NCBI RefSeq assembly: GCF_019703305.1
Contig: NZ_AP024814.1
Location: 930,001 to 994,000 of the forward strand
DNA: 64,000 nucleotides
Reading direction: 5' to 3'
From: Helicobacter sp. NHP19-003
Lineage (GTDB): Bacteria; Campylobacterota; Campylobacteria; Campylobacterales; Helicobacteraceae
A model generated the notes under the pieces. It had not been told where the DNA came from, made no database searches, and saw only the letters and a list, made by a program, of their open reading frames with translations. The translations under genes and the position numbers were made by a program. Shown piece by piece: positions 1 to 64,000 of this stretch (within the stretch, counting starts at the first letter, position 1; every line of letters starts with the position of its first letter).

Positions 1-1088
1 TGCCCCTCTTTTAGCAAGGCGACCATTTGCACCAACAAGACCTCCAGCTTAGACGAGTTATAGCCCAAAAATTGCAAGGACGCTTTAATACGGGGGACAT
101 AGCCGTGGTGGTCCGCTCCAAAAATATTAATGTAGTGGTCGTAACCCTGCTGAAACTTGTAGTCGTGGTAGACAATGTCGGGGGCTAAGTAAGTGAAATC
201 CCCATCGGCTTTACGCACCACCCGATCTTTTTCATCTCCAAAAACGCTGGAGTGCAGCCACAACTTGTCCTCCTTTTCATACACCCCTTGATTTGCCTCT
301 AGGCGACTAAAGACCTCAGCACTCTTAGCAAACACCGCCTTTTCACTCACATACGAATCCATTTTGATGCCGACATCTGCCAAAGTTTCTTGTATTTCAA
401 GCATCATTAAATCTTTGGCAAACACCCCAAATTCTGCGCTCAAAACCCCCTCATCGATCCCCTCTAGGCCCTCTATTTGGAAATGCTCTTTGGCGGCTTG
501 GGCTAGCTCATAGACATAATCGCCTTTGTAGCACCCATCGAGGTAGTCCACTTTAAAACCTAATTTTTCTTTGAGCCTTAAAAACACAGACAGCCCCAAA
601 GTTTTAATCTGTGCACCCATGTCGTTGACATAATACTCGCTATGCACCTTGTAGCCCAAAAATCGGGCTAATCTACAGAAGCTGTCCCCAAAAATCGCCC
701 CCCGTGCATGCCCGATATGCAAGGGTCCTGTGGGGTTTGCGCTCACAAACTCCACATAGTAACTTTCTGTCTTGCTAGGCTGTTTGCCAAAATCCTCTCC
801 CAAAGCCAAAGCCTCATTGCAAAGACTGTCTAAAAACACCTCTTTGAGTGTGAAGTTAATGTAGCCATTGAGCGGGGTGATTTGGCCAAACACAGCTTGA
901 CACTCGGGGTGTACACTTAGCGTTTGTGCCAATTCCTCAGCAATGAGCTTAGGGGCTTTTTTACGCACCTTAGCCAAGGGGAAGGCGACCACGCTTGCAT
1001 AATGCCCCAAAGAGCGATCTTTGGGGTGTTCCAACACCACTTCAGTTTGCAAAATCCTCTCTAATAGATCTTTGACTCTGCGGTGCAT
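1..1088 (-). CDS. argS: Arginyl-tRNA synthetase, N-terminal part (runs off the window)
   Basis: Cytosolic class I aminoacyl-tRNA synthetase that charges tRNA-Arg. Reading the minus strand from an ATG at 1088 gives about 362 residues before the window edge. The N-terminal tRNA-binding domain is followed by the catalytic signature PTGPLHIGHARGA (HIGH motif, roughly residues 115-130) and by YYVNDMGAQI, typical of ArgS. The C-terminal anticodon-binding domain lies outside the window. It starts one base after the tatA stop, so it is the last visible gene of a tight minus-strand cluster (receiver-like protein, gmk, tatA, argS), the same order I recall in H. pylori. Identity is secure; only the 3' end is missing. 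Confidence 0.96.
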   Translation of the reverse strand, partial: MHRRVKDLLERILQTEVVLEHPKDRSLGHYASVVAFPLAKVRKKAPKLIAEELAQTLSVHPECQAVFGQITPLNGYINFTLKEVFLDSLCNEALALGEDFGKQPSKTESYYVEFVSANPTGPLHIGHARGAIFGDSFCRLARFLGYKVHSEYYVNDMGAQIKTLGLSVFLRLKEKLGFKVDYLDGCYKGDYVYELAQAAKEHFQIEGLEGIDEGVLSAEFGVFAKDLMMLEIQETLADVGIKMDSYVSEKAVFAKSAEVFSRLEANQGVYEKEDKLWLHSSVFGDEKDRVVRKADGDFTYLAPDIVYHDYKFQQGYDHYINIFGADHHGYVPRIKASLQFLGYNSSKLEVLLVQMVALLKEG

Positions 1089-1089
1089 G

Positions 1090-1326
1090 CTAGCTTTGTT
1101 GCTCTTTCTGTGGGGTGGTTTGGGTGGGCTGTGTGGGCTGTTGTGGGGGTTGCATGCCTACGCTCTCAGGTTTTTTACCCTCCTCCTCATCCTCTTTGAT
1201 CGCCTTTTTAAAGTTCTTAATCCCGCTGCCTAGCCCTTTGGCCAGCTCGGGGATTTTCTTCGCCCCAAATAAAAGCAAAATCACAGCCAAAACAATCAAC
1301 CAGTGCCAAACACTAAAAGTACCCAT
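1090..1326 (-). CDS. tatA: Twin-arginine translocase subunit TatA
   Basis: Small inner-membrane protein that forms the protein-conducting part of the Tat system exporting folded proteins. The 78-residue product has the TatA layout: a short N-terminus, one membrane helix ([15 protein letters not shown], about residues 7-21), the [14 protein letters not shown] hinge and amphipathic helix, and a polar tail that is acidic then rich in Pro, Gln and Thr. It sits between gmk and argS with gaps of 2 and 1 bases, so translation is probably coupled. The Pro/Gln-rich tail is disordered and of unknown use. Confidence 0.95.
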
Positions 1327-1328
1327 TT

Positions 1329-1961
1329 TTATCCTTTATCTCTCATGCAACCACCCCATGCCTCACAAAATGCCTCCTTGGGGAACATTTGCTGTTTATA
1401 GCCCAAAGTGTGGGCGACCTCTAAAACCATTTTTTTAGACAACTCCAAATCCTCATTGATCAATACATAGTCAAACAACTCAACTTCTTGGATTTCCTGC
1501 AGGGCGGTTTGCAAACGCCGCTCAATCACTTCACAGCTGTCCGTACGCCTTTGCTCTAGGCGTTGTCTTAAAATGTGGATATTCTTTGTGGTGATAAAAA
1601 TAGAAGTCGCCTTTTTGTAAAGCTCTTTCACACTGCGGTGCCCCTGCACATCAATGTCAAACAAGACTAATTTACCCGCCTTTAGGGCTTTGTTGATCGG
1701 CTCTAGCGAAGTACCATAGTAATGCCCATGCACCTTGGCCCACTCTAAAAATTGCTTGTTTCCAATGCCCCTTTCAAACACTTCTTGACTCACAAAATAG
1801 TAATGTTGCCCCTCCACTTCGCCCACTCTCTTAGGGCGGGTGGTGGTGGAGATGGAAAAATAAATGTCATGGCAATGCTCAAGTAAGTGGCTGATCAAAG
1901 TGCTTTTTCCAGAACCACTAGGACCTGCCAACACCAAAATGCGGTAAGCGTGGTTAGACAT
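1329..1961 (-). CDS. gmk: Guanylate kinase
   Basis: Phosphorylates GMP to GDP in nucleotide metabolism. The 210-residue product begins with the P-loop [11 protein letters not shown] (residues about 13-23), followed by the GMP-binding segment [19 protein letters not shown] and the [13 protein letters not shown] segment, all characteristic of Gmk; the length is normal for the family. The ATG at 1961 lies 8 bases inside the 3' end of the upstream poly-acidic gene, so the two are translationally coupled. Confidence 0.95.
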
Positions 1962-4059
1962 CTTTATCCACTAAATTGACTTGTATTTGTAAAGTTTTGC
2001 CCTCTAAAAGTTTGGGGTCAATGGATAAATCTTGCAACAAATCTCGCAAATCAAGATTCAAATGCAAGGGCTTTGCTTGGGGACTTGTTGTGGGTGCGCT
2101 CTCTTGGGGGGCTTCTTGGATTTGCTCTAGGGCTTCTTGTTCTGGCTCTTTGGGGGCTTTAGGGTCCTTTGTAATTGCAACTTCTGGATTTTCCACCTCT
2201 GTGGGTGCTAGATTTTCTAATTCTAGGGACTCTAATTCTGGCTCGGGCTCTGTGGCTTCTTGTTCTGCCTGCGCTTGCGGAGATTCTTTGGCTTGCTGTG
2301 GGGTTTCTTTTTGGCTTGAGGCTTGGGGGGCTTCATAAGAGCCATCCACAACACTAGACATCACAGGCGCTGGGATGTCTTCAATGTGTTCATATTCTTG
2401 AGGGTCTTTCTCTAGCTCTACCATGTCCTCTTGGGGTTGTGTTGTTGGGGGGGTTTGCTCTTGGAGCTGTGTTTGCGCCTCTTGGGATTCTGGCTCTAGG
2501 GTTTCTTTGTGGCTTTCTTGGGGTTCAAGCTTTGATTCTAAGTCATCTTGTGGCTTCTCTGCGGCTTGCGTGGACTCCAGCTCTAAGTTTTCTAAGTTTT
2601 CTGTATCCTCTAATGCGGGTTGCTCTAGGCTTTCTTGCACTTGGGATTTGGTCTCTGGCTCGTGGGCTTGTACCTCCTCTTGTGCTTGGGGTGTTTGCTC
2701 TGTAGGGATTTGGATTTGTGATTCTTGTGCAGGTACTTCTAATTCTGTGGGCTCTGTGAGTTCTTGCTCTATAGGTGCAGTTTCTTGTGGGGTTTCTTGG
2801 GCTACGGGTTTGGCTTTGACTTCCGTGGATTCTAACCCCAAATCACCCAAGCCCTCCAAATCCTCTAACTCTGATTGCTCTAAACCTTCTTGTGCGTTTT
2901 CTGTGGTTTGGGGTTCTTGTTCTATAGAGTTTTCTCGAGCGGATTTAGAGATGGTGTTTTGTGTTTCTGTAAGTTCTGTGCCTGTAGATTCGGGTTGCGA
3001 TTCGGTTGTGGTTGACTCTAATCCCAGATTGTCTAAATCCTCTAACTCTGGGGTTTGTGTACTCTCTTGCGTTTGGGGTTCTTGTTCTGCGGGTTCAGGC
3101 TCGGATTCTGTGCTTTTGTTAGAGTCTAACCCTAGGGCTTCTAATTCCTCGAGCATACCCATGGGATCTTGGTTTAAATCGCTCTCTTTGGGGGCTTGGG
3201 GTTCTTCAGGTGTTTGCAGATCGGGTTTTTTGGCTTCATCAATTTCTTGCTCGGCAGATTGCATAAGAGTGCCCACATCTTGCACACTGTCCATCAACTC
3301 CTGTGCTTTAGGGGAGTCCTTTTGCACCAAGTCTTCCAGCATTTCGTCATGCTCTAGACCAGCATGGGTTTCATCCTCGCTGTCGTCCACGGGTAGTAGG
3401 TCGTCTAAATTTAAAGCTAAGGGGTCATGGGTTTTTTGTTGGGGTGTGCTCTCTTTTGGAGTTTCTGTTGCTGTGGATGGCTCTGCCTTGGGGGGTTCTT
3501 CTGTTGTGCTTTGGGTTTTTGGGGCAGACTCTGTGGGGGCGGCTTCTTGTGGTGTGGCTTGGGGTTCTTCTTTGCTCTCCTGTTTGGATGGCTCTTGGGA
3601 GGTCTTGGGGTCTAGCAACCCCTCTAGCTGGCTTAGACTCGAATCGATGTCCTTGAAGAAATCCTCATCGGGCGCAAATGCCGCTACATCCATTTGCTGT
3701 GTACTTTTGACTGCATCTGTGGGCGCAGAAGTGCCCATGCTCCTTTGCAAAATATGGAGTATGTCTGTGGGCAAGAAAGGTTTTTTTATGTAGTGTGTAA
3801 ACCCCCCAAACTCCTCAATACCCTTACGCAACAGCAGTCCACTGAGTTGCACAGCCCCTAAATAGGGCTTTAAATGCCCATACTCTTCGTTATCCACCGC
3901 CGTGTCATCGGCGAAAAAGAAACAATCGGGGTTTTCTTTGAGGGCGGGTAAAATCTCGTCTACATGCTCTTCAGCCACAAGCTCTATGTCTAGCTTCTTG
4001 GCGATGTTCTCAAAAAGTTTGCCCACCATTTTGTTTTGGTTCACTAACAGAATTTTCAA
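1954..4059 (-). CDS. Receiver-like protein with a very long acidic Glu/Gln/Pro-rich repeat tail (HP0322-type poly-E-rich protein)
   Basis: About 701 residues. Residues 1-110 look like a degenerate response-regulator receiver fold (KILLVNQNKMVGKLF at the start, IKKPFLPTDIL near the end, matching the conserved Lys-Pro of receivers), but no clear phospho-acceptor Asp cluster is seen. The remaining 500+ residues are low-complexity, dominated by E, P, Q, S, T, with a recurring LEDLENLGLEST-like motif, and the protein ends in a short hydrophobic/basic segment (residues about 670-701) that may be folded. A GTG at 4065 overlaps the AAGGA ribosome site, so the TTG at 4059, five bases downstream of AAGGAG, is the better start. 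First gene of the operon with gmk, tatA and argS. Function unknown; in H. pylori the equivalent is called poly E-rich protein. Confidence 0.8.
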   Translation of the reverse strand: MKILLVNQNKMVGKLFENIAKKLDIELVAEEHVDEILPALKENPDCFFFADDTAVDNEEYGHLKPYLGAVQLSGLLLRKGIEEFGGFTHYIKKPFLPTDILHILQRSMGTSAPTDAVKSTQQMDVAAFAPDEDFFKDIDSSLSQLEGLLDPKTSQEPSKQESKEEPQATPQEAAPTESAPKTQSTTEEPPKAEPSTATETPKESTPQQKTHDPLALNLDDLLPVDDSEDETHAGLEHDEMLEDLVQKDSPKAQELMDSVQDVGTLMQSAEQEIDEAKKPDLQTPEEPQAPKESDLNQDPMGMLEELEALGLDSNKSTESEPEPAEQEPQTQESTQTPELEDLDNLGLESTTTESQPESTGTELTETQNTISKSARENSIEQEPQTTENAQEGLEQSELEDLEGLGDLGLESTEVKAKPVAQETPQETAPIEQELTEPTELEVPAQESQIQIPTEQTPQAQEEVQAHEPETKSQVQESLEQPALEDTENLENLELESTQAAEKPQDDLESKLEPQESHKETLEPESQEAQTQLQEQTPPTTQPQEDMVELEKDPQEYEHIEDIPAPVMSSVVDGSYEAPQASSQKETPQQAKESPQAQAEQEATEPEPELESLELENLAPTEVENPEVAITKDPKAPKEPEQEALEQIQEAPQESAPTTSPQAKPLHLNLDLRDLLQDLSIDPKLLEGKTLQIQVNLVDKDV

Positions 4060-4093
4060 GGACACTCCTTAAGCTGGGCTACCTAAGCTGTGG

Positions 4094-4101
4094 ATTATAA
4101 T
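4094..4101. promoter_or_regulatory. Shared divergent -10 element (ATTATAAT)
   Basis: The 8-mer reads TATAAT on both strands: 4096-4101 on plus, about 45 bases ahead of the nucT ATG, and 4094-4099 on minus, about 35 bases ahead of the receiver-like gene. The two start sites would lie within about 25 bases of each other. No clear -35 is seen, as is usual for Helicobacter sigma-80 promoters. Confidence 0.6.
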
Positions 4102-4145
4102 ACAACTTCCCTTGTTTTGGATTAATGACCGCTGAAAGGATTAAC

Positions 4146-4679
4146 ATGCGCCACTTAAAATCTCTCTTACTCCCTTGTTTGCTCGCCACCGCTTTACAAG
4201 CCACCCCCACCTTGTACATGCTCCCCTACGAACAACACGAGGCCTTAAAGAGTCTTGTTAGTGGAATCAATGCCGCTAAAAGCCAAATCAACATTTCCAT
4301 CTACAGCTTTACACACAAGGACATTGCCAAAGCCTTAAAAGACGCGGCTGCGCGAGGCGTGGAGATCCACATCATCTACGACACCAGCGGGACACACAGC
4401 AAATATTCCACGATGGGTTACTTGGCTAAATACAGGGGGATTTCCACTTGTACGCTTAGCGGCAGAGAAGCCCGCTACTTTGGCAGAGGCAAAGAGCACA
4501 AGGGGATCATGCACCAAAAACTCGCCATTATTGACAACAACACGATTTTTCTAGGTTCGGCGAATTGGAGCAAAAACGCTTTTGAGAACAATTACGAACT
4601 GCTCCTCAAAGACAACGACCCCACTATCATCCAAAAAGCCCAAAGCTACTACAAAAAAATGTGGAGTGAGTGTCACTAA
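4146..4679 (+). CDS. nucT: Secreted/membrane-bound phospholipase D-superfamily nuclease
   Basis: A 177-residue endonuclease of the PLD superfamily with one HKD motif. A signal peptide (MRHLKSLLLPCLLATALQATP) indicates export. The catalytic motif HQKLAIIDNNTIFLGSANWS (about residues 120-139) is a full HxK(x4)D(x6)GSxN, and the length is that of single-HKD Nuc-type enzymes that act as dimers. The ATG at 4146 has GAAAGGA just upstream and places the signal peptide at the N-terminus; an upstream in-frame ATG at 4125 does not. NucT of H. pylori is a DNase/RNase used in purine recovery from extracellular DNA. Its stop overlaps the stop of the converging hop gene. Confidence 0.88.
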   Translation: MRHLKSLLLPCLLATALQATPTLYMLPYEQHEALKSLVSGINAAKSQINISIYSFTHKDIAKALKDAAARGVEIHIIYDTSGTHSKYSTMGYLAKYRGISTCTLSGREARYFGRGKEHKGIMHQKLAIIDNNTIFLGSANWSKNAFENNYELLLKDNDPTIIQKAQSYYKKMWSECH

Positions 4680-5407
4680 AAGTGGTAATCGTAGCCAATG
4701 TAAAAGGCGAAGGTACGGCGGAAAGTAACACTGTAATCCCCACCGCTGTAGTAAATGTGGTTGATAGTGGGGATCTTAAAGCCAATGTCGATCCCGTGTT
4801 GCCCCACCACAAGGGCCCTAAGCCCGATGTTGAAGAGGAATTGAAATGCACTCACGCTTGGGTTAGCGTAACTAGGTAAGCCCATTGCGTTTTGCCCTGT
4901 TGTGCCCACAAGCCACGAGGTCCCAGCAATGGCAACTCCCACATAAATGCCCAAATCCAAAGAAATGTCGTTGCGGTAAAACGCCCCTTGAAAAAAGTTA
5001 TAAAAAAAGTCAGCCGCCGCCCCATAGGTGAGTAAATTATTGCCTCCATAGTACTGCCCCCCGCCATAGGGGCTCTTAGGATAGCGTGCCCCAAAACCCT
5101 GCCAGTCTAAAAAGGCGTAGTAGCGCGCCCCAAACATTTGGTCTTTTCTAAAATAGCCTGTGTAGCCTACATTAAAGCCTAGCCCATTTGCCCCAACATT
5201 CATGTCATCGCGCCCGGGGCGGTAAGTACTCATCGCTGTGGAGTTTGTAGTGAGGACGGTCACCGTACCCGTTTGGTAGCTTGCACCCACAAACAACCCA
5301 TCTGTCCAAGAATCTTGATGCCTGAATTGATCGCTATTTTGTGCCTGTATAAACCCAGCCCCCAAAAACACCCCAAAAACCCATCTAAACGCCTTTCGTG
5401 TTGCCAT
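4676..5407 (-). CDS. Small Hop-family outer membrane protein
   Basis: A 243-residue outer membrane beta-barrel protein. It has an N-terminal signal region (GVFLGAGFIQAQ), Hop-type motifs such as NVGYTGYFRKDQMFGARYYAFLDW and GIDIGFKIPTINHIYY, and a C-terminal alternating hydrophobic strand ending in F (FAFYIGYDYHF), the standard barrel-insertion signal. Length matches the small Hop/Hof-like proteins, with no large passenger domain. GGGAG precedes the ATG at 5407. Located between nucT and flgH, as in H. pylori. The specific adhesin or porin role cannot be told from the sequence. Confidence 0.85.
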   Translation of the reverse strand: MATRKAFRWVFGVFLGAGFIQAQNSDQFRHQDSWTDGLFVGASYQTGTVTVLTTNSTAMSTYRPGRDDMNVGANGLGFNVGYTGYFRKDQMFGARYYAFLDWQGFGARYPKSPYGGGQYYGGNNLLTYGAAADFFYNFFQGAFYRNDISLDLGIYVGVAIAGTSWLVGTTGQNAMGLPSYANPSVSAFQFLFNIGLRALVVGQHGIDIGFKIPTINHIYYSGGDYSVTFRRTFAFYIGYDYHF

Positions 5408-5446
5408 ATCACTCCCTAAAATTCTATTGGTGCTTGAATAAGCCCT

Positions 5447-5459
5447 ATTATAGTATAAT
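5447..5459. promoter_or_regulatory. Divergent -10 boxes for the hop gene and flgH
   Basis: Minus-strand TATAAT at 5447-5452 faces the hop gene and plus-strand TATAAT at 5454-5459 faces flgH, separated by one base. The two polymerases would compete for the same DNA. Confidence 0.6.
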
Positions 5460-5497
5460 TTGGGGTAAAGTTTTAAGTCATTTTTTAAGGATTTTCT

Positions 5498-6202
5498 ATG
5501 GTGCGCGTTTCTTTGGCAATTTTCGGACTCTGTATTTCTCTAGTGTGTGCTGTGGAGCCTGGCATGAAATTCGACCCCCCCGACTATGTGGAGGACATGC
5601 CCTCTAAAGAGTTCATCCCCCAAATCGCCAAACCGGGCAGCCTGTTTGGACAGGGTGAAAGACCCCTATTTGCTGACAGACGAGCGATGAAGCCCAACGA
5701 CCTCATCACCGTGATTGTGGTGGAAAACTCTAGTGCCAATTACAATACCGCCAAAAACTACGCCAGTACCTCTAATGGCACAGCCACAGCCCCCCGCCTC
5801 ACCTACAATGGCACAAACCCCAACAAGCGCAACCAAGCCCAGTTTTTAGACGACAACGCCAACTACAGCCTCACGCAATCGGCGACCAATAACACTTTTA
5901 AGGGTGGCGGCTCGCAAAAGAAAAGCGAGGATTTAAAACTCACCTTAACCGCTAGAATCGTGAAAGTCCTAGAAAATGGCAATTATTTTATCTATGGTAG
6001 CCGCGAAGTCCTCGTGGATGGCGAAAAGCAAGTGATTAAAATCAGTGGTGTGGTGCGCCCTTTTGACATTGGTCGGGACAATACGATTCAGTCTAAATAC
6101 ATTGCGGATGCTAAGATTTCTTACACGAATTTAGGGGCTTTGAGTGCCAGCAATAAGAAAAAAGTGGGCAGTGATGTCCTCGATTCGAGCTTCCCCTACT
6201 AA
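5498..6202 (+). CDS. flgH: Flagellar L-ring protein FlgH
   Basis: Forms the outer-membrane L ring through which the flagellar rod passes. The 234-residue product has an N-terminal signal with Cys17 (SLVCAVEP), a non-canonical lipobox that may still be lipidated. The FlgH core follows: GSLFGQGERPLFADRRAMKPNDLITVIVVE, then the GNYFIYGSREVLVDGEKQVIKISGVVRPFDI and SKYIADAKISYTNLG stretches. AAGGA precedes the ATG at 5498. Its stop overlaps the pseF start (TAATG), making it the first gene of a flgH-pseFGHI operon, which couples ring assembly with flagellin glycan synthesis. Confidence 0.93.
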   Translation: MVRVSLAIFGLCISLVCAVEPGMKFDPPDYVEDMPSKEFIPQIAKPGSLFGQGERPLFADRRAMKPNDLITVIVVENSSANYNTAKNYASTSNGTATAPRLTYNGTNPNKRNQAQFLDDNANYSLTQSATNNTFKGGGSQKKSEDLKLTLTARIVKVLENGNYFIYGSREVLVDGEKQVIKISGVVRPFDIGRDNTIQSKYIADAKISYTNLGALSASNKKKVGSDVLDSSFPY

Positions 6203-6873
6203 TGGTTGTTTTGATCTTGGCGCGTGGGGGATCTAAGCGCATTGAGCTTAAAAACATCGCCCCTTTTTTAGGCAAGCCCCTTTTAAGCTATGTGGTGCAA
6301 ATGGCGTGCGCTTGTCCCCTTTTTACCCAAGTCTTTGTATCCACGGACCATGCGAAAATCGCCCAAACCGCCAAAGAAAATGGGGCACAGGTCTTAGCGC
6401 GCCCCGCCCACTTAGCGGGGGATTTTAGCACGACCCTAGAAGTGGCTAACGATGCCGCTTTAACGCTTGAACTTGAGCCGGACACCTATCTTTGCGTACT
6501 TTACGCCACAAGCGTGCTCGCCAAAGCAAAATACATTGAAGAAGCGCTGCAAGCCTTGAAAATCAACCCACATAAAAAATACGCCTTTGCTTGCAGTGCT
6601 TACAGCGCCTCGCCTTACCGCAGCTTTTCTATCCAAGAGAACACCCCCACGCCACTTTTTAAAGACAACATGCTCAAACGATCACAAGATTTGCCCCCCC
6701 TCTATCACGATGCCGGGCTTTTTTACTTAGGGCAGGCTAAACATTTTATCGCCAAAGAGCCCCTACTAGCCCCCCACTCTCTGCCTTTCATTTTGCCCCA
6801 AAGTTGTGTGCAAGATATAGACAGTCTAGAAGATTTAAAACTTGCCGCCTTGAAGTACACCGCTCTATTATGA
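6202..6873 (+). CDS. pseF: CMP-pseudaminic acid synthetase
   Basis: Activates pseudaminic acid with CTP, the last step of the pathway. The 223-residue product is a NeuA/KdsB-type cytidylyltransferase: it begins MVVLILARGGSKRIELKNI, with the nucleotide-binding ARGGSKRI loop and the conserved N of the KN(I/L) segment. It later carries VFVSTDHAKIA and the DIDSLEDLKLA motif at the C-terminus. Length is normal. The start overlaps the flgH stop by one base and the stop overlaps the pseG start (ATGA). Assignment to PseF rather than NeuA rests on the neighbouring pseG, pseH and pseI. Confidence 0.93.
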   Translation: MVVLILARGGSKRIELKNIAPFLGKPLLSYVVQMACACPLFTQVFVSTDHAKIAQTAKENGAQVLARPAHLAGDFSTTLEVANDAALTLELEPDTYLCVLYATSVLAKAKYIEEALQALKINPHKKYAFACSAYSASPYRSFSIQENTPTPLFKDNMLKRSQDLPPLYHDAGLFYLGQAKHFIAKEPLLAPHSLPFILPQSCVQDIDSLEDLKLAALKYTALL

Positions 6874-7814
6874 AAACGATTCACCTCTTTGCGGACGCAC
6901 ACCCACAGGGTGGATTGGGGCATTTAAGGCGCATGCAAAAGCTTAAGGCCATTTTAGAGTCCATGAGGCCTAGCGCAAAAGTGCGTCTCTTTGCCCCCCA
7001 TCTCTTAGCCGATGAGGCCATAGAGTGGCTGAAAACCAAAATTGTGGGGGCGGATTTGACGATCATAGACAGCTATTTAGCCAAGCCCGCCTATTACGCT
7101 AACATCCAAACCCCCTTAGTGATCTTTGAAGACTTTTTTTGCAAAGAAAACGCCGCTTTCACAGCAAAAAGCCACGCTTCTTGCCCTACTTACATTTTTA
7201 ACCCCAGCCACAACGCCCACAACGCCTATCCTAAAGAGCTACAAACCCACCCGAATTATTTTTTAGGGAGCGGATATCTACCCATCGATCCTAGATTTTG
7301 TGTGGCAAAGACCTTAAAGCCCACGCCCCAAAGGACTTTGCTGTGTTTGGGGGGCAGCGATTTGGCCCTAGACCCGCTAAAGAGTGTGCTGGGGATTTTA
7401 AGGTACACTCCGCTCAAAGTCCACACCCTAGCCCCCATGGCGGCGTTACACAGCTTGCAAAGTGTGCATAGTGGGCTTAACTTCACCTTTGAGTCGCTCT
7501 TAAACCCCCAAGAGTTGGCCAAACGGCTATTTGCAAGCGACATTGCTTTATTCAGTGGGGGACAAATGGTCTATGAGGCGATCTTAAGCCAAACCCCTTT
7601 AGTGAGCCTACCCATCGCCCCTAACCAGCTCCCACAAGTAGAGGCCCTAGCACAAGAGGGAGCGTTATTGCAAGTGGGGCTAGACACCCTCTTAGCTGCC
7701 CTGCAAAGCCTATTGGATTTCAAGGCAAGAGAGCGCATGCAAGCTGCCCAAAGGCGTTTGCATCTAGGGGGTCGACTTTTACCCGCCTTGCAAAACATCT
7801 TAGCCCATGTTTAA
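6870..7814 (+). CDS. pseG: UDP-2,4-diacetamido-2,4,6-trideoxy-beta-L-altropyranose hydrolase
   Basis: Removes UDP from the pathway intermediate to give the free sugar for PseI. The product is 314 residues, with an N-terminal FADAHPQGGLGHLRRMQKL segment holding the conserved GxGHxxR motif of PseG. The GT-B-like C-terminal half contains LLCLGGSD and FSGGQMVYEAILSQTPLVSLP. The ATG at 6870 overlaps the pseF stop (ATGA) and starts exactly at the conserved MKTIHLFADA; longer in-frame extensions read through pseF and are not credible. It overlaps pseH by 8 bases. Confidence 0.92.
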   Translation: MKTIHLFADAHPQGGLGHLRRMQKLKAILESMRPSAKVRLFAPHLLADEAIEWLKTKIVGADLTIIDSYLAKPAYYANIQTPLVIFEDFFCKENAAFTAKSHASCPTYIFNPSHNAHNAYPKELQTHPNYFLGSGYLPIDPRFCVAKTLKPTPQRTLLCLGGSDLALDPLKSVLGILRYTPLKVHTLAPMAALHSLQSVHSGLNFTFESLLNPQELAKRLFASDIALFSGGQMVYEAILSQTPLVSLPIAPNQLPQVEALAQEGALLQVGLDTLLAALQSLLDFKARERMQAAQRRLHLGGRLLPALQNILAHV

Positions 7815-8373
7815 TGCCCTCACCCAGAACTTTGACATCCCCAGCCAAGATTTTAAAAACCGCCCCCCCCTGCACGCTTGCCACTTTTGCCACACCACCA
7901 AAGCCGAAAAACTCCAAATCTTGGCCTTCCGCAACCACCCGGCCACCACCGCGTGGATGTACACCCAGCACATCTCCAAAGAGGCGCATTTGCACTTCAT
8001 AGAGCAATTACAATTCAGCCAAAACGCCGCCTATTACCTCTTTAAACAGGAGCAAGAGTTGCTGGGTGTGGGCTCACTCACCCGCATAGACTTTGCCCAC
8101 AGCCACGCCTTTTTAGGCATTTATAAAAACCCAGAGATTGCCAAGGTCGGGGCGTTGATCTTAGATGGGCTGGAGTTCATCGCCTTTTTGAAGTTTGGCT
8201 TGCACGCGTTGCATTTAGAGGTGATGGCAACCAACGCCCGCGCCATCAATTTTTATGAACGCCACGCCTACCGCAAGGGCGGATTGTTGCGCGACTTCGT
8301 GCGCCGCCAAGACAACTACCACGATGTATGGCTGTTTTCCAAAATCTCCCCTCTGGACAAAGGCTTAAAATGA
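7807..8373 (+). CDS. pseH: UDP-4-amino-sugar N-acetyltransferase
   Basis: GNAT-fold enzyme that acetylates the 4-amino sugar intermediate of pseudaminic acid synthesis. The 188-residue product shows EKLQILAFRNHPATTAWMYT near residues 34-53, LLGVGSLTRIDFAHSHAFLGIY in the core strand region, and the typical GNAT end ALHLEVMATNARAINFYERHAYRKGG. Its start overlaps pseG by 8 bases and its stop overlaps pseI by ATGA, so the four pse genes are read as one message. PseB and PseC, the first two enzymes, are not in this window. Confidence 0.9.
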   Translation: MFNALTQNFDIPSQDFKNRPPLHACHFCHTTKAEKLQILAFRNHPATTAWMYTQHISKEAHLHFIEQLQFSQNAAYYLFKQEQELLGVGSLTRIDFAHSHAFLGIYKNPEIAKVGALILDGLEFIAFLKFGLHALHLEVMATNARAINFYERHAYRKGGLLRDFVRRQDNYHDVWLFSKISPLDKGLK

Positions 8374-9380
8374 TCCCTTTAGTTGTGGCAGAACTCAGCG
8401 CAAACCACGCGCACTCCCTAGACACCGCCGAGAAGTCCTTGCTTGTACTTAAAAATATGGGCGTGGGGGCGGCAAAACTGCAAACCTACACCCCAGACTG
8501 CCTGACCTTGCCCCTAGATAAACCCCCCTTCATCATTCAAGGTACGCTTTGGGACAAGCAAAGCTTGTATGCGCTTTATCAAGAAGCCGCCATGCCCCTA
8601 GAGTGGCACAAGCCCCTCTTTGCGCTCGCTAAAAGCCTAGACTTGTGCCTCTTTAGCTCGGTTTTTAGCCCTAAGGGCTTGGAGTTGTTAGAAAGCCTAG
8701 ACTGCCCCATTTATAAAATTGCCAGCTTTGAGATCACGGATTTAGAATTGTTGCGCCAAGTTGCCAGCACCAAAAAGCCCCTAATTCTATCCACAGGCAT
8801 CGCCACGCATGAAAATATCTTAGACGCTTTAGAAGTGTGCCACAAGGTGGGCAATGCAGACATTACCCTTTTAAAATGCACCAGTGCCTACCCCGCCTCA
8901 CTGCAAGACGCGAATTTACTAGCCATGCCTAAATTACAAGAGCTTTACAACACAGATTATGGCTTAAGCGATCACACTTTAGGGCATCTTAGTGCCATCA
9001 TCGCCACCACTCTAGGTGCAAGCGTGATCGAAAAGCATTTTATGCTGGATAAAAGTTTAAAAACCCCAGACAGCGCCTTTAGCTTAGACACTGAGGAATT
9101 CAGCGCGTTAGTAGAAGCTGTGCGCCAAACCAAAGAAGCTCTAGGCAGCCCCAATCCGCCTCAAAAAGAGCTAAAGGGAGCGCAGTTTGCGCGCTCTCTC
9201 TTTGTGGTTAAAGCCCTTAAAAAGGGCGAAACTCTCACTAAAGAGCACATTAAAGCCCTGCGCCCAAACGCCGGCCTTGCCCCCAAATATTTAGATCAAG
9301 TTTTAGGGCAAAGGGTGCTAAGGGATTTAGAAGTGGGGCATGCTTTGAGCTGGCAAGATTTACTCCACCCCTTCAGCTAA
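8370..9380 (+). CDS. pseI: Pseudaminic acid synthase
   Basis: Condenses the 6-deoxy sugar with phosphoenolpyruvate to give pseudaminic acid. The 336-residue product has the NeuB-type TIM barrel (VAELSANHAHS near the start, YKIASFEITDLELLRQVASTKKPLILSTG, LLKCTSAYPA, GLSDHTLG, VIEKHFMLD). The C-terminal SAF antifreeze-like domain follows from about residue 270 (FARSLFVVKALKKGETLTKEHI). Start chosen at the ATG overlapping the pseH stop. Its last 21 bases overlap the end of the converging fur gene. Confidence 0.94.
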   Translation: MIPLVVAELSANHAHSLDTAEKSLLVLKNMGVGAAKLQTYTPDCLTLPLDKPPFIIQGTLWDKQSLYALYQEAAMPLEWHKPLFALAKSLDLCLFSSVFSPKGLELLESLDCPIYKIASFEITDLELLRQVASTKKPLILSTGIATHENILDALEVCHKVGNADITLLKCTSAYPASLQDANLLAMPKLQELYNTDYGLSDHTLGHLSAIIATTLGASVIEKHFMLDKSLKTPDSAFSLDTEEFSALVEAVRQTKEALGSPNPPQKELKGAQFARSLFVVKALKKGETLTKEHIKALRPNAGLAPKYLDQVLGQRVLRDLEVGHALSWQDLLHPFS

Positions 9381-9815
9381 ACATTTAGAGCAAACCACGA
9401 ATAATTTCATGTCGTGGCTCACTAATTTAGCCTTGTGCCTTTTGGCGACTTGGTTTTGCCGCTCCTCGATCTCGTGGTCTACAAACTCAATGATGTCCCC
9501 GCAGTGCAAACAAATGATGTGGTCGTGGTGCTCTTTGGCGGCGATCTCATAGCGTCTGCCGTTTTTGTTTGTTTCGAGTGTATAAATAAAGTTTTCTTTT
9601 TCTAAGAAATTTAAGATGCGGTAGACCGAAGAGATGCTGGTGTTCTTGTCGTTTTGACGGATGCTTTGCGTGATCTCTTCAGGGCTTAAGTGCGTCCCAC
9701 TTTTATACAGCACGCTCACCACTTCCTCGCGTTGTTTAGAGTTTTTAAGCCCATTTTTACGAATCGCCAAACGCAACCGTTCTAAAATGGATTCTAAAGT
9801 TTCTAGTCGGTTCAT
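9360..9815 (-). CDS. fur: Ferric uptake regulator Fur
   Basis: Iron-responsive DNA-binding regulator, 151 residues. The N-terminal winged helix contains GLKNSKQREEVVSVLYKSGTHLSPEEI and NTSISSVYRILNFLEKENFI. The metal-binding half has EHHDHIICLHCGDIIEFVDHEIE with the CxxC pair, and a second CxxC (CSKC) near the end. AAAGGAG lies six bases before the ATG at 9815, which fixes the start. It nearly matches my memory of H. pylori Fur across the whole length. In H. pylori, Fur acts with iron on feoB-type genes and without iron on pfr; both targets lie within 7 kb here. The gene converges on pseI with a 21-base overlap. Confidence 0.95.
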   Translation of the reverse strand: MNRLETLESILERLRLAIRKNGLKNSKQREEVVSVLYKSGTHLSPEEITQSIRQNDKNTSISSVYRILNFLEKENFIYTLETNKNGRRYEIAAKEHHDHIICLHCGDIIEFVDHEIEERQNQVAKRHKAKLVSHDMKLFVVCSKCLAEGVE

Positions 9816-9858
9816 GCTAACTCCTTTAATGCCCCCCTGATGAAGAACGAAAAGCACC

Positions 9859-9864
9859 ATTATA
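9859..9864 (-). promoter_or_regulatory. -10 box of fur
   Basis: Minus-strand TATAAT (in GTGTATAATGG), about 45 bases ahead of the fur start. It lies in the 142-base divergent region shared with tlpD. Confidence 0.55.
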
Positions 9865-9922
9865 CACAAAATGTGGTGAATATAGCTTGGTCGCCTAAAT
9901 GCGTAAAATTGAAAATTTGGGG

Positions 9923-9928
9923 TATAAT
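9923..9928 (+). promoter_or_regulatory. -10 box of tlpD
   Basis: Plus-strand TATAAT in GGGTATAATC, 29 bases ahead of the tlpD ATG, with a GAAAGG ribosome site between them. Confidence 0.6.
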
Positions 9929-9957
9929 CAAGGGCACTTGTTTTGAAAGGTTGTGGT

Positions 9958-11268
9958 ATGTTTTTTGGCAATAAGGACTTGGCAAAGCAGTTGGCAAATA
10001 AAGATGCAGAGATCAAGACTTTAGAGAAGAAGTTGGATTTTTACCAACAGCTCTTGGATTTGTGCAGCCATATGGGCTTCATCGGCATTAAAGATCATAA
10101 AATTGTGTTTAAAAACGGCGATGTCGTGGACTTAGTCGGGATCGACAGCAAAACCAGCGATCTTAGCACCCCCAACCAAGATTTTAGTTTGAATAACCGC
10201 TTGTATAAAACCAAGAGCAAGCACATTGATGACACGCTTTACCATTCCATTACAGAAACAATGGACTTGTTTACAGAGTGCGGCAAAAATCGCATTTTTA
10301 ATCTCTACTACACGAGCATGTGTGAGGGGCTTGAGGGGCTTGAGGGCACAATGCAAGATATATTTAAAAGTACAGACGGCCTCACTAAGGCGGCTAAAGA
10401 TGGGAGCCAACACTCTCAGGAGATGATCGAGAAGCTCACTAAAGCCAGCAGCAACATCAATAGTCTTTACGAGAAAATGCAAAACGCCACAACTTTAGCC
10501 GACTCGCTCAACCAACGCAGCAGCGAGATCACGCAGGTGATTTCTCTCATTGACGACATCGCCGAACAAACCAATTTATTAGCCCTAAATGCGGCCATTG
10601 AAGCCGCCAGGGCGGGCGAGCACGGACGGGGTTTTGCTGTGGTCGCCGATGAAGTGCGCAAGTTGGCCGAAAAAACCCAAAAAGCGACCAAAGAGATCGC
10701 CGTGGTGGTTAAATCCATGCAACAAGAAGCCAGCGACATCCAAACAAACACCCACGACACCAACGCCACCGCCGAAGTGATCAAAAACGATGTGGATGAC
10801 ATCAAAAGCATTGCCCAAACCAGCCTCATCGGCGCAGACGCTGCACAATATTCGATCGATAACCTAAACAACCTAGCCTTTTGCAGTTTAGCCAAGACCG
10901 ACCATGTCGTTTACAAGGCAAATTTATACGGCGTGATCTTCAACATCCCCAACAACTTTAAAATTGTGGATGGGCACAATTGCCGCCTAGGCAAGTGGTA
11001 TTACGAGGGCGATGGCAAGACACGCTTCAGCAACACGCCTAGCTACCGCTCCCTAGAGCCCTTCCACAACAGTTTGCACGACGACGCTAACCAGCTGGTG
11101 GATATGCTCAAAGACCGTGTTAGCGTAGCCTCAGAAACCGTTGAAAAATCCATTAGTGCGATCGAGCAGTGCTCTAAAAATGTCCGAGACACCATTGACA
11201 AAATGTTTGACGAAAAACAAAAAGAATTGAAGAAAGAGATTACAAATATTTTAGGACAACACCAGTAG
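9958..11268 (+). CDS. tlpD: Cytosolic chemoreceptor with CZB zinc-binding domain (TlpD)
   Basis: Soluble methyl-accepting chemotaxis protein, 436 residues and without membrane segments. An N-terminal coiled coil (residues 1-40, [21 protein letters not shown]) leads to the signalling hairpin with the highly conserved tip [38 protein letters not shown] (about 205-243). The C-terminal CZB domain has [14 protein letters not shown] and the later FHNSLHDDA, supplying the His/Cys zinc ligands. H. pylori TlpD signals avoidance of oxidants and energy stress. The ATG at 9958 has GAAAGG seven bases upstream; a TTG at 9943 is less likely. Followed directly by bioF, as in H. pylori. Confidence 0.93.
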
Positions 11269-12384
11269 TTGCCCAGCTATGCTTTTGAACTCAAGGCCTT
11301 AAAGCGGGCGGGCTTACATAGAGAGCGTCGCCTCTATCCCCCAAACTTGGCCGACTTTGCCTCTAACGACTATTTGGGCTTAGGCGGCCGCAAGGACTTA
11401 TTGCAAAAAGCTTTTAATCTTTTGCAAGGGCAACACCCCCACGCCCCTAAGGCGTCTATGCTTGTGAATGGCTACCACCCTTTGCACCACGAGTTAGAGA
11501 GCTATTTATGCCAGCTCTTGGGCTTTGGGGCTTGCGTGTTGGTGGGGAGTGGGTTTTTAGGCAATGTGGCGCTGATCGAGGCTTTGGTGCGCCCTAATGA
11601 TGTACTCTTCATGGATGCACACTACCACGCCAGCGGGCAGTTCATCGCCAAAAAATCCAAAAACACCATCTTTTTTCAACACAATGACTCTAAAGACTTG
11701 CAAGCTAAGTTAGCACAGCATAAACCTAAGGGGCGGGTTTTGATCGCCATTGAGGGGGTGTATTCTATGGATGGCCACATTGTGCCCCTAGAAATTTTAG
11801 AGTGTGCTAGAGAGCACAACGCTCATTTAATTTTAGACGAAGCCCACAGCTTAGGCACGATCGGGGCAAACTTAAAGGGGGTTTTAGAGCATTACAACCT
11901 CAAGCCCACAGAAACAACAATCATTTTGGGCACTTTTTCTAAAGCCTATGGAAGTTATGGGGCATTCATCGGGGCGAGCCCAGAAATTATAGACTTCTTA
12001 TGCAACCGGGCTAAAAGCATCATTTACACCACAAGCCTATCCGTACTCGACACCGCTTTAAGTCTCGTGAATATGGAGGAGGTTTATCAAGACTCAAGCC
12101 CCTTTGTGGCGTTACTAGAGCAAATGCGTGGCTGTGTGGGGGGCTTTGGCTGGCAGACCAAGAGCTGTATTTTAACCTTGCCCTTTGCCAATATCCAAAG
12201 CTTGCTAGAAGCACAAGAGAATCTATTAAAAGAGGGGTTCATTTGCGGGGCAATCCGTCCCCCCACAACGGAAAAGCCCCTGCTGCGTGTGGGCTTGAAC
12301 GTCCAACCCACAAACACTATGGGGCTTTTAAAAAACCTGTGTGGGCGTTTGCAAGAACTTATTTGCCGAAGCGGCCACCTGTAG
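11269..12384 (+). CDS. bioF: 8-amino-7-oxononanoate synthase-type PLP enzyme
   Basis: Alpha-oxoamine synthase family enzyme (371 residues), most likely BioF, which joins pimeloyl thioester and alanine in biotin synthesis. Visible motifs: FASNDYLGL near residue 30, [31 protein letters not shown] for cofactor binding, and [14 protein letters not shown] carrying the Schiff-base lysine. The likely start is the TTG at 11269, immediately after the tlpD stop; no in-frame ATG fits. 2-amino-3-ketobutyrate CoA ligase (Kbl) is the main alternative within the family. Its 3' end overlaps the converging amiF by 26 bases. Confidence 0.85.
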
Positions 12385-13363
12385 TGGGGTAGCCATAAAT
12401 AGAGCCGTCTTTGATTTTCATGTGGTCTTCCCAAGGCAATTTATATTTGCCTGCGGCTAGGTCTTTAATGTAGGTCAAGCCCGCATCGCTTTCCCCGCCC
12501 GGTTTAGCCACATATCCGCGGTGGCCTAGATTGTAGATGTTGTTTTCCAAGCCCCAGCTTAGGCGGGCATTGTCTGCCATTTTGGGGTAGATTTCGCCAG
12601 TAACGATCTCCCAAGGGTTGCGATGGCTCTGTACTAGAGTTGTACCATCGAAGTTACAGATTTGCCCTTCCCCGAAGTAGTAAAAGACATTGTCATAGCC
12701 GGCGAGATTCACGCTCACGGTGTACATCAAGTTGTGCCATGCGTTGGAGCGGTTGGTGAGAATCCATTGGTCATTGACTTGAGTGCTGTAACCTGAGATG
12801 CGGATATAGACATTGCACCCCTTGTAGGCAGCTTCCCTAGCGAGCTCAGGAATCATGCCATCGTGGCAGATACACACGGCGAGTTTTGAACCCCCAGGGC
12901 CTTCGCACACGGGCATGCCTAAATCCCCAGGGTACCAAGGTTCAATGGGATTCCACGGGAAGAGTTTGCGGTATTTTAGGATAATCTCGCCCTGGGGGTT
13001 GATAATGATGGCAGTGTTGTAAGGGTTCTTGTTGGCATCGGGGTTGCGTTCCATGACAGAAAACACCCCATAAACTTTGGCCTCTTTACACGCTTTGGCG
13101 TACATCTCGGTTTCTTTGCCCGGTACATCGAGTAAGAACTCCTCGCTAAGCCACTTAGCGGTGTTCAAGCCTTGCGTGCTGTATTCGGGGAAAATGATGA
13201 GCTCCACGCCCGGATAGCCTGCTTTAGTGGCGTGCAAAGTTCTAATGATGCTTTCAATGTTGTGATCAATGTCCTTGCGGCTATTCACAACGGGGACAGG
13301 GAACTGGATTGCAGCGACCAAAAAACCTTCAATGGGCTTACCCATACTTCCGATGCTTCCCAT
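12359..13363 (-). CDS. amiF: Formamidase AmiF
   Basis: Cytosolic nitrilase-superfamily enzyme that hydrolyses formamide to formate and ammonia. It is 334 residues, the same length as H. pylori AmiF. The Glu-Lys-Cys catalytic set is visible: Glu in [10 protein letters not shown], Lys in YRKLFPWNP, and Cys in [19 protein letters not shown] lies upstream of the ATG at 13363. Ammonia production supports acid resistance and nitrogen supply in gastric Helicobacter. It follows pfr on the same strand with a terminator-like hairpin between them. No amiE paralogue is seen in the window. Confidence 0.95.
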
Positions 13364-13394
13364 GAGATGCTCCTTTTGCTGTTGTTATTTTATT

Positions 13395-13408
13395 GTGTTT
13401 TGCAACAC
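13395..13408. promoter_or_regulatory. Short inverted repeat upstream of amiF
   Basis: GTGTT-TTGC-AACAC, a perfect 5-bp dyad, lies about 35-45 bases ahead of the amiF start and just upstream of a TAAAAT-like -10 (minus strand, 13387-13392). It could be an operator. It does not match the Fur or NikR consensus I know, so the binder is unknown. Confidence 0.3.
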
Positions 13409-13474
13409 GGGGTATATGGTAGACTTGGAGCTTTAACGTTGGGTAAATGTGAAAAAAAGGGAGGATGGGGGGAT

Positions 13475-13480
13475 ATTATA
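13475..13480 (-). promoter_or_regulatory. Candidate amiF promoter -10
   Basis: Minus-strand TATAAT (CTTTATAATATCC), directly after the terminator-like hairpin that follows pfr. It would give amiF a leader of about 100 bases. The TAAAAT at 13387-13392 is an alternative nearer start. Confidence 0.45.
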
Positions 13481-13482
13481 AA

Positions 13483-13499
13483 GAGAGGCGATGCCTCCC
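13483..13499 (-). terminator. Terminator-like hairpin after pfr
   Basis: A 7-bp stem (GGGAGGC/GCCTCTC with one G-U pair) around a 3-base loop begins 14 bases after the pfr stop on the minus strand and is followed by a short T-rich stretch. It would separate pfr from amiF. Confidence 0.5.
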
Positions 13500-13512
13500 T
13501 CCCCCATAGGCG

Positions 13513-14007
13513 TTACTTCTTGGCGATGTTGCGGATGTATTGATCGGCAAGATAAAGCCCATGGCCGCTCTCACCCATGAGTTTGATTTTGTCTAAGATG
13601 TTTTTAAACAAGACCTCTTCTTCGTGTTGCTCGGCAACATACCATTGCAAGAAATTAAAGGTTGCGTAGTCTTTGTGGGCGAGCATGTGGTCCACTAGGC
13701 TGTTGATGGAGTGGGTGATGTGCTGCTCGTGTTTATAAGCCTTTTCAAAGATTTCCACCAAACTTTTAAACTCATGTTCGGGGGCCTTAACTTCTTTTAG
13801 ATGCACGCCCACTTCGTTTTCGTTGAGATAAGTGATGATTTTTGTCGCATGTGCATATTCATCGCTGGCGTGATCGAATAAGAACAACCCTGACCCATCA
13901 AAGCCATGGGTGTAGCACCAAGAGCTCATGCTCATGTAAAGATTGGCTGAGTAGAACTCGTCCATCACTTGTCCGTTGAGTAATTTCGCAGTTTCTTGAG
14001 GCAACAT
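13513..14007 (-). CDS. pfr: Non-haem ferritin Pfr
   Basis: Iron-storage ferritin, 164 residues, assembling into a 24-subunit shell. The four-helix bundle is clear: DEFYSANLYMSMSSWCYTHGFDGSGLFLFDHASDEYAHATKIITYL, then HEQHITHSINSLVDHML and FNFLQWYVAEQHEEE, which supply the ferroxidase Glu and His residues. AAAGGAG precedes the ATG at 14007. In H. pylori, pfr is the classic target of apo-Fur repression, and fur lies about 4 kb away here. feoB is next upstream on the same strand. Confidence 0.95.
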   Translation of the reverse strand: MLPQETAKLLNGQVMDEFYSANLYMSMSSWCYTHGFDGSGLFLFDHASDEYAHATKIITYLNENEVGVHLKEVKAPEHEFKSLVEIFEKAYKHEQHITHSINSLVDHMLAHKDYATFNFLQWYVAEQHEEEVLFKNILDKIKLMGESGHGLYLADQYIRNIAKK

Positions 14008-14036
14008 AAAAACTCCTTTTGTTGGTTTGTATCATT

Positions 14037-14042
14037 ATTATA
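14037..14042 (-). promoter_or_regulatory. -10 box of pfr
   Basis: Minus-strand TATAAT (GGCTATAATAATGATAC), 30 bases ahead of the start. The AT-rich TAATAATGAT run over the likely start site could be an apo-Fur contact region by analogy with H. pylori, but no operator was tested. Confidence 0.6.
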
Positions 14043-14103
14043 GCCTAAATGAGAAAATAAAGTCAAGATTTTTAGCCCCTAATTTCTCAAAATACCTAGA
14101 ACT

Positions 14104-15978
14104 TTAAGAAATTATGAGTCTGGTTAGTCCATAGGCAATCAGAGCAAAGATATAAGCCACCGCTGTGGTGAAAACAAAGAGATAGACCACGAATTTAAAA
14201 CCCCCTGCTTCCTTGCCAAAGGTGATGGTCGCCGCGAAACAAGGGATGTAAAACATGACAAAGACGATGAAAGCCAAGGCAGAGGGCAGGCTCACGCTCT
14301 GCTTTAGGGCGAGTTTAGGCTCTTTCTCCCCCGCATACAGCACCGCCAAAGTGGACACCACCACTTCCTTAGCCATAAATCCCGCAACTAAAGATACGGA
14401 TAAACGCCAATCAAAATCCATTGGTTTAAACACCCCATCAATGCCCCGCCCGACTCGCCCCACAAAGCTATTTTCCAGGCCCTCTTTGTCTAGCTTTTCT
14501 TGCAAGCTTTGCAAGGCTTGCTCTTTGGCTTGGGGGCTTAAAGGACTTGCTTGTAGGTGCGTCTTAGCGGTGTTGTAGGGAGCTAAGTCGGGCTTGGGGT
14601 ATTTGGAGGCAAACCAAATTAAAAGCGAGCCAGCCAAAATATAAGTCCCCGCCTTCTTGATATAAGAAAGGCTTTTGGTGTAAATGCCAAAGTAAAGCAC
14701 TTTAGCACTTGGCATGCGGTATTTTGGCATTTCCATCACAAAGGACTCTTGTTTACCCCTAAAGATGCTCAAGTTTAAGAATTTTGCCATCAGCAAAGCC
14801 ACCACAGCCCCCAAAACATAAATGGCAAAGAGCACGAGGCTGGCATATTTTTGGGGAAAGAACGAGCCGACAAAAAGGACATAAATGGGCAACCTTGCAC
14901 TGCAACTCATAAAGCCGATGACAAATAAAGTGATGAGCCTTTCGTGCTGGTTTTGCAGGGTGCGGGTTGCCATGTAGGCAGGCACAGAACAGCCAAAGCC
15001 TGTAACAAGGGGGATAAAACTCTTGCCATGCAAGCCAAACTTATGCAAAATCCCATCGAGTAGAAAGGCTACACGGCTCATATACCCCGTGCCCTCCAAA
15101 AGTCCGATGCCTAGATACAAAATGGCAATGAGGGGCAGAAAGGACAGCACTGCCCCTACTCCCGCCACCACACCATCGCTCAGCATGGAGGCGATTTGCG
15201 GGTTAGAGATGTGCTCTTTTAAACTTTGGCTCAAAAAAGCAAAGAAACGATCCACCAAGTCCTGCCCCAATCCACCCACAAAAAAGCTTAAGACAAAGAC
15301 AAGAAACATCAAACTTAAGAAAATAGGCAAGCCATAGTATTCGTGTAAAAAGAGACGGTCGAGTTTGCTGGTGGGGGTGGGCTTGGTTTGTCGACTCACT
15401 TCCTTGGCAAGTTGCTTGCAAAATTGCAAATCGGCTTGAGTGGGTTTTAGGTTTGGGTGGTCGGCACTTTTGGTGGGCTGGGGGGCGTTGTGTAAGTCAA
15501 TGATGGCATCGAGCAAGGCGGTGATGTTGGTGCGTTTGTAGGCGGAGGTGGGGATGCAGGGGGCGTTTAGCTTTTGCTCTAAAGTGTCGGTGTCTATCTC
15601 TAGGCCTTCCTTTTGCGCTTCATCAAACATGTTTAAGGCGAGCAAGGTTTTGTGGGGCAACTTTAAAATTTGCATGCTTAGGGCTAAGTTGCGCTCTAAA
15701 TTCGTGCAATCAAGGACATTTAAGATTAAATCGTAATGCTCGGTGTCTAAAAACTCTCTTGTGAGCTTTTCTTCTAGGGTGAAGCCACTTAGAGCGTAAA
15801 TACCGGGTAGGTCTATGATGGTGATTTGTGTACCTTTATGGATGGTCTGCACTTGGGTTTTTTCAACCGTCACGCCCGCAAAATTGCCGACCTTTAAATG
15901 TGCTCCGCTGAGGGCATTGATGAGTGCACTTTTGCCAACATTAGGTTGCCCCACTAGGGCAACAATGATTTCTTGCAT
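14104..15978 (-). CDS. feoB: Ferrous iron transporter FeoB
   Basis: Inner-membrane Fe2+ importer of 624 residues. The N-terminal G domain has G1 GQPNVGKSALINAL, G3 DLPGIYALSG and G4 NMFD, followed by a GDI-like helical domain (about 170-210). The membrane domain has two Gate-type motifs: FIPLVTGFGCSVPAYMATRTL (about 330-350) with the conserved Cys, and FYIPCFAATITFGKEAGG (about 575-590), also with Cys. Length is close to the 642 residues of H. pylori FeoB. Transcribed alone, upstream of pfr, from a TATAAT promoter near 16014. Fur control is likely from family knowledge, but only a weak A/T-rich candidate site is visible. Confidence 0.95.
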   Translation of the reverse strand: MQEIIVALVGQPNVGKSALINALSGAHLKVGNFAGVTVEKTQVQTIHKGTQITIIDLPGIYALSGFTLEEKLTREFLDTEHYDLILNVLDCTNLERNLALSMQILKLPHKTLLALNMFDEAQKEGLEIDTDTLEQKLNAPCIPTSAYKRTNITALLDAIIDLHNAPQPTKSADHPNLKPTQADLQFCKQLAKEVSRQTKPTPTSKLDRLFLHEYYGLPIFLSLMFLVFVLSFFVGGLGQDLVDRFFAFLSQSLKEHISNPQIASMLSDGVVAGVGAVLSFLPLIAILYLGIGLLEGTGYMSRVAFLLDGILHKFGLHGKSFIPLVTGFGCSVPAYMATRTLQNQHERLITLFVIGFMSCSARLPIYVLFVGSFFPQKYASLVLFAIYVLGAVVALLMAKFLNLSIFRGKQESFVMEMPKYRMPSAKVLYFGIYTKSLSYIKKAGTYILAGSLLIWFASKYPKPDLAPYNTAKTHLQASPLSPQAKEQALQSLQEKLDKEGLENSFVGRVGRGIDGVFKPMDFDWRLSVSLVAGFMAKEVVVSTLAVLYAGEKEPKLALKQSVSLPSALAFIVFVMFYIPCFAATITFGKEAGGFKFVVYLFVFTTAVAYIFALIAYGLTRLIIS

Positions 15979-16013
15979 GGTTGACCTTAATGACTATGAA
16001 AATGAAAACCTAA

Positions 16014-16019
16014 ATTATA
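16014..16019 (-). promoter_or_regulatory. -10 box of feoB
   Basis: Minus-strand TATAAT (GATATAATTTAGG), 36 bases ahead of the feoB ATG. The leader ATTTTCATTTTCATAGTCATT is a loose Fur-box-like A/T-rich stretch. Confidence 0.5.
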
Positions 16020-16061
16020 TCTAAAGTTTTGCTAAAATTGGAAATTCGGCGAAAGGATATC

Positions 16062-17036
16062 ATGGAACAAGAATTTAGCGTAACAGAAATGGAGCGTTTG
16101 GATCACTTTTTAGCCACGCATTTAGGCGTGTCGTCTAACCAAGTTTTGCAATGCATCAAGGCGGGGTGTGTGCGTGTGAACTCTAAGGCTTGCAACAAGG
16201 GGGGGGTGAAGTTAAAAGCGGGTGATTTAGTGGGTTTTACTCCCCCAAAGGCACAAGCAAAGCCCCCTTGTACGCCTTTAGATTTTGAGGTGATTTATGA
16301 GGATGCGGACATTTTGGTGTTGAATAAACCGCCAAATTTGGTGGTGCACCCTGCTAAGGGTGTGTGTGCGCCGACTCTATTAGATCATCTAAGGGAAAAG
16401 GGCTACAGCTTGTCTAACTTAAACGGAGAGTTGCGCTGTGGGATCGTACACCGCTTAGACAAGGACACGAGCGGAGCGATCTTGGTGGCTAAAAACAACG
16501 CTACCCACGCCCACTTAGCCGAGCAACTAAAGAGCAAAGAAATGGGGCGCTACTACCTAGCCATTTTAAGCACCCCCTTAAACGCGCCCGCTAAGGTGGA
16601 GTGTAACTTAGGCAGACATCCCAAGAACCGCTTGAAGATGACAAACCTAAACGCCCTGCGCCAAGAGATCAAGGGGGGGAAGTGGTCTAAAAGTGTTTTT
16701 ATGCCTCTTGCCACCAACCCCAAAGGGCAACAACTCATCGCCGTAAAGCTTTATAGCGGGCGCACACACCAAATCCGCGCGCATTTGGAGAGCCTAAACC
16801 GCCACATTGTGGGCGACCCCCTTTATGGACAAGCCGACAACTACAAAGGGCGGATTTTGCTCCACGCCTATTTGCTCTATTGCACACACCCTAGCACGAG
16901 TCAAAGATTGCTTTTTAAAGCCCAAATTTTGCCTGATATGCTAGAATACCTAGACATTAATTTTCAAGGGGTTTCGTGGGATGCACTTTTACAGGAATGC
17001 CATATTTTTGATTTGTTCAGGGCTGATTTTGAGTAA
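16062..17036 (+). CDS. RluD/RluA-family ribosomal RNA pseudouridine synthase
   Basis: Converts uridines to pseudouridine in rRNA. The 324-residue product has an N-terminal S4 RNA-binding domain (RLDHFLATHLGVSSNQVLQCIKAGCVRVN) and the catalytic domain with HRLDKDTSGAILVAKN, which holds the catalytic Asp, plus SGRTHQIRAHLESLNRHIVGDPLYG. The ATG at 16062 has GAAAGGA just upstream and a TAAAAT -10 near 16033. RluD is the best subfamily guess from the S4 domain. The next gene starts inside its last 56 bases. Confidence 0.88.
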   Translation: MEQEFSVTEMERLDHFLATHLGVSSNQVLQCIKAGCVRVNSKACNKGGVKLKAGDLVGFTPPKAQAKPPCTPLDFEVIYEDADILVLNKPPNLVVHPAKGVCAPTLLDHLREKGYSLSNLNGELRCGIVHRLDKDTSGAILVAKNNATHAHLAEQLKSKEMGRYYLAILSTPLNAPAKVECNLGRHPKNRLKMTNLNALRQEIKGGKWSKSVFMPLATNPKGQQLIAVKLYSGRTHQIRAHLESLNRHIVGDPLYGQADNYKGRILLHAYLLYCTHPSTSQRLLFKAQILPDMLEYLDINFQGVSWDALLQECHIFDLFRADFE

Positions 17037-18231
17037 TTGTGCCCACACCCGAAAAAACGACGCCTTGTCTTTCAACCAGCAACAAGAGACCACTAATGCG
17101 AGTTTGCCCATCGTACAAGGCATTCGAACCATCAACGATGTGGAGTCTGTGGGCTTTGAGTGGCAAGAGGTAACTAACCCGTCTTTGATTGATGGCTTTG
17201 CGATTTACCGCATGCAAAAGGACCAAACTTATAGACGAGTCGCCACGATCAAAAACCCCCTAGCCACGCACTACTACGACGATGGGCTGACCCCCCAGAC
17301 TGATTACACCTACGAAATCGCCACTATTGGTAAGAATGGCGGGATTTCGCAAATGTCGGCGGCTATCCCCGTACACACTTCCTACATTAACCCCGTTGAA
17401 AAGGTCTTTGCCAGCCAAGCCAGCCCCCAAGAGATCAAAATCTTTTGGAGTCCGCATCCCAACCCCAGCATCGCCCGCTACATTGTGCAAAGAGAGAATG
17501 CTGATGGCAAGTTTTCTAACATCGGGGTGGTGAAAAACCGCCTGTATGTGGAGTATTTCGACAAAAATTTACCCAATGGAGCGAAACAACGCTACCGTGT
17601 GATTGCCGAAAACTTCGATGGGGCGAAGTCCCTACCCAGTGCTGTGGTGGAGGGGCAAACCAAGCCTTTGCCTCTGCCCCTATCTAATCTACAAGCCAGC
17701 ACAGATCTAACCCGTAAGGTGGAGTTGTCGTGGAGTCCAACAAACCAAAGCGGCATTGTGGGCTACAAGGTCTACGCCACAAACAGCATAGACGGGCATT
17801 TTAAAAACATCGGCGAAACCAAAGAAACCCACTTTACAGACAATGTGGATATGGATGGGGCAAGTCGGTTTTATAAGGTCGTGGCAGTGGATCGCAGCGG
17901 TTTGGAGGGGGTCTTGCCCACTGAGGCAGCTAAGGGCATGACTTTGCCCCGTCCAACCACGCCCATCATCACCAAGGGTACGATTGAGGATGGGCAAGCG
18001 ATCATTGAGTGGCAAGGTATAAACGATGGGCGGGTGAAATCCTACGCAGTTTATCGCTTTGATGGCAATTCTAATTCTAGTCCCTTGCGCTTTGGCAATT
18101 TAACCACTACCCAATTTATCGACAAGCACATGGCAAGTGGGCAAAAATACCGCTACCAAGTGGTGAGCATCGACAGCGCAGGGCTAGAGTCGCGCCCGAG
18201 CAAAGAAGTGGAATTGCGCCTAGACCGCTGA
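16981..18231 (+). CDS. Lipoprotein with tandem fibronectin type III domains
   Basis: A 416-residue exported protein. The N-terminus has a signal sequence ending in a lipobox-like LSNC (Cys20), so it is probably a lipoprotein. After a polar linker, about four FN3 modules follow, each with a WxxV/W...YxVyR...Y.D...LP...YRV...G pattern, beginning near residues 50, 140, 235 and 325. Corresponds in position to HP0746 of H. pylori. It overlaps the pseudouridine synthase by 56 bases and trmB by one (TGATG). FN3 domains suggest protein or glycan binding in the periplasm or at the surface; the true role is unknown. Confidence 0.8.
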   Translation: MHFYRNAIFLICSGLILSNCAHTRKNDALSFNQQQETTNASLPIVQGIRTINDVESVGFEWQEVTNPSLIDGFAIYRMQKDQTYRRVATIKNPLATHYYDDGLTPQTDYTYEIATIGKNGGISQMSAAIPVHTSYINPVEKVFASQASPQEIKIFWSPHPNPSIARYIVQRENADGKFSNIGVVKNRLYVEYFDKNLPNGAKQRYRVIAENFDGAKSLPSAVVEGQTKPLPLPLSNLQASTDLTRKVELSWSPTNQSGIVGYKVYATNSIDGHFKNIGETKETHFTDNVDMDGASRFYKVVAVDRSGLEGVLPTEAAKGMTLPRPTTPIITKGTIEDGQAIIEWQGINDGRVKSYAVYRFDGNSNSSPLRFGNLTTTQFIDKHMASGQKYRYQVVSIDSAGLESRPSKEVELRLDR

Positions 18232-19382
18232 TGCCCCATTTTTACACCAAAGACTTAGCCACGCCCCCCATGCCCTTTGAAGAGGAGGGCTTTAAATTTT
18301 GCTACGAGGCACAAAGTTTAAGAGACTCTAAAGTCAGCCTCATTTGCGTACAACACCGTCTTGGCGATTTTTGTTTGCTAAAAATCAAACAACAAGGGGG
18401 GGTTTTATGCAAGGGAGAGAAGTCCACCCGCCCCATCCCCGTGGGGATTTTGCAACACGCTCTGAAGATTTTAAGCCATTATGGCAAGGAAGTTAAGGGC
18501 AATTTAGCCTTGAGCCATTGCCCGAGTGGGGCGCATTTAGTGGATTTTAACAACTTCAATTTTGAGCGTTTTTACCTTGAAATCGGGTTTGGCTCGGGGC
18601 GTTTTTTGCTCCAAAAGGCGCAGGCAAACCCCAAAGAAGTTTACATCGGCTTAGAGGTGCATACCCCCTCCATCGAGCAAGTGTTGCGCCAAATCGAACT
18701 CTTGGGGCTTACAAATCTCTACATCGCCCGTGCCGATGCAAGAACAATTTTAGAGGTCTTGCCCCCAAATTGTGAGAGGTTAGACATACACTTCCCCGTG
18801 CCATGGCCCAAGCACCCAAATCGGCGCATTTTCACCCCCTACACTTTAGAAAACATGCTGGCTGTGTTGCGCCCACAGGGGGAGATTTGGTTAAGGACGG
18901 ACAGCCTAGAGTATTTTAAGGCCAGCCTAGAGTTGGCCATAAGTGCCCCCACTTGCCACGCCACAATCGCCAAAAACGCCCCACAAGAAGGGGTGGTTAG
19001 CAAGTATGAAGCCCGTTGGGTGCGCCAAAAAAAAGACATTTACGACTTGCGCTTAAAACCCACAACCCCCAGCACACGCCCTAAATTGCCCTTGTTGTTG
19101 TCAGCCGGCCAAAACATTAAATACAAAGGGGTAAAGGCCGCTAGTTTATGGCAAGAAAAGCCCAAAATGGGGGAGAATTATTTTTTAAATATCCAAGATG
19201 TGCTAGAATACGGGCATTTATGGTTGCTTTCAGTGAGTTTAGGCGATGTGCGTTCCCCCTTAAATAAGGTCCTTTGTTGGGATCGCAAGGGGGGACTTGG
19301 AGTATGTGGGGGTGCACCTTTCAACACGAGGGCGCAACACCGTGCCCACGAAGCGTTGTGCGCCCTTTTACGGGAGGTTTAG
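18231..19382 (+). CDS. trmB: tRNA (guanine-N7-)-methyltransferase, long epsilonproteobacterial form
   Basis: Methylates G46 of tRNAs using S-adenosylmethionine. The 383-residue product has the SAM-binding motif FYLEIGFGSGRFLLQKAQ (about 114-131), EVHTPSIEQVLRQI, and the TrmB signature DIHFPVPWPKHPNRRIFTPYTL. Residues 1-110 and about 260-383 are extra to the minimal ~230-residue enzyme, as in other Helicobacter TrmB. Its start overlaps the FN3 gene and it ends two bases before the ftsE start. Confidence 0.9.
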   Translation: MPHFYTKDLATPPMPFEEEGFKFCYEAQSLRDSKVSLICVQHRLGDFCLLKIKQQGGVLCKGEKSTRPIPVGILQHALKILSHYGKEVKGNLALSHCPSGAHLVDFNNFNFERFYLEIGFGSGRFLLQKAQANPKEVYIGLEVHTPSIEQVLRQIELLGLTNLYIARADARTILEVLPPNCERLDIHFPVPWPKHPNRRIFTPYTLENMLAVLRPQGEIWLRTDSLEYFKASLELAISAPTCHATIAKNAPQEGVVSKYEARWVRQKKDIYDLRLKPTTPSTRPKLPLLLSAGQNIKYKGVKAASLWQEKPKMGENYFLNIQDVLEYGHLWLLSVSLGDVRSPLNKVLCWDRKGGLGVCGGAPFNTRAQHRAHEALCALLREV

Positions 19383-19383
19383 T

Positions 19384-20055
19384 TTGGGTAGCATCATTTT
19401 TGCGCGGGATTTGTCCTTAGGCTATAAAAAAGACGAGTGGGTGATCAAGGGGGCGCATTTTAAGATCGAGCAGAAAGACTTTGTGTTCATCTCAGGGGCG
19501 AGTGGGAGCGGTAAAAGCACGCTGCTGCGCTCTTTGTATGGGGATTTACCCATTTTGGGAGGGGATTTAGAGGTGTGTAACATCAGTGTCAATCGGGCTT
19601 CTAAGGGTTTCATCAACGAGCTTAGGCGCAACATCGGGGTGGTGTTTCAAGATTATAAACTCATTGAAGAGTGGACGGTGGAGCAGAACATTAAACTCCC
19701 TATGATCATCAATGGCTATAAAAAAGAGGAGTGCAATATCCAAGCCGAGAAGCTTTTGGCGCATGTGGATTTGCTCTATAAATCTAACCGCTACCCTTTG
19801 GAGCTGAGTGGGGGGGAGCAACAAAGAGTTGCCATGGCTAGAGCCATCGCCCACAAGCCTTTTTTAATTTTAGCCGATGAGCCCACAGGCAATTTGGATG
19901 ACTACTCTAGCGACATGATTTGGAGTTTGCTAAAGGGGGCGAACAAACAGTTAGACATCACCATTGTGGTCGTGACACACAGAATCCCTAGTAATTTTAA
20001 TATCCCCTACCGCAAGCTTTATATCAAGGATGGAGAGGTGCATGAATACACTTAA
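19384..20055 (+). CDS. ftsE: Cell division ATP-binding protein FtsE
   Basis: ABC-type ATPase that, with FtsX, controls septal cell-wall hydrolysis. The 223-residue product has Walker [13 protein letters not shown]-loop [14 protein letters not shown], signature [15 protein letters not shown], Walker [14 protein letters not shown] and the switch His in VVTHR. The TTG at 19384 is preferred: it has GGGAGG six bases upstream and begins [14 protein letters not shown] at the conserved N-terminus; an upstream ATG at 19297 would add 29 residues encoded inside trmB. It overlaps ftsX by 14 bases. Confidence 0.92.
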
Positions 20056-20851
20056 GGAGCATTTGGCTTTTTTACTGCCCTTAATCGCCCTTCTGTTTAG
20101 CCTAGAGAGCATTTTATTCATACAGCGGGCTGTGCATATCCGAGAAGAAAAATTGTCTAAGAATTACGCCATCACTATTGTGAGCCACCAACGGCTGTCT
20201 TTGCAATTCATCCGCCAAAATATCCCAAGCAGTGCATCTTTAGACCTCATCAGCCCCGATGCGCTCTTAGAGCGGCTCAAGCAGAATTTAAGCCAAGCCA
20301 GCATTGCCAATCTTAAGAAGAATCTCCCCTTTTTTTATTCGCTCAAGTTGTCCTTGTTCCCCACCTTAGAGCAGTTACGCCAAATCAACCAAAGGCTTTT
20401 AAAAATCCCGGGCGTGGAAAAAGTAGAAGTCTTTAGCAAAACCCACGATCAAGAATACCGCCTATTGCTCTTACTCAAAAAGAACACTTTGATTTTCGCG
20501 TCCATTGTGGGTGTACTCTCTGTCTTGCTCTTAGTGAAGCAAATCAGCGTGTGGCATTTGCAATACGCCAAACGCATAGAGATCATGGATCTTTTGGGTG
20601 CACCCATGCGGATTAAAAACGGGTTTTTGTTTAGACTTGCCTTGATTGACTCGGCAATTGCAAGCGCAATGGTGTTTGTGGGGAGTTTGTATTTGTCGTT
20701 GCAGGACCGCTTTCAGACCATTGCCCAAGTGTTGGAGATCAATGGCCACTTGTTTGTGTGGCAAGAGGACACCTTGATCTTTTTGCTAACTTCGGTTGTG
20801 GTATCCTTAGTTTGTGTTTGGATTGTTGTCATCCAAAGGAGAGTGGCATGA
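20042..20851 (+). CDS. ftsX: Cell division membrane protein FtsX
   Basis: Membrane partner of FtsE, 269 residues. Four membrane segments are predicted by eye: about 8-26, 150-170, 195-215 and 240-262, with a periplasmic domain (about 30-145) between the first two, the FtsX layout. The ATG at 20042 has GGAGAGG right upstream. Its stop overlaps the start of the LytM-like gene (ATGA), so FtsE, FtsX and the periplasmic protein are one module. Confidence 0.88.
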   Translation: MNTLKEHLAFLLPLIALLFSLESILFIQRAVHIREEKLSKNYAITIVSHQRLSLQFIRQNIPSSASLDLISPDALLERLKQNLSQASIANLKKNLPFFYSLKLSLFPTLEQLRQINQRLLKIPGVEKVEVFSKTHDQEYRLLLLLKKNTLIFASIVGVLSVLLLVKQISVWHLQYAKRIEIMDLLGAPMRIKNGFLFRLALIDSAIASAMVFVGSLYLSLQDRFQTIAQVLEINGHLFVWQEDTLIFLLTSVVVSLVCVWIVVIQRRVA

Positions 20852-22080
20852 AAACAAAAACGCTCTTAGGGCATTGTTTGATGCTATGGGTTTTAAACGG
20901 CCAGTCGGTTGCAGACATTGACAAAAACATCAGTTTGAATCAAAACAAGCTCAAAGCCACAGCCCTAGAAAAGAACAAGATCAGCAACCACTTAAGCAGC
21001 TTAGGCAACGCCATTAACCAAAAATACCGCCAAAGTCAAGAGATCTCTAGACAAATACAAAACATCCAAAGGGACATTGACAAGAACCAGGCCCAAAACC
21101 AAGCCCAAGAAAAATCCCTAGAAGAAAACCGCCTTTTTTTGGAGAGTTTGCAAAAGAGCCGCAGCAAAATCCAAGACTCAGTAACGGCTATTCTTTTAAA
21201 AGACATTTTATTTGTCATGCTCTTAGACAAGCAAGATTTAGCCACGACCGAAGACATCATGCTCCAAACCACCTTTAAGTACCTCAATCACGATTCACGC
21301 TCACGCCTAGCGAATTTAAACGCCCAAGAAGAGCAAATCAGCACACGAATCGCCCAAATTGTACGCAACATTGACCAAATGAGTGCAACCATCACCGCCC
21401 AAAAGGACCGCAAGCGCAATTTACAAAACATGGTCGCCACGCAACAAAAGTTGATTGAAAACATGCAAGCCGAGTTGGCCATCTACAATAAAAAGCTAGA
21501 GAATTTAGACAAGGAACGCAAGGGGCTAGACCAGCTCTTAGCGTCCTTAAACATTGTCAAGCAAAAGGAGCTAGAGCGCCAAAGACACCCCCAAAGAGAA
21601 GAGCCCCCCACGACTACAGGTGGTTTACAAGCCCCCCTAGAAGTGCGCCAAGTGGCGAGCTCTTATAGGGACATCACAACCATTGCCTACAATGGGCCAA
21701 AGACCATAGCCCCTTTAGCCAGCTATAAAATCGCACAAAAATTCGGCCCCTATTTTGATCCCGTGTATAAGCTCAAAGTCTTTAACGAGTCGGTAACTTT
21801 GATTTCTACCAAGCCTAACGCGGTGGTGCGTAGTGTTTTCGATGGGCGCGTGGTGTATGCTAAGGAAGTGCCGATTTTAAAAAAGGTCATCATCATAGAA
21901 CATAAGGATGGCATGCACACCATTTACTCCCAGCTTGACAAAATCGCTCCCACAATTCGGCATGGCTTGAGGGTACAAAAGGGCTATGTGATCGGGCGTA
22001 TAGATCAACGCTTGAGTTTTGAAGTGACTCTAAAAGACAAACACATCAACCCTTTGGAGATCATTGCCCGCACCCAATAA
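20848..22080 (+). CDS. EnvC-like periplasmic protein: coiled coil plus degenerate LytM (M23) domain
   Basis: A 410-residue exported protein. After an N-terminal signal (MKTKTLLGHCLMLWVLNGQSVA), residues 30-270 form a long coiled coil rich in Q, N, K, E. Residues 300-410 form a LytM/M23 fold (VVRSVFDGRVVYAKE, VIIIEHKDGMHTIYSQLDKI, VQKGYVIGRI). The metal-binding HxxxD and HxH residues of active M23 peptidases are replaced (FNESVTL and TIYSQL), as in EnvC and NlpD, which activate amidases rather than cut peptidoglycan. It overlaps ftsX by four bases, which fits an FtsEX partner. GGAGAG precedes the ATG at 20848. Confidence 0.85.
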   Translation: MKTKTLLGHCLMLWVLNGQSVADIDKNISLNQNKLKATALEKNKISNHLSSLGNAINQKYRQSQEISRQIQNIQRDIDKNQAQNQAQEKSLEENRLFLESLQKSRSKIQDSVTAILLKDILFVMLLDKQDLATTEDIMLQTTFKYLNHDSRSRLANLNAQEEQISTRIAQIVRNIDQMSATITAQKDRKRNLQNMVATQQKLIENMQAELAIYNKKLENLDKERKGLDQLLASLNIVKQKELERQRHPQREEPPTTTGGLQAPLEVRQVASSYRDITTIAYNGPKTIAPLASYKIAQKFGPYFDPVYKLKVFNESVTLISTKPNAVVRSVFDGRVVYAKEVPILKKVIIIEHKDGMHTIYSQLDKIAPTIRHGLRVQKGYVIGRIDQRLSFEVTLKDKHINPLEIIARTQ

Positions 22081-22136
22081 TCCCTAAAATATAAAGAAAA
22101 ACAAGGCTGTGCCGATTTAGGGGTAAAGGATTGCCT

Positions 22137-22517
22137 ATGTCTACAGAGATTGCAAGCGTCACCCCACACATCAGCACAACACAATTAGATGTACCCCACA
22201 CCCACACCCAAAATCCAAAACCCTCGCAGCAGGCATCTTCGGTCAATGAAACCAAGTTCGAACACCCTAAAACCGAAGAAGAAGCCCATTTAAAGGAACA
22301 GGATTTGCAGAAGTTGGCTAAAGAGCTCAACGAAAAGATGAAGCGCATCGAGTCGCAGTTGACCTTCAGCTATAACGATGTCTTACGCAGCCTTGTTGTA
22401 ACAATCAAGGACAGCAATGGGGATCGGATCATCCGCGAGATCCCTTCGCAAGAGGTCGTTAAGTTGACCGAGAAAATGCGCGATATTTTGGGGATCATCT
22501 TTGACAAAAAGGGCTAG
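22137..22517 (+). CDS. flaG: FlaG-family flagellar protein
   Basis: A 126-residue protein with a disordered, Thr/Pro/Gln-rich first half. The FlaG domain spans about 65-126 (LTFSYNDVLRSLVVTIKDSNGDRIIREIPSQEVVKLTEKMRDILGIIFDKKG), with the conserved REIPSQEV motif. FlaG is linked to filament length control. AAAGGA lies six bases before the ATG at 22137. It starts the flaG-fliD-fliS-fliT block, 18 bases ahead of fliD. Confidence 0.92.
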   Translation: MSTEIASVTPHISTTQLDVPHTHTQNPKPSQQASSVNETKFEHPKTEEEAHLKEQDLQKLAKELNEKMKRIESQLTFSYNDVLRSLVVTIKDSNGDRIIREIPSQEVVKLTEKMRDILGIIFDKKG

Positions 22518-22535
22518 AGCGCACCGGAGCAACAC

Positions 22536-24611
22536 ATGGGAATTGGAAAACTTAGTTCTTTAGGGATCGGCAGCAAGGTCTTGAACTACGATGTGATCGA
22601 CAAGCTCAAGAAAGCTGATGAACAGATGATGGTCGCCCCCATTGAGAAAAAAATGGAGGCTAATGTTGAAAAACAAAAAGCCCTCATTGAAATCAAAAGT
22701 CTCATTTCCAATCTCAAAGCCCCTGTGAGTGCGCTCACCGACTATTCCACTTACACGAGCCGCAACAGCAGTGTGAGCGGTGGTGCCCTCAAAGCCACGG
22801 TGAGTCCGGGCATCCCCGTGCAAAACATTAAAATAGAGGTAGAAGACTTAGCGCAAGGCGACATCAACGAGGTGGCCACCCACTTTAGGGATCGAGACGA
22901 TGCCTTCAGCCAAGCCAACACCAAGTTGCACTTCTACACCAATGGCAAGAACTACACCATTGACATTAAAGCCGGGATGAGTTTAGGCGATGTGGCGCAA
23001 GCGATCACGGATGCGACCGATGGCAATGTTTTAGGTATTGTGATGAAAACGGGAGGAGACAAGCCCTACCAGCTCATGCTAAACAGCAAGAACCCCGGGG
23101 CAAATAGCCGCATTTACTTTGGTGCCAGCGTGATCTCGCATTTAAGCAGCGATGCGCCCATCACTTTGGCAGCGGGTAGCACAGACCAAGCCACGGGCAA
23201 AACCACCGAGGACGACTTTTTCATCAAGGTGAAGGATGCACATGGGCAAGAGGTGAAAATCTCCATCACTCTAAACATCAGTGCAAAAACTCCTGTGCAG
23301 AACAAAAACCAAGCCCTGCAAGAGGCGATCAAAAAAGCTTTAGAAGCCAACCCTGAAACAAAATCTCTACTAGAGAGTGGAGATCTCAATGTGGGGCTCA
23401 TCAACGATGGCAAGTCCTTGATCCTCAATGACAAAAGGGGGTTTGGTATAGAGGTGGGCGGGGCCAAGGCTGTTGAGCTGGGCTTTGTCAAAACGACTTC
23501 TAGCACCGATGATTTAGTCAAGGGCACCACAGGCATCCCCTCCGGGCAGATAAAAGGGGTGGTGAACTTCAATGGACACGCCATCGATCTTTCTAAAATC
23601 ACTTTTGTGGCCAGCTCCAGCGATGACAATGGCAAGGCGATCGCCAAAGCCATCAACGCCATCAGCGGCTTGCATGCCTCGCTGGGTGCAGATGGTAAGT
23701 TGGTCTTAAACAGCGACAGCGGGGAGTTGCGCATTTCGGGCGTGGGGGCAGCGGGCAAGGCGGCGGTGTCTAACCTGGGGCTTACAGAGGGCTTGAGCCA
23801 ATCCTACGCCAAAATCCATGATCTTTTTGGGTTTAAAAACCTGCAAAGGGCATCAGACGCCAAGTTTACCTACAATGGCGCGACCATCACCCGCCCCACC
23901 AATGAGGTCAACGATGTGATCAATGGAGTGTCTTTAACCTTACTCGCCAAAACCGATCCGGGCAAACCTGCCATTGTGAGTGTTACCAGGGACAGCAAGG
24001 CGATCGTGGATAACATCAAAGCCTTTGTCAAAGCCTACAACGAGTTGATGCCCAAATTAGACGAAACCACCCGCTACGACCCCGATACCCACATCGCCGG
24101 GGTGTTTAACGGTGTGGGCGACATCCGCACCATCCGCTCCTCGATCAACAACGCCATCGCTTTTAGCATCACGAGCGCAAAAGGGGTGGATAGCTTGATG
24201 AAATACGGCATTAGTCTAGATGAGCATGGCAGAATGAGCCTGGATGAGGCCAGACTCACAAACGCGATTGAAACCGACCCCCAAGCCGCCCAGGACTTCT
24301 TTTATGGCAGCGATGTCAAGAGCATGGGGGGTAAAGAAATCCACCAAGATGGGATTTTTATCCGCTTGGATAAAGTTTTGGCTGGTTTGGTCGATGGTGG
24401 AAATGCGCGTTTGAAGTTATACGAGGATTCGCTCGAGCAAGATGCTAAAGACCTTAGAAAAGACAAGGAAAGTGCGATGGAGATGCTTAAAACCCGTTAC
24501 GACACGATGGCAGAACGCTTCGCTGCCTACGATGAGCGCATTTCAAAAGCGAACAAATCCTTTGATGCGGTGCAGATGATGATCGACCAAGCGGCCGCAA
24601 AAAAGAACTAA
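22536..24611 (+). CDS. fliD: Flagellar filament cap protein FliD
   Basis: Caps the growing filament and promotes flagellin folding. The 691-residue product is close to the 685 residues of H. pylori FliD. The N-terminal coiled segment (GIGSKVLNYDVIDKLKKADEQMMVAPIEKKMEANVEKQKALIEIKSLISNLK) and the C-terminal helix (about 630-691) are typical D0/D1 regions, and NDVINGVSLTLLAKTDPGKPAIVSVTRD belongs to the conserved FliD_C domain. The extended middle gives the variable D2/D3 domains. It lies between flaG and fliS, its export chaperone gene set. Confidence 0.95.
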   Translation: MGIGKLSSLGIGSKVLNYDVIDKLKKADEQMMVAPIEKKMEANVEKQKALIEIKSLISNLKAPVSALTDYSTYTSRNSSVSGGALKATVSPGIPVQNIKIEVEDLAQGDINEVATHFRDRDDAFSQANTKLHFYTNGKNYTIDIKAGMSLGDVAQAITDATDGNVLGIVMKTGGDKPYQLMLNSKNPGANSRIYFGASVISHLSSDAPITLAAGSTDQATGKTTEDDFFIKVKDAHGQEVKISITLNISAKTPVQNKNQALQEAIKKALEANPETKSLLESGDLNVGLINDGKSLILNDKRGFGIEVGGAKAVELGFVKTTSSTDDLVKGTTGIPSGQIKGVVNFNGHAIDLSKITFVASSSDDNGKAIAKAINAISGLHASLGADGKLVLNSDSGELRISGVGAAGKAAVSNLGLTEGLSQSYAKIHDLFGFKNLQRASDAKFTYNGATITRPTNEVNDVINGVSLTLLAKTDPGKPAIVSVTRDSKAIVDNIKAFVKAYNELMPKLDETTRYDPDTHIAGVFNGVGDIRTIRSSINNAIAFSITSAKGVDSLMKYGISLDEHGRMSLDEARLTNAIETDPQAAQDFFYGSDVKSMGGKEIHQDGIFIRLDKVLAGLVDGGNARLKLYEDSLEQDAKDLRKDKESAMEMLKTRYDTMAERFAAYDERISKANKSFDAVQMMIDQAAAKKN

Positions 24612-24623
24612 GAAAGGGAAAGA

Positions 24624-25007
24624 ATGTTTAAAGCCAACGCCTACAATATGTACCAGCAAAACGCCGTGACCGTGGAGTCGCCCGCGAAGCTCATTGAAAT
24701 GCTTTATGAGGGGATTTTAAAATTTGCCGCCCAAGCTAAGCGCCACATGGAGGCTGAGGACATCGAGAGGAAAATCACCTACATCAATAAAGTTACAGAT
24801 ATTTTTACCGAGTTGCTAAACATTTTGGACTATGAACGGGGCGGAGAAGTCGCCGTGTATCTGACCGGGCTTTACACCCACCAAATCAAATTACTCACCC
24901 AAGCCAATGTGGAGAACAACAGCACTAAAATCGATTTGGTCATGCGTGTAGCGCGAGGCTTGCTAGAGGCGTGGAGAGAGATACACCCCAATGAACTGGG
25001 TCGATGA
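24624..25007 (+). CDS. fliS: Flagellin export chaperone FliS
   Basis: Cytosolic chaperone that keeps flagellin unpolymerised before export. The 127-residue product begins FKANAYNMYQQNAVTVESPAKLIEMLYEGILKF, the FliS hallmark, and is all-helical with normal length. GAAAGG precedes the ATG, 12 bases after the fliD stop. It overlaps the fliT-like gene by 17 bases. Confidence 0.95.
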   Translation: MFKANAYNMYQQNAVTVESPAKLIEMLYEGILKFAAQAKRHMEAEDIERKITYINKVTDIFTELLNILDYERGGEVAVYLTGLYTHQIKLLTQANVENNSTKIDLVMRVARGLLEAWREIHPNELGR

Positions 25008-25224
25008 GCTGAAGATTGCGCTCGTGGAGAACAACTTAGAGCGTGCATCCTTTTTGGTCGAAACTTGCCCTTTCTTAAGCGAGCCTTGCACTGATTTGGA
25101 AGTGTTGCAGAGCGCAAAAACCCTCATTGCCACCACCATCGAACAGCTACAAGAGCAACAACGCGCCCTAGGCGCACAAATGCGCCAACTTAAGGCCGCT
25201 CAAAAATTCTTAGAAATTTCTTAG
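24991..25224 (+). CDS. Small FliT-like protein downstream of fliS
   Basis: A 77-residue, all-helical protein (MNWVDELKIALVENNLERASFLVE... ending in a helix rich in Q, K and A). Position after fliS and size fit a FliT-type chaperone for FliD (HP0754-like), but sequence motifs for FliT are weak, so this is inferred mainly from context. It overlaps fliS by 17 bases and is closed by a hairpin terminator that begins in its stop codon. Confidence 0.7.
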   Translation: MNWVDELKIALVENNLERASFLVETCPFLSEPCTDLEVLQSAKTLIATTIEQLQEQQRALGAQMRQLKAAQKFLEIS

Positions 25225-25247
25225 GCGTTAAACGCCGTTAAATTTTT
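25224..25247 (+). terminator. Rho-independent terminator closing the flagellar block
   Basis: GGCG-TTAAA-CGCC hairpin followed by GTTAAATTTTT. It begins at the last base of the fliT-like stop codon and ends the plus-strand run that starts at 16062. Confidence 0.6.
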
Positions 25248-25252
25248 GGCGT

Positions 25253-25258
25253 TACAAT
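25253..25258 (+). promoter_or_regulatory. -10 box of the asparaginase gene
   Basis: TACAAT, 21 bases before the GTG start. The short leader contains CCCC-TAAAAAA-GGGG (25260-25274), so the GGGG ribosome site could be partly held in a small hairpin. Confidence 0.5.
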
Positions 25259-25279
25259 GCCCCTAAAAAAGGGGTTTTC

Positions 25280-26251
25280 GTGGATAAAGTTATGGTTTTA
25301 GCGACAGGGGGGACGATTGCGGGCATAGGCCAGGGGGGGGCGTATGTCAGCGGACAGGTGGGTGTAAACGACTTGCTCAAGGGCGTTGTGCCAAAGGGTG
25401 TAGAGTTAGAGAGTGTGCAGGTGGCTAATGTCGGCTCGCAGGATATGGACTCTGACATTTGGCGCAAGCTCTTAGAATGCATCCATACCCTAAGCGCAAG
25501 GGAGGACATCAAAGGCTTTGTCATCACGCATGGCACAGACACGATGGAAGAGAGCGCTTACTTCTTGCACCTAAACGCACAAACCCACAAGCCCATTGTG
25601 TTGACAGGGGCGATGCGCAACTCCACGAGCCTTAGCCCAGACGGGCCGATGAACCTTCATAATGCCCTAGCCGTGTGTGTCCACCCTAAAAGTGCAGGGC
25701 TTGGGGTTTTGGTGGCGATGGATGAAAACATTTACAGCGCACGCCATGTCAGCAAGACCCACACCAGCCACCTAGGTGCTTTCAAAGCCTCAAATGCGGG
25801 ACCCATCGGGCATGTCTACTACGGCCAAGTGTCTTTCCACGCCAAGCCCACTACAAAGCACACTTTGCAAAGCCAATTGGCCTTAGGGGACTCCACCCAG
25901 CCCTTGCCTAAAGTGGCAGTGGTTTACACCTATGTGGATTGCGGGGATTTTCTCCTTAAAGCGACTTTGCAGGCGGGCGTGCAGGGCGTGGTGGTGGCGG
26001 GCATGGGCAATGGCAATGTGAGCCACACGCTCTTAGAAGCGATGGCCGAGGCGGTCAAACAGGGCGTGGTCGTGGTGCGCTCCAGCCGTGTGGGTGGTGG
26101 GGAGGTGCAACTTGGCGAAATGGACGATGCCCGCTATCACTTTGTGCGTGCTGGGGATTTAAATCCCCAAAAAGCCCGGGTTTTGTTGCAATTAGCTTTA
26201 CTCAAGAGCACCACTCCCCAAGCGATCCAAGAGTTCTTTAACACGCATTAG
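25280..26251 (+). CDS. ansB: L-asparaginase (type II family)
   Basis: Hydrolyses L-asparagine to aspartate and ammonia. The 323-residue product has both catalytic threonine motifs, LATGGTIAG near the start and ITHGTDTMEESAYFL around residue 82, plus LTGAMRNSTSLSPDGPMNL, the standard asparaginase signature. It starts at a GTG at 25280 just after AAGGGG. No signal peptide is visible, unlike the exported H. pylori enzyme, so it may be cytosolic or the start may lie upstream of a promoter-free region (unlikely). Like amiF, it supplies ammonia. Confidence 0.9.
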   Translation: MDKVMVLATGGTIAGIGQGGAYVSGQVGVNDLLKGVVPKGVELESVQVANVGSQDMDSDIWRKLLECIHTLSAREDIKGFVITHGTDTMEESAYFLHLNAQTHKPIVLTGAMRNSTSLSPDGPMNLHNALAVCVHPKSAGLGVLVAMDENIYSARHVSKTHTSHLGAFKASNAGPIGHVYYGQVSFHAKPTTKHTLQSQLALGDSTQPLPKVAVVYTYVDCGDFLLKATLQAGVQGVVVAGMGNGNVSHTLLEAMAEAVKQGVVVVRSSRVGGGEVQLGEMDDARYHFVRAGDLNPQKARVLLQLALLKSTTPQAIQEFFNTH

Positions 26252-26285
26252 AGATAGGGGGCAAAGCCCCTCCATTGAGGCAGTT

Positions 26286-26574
26286 TTATTTTTTTACCAC
26301 TCCTCGATTCACATGCGCTCCACAATCGGCATCTTTGGAACACCAAAACTGACGGCATGGGATGTTCATATTTGCGCACTCGTCCTTATCTTTTTTAGGG
26401 CAGCGTATTTCTTTGTAGTGGGCAATCTAAGAAGTGTAGCTAAAATCGCTCGCCCTAAAGTCCCCACTCCACCTAACATGTTTAGCGATTTCCTCATCAA
26501 TGGTGATGGTCTTGTGGTGTCTTGGTTGGCTTGTGCGCCCCCATTGAACTCTTTTACTAAGTCAAAATGCCCAT
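26286..26574 (-). pseudogene. Decayed small Cys-rich protein gene
   Basis: Minus-strand remnant. AAAGGAG precedes an ATG at 26574 that stops after five codons. Coding-like segments continue in other frames: GHFDLVKEFNGGAQANQD, then KTITIDEEIAKHVRWSGDF, an in-frame stop, then a cysteine-rich end (KEIRCPKKDKDECANMNI and CRQFWCSKDADCGAH) to a stop at 26286. At least two frameshifts and one nonsense codon are needed. Not recognised as any family. It is third in a row of damaged minus-strand genes (26286-27312). Confidence 0.5.
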
Positions 26575-26645
26575 TTTCACTCCTTTGTAAAATTTTGCAC
26601 TTAGTCTATCACCCACACGCACACACTAAGGCGTGGGCATTGAGG

Positions 26646-26980
26646 TTACTTATACCGCCACCACTGCCAGCAGTCCATGCTCAATTTTTCACTAATATCG
26701 CTAGGTATTCTAATACGAACCTCATCTTGCTCGTTTCCTGTAAAACACTCCGCAGTAAAACCATGGCAGTTATTTGTGGCTAAGTTGCAATCCCTCTCTT
26801 CTCCATCGTGATCCTTGGCATACTCGGTAGCTTTTGGATATCCAACTGCCTTTTTATTTTTGTACGAAACAAAAATAGGTTCTCCCTCACTAAACCCTCC
26901 TCATCACGAGCTTTTGCTACGCTAGATCCGGCCACAACAGTTCCCACTGTCCCCACCATAGCTTTTAAAAATCCAAACAT
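26646..26980 (-). pseudogene. Frameshifted small membrane-anchored protein gene
   Basis: Starts at ATG 26980 after GGGGGAGA: MFGFLKAMVGTVGTVVAGSS, a hydrophobic Gly/Val-rich start, then KARDEEGLV. Near 26900 the frame breaks. In the next frame coding sense resumes (PIFVSYKNKKAVGYPKATEY, then RDCNLATNNCHGFTAECF and SEKLSMDCWQWWRYK) to a TAA at 26646. The span is 335 bases, one short of a whole number of codons. It is 9 bases after the TerB-like gene. Product unknown; the Cys pairs suggest an exported or metal-binding protein. Confidence 0.55.
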
Positions 26981-26989
26981 TTTCTCCCC

Positions 26990-27312
26990 CTAATCCAACA
27001 TCTTAACCGCTTCTTGATAGAGCATAAAGTTTTTCACCACCCAATCCTTGAATTGATCCACTTTGTGTGTGGAAACACCCATTTCTTGAGCATAAGCATA
27101 AATGGTGTCCCTTTCATTGTCATGCCAACGGCTATCAGCGAGTGCCACAGACACCAATTCTAAAAGCGTGGCGTGTTTGGCGTGGTTGGTGTTAAAGATT
27201 TTGCTAAAGCCACTAGTTGCAACTCGTGCAAGACCCCATCGGCTTCAATGACTTTCCTAGCCAAAAATAAGAACACTTGTTGTTGTTCTACACTCAAATC
27301 TTGGATAAACAC
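26990..27312 (-). pseudogene. Frameshifted TerB-like protein gene
   Basis: A GTG at 27312 follows AAAGGAG. The first frame gives FIQDLSVEQQQVFLFLARKV and IEADGVLHELQL. The frame breaks near 27220, and the second frame gives SGFSKIFNTNHAKHATLLEL, then VSVALADSRWHDNERDTIYA and YAQEMGVSTHKVDQFKDWVV to a TAG at 26990. The helical pattern with acidic Asp-Gly motifs resembles TerB/tellurite-resistance-like domains. The span of 323 bases is not a multiple of three. First of three damaged genes in one apparent operon. Confidence 0.5.
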
Positions 27313-27473
27313 ACGGACTCCTTTGTAAAAAATTTAAAAATAAAAAATGCATTTTAACGAGAGACAGACTCAAGAGGGTTTTTTAAAATAGAAGTTCAAA
27401 ACTAAAAAAGAGTATGGGGGCAACAAAGAGCCCCTAAGAACAAACACAAATCCACTAGAAGATTGTAAGGGGG

Positions 27474-30400
27474 TTAAAAATTGTAAACATAGTTAAAGAA
27501 CACCGAGATGTTGCGCTTATAGGTGATGTCTAGGCTATCTCCGTTAGTGCTTGTACCCCTGAAGTAGTAGTCTGTGCTCAAGGGGATACGCAAGCCGATT
27601 TCAAACCCGTTGTGCTTGCTGACATTGGTTCTAAAACCCACATTTAAGGGGATTTGAAAATAAGTTGTGTGCATCGCTGCATGCCCGCCATGGGCATTTA
27701 AATTTGCCATGTAGGCTTCATAATTGCTCGCCCCCTTGGCTAGCCAAGTCGAGCCGGTCAGCATCAAGCCCAAAAACACGCCCGAAGTGTATCTGCCATC
27801 CTTACTTTCATAGAAGTTGTAGAGCGCATCCACCCCCGCCCCATAGACAAAGTTGTCCACCGCCAGAGAATCGCTCATGTAAAAAGTGCCGTGTTGGTAG
27901 CTAAAGGTCCCGTAGTAGCGCACACCCCAACGCTTTTGCTTGCCAAAGAATTGTTTGTATCCCATTTGTGCGTTTACGCCGTACATGTTGCCGTTTTGGC
28001 TTTGGTTGAGGTTTTGGGTGATGAATTTTGGCGCACCGGCGGTGGGCTGGCGGCTGGCGTTTAAATACTGCTTCAAGTCGGCTTTAATGGTGTTGAGGTA
28101 GGCGAGCAGAATATTCAACTCTTTCACCGCCGCCCCGATGCTCTTAGCTACAGGGAGCGCATCAACCGCAAGGTTTAACTTAGGCAAATCGATTCGAGCT
28201 AAAAGCATGGCCGTTTGTGGAGGCAGTTTAGGGCTGATGAGCGGGGTGTCTGGGTTGAGATCGTCAAATAAGTTTTGGCGGGCGTTAGCCACTTCACCGA
28301 TGAGGTTATTTAGGCTCTCTTGCACCGCATAGAAGCTGATGTTGGGGTTGTCTAACACGGCGTTATAAAAGTGGTTGTAGTGCTCGATTAAGACCGCACT
28401 GATGTAGTTTTCTGACCCTTGCCCTAAATTCTGCCCCACGCTTTGTTGCATGCCCGCCATGAGATTAACGAGGGTTTGGGCAAGGTCCATGCCCTGCTCT
28501 TTGGCTTGGGCTTCCAACTCTGCTTGGACACTCTCCACGATTTGATTTTGGGTTTTGACATAGAGCTCCCACGCATTTTCTCTTTGCTCTGCGGGGTCTG
28601 TGGCATTGGATAGGATTTGTAGGGGACTGCTGTTTGTGGGGCTGGTGTCAGTGGGCGTTGGGTTGTAAATAGGCAGGGGAGGTGTCGGGTCGTTTGTGCT
28701 GGTTTTTGTACCGCTCACTTTAACATCGGGGCTTAGGGGTTGATCTGCCTTAGCATTGTGGCTAGCCACTTTGCCCGGATCGTTTGGCTGATTGTGGACA
28801 TTTGGTTGTGTGGGTGGTGGCGTTGGGGCGGGTTTAGGGGGCGTATTGGCGGTGGTCTTTAGGGCATTTTGATAACCGGTGAGGGCTTGTTCGATTTCCT
28901 TGATGAGTTGTTGGGCCTTAGCTAATTTTTGTTGGCTGCTGGTGGTGTTGCTTTGGGCCGTTGGGAGCATGGAGTTGGTGATAGCACTGTAGTCATCCAC
29001 CACATTTCTCAAGGCGTTGGCGGCGTTTTTGTAATTTTCAAAGGCCGTTTGCACGAGAGAATCGGCCCTGCTTTGGTTGGCCTTGGCTTGTTGCAGGGCT
29101 TGGGTGATGTCCTGTCCTGTTAGGGTCTTGATGTAATTTTGCAAATCTTGCATGGTTGTGTTTAGAGCGTTGCTGATGGTTGCGGGGAGGCTAGTGAAGT
29201 TTTTTGTGTCTGTGGCGGCGGTGTTGATGGCGGTTTGGGCAGTTTGGTATTGGGTGTAAACCTGTTGAATTGTTGAGGCCGCACTTGACATAATGCCCTC
29301 AATGTATGCAAGATTCTGTGTCCGGCTTTGCCCGCTCGATGGCCCACCAAATAATCCGCCAGATAGAATACTCTGTATTTGTAGTGGCAAAAATTTTAGA
29401 TAGCGCATTGCAGAACCATAAGAGTTTGCCGCTTGACCCAAAGCACCGCTGGGTTGGTCTAGAGCGTTGATTCTGTCCTGGGTCGTGTCTGTGGTCCTCT
29501 TAGCATCGATTGTGTTTAAAGCGTCTTGAACACCCTCTATGGCCTTAATGGTGTTGCTCAAGTCTGTGGCGGTGCTACCCGCACCGCTAGATGCATTGAT
29601 GGCCTGTATGTCTTTTAGGATCGTGCTGATGTTTTGTAGGGGGGTTAGGCTGCTAGTGAGTTTAGCGATGGTGTCGTTTAAAGCCTTGACATTGAAATGC
29701 GTTAAATCCGTATTGGCTTGTAAACTATTGGCGATGTTTTGCAAACCCGCCACATCTTTTTGGTTTGTTTGGTTGCCGGTGATGCCTTCAAGAGCCTTGA
29801 TGGCGCTGTTTAAGCAGGTATCGGCTGAGGCGCAAAGAGTCGAATCTACACCCTTAGTTTGCCCCGTTGCGTAGTTGTATGCCTGTGTGATTTCTTGGCT
29901 GATGTTCTTAATGCTGGTGTTGATCCCCTTAAGTGTAGAATTGTAGCCGTTGTACTGTTGTTGGTATTTTTGTAAAACCTCATTGATGCTTTGCACCGCG
30001 CTGGCTGCGCTGTTGGCCTCTGTATCCATTCCCTTTAGGTCTTTTAAATCTGCCACAATGTTGCCCACTTGTTTTAAAAGCCCCACTTGACTCGCCGTTT
30101 GTGCGGCTGCGACTTGTGCTTTTTCTAGGGCACTGCGGGCTACTTGGTAATTGCTGCCAACTTTCTTCAATAAGGCGGCAATGCCGACTGCGTTGACTAG
30201 GGCACTATTGACATTTATGCCCCACAGTGTGTCTGTAACACCTTTGAGGTCGTTTAAATTTGCAAGCGCTTTGGCTAAATCTCGTTGGGCCTGCGGGCTT
30301 AAATTTAGGGTTTGGGCATCTTGTTTAGCGGTGGCAGCGAGGTTGTCCAAGGCCTTTAGGGTGTCGTCCACACTTTTGACGGTGGACACCTTAGTCCACG

Positions 30401-31058
30401 CTCCATTTATGGGGTATAAATCCTCGAGAGCCTTCACTTGTTGATTGACTTTATTGTAGGTCTGTTCCAACTCTTGACTTGTGCTTGTTACATTTTTGGT
30501 GGTGGGTTGTAAAATGCCCTTGATGTCGTCTAGGGGTTGTTGGAGGTTTTGTTGCAGATTTTGTAGGGGTGCTGTGGGGTCGGGGGCTGGACTTGGGCTT
30601 AAGGCATTTTGCAAAGCGCTTTGCAAGTCTTTAAGGGCTTGAGGGTAGTTTTTAAGCGCATTGAACGCACTAGTGAAATCACCTTCTATCTGCGATGTTT
30701 GGACACCTCCATCTAGGCTGTCTGGAACTGTAGGTGTGCTGGTGTCAACTTGTGATAGTGCTTGGCCCAGGCCCTCTAAGCGGCTCTTAGTACTCCCAAA
30801 GTTTCCATCTAATGTCTCTAAGTCTTGCAAAATTTGATTCACACCCCAGCCTTGCGTGTTGCCTAAAAGGGCTTTAGCGATGCTTTGCGCACTCTCAGGG
30901 GTGCTTACAAACATGCCAAAGTTCACTTGCGCCTGTAGCACAGGTGTAGCCTTTAGAGGGCAAAGCGCAGAAGCGATCACAAGGCCTAACGGACAAGCAC
31001 GCTTGGTGCACCTTTTTAAGAGCGGTCTGGCTTTTTTAACAAAAACAGGTCTTTTCAT
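27474..31058 (-). CDS. Giant outer membrane protein: helical passenger plus Hop-type C-terminal barrel
   Basis: 1194 residues. The N-terminus is basic then hydrophobic (KRACPLGLVIASALCPLKA), an atypical signal. Residues about 50-740 are predicted helical and rich in A, L, Q, N, T with many DLQ/ALxNL heptads. About 760-850 is a Pro/Thr-rich linker. The last 170 residues match Hop barrels (MYGVNAQMGYKQFFGKQKRW, RWGVRYYGTFSYQHG, NVGFRTNVSKHNGFEIGLRIPL) and end in VFFNYVYNF. The ATG at 31058 has AAGGGG upstream. Size and layout recall the largest H. pylori Hop proteins (HopL-like), but orthology is not established. It follows a short Hop-like secreted ORF. Confidence 0.8.
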   Translation of the reverse strand: MKRPVFVKKARPLLKRCTKRACPLGLVIASALCPLKATPVLQAQVNFGMFVSTPESAQSIAKALLGNTQGWGVNQILQDLETLDGNFGSTKSRLEGLGQALSQVDTSTPTVPDSLDGGVQTSQIEGDFTSAFNALKNYPQALKDLQSALQNALSPSPAPDPTAPLQNLQQNLQQPLDDIKGILQPTTKNVTSTSQELEQTYNKVNQQVKALEDLYPINGAWTKVSTVKSVDDTLKALDNLAATAKQDAQTLNLSPQAQRDLAKALANLNDLKGVTDTLWGINVNSALVNAVGIAALLKKVGSNYQVARSALEKAQVAAAQTASQVGLLKQVGNIVADLKDLKGMDTEANSAASAVQSINEVLQKYQQQYNGYNSTLKGINTSIKNISQEITQAYNYATGQTKGVDSTLCASADTCLNSAIKALEGITGNQTNQKDVAGLQNIANSLQANTDLTHFNVKALNDTIAKLTSSLTPLQNISTILKDIQAINASSGAGSTATDLSNTIKAIEGVQDALNTIDAKRTTDTTQDRINALDQPSGALGQAANSYGSAMRYLKFLPLQIQSILSGGLFGGPSSGQSRTQNLAYIEGIMSSAASTIQQVYTQYQTAQTAINTAATDTKNFTSLPATISNALNTTMQDLQNYIKTLTGQDITQALQQAKANQSRADSLVQTAFENYKNAANALRNVVDDYSAITNSMLPTAQSNTTSSQQKLAKAQQLIKEIEQALTGYQNALKTTANTPPKPAPTPPPTQPNVHNQPNDPGKVASHNAKADQPLSPDVKVSGTKTSTNDPTPPLPIYNPTPTDTSPTNSSPLQILSNATDPAEQRENAWELYVKTQNQIVESVQAELEAQAKEQGMDLAQTLVNLMAGMQQSVGQNLGQGSENYISAVLIEHYNHFYNAVLDNPNISFYAVQESLNNLIGEVANARQNLFDDLNPDTPLISPKLPPQTAMLLARIDLPKLNLAVDALPVAKSIGAAVKELNILLAYLNTIKADLKQYLNASRQPTAGAPKFITQNLNQSQNGNMYGVNAQMGYKQFFGKQKRWGVRYYGTFSYQHGTFYMSDSLAVDNFVYGAGVDALYNFYESKDGRYTSGVFLGLMLTGSTWLAKGASNYEAYMANLNAHGGHAAMHTTYFQIPLNVGFRTNVSKHNGFEIGLRIPLSTDYYFRGTSTNGDSLDITYKRNISVFFNYVYNF

Positions 31059-31102
31059 CAAATCCCCTTGCCCTCATCGGGCTGTGTCTGGACATAGGGA
31101 GC

Positions 31103-31321
31103 TTATTTATCCGGTTGCGGGGGCACTAAAATGGGCTTTGTTGCCTCAATGCCCTTGAGTGGATTTAGTTGCCAAAGTGGGTTTGTGGGCACCTGTTGGC
31201 TATCCTTAGTTGCCTTTGTCATGTTGGAGTATTGAAACCCCGCTTCTCCATAAACTCCGCTGTTTTCAGCTAAAAGCAACGGAGCGGCTAAGAGAGGTAA
31301 AAACATTGAATGTAAGCGCAC
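31103..31321 (-). CDS. Short secreted Hop N-terminus-like protein
   Basis: 72 residues from a GTG at 31321 with GAGGAG five bases upstream. It has a signal peptide (MFLPLLAAPLLLAENSG) and then GVYGEAGFQYSNMTKATKDS, the usual start of a mature Hop protein, but it stops after a Pro-rich tail (KPILVPPQPDK). It sits 44 bases ahead of the giant barrel gene, so the two may be a split adhesin gene, or this may be a small exported protein. Its leader contains a C8 tract (31383-31390 as G on plus) and the 13-bp repeat array. Confidence 0.55.
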   Translation of the reverse strand: MRLHSMFLPLLAAPLLLAENSGVYGEAGFQYSNMTKATKDSQQVPTNPLWQLNPLKGIEATKPILVPPQPDK

Positions 31322-31423
31322 AGGATCTCCTCGCTGTTGGATTTAAGGCAAGCGAAGAGCAACTAGACATAGGGGGGCTTGCGGGGGGGGCTTTACGCCC
31401 CTTAAGCAAACCCCCTATCACCC

Positions 31424-31748
31424 AAGGGATAAACCCAAGGGATAAACCCAAGGGATAAACCCAAGGGATAAACCCAAGGGATAAACCCAAGGGATAAACC
31501 CAAGGGATAAACCCAAGGGATAAACCCAAGGGATAAACCCAAGGGATAAACCCAAGGGATAAACCCAAGGGATAAACCCAAGGGATAAACCCAAGGGATA
31601 AACCCAAGGGATAAACCCAAGGGATAAACCCAAGGGATAAACCCAAGGGATAAACCCAAGGGATAAACCCAAGGGATAAACCCAAGGGATAAACCCAAGG
31701 GATAAACCCAAGGGATAAACCCAAGGGATAAACCCAAGGGATAAACCC
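31424..31748. repeat. 25 perfect tandem copies of a 13-bp repeat
   Basis: The unit AAGGGATAAACCC is repeated 25 times without a mismatch (325 bp). Because 13 is not a multiple of three, every frame is open on the minus strand and three units encode GLSLGFIPWVYPL. The array lies between a minus-strand TATAAT (31836-31841) and the start of the Hop-like secreted ORF, so it would be transcribed as leader. Perfect identity means recent expansion or active slippage. Confidence 0.97.
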
Positions 31749-31835
31749 AAATGAGGACAAGTGGCCGAGCTCTCAACGCCACGCCATACATTTTTTTCAT
31801 TTTAGCACAAAAAACTAATTTAATGCTTTACATAA

Positions 31836-31841
31836 ATTATA
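31836..31841 (-). promoter_or_regulatory. -10 box reading into the 13-bp repeat array
   Basis: Minus-strand TATAAT (GATATAATTTATG). A transcript from here would cross the whole repeat array before reaching the GTG at 31321, giving a leader of about 510 bases. Confidence 0.5.
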
Positions 31842-31865
31842 TCGACAAACTCCGCCACGCTGTGC

Positions 31866-31871
31866 TATAAT
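31866..31871 (+). promoter_or_regulatory. -10 box of ktrB
   Basis: TATAAT in GTGCTATAATGTC, about 52 bases ahead of the TTG start. A four-codon ORF (MIPF) lies at 31878 in the leader. Confidence 0.55.
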
Positions 31872-31922
31872 GTCGCCATGATTCCCTTTTGATTTATTTA
31901 GGCTAGCATAGGCGGTGGTCGC

Positions 31923-33248
31923 TTGCGTAAAATCTTTGGCATGATTGTGGGTAGTTATGTACTTTTAGCCCTTGTGGGGGCACTTGTGCTGGATTTAGCC
32001 CCCATGCACACTAGACCCATCGCCTTTTTGGATTTGTTTTTCACCGCCACTTCTGCGGTGTGCCTCACGGGCCTCATCACGGCAAACCCCGCGACAGATT
32101 TTAGTGTCTATGGGCAGGCGGTGTTGTTGGGGCTGATACAAGCGGGGGGGTTTGGCTACATGGGGCTGGCGGGGTTTTTGTTCTTGCTTTTGGGGAAGAA
32201 AATGGGCTTTAAGGGGCGTTTAATGCTTAAAGAGTCGCTGGATTACCCAAACATGCAGGGCGTGATCTTGTACCTTAAAAAAATCTTGATTTTCACTTTG
32301 GCGATTGAGGGCGTGGGGGCGGTGCTTCTTAGCATGTGTTTTGCACTGCATTTACCCTTCAAGCAAGCCCTTTGGGCGGGGCTCTTCCATGCCATTTCTG
32401 CCTTCAACAATGCCGGCTTTAGCATTTTTGCCTCTAATTTAGTGGACTATCAAAACAACGCTCCCATTAACCTCATCGTTTGCGCCCTCATCATTTTTGG
32501 GGGTTTGGGCTTTTTGGTCTTAAGCGAGTGCTACAACCACCGCAAAAACACCCGTTTGAGTGTACATACGCGCATCGTATTGTGGGCGACTTTGGGTTTT
32601 CTTTTGCTTGGCGTGGCGGTGGTCTTGCTCTTTGAGTGGGACAACCCTAAGAGCATAGGGGGGTTGCGTGCGTGGGCGAAAGTGATGGCAGCGTTTTTTA
32701 TCTCTGTCAATTTACGCACAGCGGGCTTTAACACCATTGATATGGCTAGTTTGCACGATGAGAGTTTGTTTTTCTCTTCTTTGCTCATGGTGATCGGGGC
32801 GGCACCGGGCAGCACAGCTGGGGGGATTAAAATCACCACTTTAACCATCCTTTTGGTTTACGCCTACCACGCCCTAAAGGGGCAGGAAGTCGTGTTGTTT
32901 AAGCGCACTATCCCCCAAAGTGCGGTGAAAAAATCCTTTTTGATTTTCATTGTCGCCATGTTTTACATTGTCATTTCTGCCATGTTTTTAAGCGCAACTG
33001 AGGACCGCCAAAACAAATTCTTTTTGCATTTGTTCTTTGAGATTTGTTCGGCGTTTGGCACAGTGGGGGTGAGCACAGGCAATGGGGGCGATCTCTCATT
33101 GGTGGCGCAGTTTGGCAGCTTTGGGAAGTTGTATTTAATGCTTTTAATGTTTATGGGGCGGGTGGGCGTGTTGGTCTTTAGCATGGCGTTAGTGGGTAAG
33201 AGCAAGACCCACCATGTCCGTTACCCTGAAGAAGAGGTGGTTTTATAA
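31923..33248 (+). CDS. Ktr/Trk-type potassium channel-like transporter subunit
   Basis: Inner-membrane K+ uptake subunit of the TrkH/KtrB superfamily, 441 residues and about ten hydrophobic helices in a four-fold MPM repeat. Selectivity-filter-like loops are visible: SAVCLTGLITANPATDF (first), SAFNNAGFSIF (second), NLRTAGFNTIDM (third) and SAFGTVGVSTGNGGDLS (fourth). The length fits KtrB. The start is the TTG at 31923 or the ATG at 31941; the ribosome site is poor for both. A KtrA-type RCK protein follows. As far as I recall H. pylori has no Ktr system, so this marks a difference from it. Confidence 0.85.
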   Translation: MRKIFGMIVGSYVLLALVGALVLDLAPMHTRPIAFLDLFFTATSAVCLTGLITANPATDFSVYGQAVLLGLIQAGGFGYMGLAGFLFLLLGKKMGFKGRLMLKESLDYPNMQGVILYLKKILIFTLAIEGVGAVLLSMCFALHLPFKQALWAGLFHAISAFNNAGFSIFASNLVDYQNNAPINLIVCALIIFGGLGFLVLSECYNHRKNTRLSVHTRIVLWATLGFLLLGVAVVLLFEWDNPKSIGGLRAWAKVMAAFFISVNLRTAGFNTIDMASLHDESLFFSSLLMVIGAAPGSTAGGIKITTLTILLVYAYHALKGQEVVLFKRTIPQSAVKKSFLIFIVAMFYIVISAMFLSATEDRQNKFFLHLFFEICSAFGTVGVSTGNGGDLSLVAQFGSFGKLYLMLLMFMGRVGVLVFSMALVGKSKTHHVRYPEEEVVL

Positions 33249-33265
33249 ATATTGACCAACTTTTG

Positions 33266-33400
33266 ATGTGGCCACACACGGCTTGCGCCATCAATGGAAG
33301 TGCTATTAGCAAGAGGGTGGCGGACATTTTTGCGCGCTCGTTAAACCTAAGCTTTGGAGCTCGCTTGCAAATTCACGATTTTAAAGGCCAACAACAATGA
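33266..33400 (+). CDS. Possible 44-residue protein between ktrB and ktrA
   Basis: An open frame from ATG 33266 (in a frame open since the ktrB stop) encodes MWPHTACAINGSAISKRVAD and then IFARSLNLSFGARLQIHDFK, ending with a TGA that overlaps the ktrA ATG (ATGA). Composition is protein-like and the overlap suggests coupling, but no clear ribosome site is seen. It could be the remnant of a longer protein. Function unknown. Confidence 0.4.
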   Translation: MWPHTACAINGSAISKRVADIFARSLNLSFGARLQIHDFKGQQQ

Positions 33401-34056
33401 AAACTTATGCGGTTTTGGGTTTGGGTAAGTTCGGCGGGCATGTCGCTAGAGGGTTGATTGAAAATGGCGAGCAAATCATCGCCGCCGATGTCAACGAAGA
33501 GCGGGTGAGGCTCTTTAAAAGTGTGTGCGACAATTTATTTATTTTAGACACGACTGACAGCGTGGCTCTCAAAGAAACAGGCATCAGTGAGGCGGACATT
33601 GCGATTGTGAGTATCGGGCAAAATGTGGAAGCCTCCATTTTAACAGTGATGGCACTGAAAGAAAGCGGAGTTAAGGAAGTGATCGCCAAAGCCTCCACAT
33701 TAATCCATGGCAAAATCCTCTCTAAAATCGGCACAGACAGGGTGATTTACCCTGAAAGGGATGCAGCTAAGAGGCTGGTTAGGGGGCTTAGTCTAAACCC
33801 CCATTTAGACATCATAGAGATCACCACGCACATGCGCCTTGTGCGTCTACTCATCACCCCCGAGCAAGCCCAAAGGACTTTGCAAGACTTCTTAGACAAC
33901 TCTAAGGCGGATTTAAAGGCCGTGGCCCTCAAGCATGGGGCGCAGTGGGACTACCAAGTCCCTATGGGTGCGCTCTTGACTGAAGGGGACATTTTGCTCT
34001 TGATCGGAGCGGCTAGGGAAGTGGATGCTCTTTTAGCCAGCAAGCCTAAGGGCTAA
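33397..34056 (+). CDS. KtrA/TrkA-type RCK regulatory subunit of potassium uptake
   Basis: 219-residue cytosolic regulator. The RCK_N Rossmann fold starts YAVLGLGKFGGHVARGL (GxGxxG) with the acidic residue IIAADVNEERV binding the nucleotide ribose. An RCK_C domain spans about 140-215. One copy of each domain matches KtrA. It gates the membrane subunit encoded just upstream in response to ATP/ADP or NAD(H). The 3' end overlaps the converging hemC by 11 bases. Confidence 0.88.
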   Translation: MKTYAVLGLGKFGGHVARGLIENGEQIIAADVNEERVRLFKSVCDNLFILDTTDSVALKETGISEADIAIVSIGQNVEASILTVMALKESGVKEVIAKASTLIHGKILSKIGTDRVIYPERDAAKRLVRGLSLNPHLDIIEITTHMRLVRLLITPEQAQRTLQDFLDNSKADLKAVALKHGAQWDYQVPMGALLTEGDILLLIGAAREVDALLASKPKG

Positions 34057-34957
34057 TTTGCGCCAAAATCTCCAGCGCGCCCTTTTCAATGAAGCGTTCT
34101 AAGAGCAGCTGCAAGAGTTCATCCGCCTCTTGCACATGCCCGCTCACCTTTTCCTTCACAATTTGGCTTGCGTCCAAAAGCCCCACAATGGCGCGCATTT
34201 CGAGCACCTCCCCCTTTAAGGACGCATGCACGCCTAAGGGTACTTGACAGCCCCCATTGAGTTTAGCGATGAATGTCCGCTCTAGCCCGCATAAAAACGC
34301 GCTTCTTGGGTCGTTTAGCTGTGTGATGGTGGCAAAAAGGGGGTGATCGCTTGCCATTTCCACGCCCAAAGCCCCCTGCCCCATGCACGGGAGCATTTGC
34401 TTAAAGCTTAAGGGTGTGCAATAAGGCATGCAAATTTGCAACCGCTCCACCCCCGCATAGGCTAGAATAATTGCGTCAAACGCCCCCTCTTTTAGGCGTT
34501 GCAAGCGGGTTTGGATATTGCCCCTTAAACTCAAGGTGTCTAAATCGGGGCGGAGTCTTTTAAGCTGCATGCAGCGGCGCAGCGATGTTGTGCCGACTCT
34601 TGCCCCCAAGGGCAAATCCTCCAAAGAGGGGTAATGCACGCTCAAAAAGCAATCCCTTGAATCCGCCCTTTTACTGATACAGGCTAGGCTTAAGGGCGGG
34701 GTTAATTCTACCGGGACGTCTTTGAGCGAGTGCACGGCCAAATCCAGTGCCCCTACAAGCAAGAGCTCTTCTAACTCTTTGGTGAAAAGCCCCTTGCCCC
34801 CGATTTTGGCTAGGGGGACATCTAGGATTTTATCCCCCTTGGTCTTGACGACCTCAATGCGGCTTTTCAAGCCCAAATTGTCCAATTGTGTTTGTATATA
34901 GCGGGCTTGCCACAGGGCTAGCTGACTGCCCCGACTCCCGATCACCAATTCCTTCAT
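34046..34957 (-). CDS. hemC: Porphobilinogen deaminase (hydroxymethylbilane synthase)
   Basis: Condenses four porphobilinogens in haem synthesis. The 303-residue product starts KELVIGSRGSQLALWQARYIQ, has the conserved KTKGDKILDVPLAKIGGKGLFTKELE and AVHSLKDVP with the catalytic Asp nearby, and the cofactor-attachment Cys in FIAKLNGGCQVPLGVHA. Last gene of the napA-to-hemC minus-strand cluster, overlapping fxsA by four bases. Confidence 0.95.
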   Translation of the reverse strand: MKELVIGSRGSQLALWQARYIQTQLDNLGLKSRIEVVKTKGDKILDVPLAKIGGKGLFTKELEELLLVGALDLAVHSLKDVPVELTPPLSLACISKRADSRDCFLSVHYPSLEDLPLGARVGTTSLRRCMQLKRLRPDLDTLSLRGNIQTRLQRLKEGAFDAIILAYAGVERLQICMPYCTPLSFKQMLPCMGQGALGVEMASDHPLFATITQLNDPRSAFLCGLERTFIAKLNGGCQVPLGVHASLKGEVLEMRAIVGLLDASQIVKEKVSGHVQEADELLQLLLERFIEKGALEILAQISP

Positions 34958-35331
34958 TTTTTCTTGTCGCTCACTTCCACATCAATGATTTCGGACTGGT
35001 CTGGGTCTAGTGGAGGCTCTTTCTTGCGCACGCTCGCCACAAAGAGCAAGAGCAGGCCGAAGATGTCGCACAACACCCCGGGCAAGAGCAACAACACCCC
35101 ACCCACCGAGCGCAAAAACAGTCCCTCAGCCCACGATAAAGGGTTTAGCCGCTCATTGACAAGTTCGGTGAGATTGTAAAACGGGCTTTTTAACAGCACC
35201 ATGCCCCCTAAAAAGGCGCTCGCCGCCACCTCAAGCAAAAAGGCAAAGACCCCAAAGCGATCCACAACTTGCACCACTAAATAAATTTCAAAAGCCAAGT
35301 AACCAAGCCCAAGCAGGAATACAAAGGGCAC
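34954..35331 (-). CDS. FxsA-family inner-membrane protein
   Basis: 125 residues with an FxsA fold: hydrophobic helices at about 2-20, 25-45 and 78-98 and a polar tail (EPPLDPDQSEIIDVEVSDKKK). FxsA is named for suppressing phage F exclusion in E. coli, but its role here is unknown. It overlaps proS by one base and hemC by four, and lies at the place of HP0236 or a neighbour in the H. pylori order. Confidence 0.75.
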   Translation of the reverse strand: MPFVFLLGLGYLAFEIYLVVQVVDRFGVFAFLLEVAASAFLGGMVLLKSPFYNLTELVNERLNPLSWAEGLFLRSVGGVLLLLPGVLCDIFGLLLLFVASVRKKEPPLDPDQSEIIDVEVSDKKK

Positions 35332-37055
35332 TACACGCCTTTAAAGAAGTCTAAGACCTCTTGTTTTGTCATCTCAAGCTTACTTAAACCTTGTCTTTTC
35401 ACAAGCTCAAACACCCCCCCTTTGGCCTTGTTGCCCACAATGAGCGCATAAGTGCAACCGATCAGCTCAAAATCCGCCATTTTCGCCCCAAAGCGCTCGA
35501 CTCGATCGTCTAACAACACTTCTACATGGGCATTTAAAAGGGTGGTGTATAATTCTTCGCCTAGGGTGTTTAGCTCATTGTCTTTCGTGTTTGCCACAAT
35601 CAACACCACCTTAAAAGGGGCGGTGGTTTCACTCCACACACAGCCCTTTTCATCGGCATTTTGCTCCAAAATGGCGGCAAGCAGGCGACTCACCCCGATC
35701 CCATAACAACCCATTTCAAAGCACCCCGCCCGCCCCTCTTTGTCCAAAAACTGCGCCCCTAAACTTTTAGAGTACCGATCCCCAAGTTTAAAGATATGCC
35801 CCACTTCTATGCTCTTGTGGTGCTTGAGGGTTCCCCCGCACTCAGCACAAGCTTGCCCTTCTTTGGCTGTGGCAATGTCTTTGTAATCTAATCCACTAAA
35901 ACTAGACAAATCCACGCCCACAAAGTGCGCCCCCTCTTCATTTGCCCCGCACACAAGGCTATCTGCCTCGCTTAAGTCGGTGTCAAAGAACACCAAAGCA
36001 TTTGGTGCAAGGTGCTTTAGTCCATAGGGCCCGATGTAGCCGGCAAAAAGCCCATATTTTTGCAGCTCTGCGCTTTCAATGTCCTCTAGACTCAAGATGG
36101 GTGCTTGGCTCTTGCAGGCGTTTAGAGCCTTGGTTTCCTCTAGGCTGTCATCGCCCCGAACAAAAAACACCGCAAGTTGGCTTGCGCCATTTTCTAAAAT
36201 GGCCTTCTTCACCACCGCTTTTAAGATAAAAAAGGGCTCTACTTTTAGGTAGGCGCTCACCGCCTCAATGTTGGGGGTGTTTGGCGTGGGGAACTTGGCA
36301 AAGGCGGCTTTGGGGACATTGAGCGGTTCTTCCCTTTTAGCCCTTTTGGCAACCTCCACATTAGCCACATAGGCGCAATTTTCACACGCCACTAAGGTGT
36401 CCTCCCCACAGGGGGCTAAGAGCACAAACTCTTTGCTCTTGTTCCCTCCGATCGCCCCGCTGTCGGCCTCAATCGCACGCACTTTAAGCCCTAGCCGTGT
36501 AAAGATTTCATGGTAGGCTTGGTGCATGTTCTCAAATTCTCTATCTAGGTCGGTGGTGTTGGCGTGGAAGCTGTAAGCGTCTTTCATGATAAACTCTCTA
36601 GCGCGCATGAGCCCAAAGCGGGGGCGGATTTCATCTCTAAATTTGGTGTGGATTTGGTAGAGATTGATGGGGAGTTGTTTGTAGCTTTTGATGTGGGCTT
36701 TGGCGATCACTGTCGCCACTTCTTCGTGCGTGGGCCCTAACACAAAATCGTTGTCCTTGCGGTCTTTAAACGCTAAAAGTTCCTTGCCATACTTGTCAAA
36801 ACGGCCACTCTCTTGCCACAGCAAAGCTGGGGTAACAAAGTTAAACAAACAACTCTGCGCTCCATGCGCTTGCATGACCTCGTCTATGACATTGACAATC
36901 TTTTTAAGTACCCTTTGGGCTAGGGGCAGGAAGCTATACACCCCGCTGCCTATTTGTTGGATGTAGCCGGCTTGCACGAGGAATTGATGGCTTTTGAGCA
37001 CTGCATCTTTGGGGGGCTCTTTTAAAGTGGGGGCAAAGAGTTTGGAATAACGCAT
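35331..37055 (-). CDS. proS: Prolyl-tRNA synthetase
   Basis: Class II synthetase charging tRNA-Pro, 574 residues. Motif 1 region ([20 protein letters not shown]), motif 2 ([27 protein letters not shown]) and motif 3 ([17 protein letters not shown]) are all present. The INS editing insertion is present (about 225-380, including AVFFVRGDD), and so is the C-terminal anticodon domain. Start ATG at 37055 overlaps the hemA stop. Confidence 0.96.
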
Positions 37056-38359
37056 TAAAGTCCTTTAGTGTGTTCGCAACGGTAAGCGTTTAAAAACAGC
37101 GGATCGCCTCCTAAGTTGAAAAGGGATTTTAAAGATTCGCCGAGCATGTCGCCCTCTTCCTTGTGGGCGTTTTTCTTTAGGGTGGCGGTGGGCTGGTGCA
37201 AAAAGGTGTTGAAGGCGTTGTGTAGGATTTTGGCGACATTGTCTTGCAACTCTGGGGGGATGTAGCCCTTTTTTACCGCTCTGCTGAGTTCCTTTAGGGA
37301 GGCTTGTTTGGCCAAATCTCTAAGCCCTTTGATGAGTGGGTCTAGCTCTAGGGTCTGCAACCACGCAAAGAATTGCGCTGTGTCTTCAGCGATGATGGCG
37401 TGCGCTTTGGCGGTGTCCTTCTGGCGTTTTTCTAAATTGTCGGCAACCACCCCTTTTAAGTCGTCCACGCTGTAAAGCCAAATGCTGGGGTCTTTGGGGT
37501 CTTGAATATCGCGCGGCACGGCCAAATCAAACCAAAAGCGCCTAAAGGGGGTTTGCTCTAGCATGTCGGGCGTGATGAGGGGGTTTGGGGAGTGGGTCGC
37601 GCTGAAACAAAAGGGGTGGGTGTTGATGTGGGTTTTTAGGTTCTCTAGGCTGTCAATGCGGATGTTTGGCTCGCTTAGGGTGTCTTTAAAGGTTTGGGCG
37701 TTTTCTAAATGGCGGTTACACAAAAGCACTTCAAAGCCCTTAGAAAGCAGGTGCTTACACACAAGTTGTCCCATTTGTCCCACGCCTACCACCACCGCTT
37801 TTTTAGGCAGATCCTCGCTTTCTAGTACCTCTAGGGCTTGCTTGACCGCCATGGACGCAATAGACACGACTTGTGAAGAAATGGCGGTTACACTTCGGAC
37901 CCGCCCCGCACATTTAAAGGCAAAATGCGCCAAGCGGCTTAGGTGTTTACCGCAAAGCTTTGCCTCAAAACACGCTTTATACGCCTCTTTGAGCTGCCCC
38001 GTGATTTGCGTTTCTCCCACCACCAGACTATCAAGGCTGCTTGCCACGCTAAAGCTGTGGTACACCGCCTCTGTATGGGTGTAACGGGTGCTTTTTTCTT
38101 GCAAAAGAGTCAAAGGTAGGCTCTTGGCGCGGGCGAGCGCCTCTAATATTGCGCCAAAGTCCACCGCCCCATAGCAGTAAAATTCCACCCGATTGCAGGT
38201 ACAAAGCCCGATGATTTCCCTTAAGCTTGGCTGTTGGTGCTTCAAGTCTTGCAAGAAGTGCAACAAAGCGGCATCGTCCTTAAAAGCCAAACGCTCGCGC
38301 AACTCAATGGGCAGGCGTTTGTGCGTGAAACTCAAGACGCTATAAGTTGGATCGTCCAC
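37055..38359 (-). CDS. hemA: Glutamyl-tRNA reductase
   Basis: First committed step of C5-pathway haem synthesis: reduces Glu-tRNA to glutamate-1-semialdehyde. The 434-residue product contains the catalytic Cys in [12 protein letters not shown], the substrate segment [20 protein letters not shown], and the NADPH-binding [15 protein letters not shown]. The start is a GTG at 38359. It lies between ispB and proS with overlaps or short gaps, and hemC ends the same cluster. Confidence 0.94.
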
Positions 38360-38368
38360 TCTAGCCCC

Positions 38369-39262
38369 CTAAAACTGTCTTTCTAACACCCGCAAAGCCA
38401 TCGCCTCTAGGGCTTGGTTGCCCTCACCCTTGATCGCTTCTAGGGCTTTGTGGGTGTAGGCTTTGGCCTCTTGCAAAGTGGCTTGGATGATGTTGTGTTC
38501 TTTAAATTTTTCATTGCACCACAACTTGGCTTCCTCTTTAGGGCTTTTGAAATGCCCTTTTAAAATGCCCTGCTCTGCGGGGTTTAAACACTGGTGCAAG
38601 AGAATATAGGGCAGGGTGCTTTTGCCCTCCTTAAAGTCGCTGAAAGCGGGCTTGCCTAGCACTTCTTCAGGTTGGGTGATGTCTAGCAAGTCGTCAATGA
38701 TTTGGAAGGCAATACCAAAGTTGCGCCCAAAGGCGGCGTATTTTTCAAAATCTAGGCCGGCCAACAGAGCTGCCCCCCCGCTGCTCGCCACGATCAAGGC
38801 TGCACTTTTGTCGGCGACCATGTCTATGTAAAAATCTTGATTGGGGTTGAAGGCCTCAGCCATTTGGGTGTCTTTGATCTCGCCCCTTGAGAGGGCCACC
38901 ACGCTTTGGGCGACCACCTCTATCACGGGTTTGGCAAAGTCGGCTAAGGCACAAAAGGCTTTTGAGTAGAAAATGTCGCCGAGCATGATCGCATTTGTAT
39001 TGCCAAAGACATGGTTTAGCGACTCGTGTCCGCGCCTTGTGGTGGCGTTGTCAATGACATCATCGTGGAGCAAGGACGCGGTTTGGATCATTTCTATAAT
39101 GGCGCAAAAATCCACGAGCTGGGGGTGCTTGGTGCAAATGGTGAGGATGAGGCGGCTTCTTAGCATTTTACCCATGCCCAAATTCTGTGCCATGCGCAGG
39201 GCTTGTGGGCTATGCACTTCCTCTAAAAAGGTCTTGATTTTGGCTTGTATGCGCTCTAACAT
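38369..39262 (-). CDS. ispB: Polyprenyl diphosphate synthase (octaprenyl-type)
   Basis: Trans-isoprenyl diphosphate synthase, 297 residues, probably making the side chain of menaquinone. The first Asp-rich motif is LLHDDVIDNATTRRG and the second is FQIIDDLLDITQ; the long form of the upstream region and the position suit an octaprenyl-class enzyme (HP0240-like). Chain length cannot be read with certainty. Its start overlaps the stop of the next upstream gene. Confidence 0.88.
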   Translation of the reverse strand: MLERIQAKIKTFLEEVHSPQALRMAQNLGMGKMLRSRLILTICTKHPQLVDFCAIIEMIQTASLLHDDVIDNATTRRGHESLNHVFGNTNAIMLGDIFYSKAFCALADFAKPVIEVVAQSVVALSRGEIKDTQMAEAFNPNQDFYIDMVADKSAALIVASSGGAALLAGLDFEKYAAFGRNFGIAFQIIDDLLDITQPEEVLGKPAFSDFKEGKSTLPYILLHQCLNPAEQGILKGHFKSPKEEAKLWCNEKFKEHNIIQATLQEAKAYTHKALEAIKGEGNQALEAMALRVLERQF

Positions 39263-39660
39263 TAGGGCTCAACCCACACTAGGTTGGGGGACGCTTTCAC
39301 TTTTAAGGCCGCAACCCCCTCTTTGTCGTTGAAGTTTTTAAAGGTTACTAAAAAATAGGGGTGTTCGTATTTGCCGCTGCTCTCTTGCGCTGCGCTGTTT
39401 TCTTTAAAAATGTCCGCCCTAAAGGTGCTGCGTTGAAAATCTTGATACAAAATGAACTGGTAGGGGAAGTGGTTTAGCTTCAAATGCACCACCAACCCGT
39501 GATCTTTAAACAAAGTCCAACGCAAGGAGAGAGGCTTTTTGATTTTGCCCAGGCGCAACTCCCCGCTAAAAACTTCGTCTTTTTTAAGCGTGAGCGTGCG
39601 ATCCAAAGGTTTAGCAAACACCATAGGGGCTAAGAGCAGCACGAGCCAAAGCCTATTCAT
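39262..39660 (-). CDS. Small secreted protein of the napA-hemC cluster (HP0241-like)
   Basis: 132 residues with a clear signal peptide (MNRLWLVLLLAPMVFAKPLD) and a beta-rich remainder (GELRLGKIKKPLSLRWTLF, HPYFLVTFKNFNDKEGVAAL). No domain is recognised. The ATG at 39660 is preferred over an in-frame GTG two codons upstream because the signal peptide then starts cleanly; it overlaps the preceding gene by 8 bases. Probably periplasmic. Confidence 0.72.
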   Translation of the reverse strand: MNRLWLVLLLAPMVFAKPLDRTLTLKKDEVFSGELRLGKIKKPLSLRWTLFKDHGLVVHLKLNHFPYQFILYQDFQRSTFRADIFKENSAAQESSGKYEHPYFLVTFKNFNDKEGVAALKVKASPNLVWVEP

Positions 39661-39931
39661 GTCCACTAAGGACGGTCGCCATGGACTGTATGGCTAAATC
39701 TATTTTCTTGGCGTGTACTTTTTCTTGCAAGGCGGGGTCAAATTTGAGCTGTTTTAACAACGCCTCAAACTTGTCCTCCAAGCCCTCTTGCTCCAAAAAC
39801 AGCATGCCCAAAGCCCGCCACTCCAAAAACCGCTCTAATTCCTCCAAAGAACGCTTGGGACTAGCGTGCAGTAGGATCTCCCCCCATTTTTCAAGGGGGT
39901 CGCCCTCCAAGACCTCTAAATTCTGTAGCAT
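39653..39931 (-). CDS. DUF2018 family protein (HP0242-like, knotted dimer fold)
   Basis: 92 residues, all helical (LEVLEGDPLEKWGEILLHAS, RSLEELERFLEWRALGMLFLEQEG), matching in size and position HP0242 of H. pylori, whose crystal structure is known as an intertwined, knotted homodimer. Function is unknown. It shares one base with the napA stop and overlaps the following secreted-protein gene. Confidence 0.8.
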   Translation of the reverse strand: MLQNLEVLEGDPLEKWGEILLHASPKRSLEELERFLEWRALGMLFLEQEGLEDKFEALLKQLKFDPALQEKVHAKKIDLAIQSMATVLSGHE

Positions 39932-40371
39932 TAGGCTAGGCTAGCCTTGAGCATCCACACAGATTTTTGCAATTTGGCGAGCTGTTCATCGGCGTAGGCG
40001 ACGGTGACCTTATCGCCCGCCTCATCGGCAAACTCGGAGAGTTGCACGAAGTGCTTTTCCAAATGCTCGTGGTCGTGCAAAATCGCCTCCACGACCTCTT
40101 TGCTGTGGAAGCTGTGCTTGCTCTCCTCTTTAATGTGGGCGACTTTTAACGCCTCAGCAAGCGTAACCACAGGGACATGCCCTAGCTGCACCACTCTCTC
40201 GGCTAGGTCATCAAACATGTCGGCAAACTCCTCATAAAGGGCCTGCGTGAACTTATGCATGGGGTAGAAATCATGCCCTTTTAAATTCCAATGGAAATTG
40301 TGTAACTTCATGAACAAAACAAGGCTGTCGGCTTGGAGTTGTCTTAGCAGGTCAAGCGTTTTTGTTTTCAT
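39931..40371 (-). CDS. napA: Dps-family protein / neutrophil-activating protein NapA
   Basis: Iron-binding dodecameric mini-ferritin protecting against oxidative stress; in H. pylori it also activates neutrophils. The 146-residue product has the inter-subunit ferroxidase residues in [38 protein letters not shown] (His, His, Asp, Glu). AAGGGGAG precedes the ATG at 40371. First gene of the tight minus-strand cluster to hemC, though it probably also has its own promoter-proximal message. Confidence 0.95.
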
Positions 40372-40400
40372 AAACTCCCCTTGTGATAGTTTTTTGCTGA

Positions 40401-40429
40401 CTAGTCTTAAAAACTAGGCGCTAATTTTA
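40401..40429 (-). promoter_or_regulatory. napA promoter with a short dyad
   Basis: Minus-strand TAAAAT at 40424-40429 is the likely -10. Downstream of it lies CTAGT-CTTAAAA-ACTAG (40401-40417), a 5-bp dyad overlapping the expected start site, a possible operator or leader hairpin. Confidence 0.4.
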
Positions 40430-40494
40430 GCCTAAAAATGGTTAACGCAAACTTTTAGCCACGCCGCGCTAAGGATTTTTAAATGAAATTAGTT

Positions 40495-40500
40495 TACAAT
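40495..40500 (+). promoter_or_regulatory. -10 box of cfa
   Basis: TACAAT, 60 bases ahead of the chosen ATG at 40561. It falls inside the longer open frame that begins at 40483, which argues for the downstream start. Confidence 0.45.
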
Positions 40501-40560
40501 GGCGGTTTCACGCGCCTTAGCACACCCCCAAACAGGTGGAGCACAAACGAAGGTTGGAAA

Positions 40561-41727
40561 ATGCTCTCTAAATTTTTTCTAAAATCCATGTTTAAAAAGT
40601 GGCAAAATGGAGATTACCGCGTGGTGTTTTGGGATAAAGATGTCTACCAAAACGGCACAAAAACCCCACAATTCACTTTAAAAATCAACCGCCCCTTAAA
40701 AATGAGCGACATTAAAAAAGACATGTCTTTGACCATTGCCGAAGCCTACATGGACGGCTTGATCGACATTGAAGGCTCGATGGATGCCGTGATGCGGGTG
40801 TTGTATTTGCAAACTAATTATGAGCACTTACACAAGCACGACAATGCCACGCCCGTCCAGCCCGCCGACAGAGAAAAGTCCAACATCAAAAGCCACTACG
40901 ACCTCGGCAATGACTTTTACGCTTTGTGGCTGGATGAAACTTTAAGCTACTCCTGTGCCTACTTCAAGAAAGAGAGCGACACTCTGTACCAAGCGCAACT
41001 GCAAAAGTTAGATCACACCTTAAAAAAGCTCGACTTAAAGCAGGGCGAAAAACTCTTAGACATCGGTTGTGGGTGGGGCTATCTCTCCATTCGGGCGGCG
41101 CAAGAGTACGATGTAGAAGTGCTGGGCATCACCATCTCTGAAGAGCAGTTTAAACAGGCGAGCCAAAAGGTGAAGGATTTGGGGCTAAGCGATCGGGTTA
41201 GCATCAAGCTTTTGAATTATCAAGACTTAGATGGCATGCATTACCGCTTTGATAAAGTCGTGAGCGTGGGGATGTTTGAGCATGTCGGCAAGGCGAATCT
41301 GCCCTTTTACTTTAAAAAGGTCAAAGAAGTCTTGAAGGTGGGGGGCATGTTCTTGTTGCACTCCATTTTGTGTTGCTTTGAAGGTACCACCAACGCGTGG
41401 ATCGATAAATACATTTTTCCCGGCGGGTATTTGCCCTCTTTGCGTGAAGTGATCTCCATAGCCAGCGAAAGCGATTTTCACTTGGTGCTAGGCGAGAGTT
41501 TGCGCCTACACTATGCCAAAACCCTAGACCTTTGGCATAAAAACTTTTGCGACAAACAAGAGCAAATTTCTCAAATGTATGATACCCGCTTTATCCGTAT
41601 GTGGTCGCTCTATTTGAATAGTTGCGCCTCCGCCTTTAGAGTGGGGAGTGTGGACCTCTACCAACTGCTCTTAACCAACAGCGTAGACAACACGATTCCG
41701 CTGACAAACGCTTACATTTATCAATAA
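40561..41727 (+). CDS. cfa: Cyclopropane-fatty-acyl-phospholipid synthase
   Basis: Adds a methylene bridge to unsaturated phospholipid acyl chains with S-adenosylmethionine. The 388-residue product shows SHYDLGNDFYALWLDETLSYSCAYF, the SAM motif LLDIGCGWGYLSIRAAQEY, VSVGMFEHVG and FIFPGGYLPSL, all typical of Cfa. The start at 40561 (LSKFFLKSMFKKWQNGDY) matches the usual H. pylori N-terminus; an in-frame ATG at 40483 would add 26 residues over the promoter. Cyclopropane lipids support acid resistance. Confidence 0.92.
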   Translation: MLSKFFLKSMFKKWQNGDYRVVFWDKDVYQNGTKTPQFTLKINRPLKMSDIKKDMSLTIAEAYMDGLIDIEGSMDAVMRVLYLQTNYEHLHKHDNATPVQPADREKSNIKSHYDLGNDFYALWLDETLSYSCAYFKKESDTLYQAQLQKLDHTLKKLDLKQGEKLLDIGCGWGYLSIRAAQEYDVEVLGITISEEQFKQASQKVKDLGLSDRVSIKLLNYQDLDGMHYRFDKVVSVGMFEHVGKANLPFYFKKVKEVLKVGGMFLLHSILCCFEGTTNAWIDKYIFPGGYLPSLREVISIASESDFHLVLGESLRLHYAKTLDLWHKNFCDKQEQISQMYDTRFIRMWSLYLNSCASAFRVGSVDLYQLLLTNSVDNTIPLTNAYIYQ

Positions 41728-41737
41728 AAGGATTTTT

Positions 41738-43120
41738 ATGCAATTAGACCCGAGCATTTTTAGAGAGTATGACATTCGGGGGATTTTTAATGAGAATTTA
41801 AACGAGCCTTGTGTGCGCCAAATCGGGCTAGAATTAGGCAAGATCATGGCACAAACCTGCAATAAGGTAGCACTTGGTTACGATGCCCGCACACACTCCC
41901 CGACTTTATTTGCGTGGCTTAAAAGCGGGCTTGAAAACTTTGTAGAGGTCTATGATATGGGGCTGATCCCCACCCCTGTAGCCTACTTTGCCACCTTTAA
42001 CACCATTGAGAACACCAAAATCCCCCATTCCATCATGATCACCGGTTCGCACAACCCGCCCGAATACAATGGCTTTAAAATCACTCTAGACCAAAAACCC
42101 TTTTATGGGCGAGCCATTCAAGAACTAAAAGAGCACATGCTAAAAGCCCCCACGCCTTTTAGCCCAAAGCCCACCCCAGCCCATCCCCTCCAAGCCAAAG
42201 AAGCCTACCACTCTTACTTGATCAATGCCTTTAGGCATTTAAAAGATTTCCCCTATCAAATTGCACTAGATTTTGGCAATGGAGTGGGGGCGATCGGCTT
42301 AGAACCTGTGCTAATGGCGTTAAATGTCAAGTTTGACAGCCTTTATCCTAAGCCCGATGGGACTTTCCCTAACCACCACCCCGACCCTAGCGAGTCCAAG
42401 AATTTAAAAGACTTGCAAGCCCACATGCAAGCCCACCAAATCCCCATAGGCATCGCCTTTGATGGGGACGCAGATAGAGTTGCTCTGCTGACACCCGGGC
42501 ACATTTACGCCGGCGACGAATTGGCGATTTTATTTGCCAAGAGCCTAGCCAAAAAAGGCATTAAGCCTCTAGTCATCGGCGAAGTCAAATGCTCGCAAGT
42601 CATGTACAACGCCATCAATGAAATCGGGCGAGCTCTCATGTATAAAACCGGGCATAGCAATTTAAAAGTCAAGCTCAAAGAAACAAACGCCCATTTTGCT
42701 GCCGAGATGAGCGGGCATTTGTTCTTCAACGACCGCTATTTTGGCTATGACGATGCGCTTTATGCCTGTTTGCGCCTATTGGAGTTGTTTTTAGAACAAA
42801 GCCCCCACGCCCTAGAAGAGAGTTTAAAAGCTTTGCCCTACTCTTATAAAACCCCTGAAGAAAAAATTTCTGTCAAAGAAGAAGAGAAGTTTACCATCAT
42901 TGACAAACTTAAAGAGGGTTTAAAGGGGCAATTACCGCCACACTTCCCCCCCATCGTAGATCTGATCGACATTGATGGGGTTAGGGTGGTTTTTAAAGAT
43001 GGTTTTGCGCTTATTCGGGCAAGCAACACCACCCCCACCTTAGTAACCCGCTTTGAAGGCAAGGATGAAAAGAGCGCACAGGCCTACAAACAGGCGGTGC
43101 TCGGCCTGCTTGAGTTTTAA
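41738..43120 (+). CDS. Phosphomannomutase/phosphoglucomutase
   Basis: Alpha-D-phosphohexomutase of 460 residues. It has FREYDIRGIFNENL at the N-terminus, the phosphoserine loop MITGSHNPPEYNGFK, the metal loop IAFDGDADRVALL, the sugar loop AEMSGHLFFNDRYFGYDDAL and the C-terminal phosphate loop RASNTTPTLVTRFE. It supplies mannose-1-phosphate or glucose-1-phosphate for LPS and other glycans (AlgC-like). Ten bases after cfa, so co-transcribed. Confidence 0.92.
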   Translation: MQLDPSIFREYDIRGIFNENLNEPCVRQIGLELGKIMAQTCNKVALGYDARTHSPTLFAWLKSGLENFVEVYDMGLIPTPVAYFATFNTIENTKIPHSIMITGSHNPPEYNGFKITLDQKPFYGRAIQELKEHMLKAPTPFSPKPTPAHPLQAKEAYHSYLINAFRHLKDFPYQIALDFGNGVGAIGLEPVLMALNVKFDSLYPKPDGTFPNHHPDPSESKNLKDLQAHMQAHQIPIGIAFDGDADRVALLTPGHIYAGDELAILFAKSLAKKGIKPLVIGEVKCSQVMYNAINEIGRALMYKTGHSNLKVKLKETNAHFAAEMSGHLFFNDRYFGYDDALYACLRLLELFLEQSPHALEESLKALPYSYKTPEEKISVKEEEKFTIIDKLKEGLKGQLPPHFPPIVDLIDIDGVRVVFKDGFALIRASNTTPTLVTRFEGKDEKSAQAYKQAVLGLLEF

Positions 43121-43476
43121 CCTAAACTTTGCGGGCTGTGGTTTTTGCGCTCGCAGGCGCGCATCAAAGGTGCGGGCATGGAAACCCACCTTTTAATTTT
43201 AAGGGTTGGAGCTGATAAAAGTCTTGGGTGACTCAAGCTTTGGCTAAAGGTGCGGGCTTTTGAGTTGTCTTGGGTTGTTGTTTCGGGCTTTAGAACTTTG
43301 AAATTTTTAAGCACTTTGGTCTTTGGCCAAAGGTGTAGAGTGCTAAAACCTGTTTAGATTCCCTAGCTTCTAGCTTTGGGGAGCTGGGGTTTTTGGCTTT
43401 CTGGGCTCTCAAGATAAGGCTCTAGGAGATTCGGGGAGTTTCCCCTCCCCACAAGGGGGAGAAGGGCAAGCACAAC
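43121..43476. other. Intergenic stretch without a supported gene
   Basis: Between the phosphomutase and the Asn/Ser mini-gene. G/T-rich on plus, with no open frame that has a ribosome site. The only structure seen is CTCCCC-ACAAG-GGGGAG (43445-43461), a 6-bp hairpin just after the mini-gene on the minus strand that could end its message although no T-run follows. Confidence 0.5.
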
Positions 43477-43599
43477 TTAGTCTTGGTTGTTGCTGTTATT
43501 GCTGTTGTTGCTGTTATTGCTATTGTTGCGGTTGCTGCTGTTGCTGTTATTGCTGTTGTTGCTGTTCCTGCTGTTGCTGCTGTTGCTGCTGTTGCTCAT
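43477..43599 (-). CDS. 40-residue protein made almost only of Asn and Ser
   Basis: From an ATG at 43599, with AAGGAG six bases upstream, the frame encodes Met, 37 residues drawn only from Ser, Asn and two Arg, then Gln-Asp and a TAA at 43477. Codons alternate AGC/AAC/AAT, so it arose by trinucleotide repeat expansion. A promoter-like TATAGT (43674-43679) and a leader hairpin precede it. Gastric Helicobacter also make His/Gln-rich metal-storage mini-proteins (Hpn), but this one has no His or Cys. Function unknown; expression is plausible from the strong ribosome site. Confidence 0.6.
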   Translation of the reverse strand: MSNSSNSSNSRNSNNSNNSNSSNRNNSNNSNNSNNSNNQD

Positions 43600-43634
43600 A
43601 ACATTCTCCTTCCATAAAATTTGAAAACTCTTAG

Positions 43635-43654
43635 GGTTAGGCTTTCACCTAACC
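43635..43654 (-). promoter_or_regulatory. Leader hairpin of the Asn/Ser mini-gene
   Basis: GGTTAGG-6 bases-CCTAACC, a perfect 7-bp stem in the presumed leader, between the TATAGT -10 (minus, 43674-43679) and the AAGGAG site. It may stabilise or regulate the message. Confidence 0.5.
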
Positions 43655-43797
43655 TTTAGTTTTCATGCCACAGACTATAGCAAAACTCTTGTTTACTTTG
43701 GTAAACGAAAAATTTTATCCACCCACCAAATAGGCGTGAAGTCCCTCCAGTAGGCGTTTTAAGTCCATTATAAAATCTATTGAAAACCATTGACAAG

Positions 43798-46606
43798 CTA
43801 ATCATCCACAGACTGCCCCAACTCTAGAGCTAGGTATTTTCCCGTGAAACTGCCCGTCTTGGTGTGGTTTTTGGCTAAAGTGGCTGGGCTGCCTGTGGCG
43901 ACAACCTGCCCCCCGCCAGCACCCCCCTCAGGCCCCATGTCAATGATGTGATCTGCATTTTTGATGATGTCTAAATTGTGTTCGATCACAATCATAGAAT
44001 TGCCCAACGCCACCAACGAGTGCAAGACATTTAAAAGCAGTTGTATGTCCTCGAAGTGTAGCCCCGTGGTCGGCTCGTCTAAAATATATAAAGTCTTGCC
44101 CGTATCCTTGCGGCTAAGCTCCTTGGCGAGTTTGATGCGCTGCGCCTCCCCCCCGCTGAGGGTCGTGGCGTTTTGGCCTAGCGTGATGTAGCCCAGCCCC
44201 ACCGCGTTTAAAGTCTGCAATTTAGCGGCGATTTTGGGGACTTTAGAAAAAAACTCCAACGCCTCCTCCACGCTCATGTGCAACACATCGGCGATGGACT
44301 TGCCCTTGATTTTCACGGCTAAGGTCTGCTCGTTGTACTTGCTCCCCTTGCAACTGCCACACTGCACCAGCACATCAGGTAAAAAGTGCATTTCAATTTT
44401 AATCTCCCCCTCTCCGTGGCACTTTTCGCACCGCCCCCCCCGCACATTGAAGCTAAAGCGGCTTGCGCTGTATCCTAGCACTTTTGCCTCCTTGCTTTGG
44501 GCAAACAGCTCGCGAATGTCGTCCATCACCCCCGTGTAGGTGGCGGGGTTACTTCTTGGGGTCTTGCCTATGGGGGCTTGATCTAGGTAAATCACCTTGT
44601 CTAAATGCTCTAAACCCTGCACGACTCCCACCCCCCCCGCTCTTTTTGGCATGGTTTAACTTCTCTTGGGCGATGGGCAAGAGTGTTTGCAAAATGAGCG
44701 AGCTTTTACCGCTCCCGCTCACCCCTGTAACACACACAAACTGCCTAAGTGGGATTTTCACCTGCAAGTTTTGGATGTTGTGGATAGAAACGCCCTTTAA
44801 TTGCAAGCAAGGTGGGTTTTTAGGCAGATTTGATTTAGCCCTTGTGATGTTCTTGAGCCCTTGCAGGTATAAAGCCGTGGGGTGCTTGCTTTGCAAGAGC
44901 TTTTGGACACTCCCACTAAAGACCACCTGCCCCCCGTGCTTGCCCGCCTTTGGCCCGATGTCCACAATAAAATCCGCTTGTTTGATCGTCTCTTTGTCGT
45001 GTTCCACCACGATTAAAGTGTTGCCCTTTTGCTGTAAATTTTTTAAAGTGCGCACAAGTTTGGCGGTGTCGCGCTCGTGTAGTCCGATGCTGGGCTCATC
45101 AAGCACATACAACACCCCCGTAAGCCCGCTGCCGATTTGGCTGGCAATCCTGATGCGCTGGGATTCGCCCCCGCTAAGAGTCCTTGCATCCCGCCCCAAA
45201 GTGAGATAACCCAAGCCCACATCCACTAAGAAAAACACCCTTTCGCCAATCTCTTTTAAAATCGGGGCAGCGATGCGCTGCTCTTGCGGACTTAAATAAG
45301 CAAAGTGCTTAGGGTCTTTAAAGAAGGCGTGCACGGCGTTTATGGGCATGTTTATCAAGTTGGAAATGCCAAGGCCAGCCACTTGCACCGCCAAAGATTG
45401 GGGTTTTAAGCGCTGCCCCTTGCAACTAGGGCAAAGCTTTTCGCCCATATACTGACACAAGTCCTTTTTATCTTTGAACAAGTCGTAGATGATTTGGATG
45501 AGCCCCATCCACGGGCGGCTAAGCTTTTGCTGTTTGTAGGTGAAGTGGATTTCTTTGCCATTGCCATAGAGCAAAGCCTCTTGTTTGTGCTTGTCTAGGC
45601 TTTCAAAAGGGCTGTTTAAGTCTAGCCCATTTGTGGCGCAAAAGCCCTCAAATAAAGCACTGTAGTAGGCGTTGTTGTAGAAAATCTTTTTCATGGTGGC
45701 GATGGGCAAATTAAAATCCAAGAGTTTTTGCAGATCTAAACTCACCTTTGCCCCAAGCCCCGCACACTCAGGGCAAGCCCCCCTAGGTGAGTTAAAAGAA
45801 AAACTCACGGGCTCTAGCGGCTCAAAGCTCACTTTGCAAGCAAAACACGCCAAATGCTCGCTGTAATGACGGGTTTTGTTCGTGTCTAAGTCCAGCACCT
45901 CCACCCGCCCATAACCCTCTTTCAGGGCTCGCTCTAGCGCACTTGAAAGCCTTGCTTGGTTGTCTGTGCTCACTTCCAGCCGATCGGCGACCGCCTTAAT
46001 GCTGTGTTTTTTATTTTTGGCAAGCTCTAGGGGCTCATCTAGGCGGGTTAAAACCCCATCGATTTGCGCGCGCACAAAGCCCTTTTGGCGCAGGTTTTGC
46101 AAAATATCGTTAAAATGCCCTTTTTTATTGTCTACTAGGGGGGCTAAAATGAGGACTTTACGCCCCGCGCACTCTTGCAAGACTTGGACAATGATGTCGC
46201 TAGGCTGCATGGACGCTATGGACGCGCCACACAAGTGGCAGTGTTGCCGCCCCACGCGGGCGTAAAGCAAACGCAAATAATCGTAAATCTCGGTGGTCGT
46301 ACCCACGGTGGAGCGGGGGTTTTTAGAAGTGGTCTTTTGATCGATCGCAATGGCGGGGATCAGCCCCTCGATCTTATCTACGGCGGGTTTGCCCACCTTG
46401 TCTAAAAATTGTCTAGCGTAGCTGGAGAGCGATTCTAAATAGCGGCGCTGCCCCTCAGCATAGAGCGTGTCAAAGGCAAGCGTAGACTTGCCCGAACCAC
46501 TAAGCCCCGTGAAAACAATGAATTGGTTTTTGGGGATTTCCAGGTCAATGTTCTTTAAATTATTTTCTTTAGCACCATGGATTTTAATGCTGTTTGGCAA
46601 ATGCAA
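43798..46606 (-). pseudogene. uvrA: Excinuclease ABC subunit A, interrupted by a frameshift at a G8 tract
   Basis: UvrA finds DNA damage for nucleotide excision repair. The two frames (46606-44549 and about 44652-43798) together give a normal UvrA of 935 residues. Walker [13 protein letters not shown], zinc modules (CHLCGAS, CPECAGLG, CSCK-type), signature LSGGESQRIRIAS, second P-loop GVSGSGKSSLI and second signature [12 protein letters not shown] are all present. The frame breaks in a run of eight G (minus strand, 44638-44631), right after LNHAKKS; with seven G the frame is restored and continues [20 protein letters not shown]. The span of 2809 bases is exactly one over 936 codons. The start is a TTG at 46606. 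It may be phase-variable, a true mutation, or a sequencing error. Confidence 0.9.
44631..44638 (-). repeat. G8 homopolymer inside uvrA
   Basis: Eight consecutive C on plus (G on minus) in the segment encoding a Gly linker. G7 or G10 gives an intact UvrA; G8 as shown ends the N-terminal frame about 35 residues later. Confidence 0.9.
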
Positions 46607-46630
46607 CTCTTTTTGGTAAGATGGCGGGGT

Positions 46631-46636
46631 ATTATA
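46631..46636 (-). promoter_or_regulatory. -10 box of uvrA
   Basis: Minus-strand TATAAT (AAGTATAATACCCC), 25 bases ahead of the TTG start. Confidence 0.5.
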
Positions 46637-46702
46637 CTTAAATTCTATGGAGGGCGTGCAATAAAAAAATACAAATTTCTTGTTTTATGAGATTAAACAT
46701 GC

Positions 46703-46708
46703 TATGAT
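46703..46708 (+). promoter_or_regulatory. -10 box of the second hop gene
   Basis: TATGAT in GCTATGATTG, 45 bases ahead of the ATG at 46753. Confidence 0.45.
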
Positions 46709-46752
46709 TGCGCTCTATTTTCACTATTTATGATGAACTTTAAAGGATTGTG

Positions 46753-47532
46753 ATGAAAAAGTTTCTATTGGGTGTGCCCTTAGCCCTTGGGGTTGTGGGG
46801 AGTTTAGCGGCTGAAGAAAACGGAGTTTTTATCGGGGCAGATTACCAAATCGGGCAAGGCAGGATGAACACGAACCTATACAACACGACCGTAGATGGGA
46901 TCAGCTACCCCCCCGGCACGGGTCCCGATTATAGGAACTGGCAAGGGACAAACATTAGTTGGCATGGCAAATACGGCAATGGGGCGATGAACGGCTTTGG
47001 CGTGCTTGTCGGGCAAAAGTTTTTCTTTAAAATCCCTCACGCCAAAACCAAGTGGCTGGGCGTGCGCTACTACGGCTTCTTGGACTATGGTTTCAGCGAC
47101 CTGGGGCCGCAATATAGCCTCGTGGGCTATGACCAAAATGTCCGCCTGAGCATGGTCGCCTATGGCATCGGTGCGGACATCATGGGCAACTTCATTGACC
47201 GCAAAAACGCCAATGTGGGCGTGTTTGCGGGCTTTGCCATCGGGGGCAATGCGTGGCAAGTCAATGACGCCACCTTACACGCTTGGAAAGCTGCCCTCTT
47301 GGCTGCAGATCCCAGCGCTAACCTCTCAGGCTTTCCCCACCACGGCAATTTCAATGTGTGGTTGAACTTTGGCTTTAGGACCAACATTTACAAACACAAT
47401 GGCCTAGAGCTGGGCGTGAAATTGCCCATGCTGGTTAACCGCTTCTTCCCCCAAACCGCAAGCACAAGTGGGTACTATTACAGCTTGAAGCGCGACTACT
47501 CCGTGTATGTGCGCTACCTCTACACTTTCTAG
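46753..47532 (+). CDS. Hop-family outer membrane protein
   Basis: 259 residues. The signal peptide KKFLLGVPLALGVVGSLAAEE is followed by the mature Hop start NGVFIGADYQIGQGRMNT. Internal motifs match the 4676-5407 protein and the giant barrel (KWLGVRYYGFLDYG, NFGFRTNIYKHNGLELGVKLPML), and the last strand ends YVRYLYTF. AAAGGA precedes the ATG. A small barrel with no passenger; probable porin or adhesin. Converges on the antiporter gene with a four-base overlap. Confidence 0.87.
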   Translation: MKKFLLGVPLALGVVGSLAAEENGVFIGADYQIGQGRMNTNLYNTTVDGISYPPGTGPDYRNWQGTNISWHGKYGNGAMNGFGVLVGQKFFFKIPHAKTKWLGVRYYGFLDYGFSDLGPQYSLVGYDQNVRLSMVAYGIGADIMGNFIDRKNANVGVFAGFAIGGNAWQVNDATLHAWKAALLAADPSANLSGFPHHGNFNVWLNFGFRTNIYKHNGLELGVKLPMLVNRFFPQTASTSGYYYSLKRDYSVYVRYLYTF

Positions 47533-48683
47533 GCTAGTTTAGGGAGTCTTTGCAAGACTTTAATGAGGGTGGTGAAAAGCACCCCCTCAAAGACCGCCGC
47601 TAACAAGAATGCGTAATAAGTTTCCTCATTGATTGCCCCCACCCTTAGCCCTACGCTGGCCGTGGTGACCAAGAAAGTTAGGGGCATGGACGCGCTCATG
47701 GCAAACATGGCGGTGTTTTTCATGCTTTTTAATTCCCCCTTAAAGACGATAAAACTGCTCAAAAGGTGCAAACTTGCCATGCACGCCACGACTAGGGCGG
47801 CGTGGGTGAGAAACCTCGGGTGTGCTAAGATCAAGCGCAGATCTAAAGTCGAGCCGACATGGATAAAGAATAAAGGCACAAAAAAGCCAAACCCGATGTC
47901 ATTCAGCTTGTCAAACAGCTCGTGCTTGTGGGGGAAAAAGGTCGAAATGAGCGTGCCGGCTAAAAATGCTCCTAGGACCAATTCTAACTTCAGCCACGCC
48001 ACAATCCCCACCAAGAGGAAAAAGAGCATGAGCGCAAAGCGCATGTCTTGGTTCGCCTCGTTGCTTGGCATGATGAAGGCCTTTAGTCTAGGAAACCACC
48101 AAAACAGCACCTTAAAAGTGCGCACCAAGCGCGCCATGACGAGCAAAAAGGCGAGCAAAATCCCCAAAACCTTCGCCAAATCCGCCCCCAGCCCGTGCAA
48201 GTAAATCCCATCCACAATCACCAATAAAATAATGCTTGTGAGCTCCCCTAACACCCCTACTTTGAGTGCAAGACTTAGCCACGCCTTGTCCTTGCCATAG
48301 TCGCGCACGAGTGTCATGATCATCCCCAAACTCACAATGGGCAGGGCGATGATGTAGAGGGCGGGCAGGTGGCAGCTTAGAGTGATGGTGCAAGCCATTG
48401 TGTAGAGAATGCCAAAGTAACTTAGGATTTTTTGCAACAGGGGGCGCTCCATTTGCTTAAACACATACAAATCCACCTCCATGCCACACAAAAACATCAA
48501 GAACAAAAACCCCGCCTCAGCCAATGCGCTAAAGCCCTCGTTGGGTTTTAAGAGCCCGCAGTAAATCCCCAAAGTGCCTAAAATGATCTCTAACACTGCC
48601 ACGGGCATTTTCAACACACGGCTCGCATAGGGGGCGAGCACAATCAGGGGCGTGATCGCCACTAAAATGAATAAATCATGCAT
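47529..48683 (-). CDS. Monovalent cation:proton antiporter (CPA2 / Kef-type membrane domain)
   Basis: 384 residues with about twelve hydrophobic helices. The CPA2 pattern is visible: ILGTLGIYCGLLKPNEGFSALAEAGFLFLMFLCGMEVD near the start, LVLGAFLAGTLISTFFPHKHELFDKLNDIGFGFFVPLFFIHVG in the second half. There is no C-terminal RCK domain, unlike full KefB/KefC. Na+/H+ or K+/H+ exchange is likely; the ion cannot be told. The ATG at 48683 lies inside the end of purN (8-base overlap); a GTG two codons upstream is possible. Confidence 0.82.
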   Translation of the reverse strand: MHDLFILVAITPLIVLAPYASRVLKMPVAVLEIILGTLGIYCGLLKPNEGFSALAEAGFLFLMFLCGMEVDLYVFKQMERPLLQKILSYFGILYTMACTITLSCHLPALYIIALPIVSLGMIMTLVRDYGKDKAWLSLALKVGVLGELTSIILLVIVDGIYLHGLGADLAKVLGILLAFLLVMARLVRTFKVLFWWFPRLKAFIMPSNEANQDMRFALMLFFLLVGIVAWLKLELVLGAFLAGTLISTFFPHKHELFDKLNDIGFGFFVPLFFIHVGSTLDLRLILAHPRFLTHAALVVACMASLHLLSSFIVFKGELKSMKNTAMFAMSASMPLTFLVTTASVGLRVGAINEETYYAFLLAAVFEGVLFTTLIKVLQRLPKLA

Positions 48684-49236
48684 GGGCACACAACTTTAGG
48701 GCTTTTAAAACGGCTTGTGGGTAAAGCGCATACTCTAGGGCATGCACCCTTTGGGTGTAACTTGCTAGGCTCTCCTGTGGTTTTAGGCTTAGATTCTCTT
48801 GTAAAATGATCTTGCCGCCATCTAGCTTTTCATTCACCCAATGCACGCTCACCCCAAGAGCACTTTGGCTTTTAAAACTCCTTTCAAGGGCATTTGCTCC
48901 CTTGTGCTTTGGCAAAAAAGAGGGGTGGATGTTTAGGGCTTTAAAGTGGGCTAGAAACTTGGGGCTTAAGATTTTATTGTAACCCGCACACAAAATCAAG
49001 GCACAGCCCCTAAAGGCGGGGATAAAATCGTCTTCTGTACCCACGATAAATGGCATGTTGAGCTTCTCGCAACGCTTGATCCCCCCAGCCCTTGGGTTGT
49101 TGGTGGCGCAGAGGGCAAACTCTAGCCTTGTTAGCGTGCCTTGATGGTTATAGACTTGTCGGTGCAACTTCTCCACGAGATTTTGCATATTTGTACCTTC
49201 AGCGCTAAATAAAATGCCTAATTTTAAAGAGTGCAT
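48676..49236 (-). CDS. purN: Phosphoribosylglycinamide formyltransferase-like protein (PurN)
   Basis: 186 residues with the formyltransferase fold: GILFSAEGTNMQNLVEKLH, LILCAGYNKILS, the catalytic segment NIHPSFLPKHKGANALERSF (Asn, His) and VSVHWVNEKLDGGKIILQ with the catalytic Asp. It resembles PurN more than PurU (no ACT domain). Start ATG at 49236 is chosen from the conserved N-terminus; no good ribosome site is seen. No other purine genes are near except guaA, so it may serve a formyl-transfer role outside a complete de novo pathway. Confidence 0.75.
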   Translation of the reverse strand: MHSLKLGILFSAEGTNMQNLVEKLHRQVYNHQGTLTRLEFALCATNNPRAGGIKRCEKLNMPFIVGTEDDFIPAFRGCALILCAGYNKILSPKFLAHFKALNIHPSFLPKHKGANALERSFKSQSALGVSVHWVNEKLDGGKIILQENLSLKPQESLASYTQRVHALEYALYPQAVLKALKLCAHA

Positions 49237-49263
49237 GCCGGGCATGTTAGCATGTTTTCTTAA

Positions 49264-49292
49264 GGGGGCAAAAACCCCCATTTTGCTATACT
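49264..49292 (+). promoter_or_regulatory. htpG promoter with upstream hairpin
   Basis: TATACT at 49287-49292 is the likely -10, 29 bases before the ATG. Immediately upstream is GGGGG-CAAAAA-CCCCC (49264-49279), a perfect 5-bp dyad that could be an operator or a leftover terminator. Confidence 0.45.
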
Positions 49293-49320
49293 AGGGGTTT
49301 ATTTTCACATTGGAGTTTTA

Positions 49321-51186
49321 ATGCCATCCACAAAACACACTTTCCAAACCGAGATCAACCAACTTTTGGATTTGATGATCCACTCCCTTTATTCCAATAA
49401 AGAGATTTTTTTAAGAGAGCTCATCTCTAACGCCTCCGATGCCCTAGACAAGCTCAATTACATGGTCATCAGCGATGAGGTCTATAAATCCCTAGAGTTT
49501 CACCCCCAAATCAACTTGAGCTTTAATGAAAAAGCCAAGAGCTTGACGATCGCCGACAATGGTATTGGCATGAGCGAGGAAGAGCTCATCTCACATCTAG
49601 GCACGATCGCCAAGTCTGGCACGAAGAGCTTTTTGGCCAATCTAAGCGGCGATCAAAAGAAAGACAGCGCACTCATCGGGCAGTTTGGCGTGGGCTTTTA
49701 CTCCAGCTTTATGGTCGCAAGCAAAGTCGTGGTGCAGAGCAAAAAGGCCTTGAGTGAAGAGGCTTTTGCGTGGGTGAGCGATGGCAAGGGTTCTTATGAG
49801 ATCAGCCCCTGCGTGAAAGAAAGCTTTGGCACAGAGATCACCCTGTTTCTCAAAGACGAAGAGGCGCAATTTGCCAACCGCTGGGAGATCGAGCACATCG
49901 TAAAAAAATACTCCGAGCACATCCCCTTCCCCATTTTCTTAAGCTACACCGAAACTAAAAGCGAGGGCGAGGGCGAGGCTAAAAAAGAAGTTGTTGAGGA
50001 CAAATGCACCCAAATCAACAGCGCCAAAGCCCTTTGGCGTGTGCCTAAAAATGAACTCAAAGACGAGGACTACAAAGAATTTTATAAAAGTTTGGCGCAT
50101 GACAACAACCCCCCTTTGGCGTGGATACACAACCGCGCCGAGGGGGTTTTAGAATACAACACGCTTTTTTATATCCCCAGTGTCGCCCCTTTTGACATGT
50201 TTAGGGTGGATTACCAATCGGGGGTGAAACTCTATGTCAAACGGGTGTTCATCACCGACAACGATAAGGAATTATTGCCCCAATATTTGCGCTTTGTGCG
50301 GGGCATTATAGACAGCGAGGATTTGCCCTTGAATGTGAGCCGTGAGATTTTGCAACAAAACAAAATCCTTGCCAACATCAAAAGCGCCTCCACGAAGAAA
50401 ATCCTAGCCGAGATTGAGAAACTGAGCCAAGATAGCGCCACTTACGAGAAGTTTTATGGCCAATTTGGGCGAGTGCTCAAAGAGGGCTTACACAGCGACT
50501 TTGAAAACAAAGATAAAATTTTAGACTTGTTGCGTTTTACGAGCAGCAAAAGCGAAAAACCTCTATCGCTCAAAGAATATAAAGCCAGCATGCCCACCGA
50601 GCAAAAGAGCATTTACTACATGGTCGGCGAAAGTTTAGACTTACTCAAAGCCTCCCCCATCTTAGAGAAATATGCCCAAAAGGGCTTTGCCGTGCTTTTA
50701 ATGGGCGATGAGGTCGATGCCTTTGTGATGCCCGGGGTGAGTGAGTACGACAAAACCCCTTTTAAAGATGCAAGCAGCAGCGAAACCTTAAAAGAACTAG
50801 GGCTAGCCGAGATCAGCGAGGCGGAGAAAGAGGAGTTTAAGGGCGTTTTAGAGGCGTTTAAAGAGGCGTTAAAAGGTGAGGTCAAAGAGGTCGCCCTGTC
50901 TAAAGATTTAAATTCTGCAGTGGCTCTTGTGGGCGATGAGCAAAACGCCATGATGGCAAATTTAATGCGCCAAATGGGCCAAAGCGTGCAAGAGCAACCC
51001 AAGACCCTAGAGCTCAACATCGGGCATGCCATCATCCAAAAGCTTAAAGGCGTGGAGGATCACGCCCTTTTAGCCGATGTAGCGCATTTGTTGTTTGACA
51101 GCGCAAAACTTTTAGAAAATGGGGCGTTGAAAAACGCCAAAGCCTTCAACGACCGGCTCAGCGCCACGATTTTACGCGCCTTTTAA
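49321..51186 (+). CDS. htpG: Chaperone HtpG (Hsp90)
   Basis: ATP-dependent cytosolic chaperone, 621 residues, as expected for bacterial Hsp90. GHKL ATPase motifs: ELISNASDALDKL, LTIADNGIGMSEEELI, GTIAKSGTK and GQFGVGFYSSFMVA. The middle domain (LPLNVSREILQQN) and the C-terminal dimerisation domain are complete. GGAG precedes the ATG. Divergent from purN. The following gene starts in its last base. Confidence 0.97.
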   Translation: MPSTKHTFQTEINQLLDLMIHSLYSNKEIFLRELISNASDALDKLNYMVISDEVYKSLEFHPQINLSFNEKAKSLTIADNGIGMSEEELISHLGTIAKSGTKSFLANLSGDQKKDSALIGQFGVGFYSSFMVASKVVVQSKKALSEEAFAWVSDGKGSYEISPCVKESFGTEITLFLKDEEAQFANRWEIEHIVKKYSEHIPFPIFLSYTETKSEGEGEAKKEVVEDKCTQINSAKALWRVPKNELKDEDYKEFYKSLAHDNNPPLAWIHNRAEGVLEYNTLFYIPSVAPFDMFRVDYQSGVKLYVKRVFITDNDKELLPQYLRFVRGIIDSEDLPLNVSREILQQNKILANIKSASTKKILAEIEKLSQDSATYEKFYGQFGRVLKEGLHSDFENKDKILDLLRFTSSKSEKPLSLKEYKASMPTEQKSIYYMVGESLDLLKASPILEKYAQKGFAVLLMGDEVDAFVMPGVSEYDKTPFKDASSSETLKELGLAEISEAEKEEFKGVLEAFKEALKGEVKEVALSKDLNSAVALVGDEQNAMMANLMRQMGQSVQEQPKTLELNIGHAIIQKLKGVEDHALLADVAHLLFDSAKLLENGALKNAKAFNDRLSATILRAF

Positions 51187-51821
51187 TGCGCCTTGCCCCC
51201 CTGCTCTTGTGCTTGCCCCTGTGCGCCAAGCCTTTGAGCATTGCCAGCGACATAGGCAACAAAGAGGGGTTTTTGGACTTTTTAGGCTTTGCCATTCAGC
51301 AAGACACGGGACTTAAAATCCTTTGGCAACCTTTAGAGGAAACCAAACGCCTTTGTGGGGTGTCTGCCTATTTGGTTTCTAAAAACGCGCTGAGCACTTG
51401 GCATCTTTTAAGCAAGGGGGGTATGCCCGCAAAAGGCACAGCTCTTTTTCAAGAAAGCTTTGTGCTCTTGGGCGATCAAGAGCTAGCCCCGCTTTTCACG
51501 GGCAAAAGCCCCAAAGCGGTGCTCTTAGAGCTCACGCGCCCTGCCCTAGCTAAAAGCCTCAAAATTGTCCGCGCACGCCCCACCCCCTACAAACCTACAG
51601 ACCTCGTGCTGATGAGCCAAAGGCTATATTTGCAACAGCCCCCAACCTTAAGTGTGCTTTATCAGCCCTTGAACATGCGCTATTTTTGGCTGAGCCCTTG
51701 CCACAAAAAGGACGCACAACCTGTTTTAAAATGGCTGCAAACCCATAAAGAGATTTTTACAGATTTTAGAATCAACTACCAAAACATTTTCACCCCCCTA
51801 GAGGACGGAGCGCATGATTGA
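51186..51821 (+). CDS. Secreted protein of unknown function, solute-binding-like
   Basis: 211 residues with a signal peptide ([18 protein letters not shown]). The mature part ([20 protein letters not shown], then [19 protein letters not shown]) loosely resembles periplasmic tungstate/molybdate-type binding proteins but is short and lacks a clear ligand site. It overlaps htpG by one base and guaA by 8, so it is translated with them. In H. pylori the gene before guaA is also a hypothetical protein. Role unknown. Confidence 0.65.
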
Positions 51822-53352
51822 ATTGATTGTTTTAGATTTTGGGAGTCAATACACCCAGCTTGTCGCACGGCGGTTGCGTGAAGCGGGTGTTTATACCGAG
51901 ATTTATCCCTACTTCACCCCCGCTAAGGACATCCTAGCCAAGAAACCCAAGGGCCTTATTTTAAGCGGTGGGCCCGCAAGCGTGTATGCCAAAGACGCTT
52001 ACCGCTGTGCCTCCGAGTTGTTTGAGGCCAACTTACCCGTGCTTGGCATTTGCTATGGCATGCAACTTTTGGTGGATACCTTTGGCGGAGCGGTCAAACC
52101 TGCCAAAGCCCAAGAATTTGGCAAGGCGCACTTAGAGTTACTAGAGCCACACCCCCTATTAGAGGGCGTGGAAAATGCAAGCGTGGTGTGGATGAGCCAC
52201 GCCGATAAGGTGGAGAGCTTGCCCCCTGATTTTAAAACCCTAGCCAAGAGCGCGAATGCCCCCTTTTGCGCCATCGCCCACGCCACTAAGCCCCTTTTTG
52301 GCTTGCAATTCCACCCCGAAGTGGTGCATAGCACACAAGGGGCACAAATCTTAAAGAACTTTGCATTGAAGATTTGCGGGTGTCGCCCGAATTGGGACAT
52401 GCAGGCCTTTGTTGCTCAAGAGATCGCCAAAATCCAAGAGCAGGTCGGCAAGGATAGAATTTTATGTGCCGTGAGCGGGGGCGTGGATTCGAGCGTGGTC
52501 GCCAGCTTGTGCTACAAGGCAGTGGGGGCACAAACGGAGGTGGTGTTCGTGGATCACGGGCTTTTACGCCTAGGCGAAAAAGAGCAAGTGGTCCAAATGT
52601 TTGCGGATTTAAAAATCCCCCTGCATGTGGTCGATGCGTCTGATTTGTTCTTAGAGAGGCTAAGGGGGGTGAGTGCTCCTGAAGAAAAACGCAAAATCAT
52701 CGGCTGGACTTTTATCGAGGTCTTTGAAAAAAAGGCAAAAGAGTTAGAGCAAGGGGGCAAAATCAAGTATTTGGCGCAAGGCACGCTTTACCCCGATGTG
52801 ATCGAGTCGGTGAGCGTGAAAGGCCCTTCTAAGGTGATTAAATCCCACCACAATGTAGGCGGACTGCCGGAAAGAATGGACTTTGTGCTCTTAGAGCCTT
52901 TAAGAGAGTTGTTTAAAGACGAGGTGAGGGCTTTAGGCGCACAGCTAGGCCTGCCTGAGAAGATGCTAAAACGCCACCCCTTCCCCGGTCCGGGTCTTGC
53001 CATCCGCATTTTAGGGGCTGTGGGTTACGACAGCCTAGAGTTAGTCCGCCAAGCCGATCGTATCTTTATCCAAGCCTTGCACGAGGCCAAGCTTTACGAC
53101 TCGGTGTGGCAAGCCTTTTGCGTGCTTTTAAATGTGCGCTCAGTGGGGGTGATGGGCGATAACCGCACCTATGACAACACGCTAGCCTTAAGGGCTGTGT
53201 GTGCCAGCGATGGCATGAGCGCGCATTTTGCGCCCCTGCCCTTTGAGTTTTTAGAGAGCGTGGCAAATCAAATCATCAATGAGGTCAAAGGGATCAACCG
53301 GGTCGTGTATGACATCACTTCTAAGCCCCCGGGGACGATTGAGTGGGAGTAG
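51814..53352 (+). CDS. guaA: GMP synthase (glutamine-hydrolysing)
   Basis: Converts XMP to GMP. The 512-residue product has an N-terminal class I glutamine amidotransferase domain ([18 protein letters not shown], catalytic Cys in [10 protein letters not shown], His-Glu in [12 protein letters not shown]). The ATP-pyrophosphatase domain ([19 protein letters not shown]) and the dimerisation domain ending KPPGTIEWE follow. Complete and of normal length. Overlaps thiE by 10 bases. Confidence 0.97.
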
Positions 53353-53954
53353 CCTTAAGGGGGGTCTATGCGATCAGCGATGAGGTGTTGTCCCCCTATG
53401 ACAAATTGCCTAATCTGCTAGAACACGCCATACAAGGGGGGGTTAGGCTCTTTCAGCTAAGAGATAAAACCCGCAGCGATGGCGACTTGCTCCCCCTAGC
53501 CAAAGATTTAGCCAAAATATGCGCTAAGGAGGGCGTGGGCTTTATCATCAATGACCGCCTAGAGCTTGCCCTAGAGTGTCAGGCTTACGGCCTGCACTTA
53601 GGGCGTGAAGACACCCCTTTAAAAGAAGCCCGCAAGCATTTTAAGGGGGTGATCGGGGTGTCTTGCTATGGGGATTTAGACAGAGCCAAAGAAGCACAAA
53701 GTTTGGGGGCGGATTATGTCGCCTTTGGGGCGTGCTTTGCCTCCCCCACCAAGCCCAAAGCCCCCACGATTGCTAAAGAAGTTTTCACCCAAGCGAGGGC
53801 GTGTTTAAACCTGCCCCTTTGTGCCATCGGCGGACTGACCCCTAGCAACATCTCCACTCTGCCCCCCCTTGATATGTGCGCTGTGATTTCTAGCCTATGG
53901 CTAGGCGACATCACCCAAAACGTCAAAGCCCTCAAGAAAGCGATGGGGGCTTAG
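53343..53954 (+). CDS. thiE: Thiamine-phosphate synthase
   Basis: Joins HMP-pyrophosphate and thiazole phosphate to thiamine phosphate. The 203-residue TIM-barrel protein has [40 protein letters not shown], the [32 protein letters not shown] segment and [13 protein letters not shown]. The start is a GTG at 53343 inside the guaA end. Last ordinary gene before the 2-kb TA-rich intergenic region. Confidence 0.92.
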
Positions 53955-54033
53955 TCTAGGGGGTTGTAAAAAAGGGGGGAATGCTTAAATCACAACTTTT
54001 TTTAATGTGCCCAAATCTTGCTAATTTTCCCCC

Positions 54034-54356
54034 TTATTCACGCTTTATTCACATGTCATTCACGCTTTATTCACATGTTGGGCACATGCGCTAATGCCCT
54101 TGTATAGGGGGTTTGTGGGGGTTTTTAAGGGCTTTGGGCACATGTGTGTGAAAAGTTTAGGCACATGTTTTGTGCCCATGTGCTTAAAGCAGTGTGCCCA
54201 TGTGCCTAAAACGCCCCAAAAACCCGTTTTTTAAGTGTGTTTTTGCCCCATTTTTTCATTTTTTTGTGCCAACATGTGCCTGAAAGTGATTTTTTCCCCG
54301 AGCCACAAACGCCCTACACAGCGGGGTTAGCAAGGCTTTGGGCACAAATTCACATG
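54034..54356. repeat. Array of 11-bp iteron-like repeats, the first four being DnaA-box-like
   Basis: Five 11-mers abut at exact 11-bp steps from 54034 to 54088: TTATTCACGCT, TTATTCACATG, TCATTCACGCT, TTATTCACATG, TTGGGCACATG. Further copies of TTAGGCACATG type follow at 54134 and 54157 (direct), 54177, 54199 and 54273 (inverted) and a variant at 54346. The first four contain TTATTCAC/TCATTCAC, which matches the Helicobacter DnaA box as I know it. An A/T-rich stretch (53965-54020) lies upstream. No replication gene is adjacent. Confidence 0.8.
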
Positions 54357-54503
54357 CCCTACTACAACTACTAAAATGTATTTAAATCATGGGCTGTTGG
54401 CACATAAGGGCAACAAACTTGTTTAGGAGATTAGGAGTGTTTGGGTTTTGGCTTTTGGGGTTTTGTTTGTGAGATAGGGGATGTACACCTAAAGGCGTAT
54501 TGA

Positions 54504-54560
54504 TTGCTGATAATCCTAACGGCGTTGATGGTTTTGGTCCAACCACTTTCTGGGGGATGA
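54504..54560 (+). pseudogene. Decayed third copy of the Ibs-like peptide unit
   Basis: A frame without an ATG encodes LLIILTALMVLVQPLSGG, clearly related to the peptide at 55136. Its start codon, ribosome site and promoter are lost; a GGGG-ATGA-CCCC hairpin follows its end (54552-54564). Confidence 0.6.
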
Positions 54561-54646
54561 CCCCAAATTTGATTTTGGCATAGCTTGGCTGATGCTGGGT
54601 TTGGTTTGGGTAGGGTTTAGTTTGGGCGGTTTAAAACAACTTGCGT

Positions 54647-54911
54647 TATAATCGCCACTTCTATGGCACACATGGTTGCCTCTTGGGTCATTTGGTGTAA
54701 GTCTAAAGCAATTTGGACTGATGGGAAAAGCGTAAATTTTGTTTGCACTTGGGGATGGGAGATAGCGGGCGACCTCCAGAGAGGAAGTAGCCATGCAACA
54801 AATGCCGATCATCTTAGCGTTAATGATGCTCTTGACCCAGTATCTACGCTAAGGCGTAAGGGTGGACCCCCGATAAGGAGGTCCTCTCACGCTAGGATTA
54901 TTGTGCCATAG
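54647..54911 (+). ncRNA. Type I toxin-like RNA unit 1
   Basis: TATAAT at 54647-54652 would start an RNA near 54659. Its 5' end CTATGGCACA (54661-54670) is perfectly complementary to TGTGCCATAG at 54902-54911. The long leader ends in CCTC-CAGA-GAGG, which can hide the ribosome site of the peptide ORF at 54793. After the ORF a long hairpin (GGACC...GGTCC, 54853-54882) leads to a 24-base block, identical in unit 2, containing a minus-strand -10-like AATAAT, a candidate antisense-RNA promoter. Confidence 0.65.
54793..54852 (+). CDS. Ibs-like hydrophobic peptide, 19 residues
   Basis: MQQMPIILALMMLLTQYLR, preceded by GAGAGGAAG. One membrane helix with a basic end, resembling Ibs-type type I toxins of enterobacteria in size and composition. 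Homologous in position and structure to the peptide at 55136. Toxicity is inferred, not shown. Confidence 0.6.
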   Translation: MQQMPIILALMMLLTQYLR

Positions 54912-54980
54912 TTAGCTTAATGTTTGACTTAGATTTTTAGAGTTTTTAAATCCTCCCGCATTATTCCAGACAACTTGCGT

Positions 54981-55261
54981 TATAATCACCACTTCTATGG
55001 CATGGGTGGTTGCCTCTTTTGGACCATTGGAAAATGGCTGAAAGTGGTTTAATTTGCTTTTGGCTTGTTGGGAAAAGGTTTTAAAACCTTTGGGGACAGG
55101 AGAAAGTGGGCGCACTCCTAGAAAGGAGGCACACCATGCGATTATTGCTAATTCTAGCGGTGTTGATGGTTTTGGTCCAACCACTTCACTAAGCAGTGAA
55201 ATCCGGGGATAACCCCGGGGGAGGTTGTTCGCCTCCCTCCGCTAGGATTATTGTGCCATAG
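54981..55261 (+). ncRNA. Type I toxin-like RNA unit 2
   Basis: Second copy. It shares the promoter block around 54975-55002 (32 bases almost identical to unit 1) with TATAAT at 54981-54986. The 5' end CTATGGCA (54995-55002) complements TGCCATAG (55254-55261). CTCCT-AGAA-AGGAG (55115-55128) can pair off the ribosome site. Two hairpins follow the peptide ORF (CCGGGG-ATAA-CCCCGG, then GGGAGG-7 bases-CCTCCC), then the conserved block with the candidate antisense promoter. The leader and ORF have diverged from unit 1 while the ends and control hairpins are kept. Confidence 0.65.
55136..55192 (+). CDS. Ibs-like hydrophobic peptide, 18 residues
   Basis: MRLLLILAVLMVLVQPLH, preceded by a strong AAAGGAGG site. 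A single hydrophobic helix with one Arg at the start and His at the end; strikingly like Ibs toxins. The decayed copy at 54504 is its nearest relative. Confidence 0.65.
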   Translation: MRLLLILAVLMVLVQPLH

Positions 55262-55411
55262 TTGCCTTAATAGTTGCCTTACAAAACTTATAAAATTTCA
55301 ATTCTTGTTTTTAAGAGTGGGTCAAGTTTCGTGTGTCGCCTAAGTGAAGAAACAAACGCCTTGCGTTTGCCCGTATCGCGTTTGCTGTCCAAGCTGCCCA
55401 AGTAAAGGAAA

Positions 55412-55436
55412 CCCCCTAGCGTCTCAAGCTAGGGGG
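55412..55436 (-). terminator. Terminator of the AapA-like message
   Basis: A perfect 9-bp stem, CCCCCTAGC / GCTAGGGGG, with a 7-base loop, followed on the minus strand by TTTCCTTT. It lies 10 bases after the AapA-like stop and would give an RNA of roughly 240 bases from the promoter at 55656. Confidence 0.65.
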
Positions 55437-55445
55437 CAAACTCCG

Positions 55446-55601
55446 TTAGGGTTTAAGCTTTAGGCTTAGTTTTACCCTTGCAACGGGGGCAATCCCCCGC
55501 CACTTCGCGTTTAAAGCCCAGAAACGCGATGCGTTTCCTCCAAAAACGCTAATTTTTAGATAAAATGCCCACACGGAGTTTTTGCCATGTTTGCTATCCA
55601 T
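55446..55601 (-). CDS. AapA-like type I toxin peptide
   Basis: From ATG 55601, with AAAAGGAG upstream, the frame encodes 51 residues starting MDSKHGKNSVWAFYLKIS. H. pylori AapA peptides, from memory, start with the same KHGKNS and (L)YLKIS elements but are about 30 residues, so the C-terminal 20 residues here are an extension or a changed frame. AapA toxins act at the membrane and are silenced by the antisense RNA IsoA. A TATAAT promoter, a 5' GC hairpin and a terminator frame the gene, and an antisense -10 lies inside it. The family match rests on the N-terminal half. Confidence 0.68.
   Translation of the reverse strand: MDSKHGKNSVWAFYLKISVFGGNASRFWALNAKWRGIAPVARVKLSLKLKP
55561..55566 (+). 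promoter_or_regulatory. Antisense (IsoA-like) promoter inside the AapA-like gene
   Basis: TAAAAT followed by a segment that folds strongly (GGAGTT...AACTCC with an inner TGCTAT/ATAGCA stem). The same -10 and following 25 bases recur at 55733, which supports a conserved antisense RNA start. Confidence 0.55.
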
Positions 55602-55655
55602 AGCAACTCCTTTTAAGGTTTTTCGCCCCGCCCTTGAGCAAGACGGGGCACTTAA

Positions 55656-55661
55656 ATTATA
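55656..55661 (-). promoter_or_regulatory. -10 box of the AapA-like gene
   Basis: Minus-strand TATAAT (GATATAATTTAAG). The RNA would begin near a GCCCCG...CGGGGC hairpin (55627-55648), a 5' stem-loop as in H. pylori aapA messages. Confidence 0.6.
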
Positions 55662-55678
55662 TCAAAAACCCCCAAACT

Positions 55679-55774
55679 CTAAGAATTTTCTAACCCCTTT
55701 AGTTTATGCACCCAAAACCCTCGCTTTTGTGGTAAAATGCCCCTCGTGGAGTTTTTTCCATGTTTTTTAGACAT
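55679..55774 (-). pseudogene. Second AapA-like locus, frameshifted
   Basis: ATG 55774 follows AGAGGAG and begins MSKKHGKNSTR, then leaves the family pattern. One base over, the frame reads GAFYHKSEGFGCIN to a stop, matching the other copy (WAFYLKIS). The difference is one extra G in a G4 run. The promoter has also changed (TAAAAA in place of TATAAT), while the antisense TAAAAT at 55733-55738 and a 5' hairpin (AAATGC-TTTA-GCATTT, 55800-55815) are kept. Confidence 0.6.
55733..55738 (+). promoter_or_regulatory. Antisense (IsoA-like) promoter of the second AapA-like locus
   Basis: TAAAAT with the same downstream context as the copy at 55561. It is retained although the toxin frame is broken. Confidence 0.45.
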
Positions 55775-55993
55775 AGTATCTCCTCTTAGGCTTAAGGGCA
55801 AATGCTTTAGCATTTGTTCCTTAATTTTTAAACCCCATTTAAACGCTATTAAACCCCCCTCAAACCCCCTTTAAATCCTGCAAAGTAATGCTCTCTTAGG
55901 ATGAAGTTCGCGTAATTGTAAAGATTTTTAGACAAGTGGCAAAAGTCTTTAATGCGCTTGAATAGGGGGTGTGAGGGTTTGATGATGTGGCGT

Positions 55994-56626
55994 TCAGTTA
56001 GAGTCATCTAAATCCCCATTAATCGCGTCTATGAGTTCTTGTTTTGCCCTGCTTTCAATTAAAAGTTTCTTAGCAATCCTCCGTTTAGAAACCATTTTCA
56101 TAGAAAAAGAATGAATGACCTGCATAATGTCCTCAAATAGTTCCTGCTCTAAACTCTTGGATTCGTATTGGTTAATGACAATGATTTTAGTCCCATAGTC
56201 TGTAAACAATTTTTCTACTAAATCATAGCTCAGTCTAGCCAATCGGTCTTTATAAGAAACATAGACAGCCTTAATTTTAAAGTTCATTACAGCATTAAGA
56301 AGCTCCATAAATCCCTTGCGGTCTAAAGACATCCCGCTTTTAATGTCAGAATAGATGTTACCCACAGGTATTCCTTTAGCATTTAAAAAAGAGATACAAT
56401 TTTCTATTTGGTTTTGTAAGTCTTGTTTCTGCTTTTTAGTGCTCACCCTAGCATAGATCACATTCAGCCTGCCATCCTCCATCCCAGCAATCTTATAGAC
56501 ATCCTCAGAATTACATTTATAGTAGCCATTAGGCTCTTGTTCAACCCGTATTTTTCCGCTTTTAACATACTTCCAAAGAGTAACACGGGATATTTTTAGA
56601 ATTTTTAAAACTTCTTTTGATTTCAC
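55994..56626 (-). CDS. IS607-type serine recombinase (TnpA-like)
   Basis: 210 residues. An N-terminal MerR-like helix-turn-helix (EVLKILKISRVTLWKYVKSGKI, about 4-25) is followed by a resolvase catalytic domain with the active Ser in VIYARVSTKKQKQDLQNQI and the Arg residues in YKDRLARLSYDLVEKLF. The C-terminal ELFEDIMQVIHSFSMKMVSKRR is the IS607 pattern. Length is normal. The GTG start overlaps the hicA stop (GTGA), so it is the third gene of a hicB-hicA-recombinase operon. No TnpB partner is present. Visibly AT-richer than the neighbours, which fits recent transfer. Confidence 0.88.
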   Translation of the reverse strand: MKSKEVLKILKISRVTLWKYVKSGKIRVEQEPNGYYKCNSEDVYKIAGMEDGRLNVIYARVSTKKQKQDLQNQIENCISFLNAKGIPVGNIYSDIKSGMSLDRKGFMELLNAVMNFKIKAVYVSYKDRLARLSYDLVEKLFTDYGTKIIVINQYESKSLEQELFEDIMQVIHSFSMKMVSKRRIAKKLLIESRAKQELIDAINGDLDDSN

Positions 56627-56817
56627 TTAAACAGATTCCCCATAACTTCTTTTACGATTTTAGGGTGCAAGATTTGCCCAGAATGGAAGGGTAAAACCTG
56701 TCTAATCTTGCCTTTTGTATAAATCCTATGGCTACCTTTTTGCCTAGAAAAGATAAATCCATTTGCTAGCAATAGCTTTTCTGCTTCTTTGGCTGTGAGG
56801 CAGGGTAATTCAGGCAT
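56623..56817 (-). CDS. hicA: HicA toxin (mRNA interferase)
   Basis: 64 residues with the HicA double-stranded-RNA-binding-like fold. It has TAKEAEKLLLANGFIFSRQKGSHRIYTKG, with the catalytic His in GSHRIY, and QVLPFHSGQILHPKIVKEV. It would cleave mRNA unless bound by HicB. It overlaps hicB by 8 bases. Here the antitoxin gene comes first, and the recombinase follows. Confidence 0.9.
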   Translation of the reverse strand: MPELPCLTAKEAEKLLLANGFIFSRQKGSHRIYTKGKIRQVLPFHSGQILHPKIVKEVMGNLFK

Positions 56818-57031
56818 TTAAAGCGACTTCAATAGGTGCTATGACGGAATTTTTCTTAGATAGAAAGACTAGCTCATCTGCCTCTAAAGTCTCCAAATAA
56901 AGCTCTATCGCTTCTTTAATATTTTTTAAAGCTTCCTCGTAGCTTTCCCCTTGCGATACGCAACCCTGTAAAGAGGGGACAAAAGCAAAATACCCGTCCT
57001 TATCTTTTTCTATGACAGCATTAAAAAGCAC
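56810..57031 (-). CDS. hicB: HicB antitoxin
   Basis: 73 residues with the HicB partial RNase H-like fold: FNAVIEKDKDGYFAFVPSLQGCVSQGESYEEALKNIKEAIELYLETL. It is a short form with no DNA-binding domain at its C-terminus, so self-regulation may differ. GTG start at 57031 after AAAGGTG; a TATAAG -10 candidate (minus, 57053-57058) lies upstream in an A/T-rich region. Confidence 0.9.
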   Translation of the reverse strand: MLFNAVIEKDKDGYFAFVPSLQGCVSQGESYEEALKNIKEAIELYLETLEADELVFLSKKNSVIAPIEVALNA

Positions 57032-57054
57032 ACCACACCTTTAATTGAATTTCT

Positions 57055-57070
57055 TATAATTATGTACAAT
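57055..57070 (+). promoter_or_regulatory. Promoter-like elements at the edge of the hicBA insertion
   Basis: TATAAT (57055-57060) and TACAAT (57065-57070) on plus precede the orphan gene at 57112; hicB is served on the other strand from the same A/T-rich stretch (57040-57110). Confidence 0.4.
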
Positions 57071-57111
57071 ATATATTTTTATATAACTTAAATTGAAAAT
57101 TTAACAATAGC

Positions 57112-57438
57112 ATGGCCGGGCAAATGGGGCTAAAGGTGGAGGCGTGCGGCGTTACTTATGAGTCGATGGGCAACGGAATGCGTTTCCACTTGCACAACAC
57201 CCATGCCGGCATCGCCATCATGTTTTTAAAACACACGATAAGAGGACTACATACCTTTAGCATGTACAGGGCAAAAACTGAAATAGAGGAAGAGAGAGTT
57301 TTTTTGCAAGTTTGGGCTTGTGTGGCTAACCAAACCATCGACTTGTCGCATTTTGGAGACAGCATGCAAAATAACTCTGATTTTTGGAGCGGCGTATCTA
57401 ACGCCGCAACAATGACGGCCAGCGTGCTGTACAAGTAG
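57112..57438 (+). CDS. Orphan protein, 108 residues
   Basis: MAGQMGLKVEACGVTYESMG at the start, then mixed beta-like and polar segments, ending VSNAATMTASVLYK. No signal peptide, membrane helix or known motif. An in-frame stop at 57094 prevents extension and no ribosome site precedes the ATG, so the 5' end may have been removed when the AT-rich hicBA segment arrived. Six bases separate it from the next ORF. Not recognised. Confidence 0.4.
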   Translation: MAGQMGLKVEACGVTYESMGNGMRFHLHNTHAGIAIMFLKHTIRGLHTFSMYRAKTEIEEERVFLQVWACVANQTIDLSHFGDSMQNNSDFWSGVSNAATMTASVLYK

Positions 57439-57443
57439 GCTGT

Positions 57444-58275
<832 letters not shown>

Positions 58276-58279
<4 letters not shown>

Positions 58280-59259
58280 TTACCCACCTTGTCGTTGAGA
58301 TTTGTGGGATATCTCTCCCCAACTATGGCGATTTTTTCTAGCTCTTGCTTAAAGGTTTCTAGCTCGCCTGTCTGCCAAGACACACCCAACGCCCCGATGT
58401 TTTCTAGCAATCGTTCTTCTTTGGTCGTGTCAAATAGGGGGATCACCGCCCTTTGCATGTGTAAAATCCAAGACAGCGCGATTTGGGCAGGCGTGGCGTT
58501 TTTAGCTTTAGCGGTGTCTTGCAAAACTTCCACTAAAGCGTAGTTTTTAGTCAAGTTTTCAGGGCTAAATTTGGGCACGACACTCCTAAAATCCTCTTTG
58601 TCAAAGGTGGCGTTTTTAGCAATCTTGCCCCCAAAGAAGCCCTTACCTAAAGGCGAGAATCCTACAAAGGTGATGTTGTTTGTCTCACAAAAACCTAAAA
58701 TCTCTTTCTCGGGCGCGCGACACCACAGCGAATATTCGCTTTGCAGGGCTGTAAGCGGACAAATGGCCTGTGCTTTTTCTAGGCTAGGCAAGCCCGCCTC
58801 GCTCATGCCCCATGCCTTGATTTTGCCCTCCTTAATGAGTTCTTGCATCGTGTTGGCAACCTCTTCAATCGGCACTTGTGGGTCAACTCTATGCTGGTAA
58901 TACAAGTCCAAACACTCCACTTTTAGGCGTTTTAAGCTCCCCTCTAGGGCTTGTCTGATGCGCTTAGGGCTTGAATCTAAGTTTAAATCCCAACTCCCCC
59001 CCTTACCCTGATAAATCCCAAATTTGCTAGCGACCACGACCTTATCTTTAAAGGGTTTCACCGCCTCGCCTAAGAGTTCCTCGTTATACGCCCCATACCC
59101 TTCAGCTGTGTCAAAAAAGTTAATGCCCAGCTCAAAGGCTTTGTGGATGAACTTAATCATTTCTTTCTTCTCATGCATCTCGCCGTAACCAAAACTCATC
59201 CCCATGCACCCCAAAGCTAGGGGACTGACCCTGAATTGTCCTAGTTGTTTGTATGTCAT
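58276..59259 (-). CDS. Aldo/keto reductase
   Basis: NADPH-dependent reductase of 327 residues. The TIM-barrel catalytic residues are visible: Asp and Tyr in GINFFDTAEGYGAYNEELLG, Lys in VVVASKFGI, His in LDLYYQHRVDP. NADPH site residues appear later. AAGGAG precedes the ATG at 59259. A MerR-type promoter lies between it and the merR gene upstream. Probably removes reactive carbonyls. Confidence 0.9.
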
Positions 59260-59287
59260 TTTACTCCTTGATTTTGCAGGCGCTTGG

Positions 59288-59318
59288 ATTATAAAGCCTG
59301 ACACCTAATGTTTGTCAA
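59288..59318 (-). promoter_or_regulatory. MerR-type promoter of the aldo/keto reductase gene
   Basis: On the minus strand, TTGACA (59318-59313) and TATAAT (59293-59288) are separated by 19 bp, longer than the optimal 17, with a central dyad (ACA-TTAGG-TGT). This is the hallmark of MerR-family control. The regulator gene ends three bases upstream. Confidence 0.7.
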
Positions 59319-59320
59319 GG

Positions 59321-59737
59321 CTATTTTTTAGGCGTGCCTTTGTAGGCAGGGCTTAGGGGGTTTAAAAAGTCTTTTTGCTCCGCGATCATTTGCGTGTAAA
59401 GCGTAATTTTATGGGCGATTTTTTGCTCGGCCTTTTGTAGGGTGTCTAATTGGGCGCGCAGGGTTTGTAATTGCTTTTGTAAAATGCCTTTACGCTGTGG
59501 TGCGCTTTTTAGCCCTTGTTTGGATAGGTTGATGTAATTTTTAATCTCTGCTAGGGGCATGTTGCATGCACGCAAACACTGCACCCACTCCACCCACGCG
59601 ATGTCGCTCTTGGAAAAGTAGCGCACACCATTTGAATCGCATTGCACGAAGGGGAAGAGCCCCTTATCGCACCAGAAGCGAATCTTGCGTGAAGGGATGC
59701 CCGTTTGTCTTTCTACTTCTATGATGGTGAATGCCAT
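59321..59737 (-). CDS. MerR-family transcriptional regulator
   Basis: 138 residues. A winged helix-turn-helix (TIIEVERQTGIPSRKIRFWCDKGLFPFVQCDSNGVRYFSKSDI, about 3-45) is followed by the long dimerisation helix (LQKQLQTLRAQLDTLQKAEQKI). Four Cys are present, two in the DNA-binding half and others near CLRACNM, so thiol sensing as in NmlR/AdhR types is possible. Neighbour genes and two 19-bp-spacer promoters point to control of the carbonyl/quinone cluster. Confidence 0.87.
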   Translation of the reverse strand: MAFTIIEVERQTGIPSRKIRFWCDKGLFPFVQCDSNGVRYFSKSDIAWVEWVQCLRACNMPLAEIKNYINLSKQGLKSAPQRKGILQKQLQTLRAQLDTLQKAEQKIAHKITLYTQMIAEQKDFLNPLSPAYKGTPKK

Positions 59738-59786
59738 GTGTTGCCTTTTTTAGCATGGTCGCTTAAAGGTGCTTTCCTTTGGGGCA

Positions 59787-61001
59787 TTATTCTTTGTGCC
59801 CTGCTGTGGCTGTGTCTATGGCTTTTAGGGCGTTTAGGGCTTTGGGGTAGCCGATCACAGGGGTCAAAGCTGTAACCACGCCGATGAGTTTAGCACGCCC
59901 ATTGCCTATGCTAAAATTGCCACGAACATGGGCTTTTAGCTGACTCTCAAGCCCACCTAAAGAGAGTAAATAAACAAAGGTCAGCAACTCTCTAAAGCGC
60001 AAATCCAGCCCCTCTCTAGCATAGTAATCCCCAAAGCAATTTGCTGACAAGAATTGGTAAAAATGCGCCTCATCTTTGGGGGCGTTAGCGTTCATGTCCT
60101 CGATCACTTGCCCAAAAATCTCTTTTTGGATCGCCAAACCCCTTTGCGCCCTCAACTCTTGGGGTATATTCTTTTGGGGGCTTAAGCTAATCCCCTTGTC
60201 TTGAAAGACTCGATTCGTCGCCTCTAAAAAGCCCTGCACTTGTGCAAAACCCACATAGGGGATGGCTTGGTATAAAATCTCTCTAAGGGCTTGGGGCTTT
60301 ATGTGCGGCAAGGTGCTCTCTAGCGCATTGGTGTAAGGCGGCACAGAGCCTAGAGCCACTAGAGATGCTAATAAAATTTGGCTGTACTCAGGCACGCTTA
60401 AGCCCGAAGTCTTAAAAGCCTCCTGCATGGCGAAATGGTTGAAGGTGTGAAACATTTGTGGATCGCTCTTTAGGGGGCTGTTTGCAAAGGGGTTAAAGGC
60501 ACTTTTGGCAGGCTTAATGGAGCTAACCGCCTTGTTGTACTCTGTGTCGCTGACTTTTTCTAGCCATTTGACATTTTCGCCATTTTTATCTCCTGTTAGG
60601 GCTAAATGCGCTCCGCCCATGCTAGGTCCTGCCCCGTGCCAATGTTTTACGCCGGGCGGACAAGAGATGACATCACCCTTATGCGCTACGCTCACCTTGC
60701 CATCGGCTGTACCTGTGTAGATCTCCCCCTCTGTTACTAAGAGAGTTTGCCCTGCAGGGTGCGTGTGCCAAGAACTCCTAGCTTTGGGGCTAAAATGCAC
60801 GATCCCTCCACTAAAGTTGCGCCATTTGTTCGGTCCAAATAGGATTTGGACACGCACCTTGCCGCTGAATTTGTCGCTTGTGCCTTGAAACTCTTGAAAC
60901 TCCGCTTGTCTATGCACTTCTTGCATGTGCCCTCCTTTGTGCTGTGTGTGTGCTCCAAGTAGGGCAAGAGAAAACGCCAAAAAAGCCAAAGCCTTACGCA
61001 T
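59787..61001 (-). CDS. Secreted cupin - carboxymuconolactone decarboxylase fusion
   Basis: 404 residues with a signal peptide (MRKALAFLAFSLALLGAHTQ). Residues 40-150 form a cupin (SSWHTHPAGQTLLVTEGEIYTGTADGKVSVAHKGDVISCPPGVKHWHG) with the metal-binding His/Glu set. Residues 190-400 hold two carboxymuconolactone decarboxylase/AhpD-like modules (EYSQILLASLVALGSVPPYTNAL and LDLRFRELLTFVYLLSLGGLESQLKAHVRGN). The second has no CxxC pair, so peroxidase chemistry is doubtful. Start ATG at 61001. Probably a periplasmic enzyme acting on aromatic or quinone-like compounds; substrate unknown. Confidence 0.82.
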   Translation of the reverse strand: MRKALAFLAFSLALLGAHTQHKGGHMQEVHRQAEFQEFQGTSDKFSGKVRVQILFGPNKWRNFSGGIVHFSPKARSSWHTHPAGQTLLVTEGEIYTGTADGKVSVAHKGDVISCPPGVKHWHGAGPSMGGAHLALTGDKNGENVKWLEKVSDTEYNKAVSSIKPAKSAFNPFANSPLKSDPQMFHTFNHFAMQEAFKTSGLSVPEYSQILLASLVALGSVPPYTNALESTLPHIKPQALREILYQAIPYVGFAQVQGFLEATNRVFQDKGISLSPQKNIPQELRAQRGLAIQKEIFGQVIEDMNANAPKDEAHFYQFLSANCFGDYYAREGLDLRFRELLTFVYLLSLGGLESQLKAHVRGNFSIGNGRAKLIGVVTALTPVIGYPKALNALKAIDTATAGHKE

Positions 61002-61010
61002 GTTGCACCT

Positions 61011-61565
61011 CTATATACTTAATGATTTTGGCCGGATTGCTCCCCACAATGACATTAGGGGAACATTTTTAGTAACGACCGCCCCCGCTGCGATGATGGA
61101 GTTTTGCCCGATAGTAACCCCGGGACAAATCGTGGCGTTGATGCAAATCCACACCCGATCTTTGATCACAATGGGCTTGCTAAAGGTCGTGCGTCTGTTG
61201 TAGGGGTTGAAGTCGTGGTTAGTCGTGGTTAGGCACACCCTAGGGCCAATGAAGACATGATCGCCGATCTCAATCCCTCCCCGATCCATAAAGGTACAAG
61301 CCGTATTCATAAAAAAGTGCTTGCCAAAGTTGATATTGCGCCCAAAATCCACATAAAAGGGCGGTAAAATCGTGTTGGTGGCATCAAAGGGCTTGCCGGT
61401 AAGCTCTGCCATTAAAGCCCGTATCTCTTCAGGGCTTAACTCTTGCGTGTTGAGTTTGTGGATGAGTTTTTGGGCATTTTGAATTACGCCATAAAGATTG
61501 TCAAACTCGGGCTCGTCCATACTCACCATCTCCCCACTTAAATCCCGCTCAAAAATGTCTTTCAT
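61011..61565 (-). CDS. Maltose/galactoside-type O-acetyltransferase with altered C-terminus
   Basis: 184 residues of the left-handed beta-helix acetyltransferase family. The N-terminal Mac domain is followed by hexapeptide repeats: FGKHFFMNTACTFMDRGGIEIGDHVFIGPRVCLTTTNHDFNPYNRR, with the catalytic His in TTNHD, and IGQNSIIAAGAVVTKNVP. After that the usual ending is lost; one added C at a C4 run (near 61062) would restore PNVIVGSNPAKIIKYIEVQHA and a stop at 60994. So it is either frameshifted or an error. AAGGGG precedes ATG 61565. It overlaps the oxidoreductase gene upstream by four bases. Confidence 0.8.
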   Translation of the reverse strand: MKDIFERDLSGEMVSMDEPEFDNLYGVIQNAQKLIHKLNTQELSPEEIRALMAELTGKPFDATNTILPPFYVDFGRNINFGKHFFMNTACTFMDRGGIEIGDHVFIGPRVCLTTTNHDFNPYNRRTTFSKPIVIKDRVWICINATICPGVTIGQNSIIAAGAVVTKNVPLMSLWGAIRPKSLSI

Positions 61566-62071
61566 GCAAGCCCCTTGATCCACTCTTGGTAAGCTTGGGC
61601 TTGGGCTTTTAAGGCGGTGTCGCTCAAGTTGCCGGTGTCATAGGTCAAAAAGGGCTTGGCGTACTTAGTGCCGATGAAGTGGCTGATGGCTTGAAAGGGG
61701 GTGAGGACACTTTCCAAACTGAATCTGCCTTGAAAGTCCCCCTCACGCGCCCCTAAACTAATGGCAAGGGCAAATGTTTTGTTTGCTAAGGCTTTGCCCT
61801 TAGAGCCGTAGGCAAAGCCATAAGTCAGCACATCGTCAAAGTATTGCTTGAGCAAGGCAGGGCAAGAATACCAAAACATGGGGAACTGAAAGACAAGGCT
61901 TTTTGCCTTGATGAGTTTATCCTGCTCGCTTGCAATGTCAATGCTAAAGTTTGGGTATAAGGCGTATAAATCGCTCACCACCACACTTGTAGAGCTTAGG
62001 GCAATTTTAAGGGCTTTATTCACCCGTGATTGGGCTAAGTTGGGATGGGCTAAGATGACTAAAAGGGACAT
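61562..62071 (-). CDS. NAD(P)H oxidoreductase, flavodoxin-like quinone reductase family
   Basis: 169 residues. The flavodoxin-like fold of the MdaB/KefF/YwrO group: LLVILAHPNLAQSRVNKALK, LVFQFPMFWYSCPALLKQYFDDVLTYGFAYG and ALAISLGAREGDF. Such enzymes reduce quinones by two electrons and prevent redox cycling. AAAGGA precedes the ATG at 62071. Between the hydrolase and acetyltransferase genes in the detoxification cluster. Confidence 0.86.
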   Translation of the reverse strand: MSLLVILAHPNLAQSRVNKALKIALSSTSVVVSDLYALYPNFSIDIASEQDKLIKAKSLVFQFPMFWYSCPALLKQYFDDVLTYGFAYGSKGKALANKTFALAISLGAREGDFQGRFSLESVLTPFQAISHFIGTKYAKPFLTYDTGNLSDTALKAQAQAYQEWIKGLA

Positions 62072-62072
62072 G

Positions 62073-63134
62073 TTAATCCTTTACATGGAGATTTTTTTGG
62101 AAAAATTGCGTGATTTTGTCAAGGGGGATGTGCTTGGCGTGGTCGTGTAAATCCACAGCCCTGCTCCCTTGACATAGTAAAGCTCTTTGGGCTTGAGCGG
62201 CCTTGGCGTAGGCTTTTTGGCTAAACCCCCTAGAGTGCGCCTCATCGCCCGTGATGGAAAAATAAGGCGGGGCGAAATGCTGTCTAAGTCCTCAAAGGGG
62301 TAGAAGTTGATGAACTTGACACCGCTAGAGAACATGGACATGGCATCTAGCTTGGGGTCTTGGCTCTGTGGGGTGTATGTGCCCCCCTTGGTGTGGTAAA
62401 AATCGTAAAACTCTTTGGCAATGGGGCTTGAATTTGCGTCAATCTTTGTGGGCGTGCCGACTGCGTAACGGGTGATTTGATGCGTGCCAAACTCTTTAAT
62501 AGCGTTCATTGGCTGTCTCTTTTAAGAACGCTTCCCGTTGTACCTTGTTGATAGAATCACGCACCCCATGTCTTGTGGTATCGTCCATGGCATACATGCC
62601 CACCATAGTGATGGCTTTCATGCATGGGTTGATCTTAGCGGCTGCCAAAGCAAAGTCTCCACTCGTGCACACCCCCACAACCACGATTTTTTCTCGATTA
62701 ATAAAATTTCTCGTGTCTCGACCATCTATGGTCGCGCCAAAGCCCTCCACATGCGTGTCGGGCAAAACAGCGTGGCGTGGAGTGCCCGCACACTGCCCCC
62801 AAAAATTCAAATCAAAGCTTGGAGCAACAAAGCCCCTTTTGATCAACTTCGTGGCGTAAATTTGGCTCACCTGTTTTTTCAGCACTCCCATGGGGTGTCC
62901 CACAATCCACGCAGGGTATTTTTTACCCTTTTGCATGGATTTTGGGGTGCATAATTGCGCTCCCGTATCCAAACCATACTGGTTTTTAAAGCACACTTCT
63001 TGGATATTGACCTTGGGGCTTACATAAATATCCCCCTGTGTGTGGCTTGGGGTGCGGCTTGTGCTTTGGAAGGGCTGGGCTTGCACGCCTAAAGTTAGGG
63101 CTGATGCTAGGATCAAGGATCGCAAAAAAATCAA
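62073..63134 (-). pseudogene. Secreted alpha/beta hydrolase, frameshifted
   Basis: TTG 63134 starts a signal peptide (MIFLRSLILASALTLGVQAQ). The first frame runs to about 62500 with QLCTPKSMQKGKKYPAWIVGHPMGVLKKQ and GVCTSGDFALAAAKINPCMKA around the nucleophile. A second frame carries TPTKIDANSSPIAKEFYDFY and INFYPFEDLDSISPRLIF. Later frames give SITGDEAHSRGFSQKAYAKA, then KELYYVKGA and VDLHDHAKHIPLDKITQFFQ to a stop at 62073. Three or more frame changes are needed to read the whole protein. A MerR-type promoter precedes it. Confidence 0.8.
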
Positions 63135-63162
63135 AACTCCTCAAAATTTTTAGGTATTTAGT

Positions 63163-63193
63163 ATTATAAAACCTAACACCTAGTGTTTGTCAA
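63163..63193 (-). promoter_or_regulatory. MerR-type promoter of the hydrolase operon
   Basis: Minus-strand TTGACA (63193-63188) and TATAAT (63168-63163) with a 19-bp spacer containing AACAC-TAG-GTGTT. It is almost the same sequence as the site at 59288-59318, so both should answer to the MerR protein encoded at 59321. Confidence 0.72.
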
Positions 63194-63262
63194 GGGGGTT
63201 ATATGTCCGTGGGTGTGGGCTTAGACCAACGCCCCTCGTTGTGGACTTTTGGGGCCAGATGT

Positions 63263-64000
63263 CTAACTAGAAAACGACCTTTTCATGTCAATGACATGGC
63301 GGAACTTAGCGTTGGAATGGGTGAGGTCATGATACACTCTGTCGATGTCTTTGCCCGTAACCAGCTCAATTTCGGGGTAAATGTTGTGTAGAATCGAAAA
63401 ATCTAGCATTTCTTGGGTTTCCTTAATCCCCCCGATTAAAGAGCCGTAGACCTTTTTATTGGCGTGCCACACAAAGTTAGCGGCACTGAGGGTGATGGGG
63501 TTGTCCCTTGGGGGCAAGCCCACAATGGCAAAAACTCACCCCCATAGGCAAGCACATCCAAGTAGTCTGCCATGTTGTAGGGGTGGGGATGGTGGAGATG
63601 ATGAGATCTAAATTTGCCCCTTTTGCGTCTTTGACATCGCTGTAATAGTGTTTTGCGCCCATGCTAAGTGCCATTTCCCTTTTGGCGTTGCTGCGCCCGA
63701 TCACGCTCACCTCTGCACCCATCGCTAGAGCGTATTTTAAGCCCATGTGCCCCAACCCGCCAAAGCCCGCGATGCCCACTTTTGAGCCTGCTTTGATGTT
63801 AGAGAATTTTAGGGGCGAGTAAGTGGTGATGCCGGCACAAAGCAGGGGGCGATTTTCTCTAGAGGGGCATCGTGGGGGACACGGATGATGTAGTCTTCGT
63901 CCACCACAATGCAATTTGAATAACCCCCCATGTGGGGTTCATCGTTGTGGAAGTGATCCTTGCAATCGTAGGTGAACACCGCTTTTTTGCAAAATTGTTC
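63263..64000 (-). pseudogene. Zinc-dependent alcohol dehydrogenase, frameshifted and cut by the window edge
   Basis: Medium-chain dehydrogenase of the cinnamyl-alcohol type (HP1104-like). Recognisable parts: the CKDHFHNDEPHMGGYSNCIV segment near the zinc sites, VGIAGFGGLGHMGLKYALAMGAEVSVIGRS (NADP-binding GxGxxG) and ANFVWHANKKVYGSLIGGIKETQEMLDF near the end, stopping at 63263. Three single-base losses in C or T runs (near 63842, 63578 and 63530) break the frame; adding one base at each restores a continuous protein. The N-terminus lies beyond the window. Confidence 0.82.

What the first reader, a model, noticed from the sequence alone, without database searches (positions are those of the whole stretch)
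31424..31748. Twenty-five perfect 13-bp tandem repeats in the leader of a Hop-like gene
325 bp of AAGGGATAAACCC without a mismatch, between a minus-strand promoter and the secreted Hop-like ORF. All three minus frames are open and encode a GLSLGFIPWVYPL repeat. Copy-number change would alter leader length and any reading frame; a C8 tract further down adds a second slippery site. A plausible expression switch for surface proteins.
Basis: partly seen in the sequence, partly recalled or inferred. Interest (0 to 1): 0.66.

Follow-up and report, generated by a model that had tools for sequence, protein, structure and literature searches.

The report
Variable tandem repeat before surface-protein operon
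In a stomach Helicobacter, a 13-letter DNA unit repeated 25 times without error lies in the predicted untranslated leader of a surface-protein operon; relatives carry the same unit there in 1 to 7 copies, so it looks like a length-variable element that may tune, rather than switch on and off, how much surface protein is made.

Summary
The array is real and exact: 25 perfect copies of AAGGGATAAACCC at 31424-31748. It lies 51 nt downstream of an extended -10 box and about 100 nt upstream of a two-gene operon: a 72-aa secreted protein with a Hop-type N-terminal motif, then a 1194-aa HP_OMP protein. The genome is a gastric Helicobacter close to H. heilmannii. Across 34 Helicobacter genomes the unit was found in tandem only in leaders of such operons: 25 and 7 full copies in this genome, 4 in strain NHP21-005, 2 in H. 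heilmannii ASB1, and a 12-bp relative x3 in one more species. The trkH-flanked ortholog in ASB1 has one copy. In four paralogous leaders the unit is the 3' arm of a hairpin, so arrays probably arose by amplifying that arm; a second hairpin follows the repeats in the leaders compared. MutS1 and MutL were not found, and perfect identity implies recent turnover. The frame-switch idea is not supported: the small gene's frame has a TGA right after the array, and the ORF through it is not conserved. Best reading: a 5'-leader VNTR, like the Haemophilus hmw repeats, making graded expression differences. Variability is supported between loci and species, untested between isolates; the expression effect is inferred. 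Neutral slippage is the main rival.

The parts
31424..31748 (-). Tandem array, 25 perfect copies of GGGTTTATCCCTT (coding strand), in the predicted 5' leader
31799..31807 (-). Extended -10 box TGCTAAAAT, predicted promoter; start of transcription inferred near 31792
   Evidence: similar TGCTA(G/A)(A/G)(A/G)T boxes precede the homologous leaders. Inferred, no transcript data
31368..31419 (-). Hairpin H2 directly downstream of the array (-31.7 kcal/mol, z -5.0); counterparts follow the repeats in five homologous leaders
31383..31390 (-).
31418..31420 (-). TGA in the reading frame of the small gene, between array and start codon; excludes fusion by copy-number change
31327..31331 (-). Shine-Dalgarno-like AGGAG
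   Evidence: sequence
31103..31321 (-). Small gene, 72 aa, GTG start, signal peptide then ENSGVYGEAGFQYSNMTKAT, a Hop-type N-terminal motif
27474..31058 (-). Large gene, 1194 aa, C-terminal HP_OMP domain (residues 1030-1194)
31923..33248 (+). Divergent trkH, the neighbour that anchors orthology of this locus in two other species

Best explanation
A variable-number tandem repeat in the 5' untranslated leader of a two-gene Hop-type outer-membrane-protein operon. The unit is a partly self-complementary 13-mer that probably began as the 3' arm of a leader hairpin and was amplified. Copies are gained and lost by slipped-strand mispairing in a genus without MutS1/MutL repair, so cells and lineages differ in leader length in 13-nt steps. 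Because the array is transcribed (inferred) and lies between promoter and start codon, length should change the yield of the operon in a graded way through RNA structure, stability or elongation, not through a reading frame. Shown: the array, its context, the range of copy numbers at homologous leaders, the conserved downstream hairpin, the missing mismatch-repair families. Inferred: transcription of the array, slippage within a population, effect on expression.
For: Same unit at 25 and 7 copies in this genome, 4 in G010, 2 in G012, 1 at the trkH-anchored ortholog in G012; a 12-bp relative, GGGTTTATCCTA, 3.8 copies, in G029, again in such a leader. All tandem occurrences found in 34 genomes are in leaders of these operons. 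The -10-like box precedes the repeats wherever readable. H1 in four leaders uses the repeat as its 3' arm (z -3.3 to -4.2) and H2 follows the repeats (z about -5 in four of the five folded). No MutS_I or MutL_C family in the genome, with 11 of 14 control genomes ringing. No substitution in 325 bp although trkH differs by 14% from H. heilmannii, so the array has turned over recently. Precedent: hmw1/hmw2 7-bp repeats, where more repeats give less transcript (PMC2424069) and P2 transcripts carry the repeats in the 5' UTR (PMC8262952).
Against: One genome per species was available, so variation between isolates is not shown, and copy numbers in draft assemblies may be collapsed (gaps abut the repeats in G002 and G012). 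No transcript data. Folding of six natural leaders shows no trend of ribosome-site accessibility with copy number (unpaired 0.22 at 25 copies; 0.16 to 0.39 at 1 to 7), so a simple occlusion mechanism is not supported. Most small-gene operons in the genus have no array.
Confidence: 0.5

Rival explanations
1. Neutral expansion: a slippage-prone, hairpin-forming stretch of leader expands and contracts without consequence, tolerated because the leader is long and translation starts well downstream.
For: Explains all sequence observations, including the absence of MutS1/MutL, perfect identity, and the lack of a trend in predicted start-site accessibility. Several homologous leaders do without an array.
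Against: Tandem copies were found nowhere else in the searched genomes than in leaders of this one operon type, and a related 12-bp unit appears in the same position in another species. This is also expected if only these leaders carry the seed hairpin, so it is weak.
Confidence: 0.36
2. The array is coding: a leader ORF starting at ATG 31791/31800 is translated through GLSLGFIPWVYPL repeats, and copy number mod 3 decides where it ends relative to the small gene's start.
For: All three minus frames are open; one frame runs past the small gene's start to 31266; the ATG at 31791 lies about at the predicted transcription start.
Against: No such ORF in the ortholog or paralogs, whose candidate upstream ORFs end before the repeats (by inspection). 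No family match. The small gene's own frame is closed by TGA 31420-31418.
Confidence: 0.05
3. The repeats act as an array of binding sites, at DNA level or for an RNA partner such as a RepG-like small RNA that pairs with G-rich leader repeats.
For: Each unit offers a GGG and a CCC block; in H. pylori RepG pairs with a G-repeat in the tlpB leader and repeat length sets the output (PMC8295292).
Against: No Rfam match in the leader, no partner identified, and RepG targets a homopolymeric G run, not a 13-mer.
Confidence: 0.09

Closest known systems
hmw1A/hmw2A 7-bp repeats of nontypeable Haemophilus influenzae (PMC2424069, PMC8262952)
   Same: Tandem repeats of more than 5 nt, upstream of a surface protein, two paralogous loci in one genome with different copy numbers, repeats present in the 5' UTR of P2 transcripts, graded output.
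   Different: Unit of 7 nt, not self-complementary in this way, placed between two promoters; expression effect shown there, not here.
tlpB-hp0102 leader G-repeat regulated by RepG in H. pylori (PMC8295292)
   Same: Length-variable repeat in a leader of a Helicobacter operon, graded effect.
   Different: Homopolymer, regulated by a small RNA; no such RNA identified here.
sabA promoter T-tract rheostat in H. pylori (PMC4081817)
   Same: Intergenic repeat that tunes a Hop-family outer membrane protein in Helicobacter by slippage.
   Different: Homopolymer next to the -35 element that acts on RNA polymerase binding; here the repeats are downstream of the -10 box.
CT-tract signal-peptide switches of Hop genes (babB, hopZ, oipA)
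   Same: Contingency loci of the same protein family; PMC4081817 lists such intragenic CT tracts.
   Different: Coding, on/off by frame; here non-coding.

Membership tests
Leader/promoter VNTR contingency locus (hmw type) | Perfect or near-perfect tandem array upstream of a surface-protein gene | tested here: met
Leader/promoter VNTR contingency locus (hmw type) | Copy number differs between homologous loci | tested here: met
   25, 7, 4, 2, 1 copies; between species and paralogs only
Leader/promoter VNTR contingency locus (hmw type) | Copy number differs between isolates or clones of one strain | not testable with these tools
   one genome per species is held
Leader/promoter VNTR contingency locus (hmw type) | Repeats are transcribed in the 5' UTR | tested here: inconclusive
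   -10-like box upstream of the repeats in the leaders where it can be read; no RNA data
Leader/promoter VNTR contingency locus (hmw type) | Copy number changes expression | not testable with these tools
   needs reporter or RNA measurement
Translational (frame) phase-variation switch | Copy number moves a gene in or out of frame | tested here: not met
   TGA 31420-31418 in the small gene's frame after the array; array lies outside the genes
Helicobacter Hop-type outer membrane protein operon (downstream genes) | HP_OMP C-terminal domain | tested here: met
   PF01856, E=2.1e-41
RepG-type leader repeat | Homopolymeric G-repeat paired by RepG small RNA | tested here: not met
   repeat is a 13-mer with GGG blocks only; no RNA family match

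The most novel reading that the evidence does not exclude
A contingency element made by amplifying one arm of a leader hairpin: each added 13-nt unit is another copy of the arm, so the leader becomes a self-pairing RNA rod of variable length that sets the output of split Hop operons (several per genome) in 13-nt steps, a multi-locus rheostat not described for Helicobacter.
Probability: 0.3. Interest if true: 0.66.

Novelty: new variant of a known kind. Interest (0 to 1): 0.46.

Why it matters
Non-pylori gastric helicobacters are reported to lack all known H. pylori adhesins (PMC6194013), and how they vary their surface is little known. A leader repeat shared by several surface-protein operons, with copy numbers from 1 to 25, would be a compact and easily typed source of graded surface variation, and a strain-typing marker even if it has no function. 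The hairpin-arm origin gives a concrete idea of how a long-unit leader repeat can be born.

Tried and rejected
Peptide encoded by the array: no conserved ORF, no family match. Frame switch into the small gene: closed by TGA. Known structured RNA: no Rfam match at E<=1. Start-site occlusion by the array: no trend across six natural leaders. H2 as a genus-wide leader motif: model R1 finds only the known leaders clearly above background (32.6 bits and more; the background begins at 26.5), and the window's own H2 scores in the background (16.8 bits), its support being position and stability rather than score. Terminator in the leader: hits not above the number in shuffles. The array as a general dispersed repeat: tandem copies occur nowhere else in 34 genomes. 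A paper search for a described Helicobacter leader VNTR gave nothing relevant, in an open-licence library only. AlphaFold2 model of the C-terminal domain: mean pLDDT 41, not used as evidence.

Full report
Observation. The finding is exact. The coding-strand unit GGGTTTATCCCTT is repeated 25 times without a mismatch between 31748 and 31424, and TRF scores the array 662 against 145 for the next array in the window. Downstream on the minus strand come a 72-aa ORF with a GTG start at 31321, an AGGAG six nucleotides before it, and a 1194-aa ORF from ATG 31058 with a C-terminal HP_OMP domain (E=2.1e-41). Upstream lies an extended -10 box, TGCTAAAAT, 31807-31799, and then trkH in the opposite direction.

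Where it is. The genome (G000, 1.61 Mb, 5 contigs) is a gastric Helicobacter; trkH is 86% identical in DNA to H. heilmannii ASB1. The species name is not given by the tools; H. ailurogastricus, described in the literature as the closest relative of H. heilmannii (title cited), is a guess.

Relatives. A tandem pair of the unit occurs in only 3 of 34 genomes of the genus, and a looser pattern adds one more. Every tandem occurrence lies in the leader of a small gene like the one in the window. Runs of whole 13-mers are: 25 in the window; 7 at G000:C1:1205573; 4 in G010 (Helicobacter sp. NHP21-005); 2 in G012 (H. heilmannii ASB1, near 483280); about 1, with a one-base insertion, in G012 near 479415; and 1 at G012 near 262756 (TRF, which counts partial units, gives 25.5, 8.1, 5.2, 3.3 and 2.1 for the first five). 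The last is the true ortholog of the window locus: it is flanked by trkH (90% identical protein) and followed by a full-length relative of the large gene (64%). So at the same locus one species has 25 copies and its near relative one. In G002 the ortholog has an assembly gap exactly where the repeats begin, a warning that draft assemblies can hide or collapse copies. In G029 another leader carries 3.8 copies of a 12-bp unit, GGGTTTATCCTA, sharing the first 10 bases.

Origin of the unit. In four leaders (G010, two in G012, G000:C1:1205573) the repeats are preceded by GAGCCUUAAGGGAU or near it, and the first AUCCCUUGGGUUU, which is the 13-mer in another phase, is the 3' arm of a hairpin with it (-15.4 to -16.6 kcal/mol; z -3.3 to -4.2). 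The simplest reading is that arrays arose by tandem duplication of that arm. The window leader lacks this 5' arm (z 0.1), so there the units can only pair with each other; the predicted fold is one long rod of GGG/CCC pairs. A second hairpin follows directly after the repeats in the leaders compared: z -4.7 to -5.3 in four of the five folded, -1.9 in the ortholog at G012 262756. Model R1, built from three closely similar copies, recovers the leaders at 32.6 bits and more, against a background starting at 26.5; the window's own copy has diverged to 16.8 bits and is recognised by place and stability, not by score. The number of independent sequences is too small for a covariation test.

Reading frames. 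All three frames are open through the array, as expected from a stop-free 13-mer. But the frame of the small gene meets TGA at 31420-31418, right after the array, and the other two frames end at 31402 and 31266. No copy number can join an upstream frame to the small gene. In the ortholog and the paralogs the candidate upstream ORFs stop before the repeats (by inspection). A coding switch is therefore unlikely. One frame overlaps the small gene's start, so an effect of upstream translation cannot be excluded completely.

Mutability. MutS_I and MutL_C were not found in the genome, with 11 of 14 control genomes positive. Absence of mismatch repair mainly affects short units; for a 13-mer slippage or recombination does not need its absence, so this is supportive but not specific. 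With no substitution in 325 bp, the 95% upper bound for divergence within the array is about 0.9%, against 14% at trkH between this genome and H. heilmannii: the array has been renewed recently.

Mechanism. The best-supported explanation is a leader VNTR with graded output. It is closest to hmw1A/hmw2A of Haemophilus, where two paralogous loci in a strain carry different numbers of 7-bp repeats, more repeats generally mean less transcript, and P2 transcripts carry the repeats in the 5' UTR (PMC2424069; PMC8262952). In Helicobacter itself, the sabA T-tract (PMC4081817) and the tlpB G-repeat (PMC8295292) show that non-coding repeats tune surface genes in a graded way. I folded six natural leaders and found no relation between copy number and exposure of the ribosome-binding site, so if there is an effect it is more likely on RNA elongation, stability or protein/RNA binding. 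Nothing here shows an effect at all; neutral slippage explains the sequences nearly as well and is given 0.36.

Verdict. Real, unusual in size and perfection, shared with several paralogous surface-protein leaders, strongly different in copy number between species, and not a frame switch. A new variant of a known kind, with function unproven. The library of papers is open-licence only, so an earlier description cannot be excluded.

Noticed in passing
window 31103-31321 and 27474-31058; L055, L056, L011: The Hop N-terminal motif (ENSGxYGEVGFQYSNMTKAT) is encoded by its own small secreted gene, followed by a separate secreted HP_OMP gene, in several loci and species. In H. pylori horA is likewise annotated as two ORFs (HP0078/HP0079), put down to a premature stop (PMC5727368). 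A low-confidence model of the C-terminal domain shows seven strands (pLDDT 41), so the small protein supplying a missing strand is an open idea only.
   Followed up: partly
L064 (G000:C1:1160500-1168500), hit near 1164696: A divergent pair of small genes; one has a run of CT dinucleotides in its signal-peptide region, the classical Hop phase-variation arrangement.
   Followed up: no
L011 (G000:C1:1201000-1211000): In the second array-bearing operon of this genome the large gene's first frame ends after 348 aa and the HP_OMP part continues in another frame, with no long homopolymer at the junction: a pseudogene, an assembly error or two genes.
   Followed up: partly
L057 near 4047; L009 3341-3688: Runs of N abut the repeats in the leaders of G002 and of H. 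heilmannii ASB1, so copy numbers there may be underestimated.
   Followed up: no
window 43486-43596: An imperfect 9/33-bp GTTGTTGCT-type repeat array, score up to 145.
   Followed up: no
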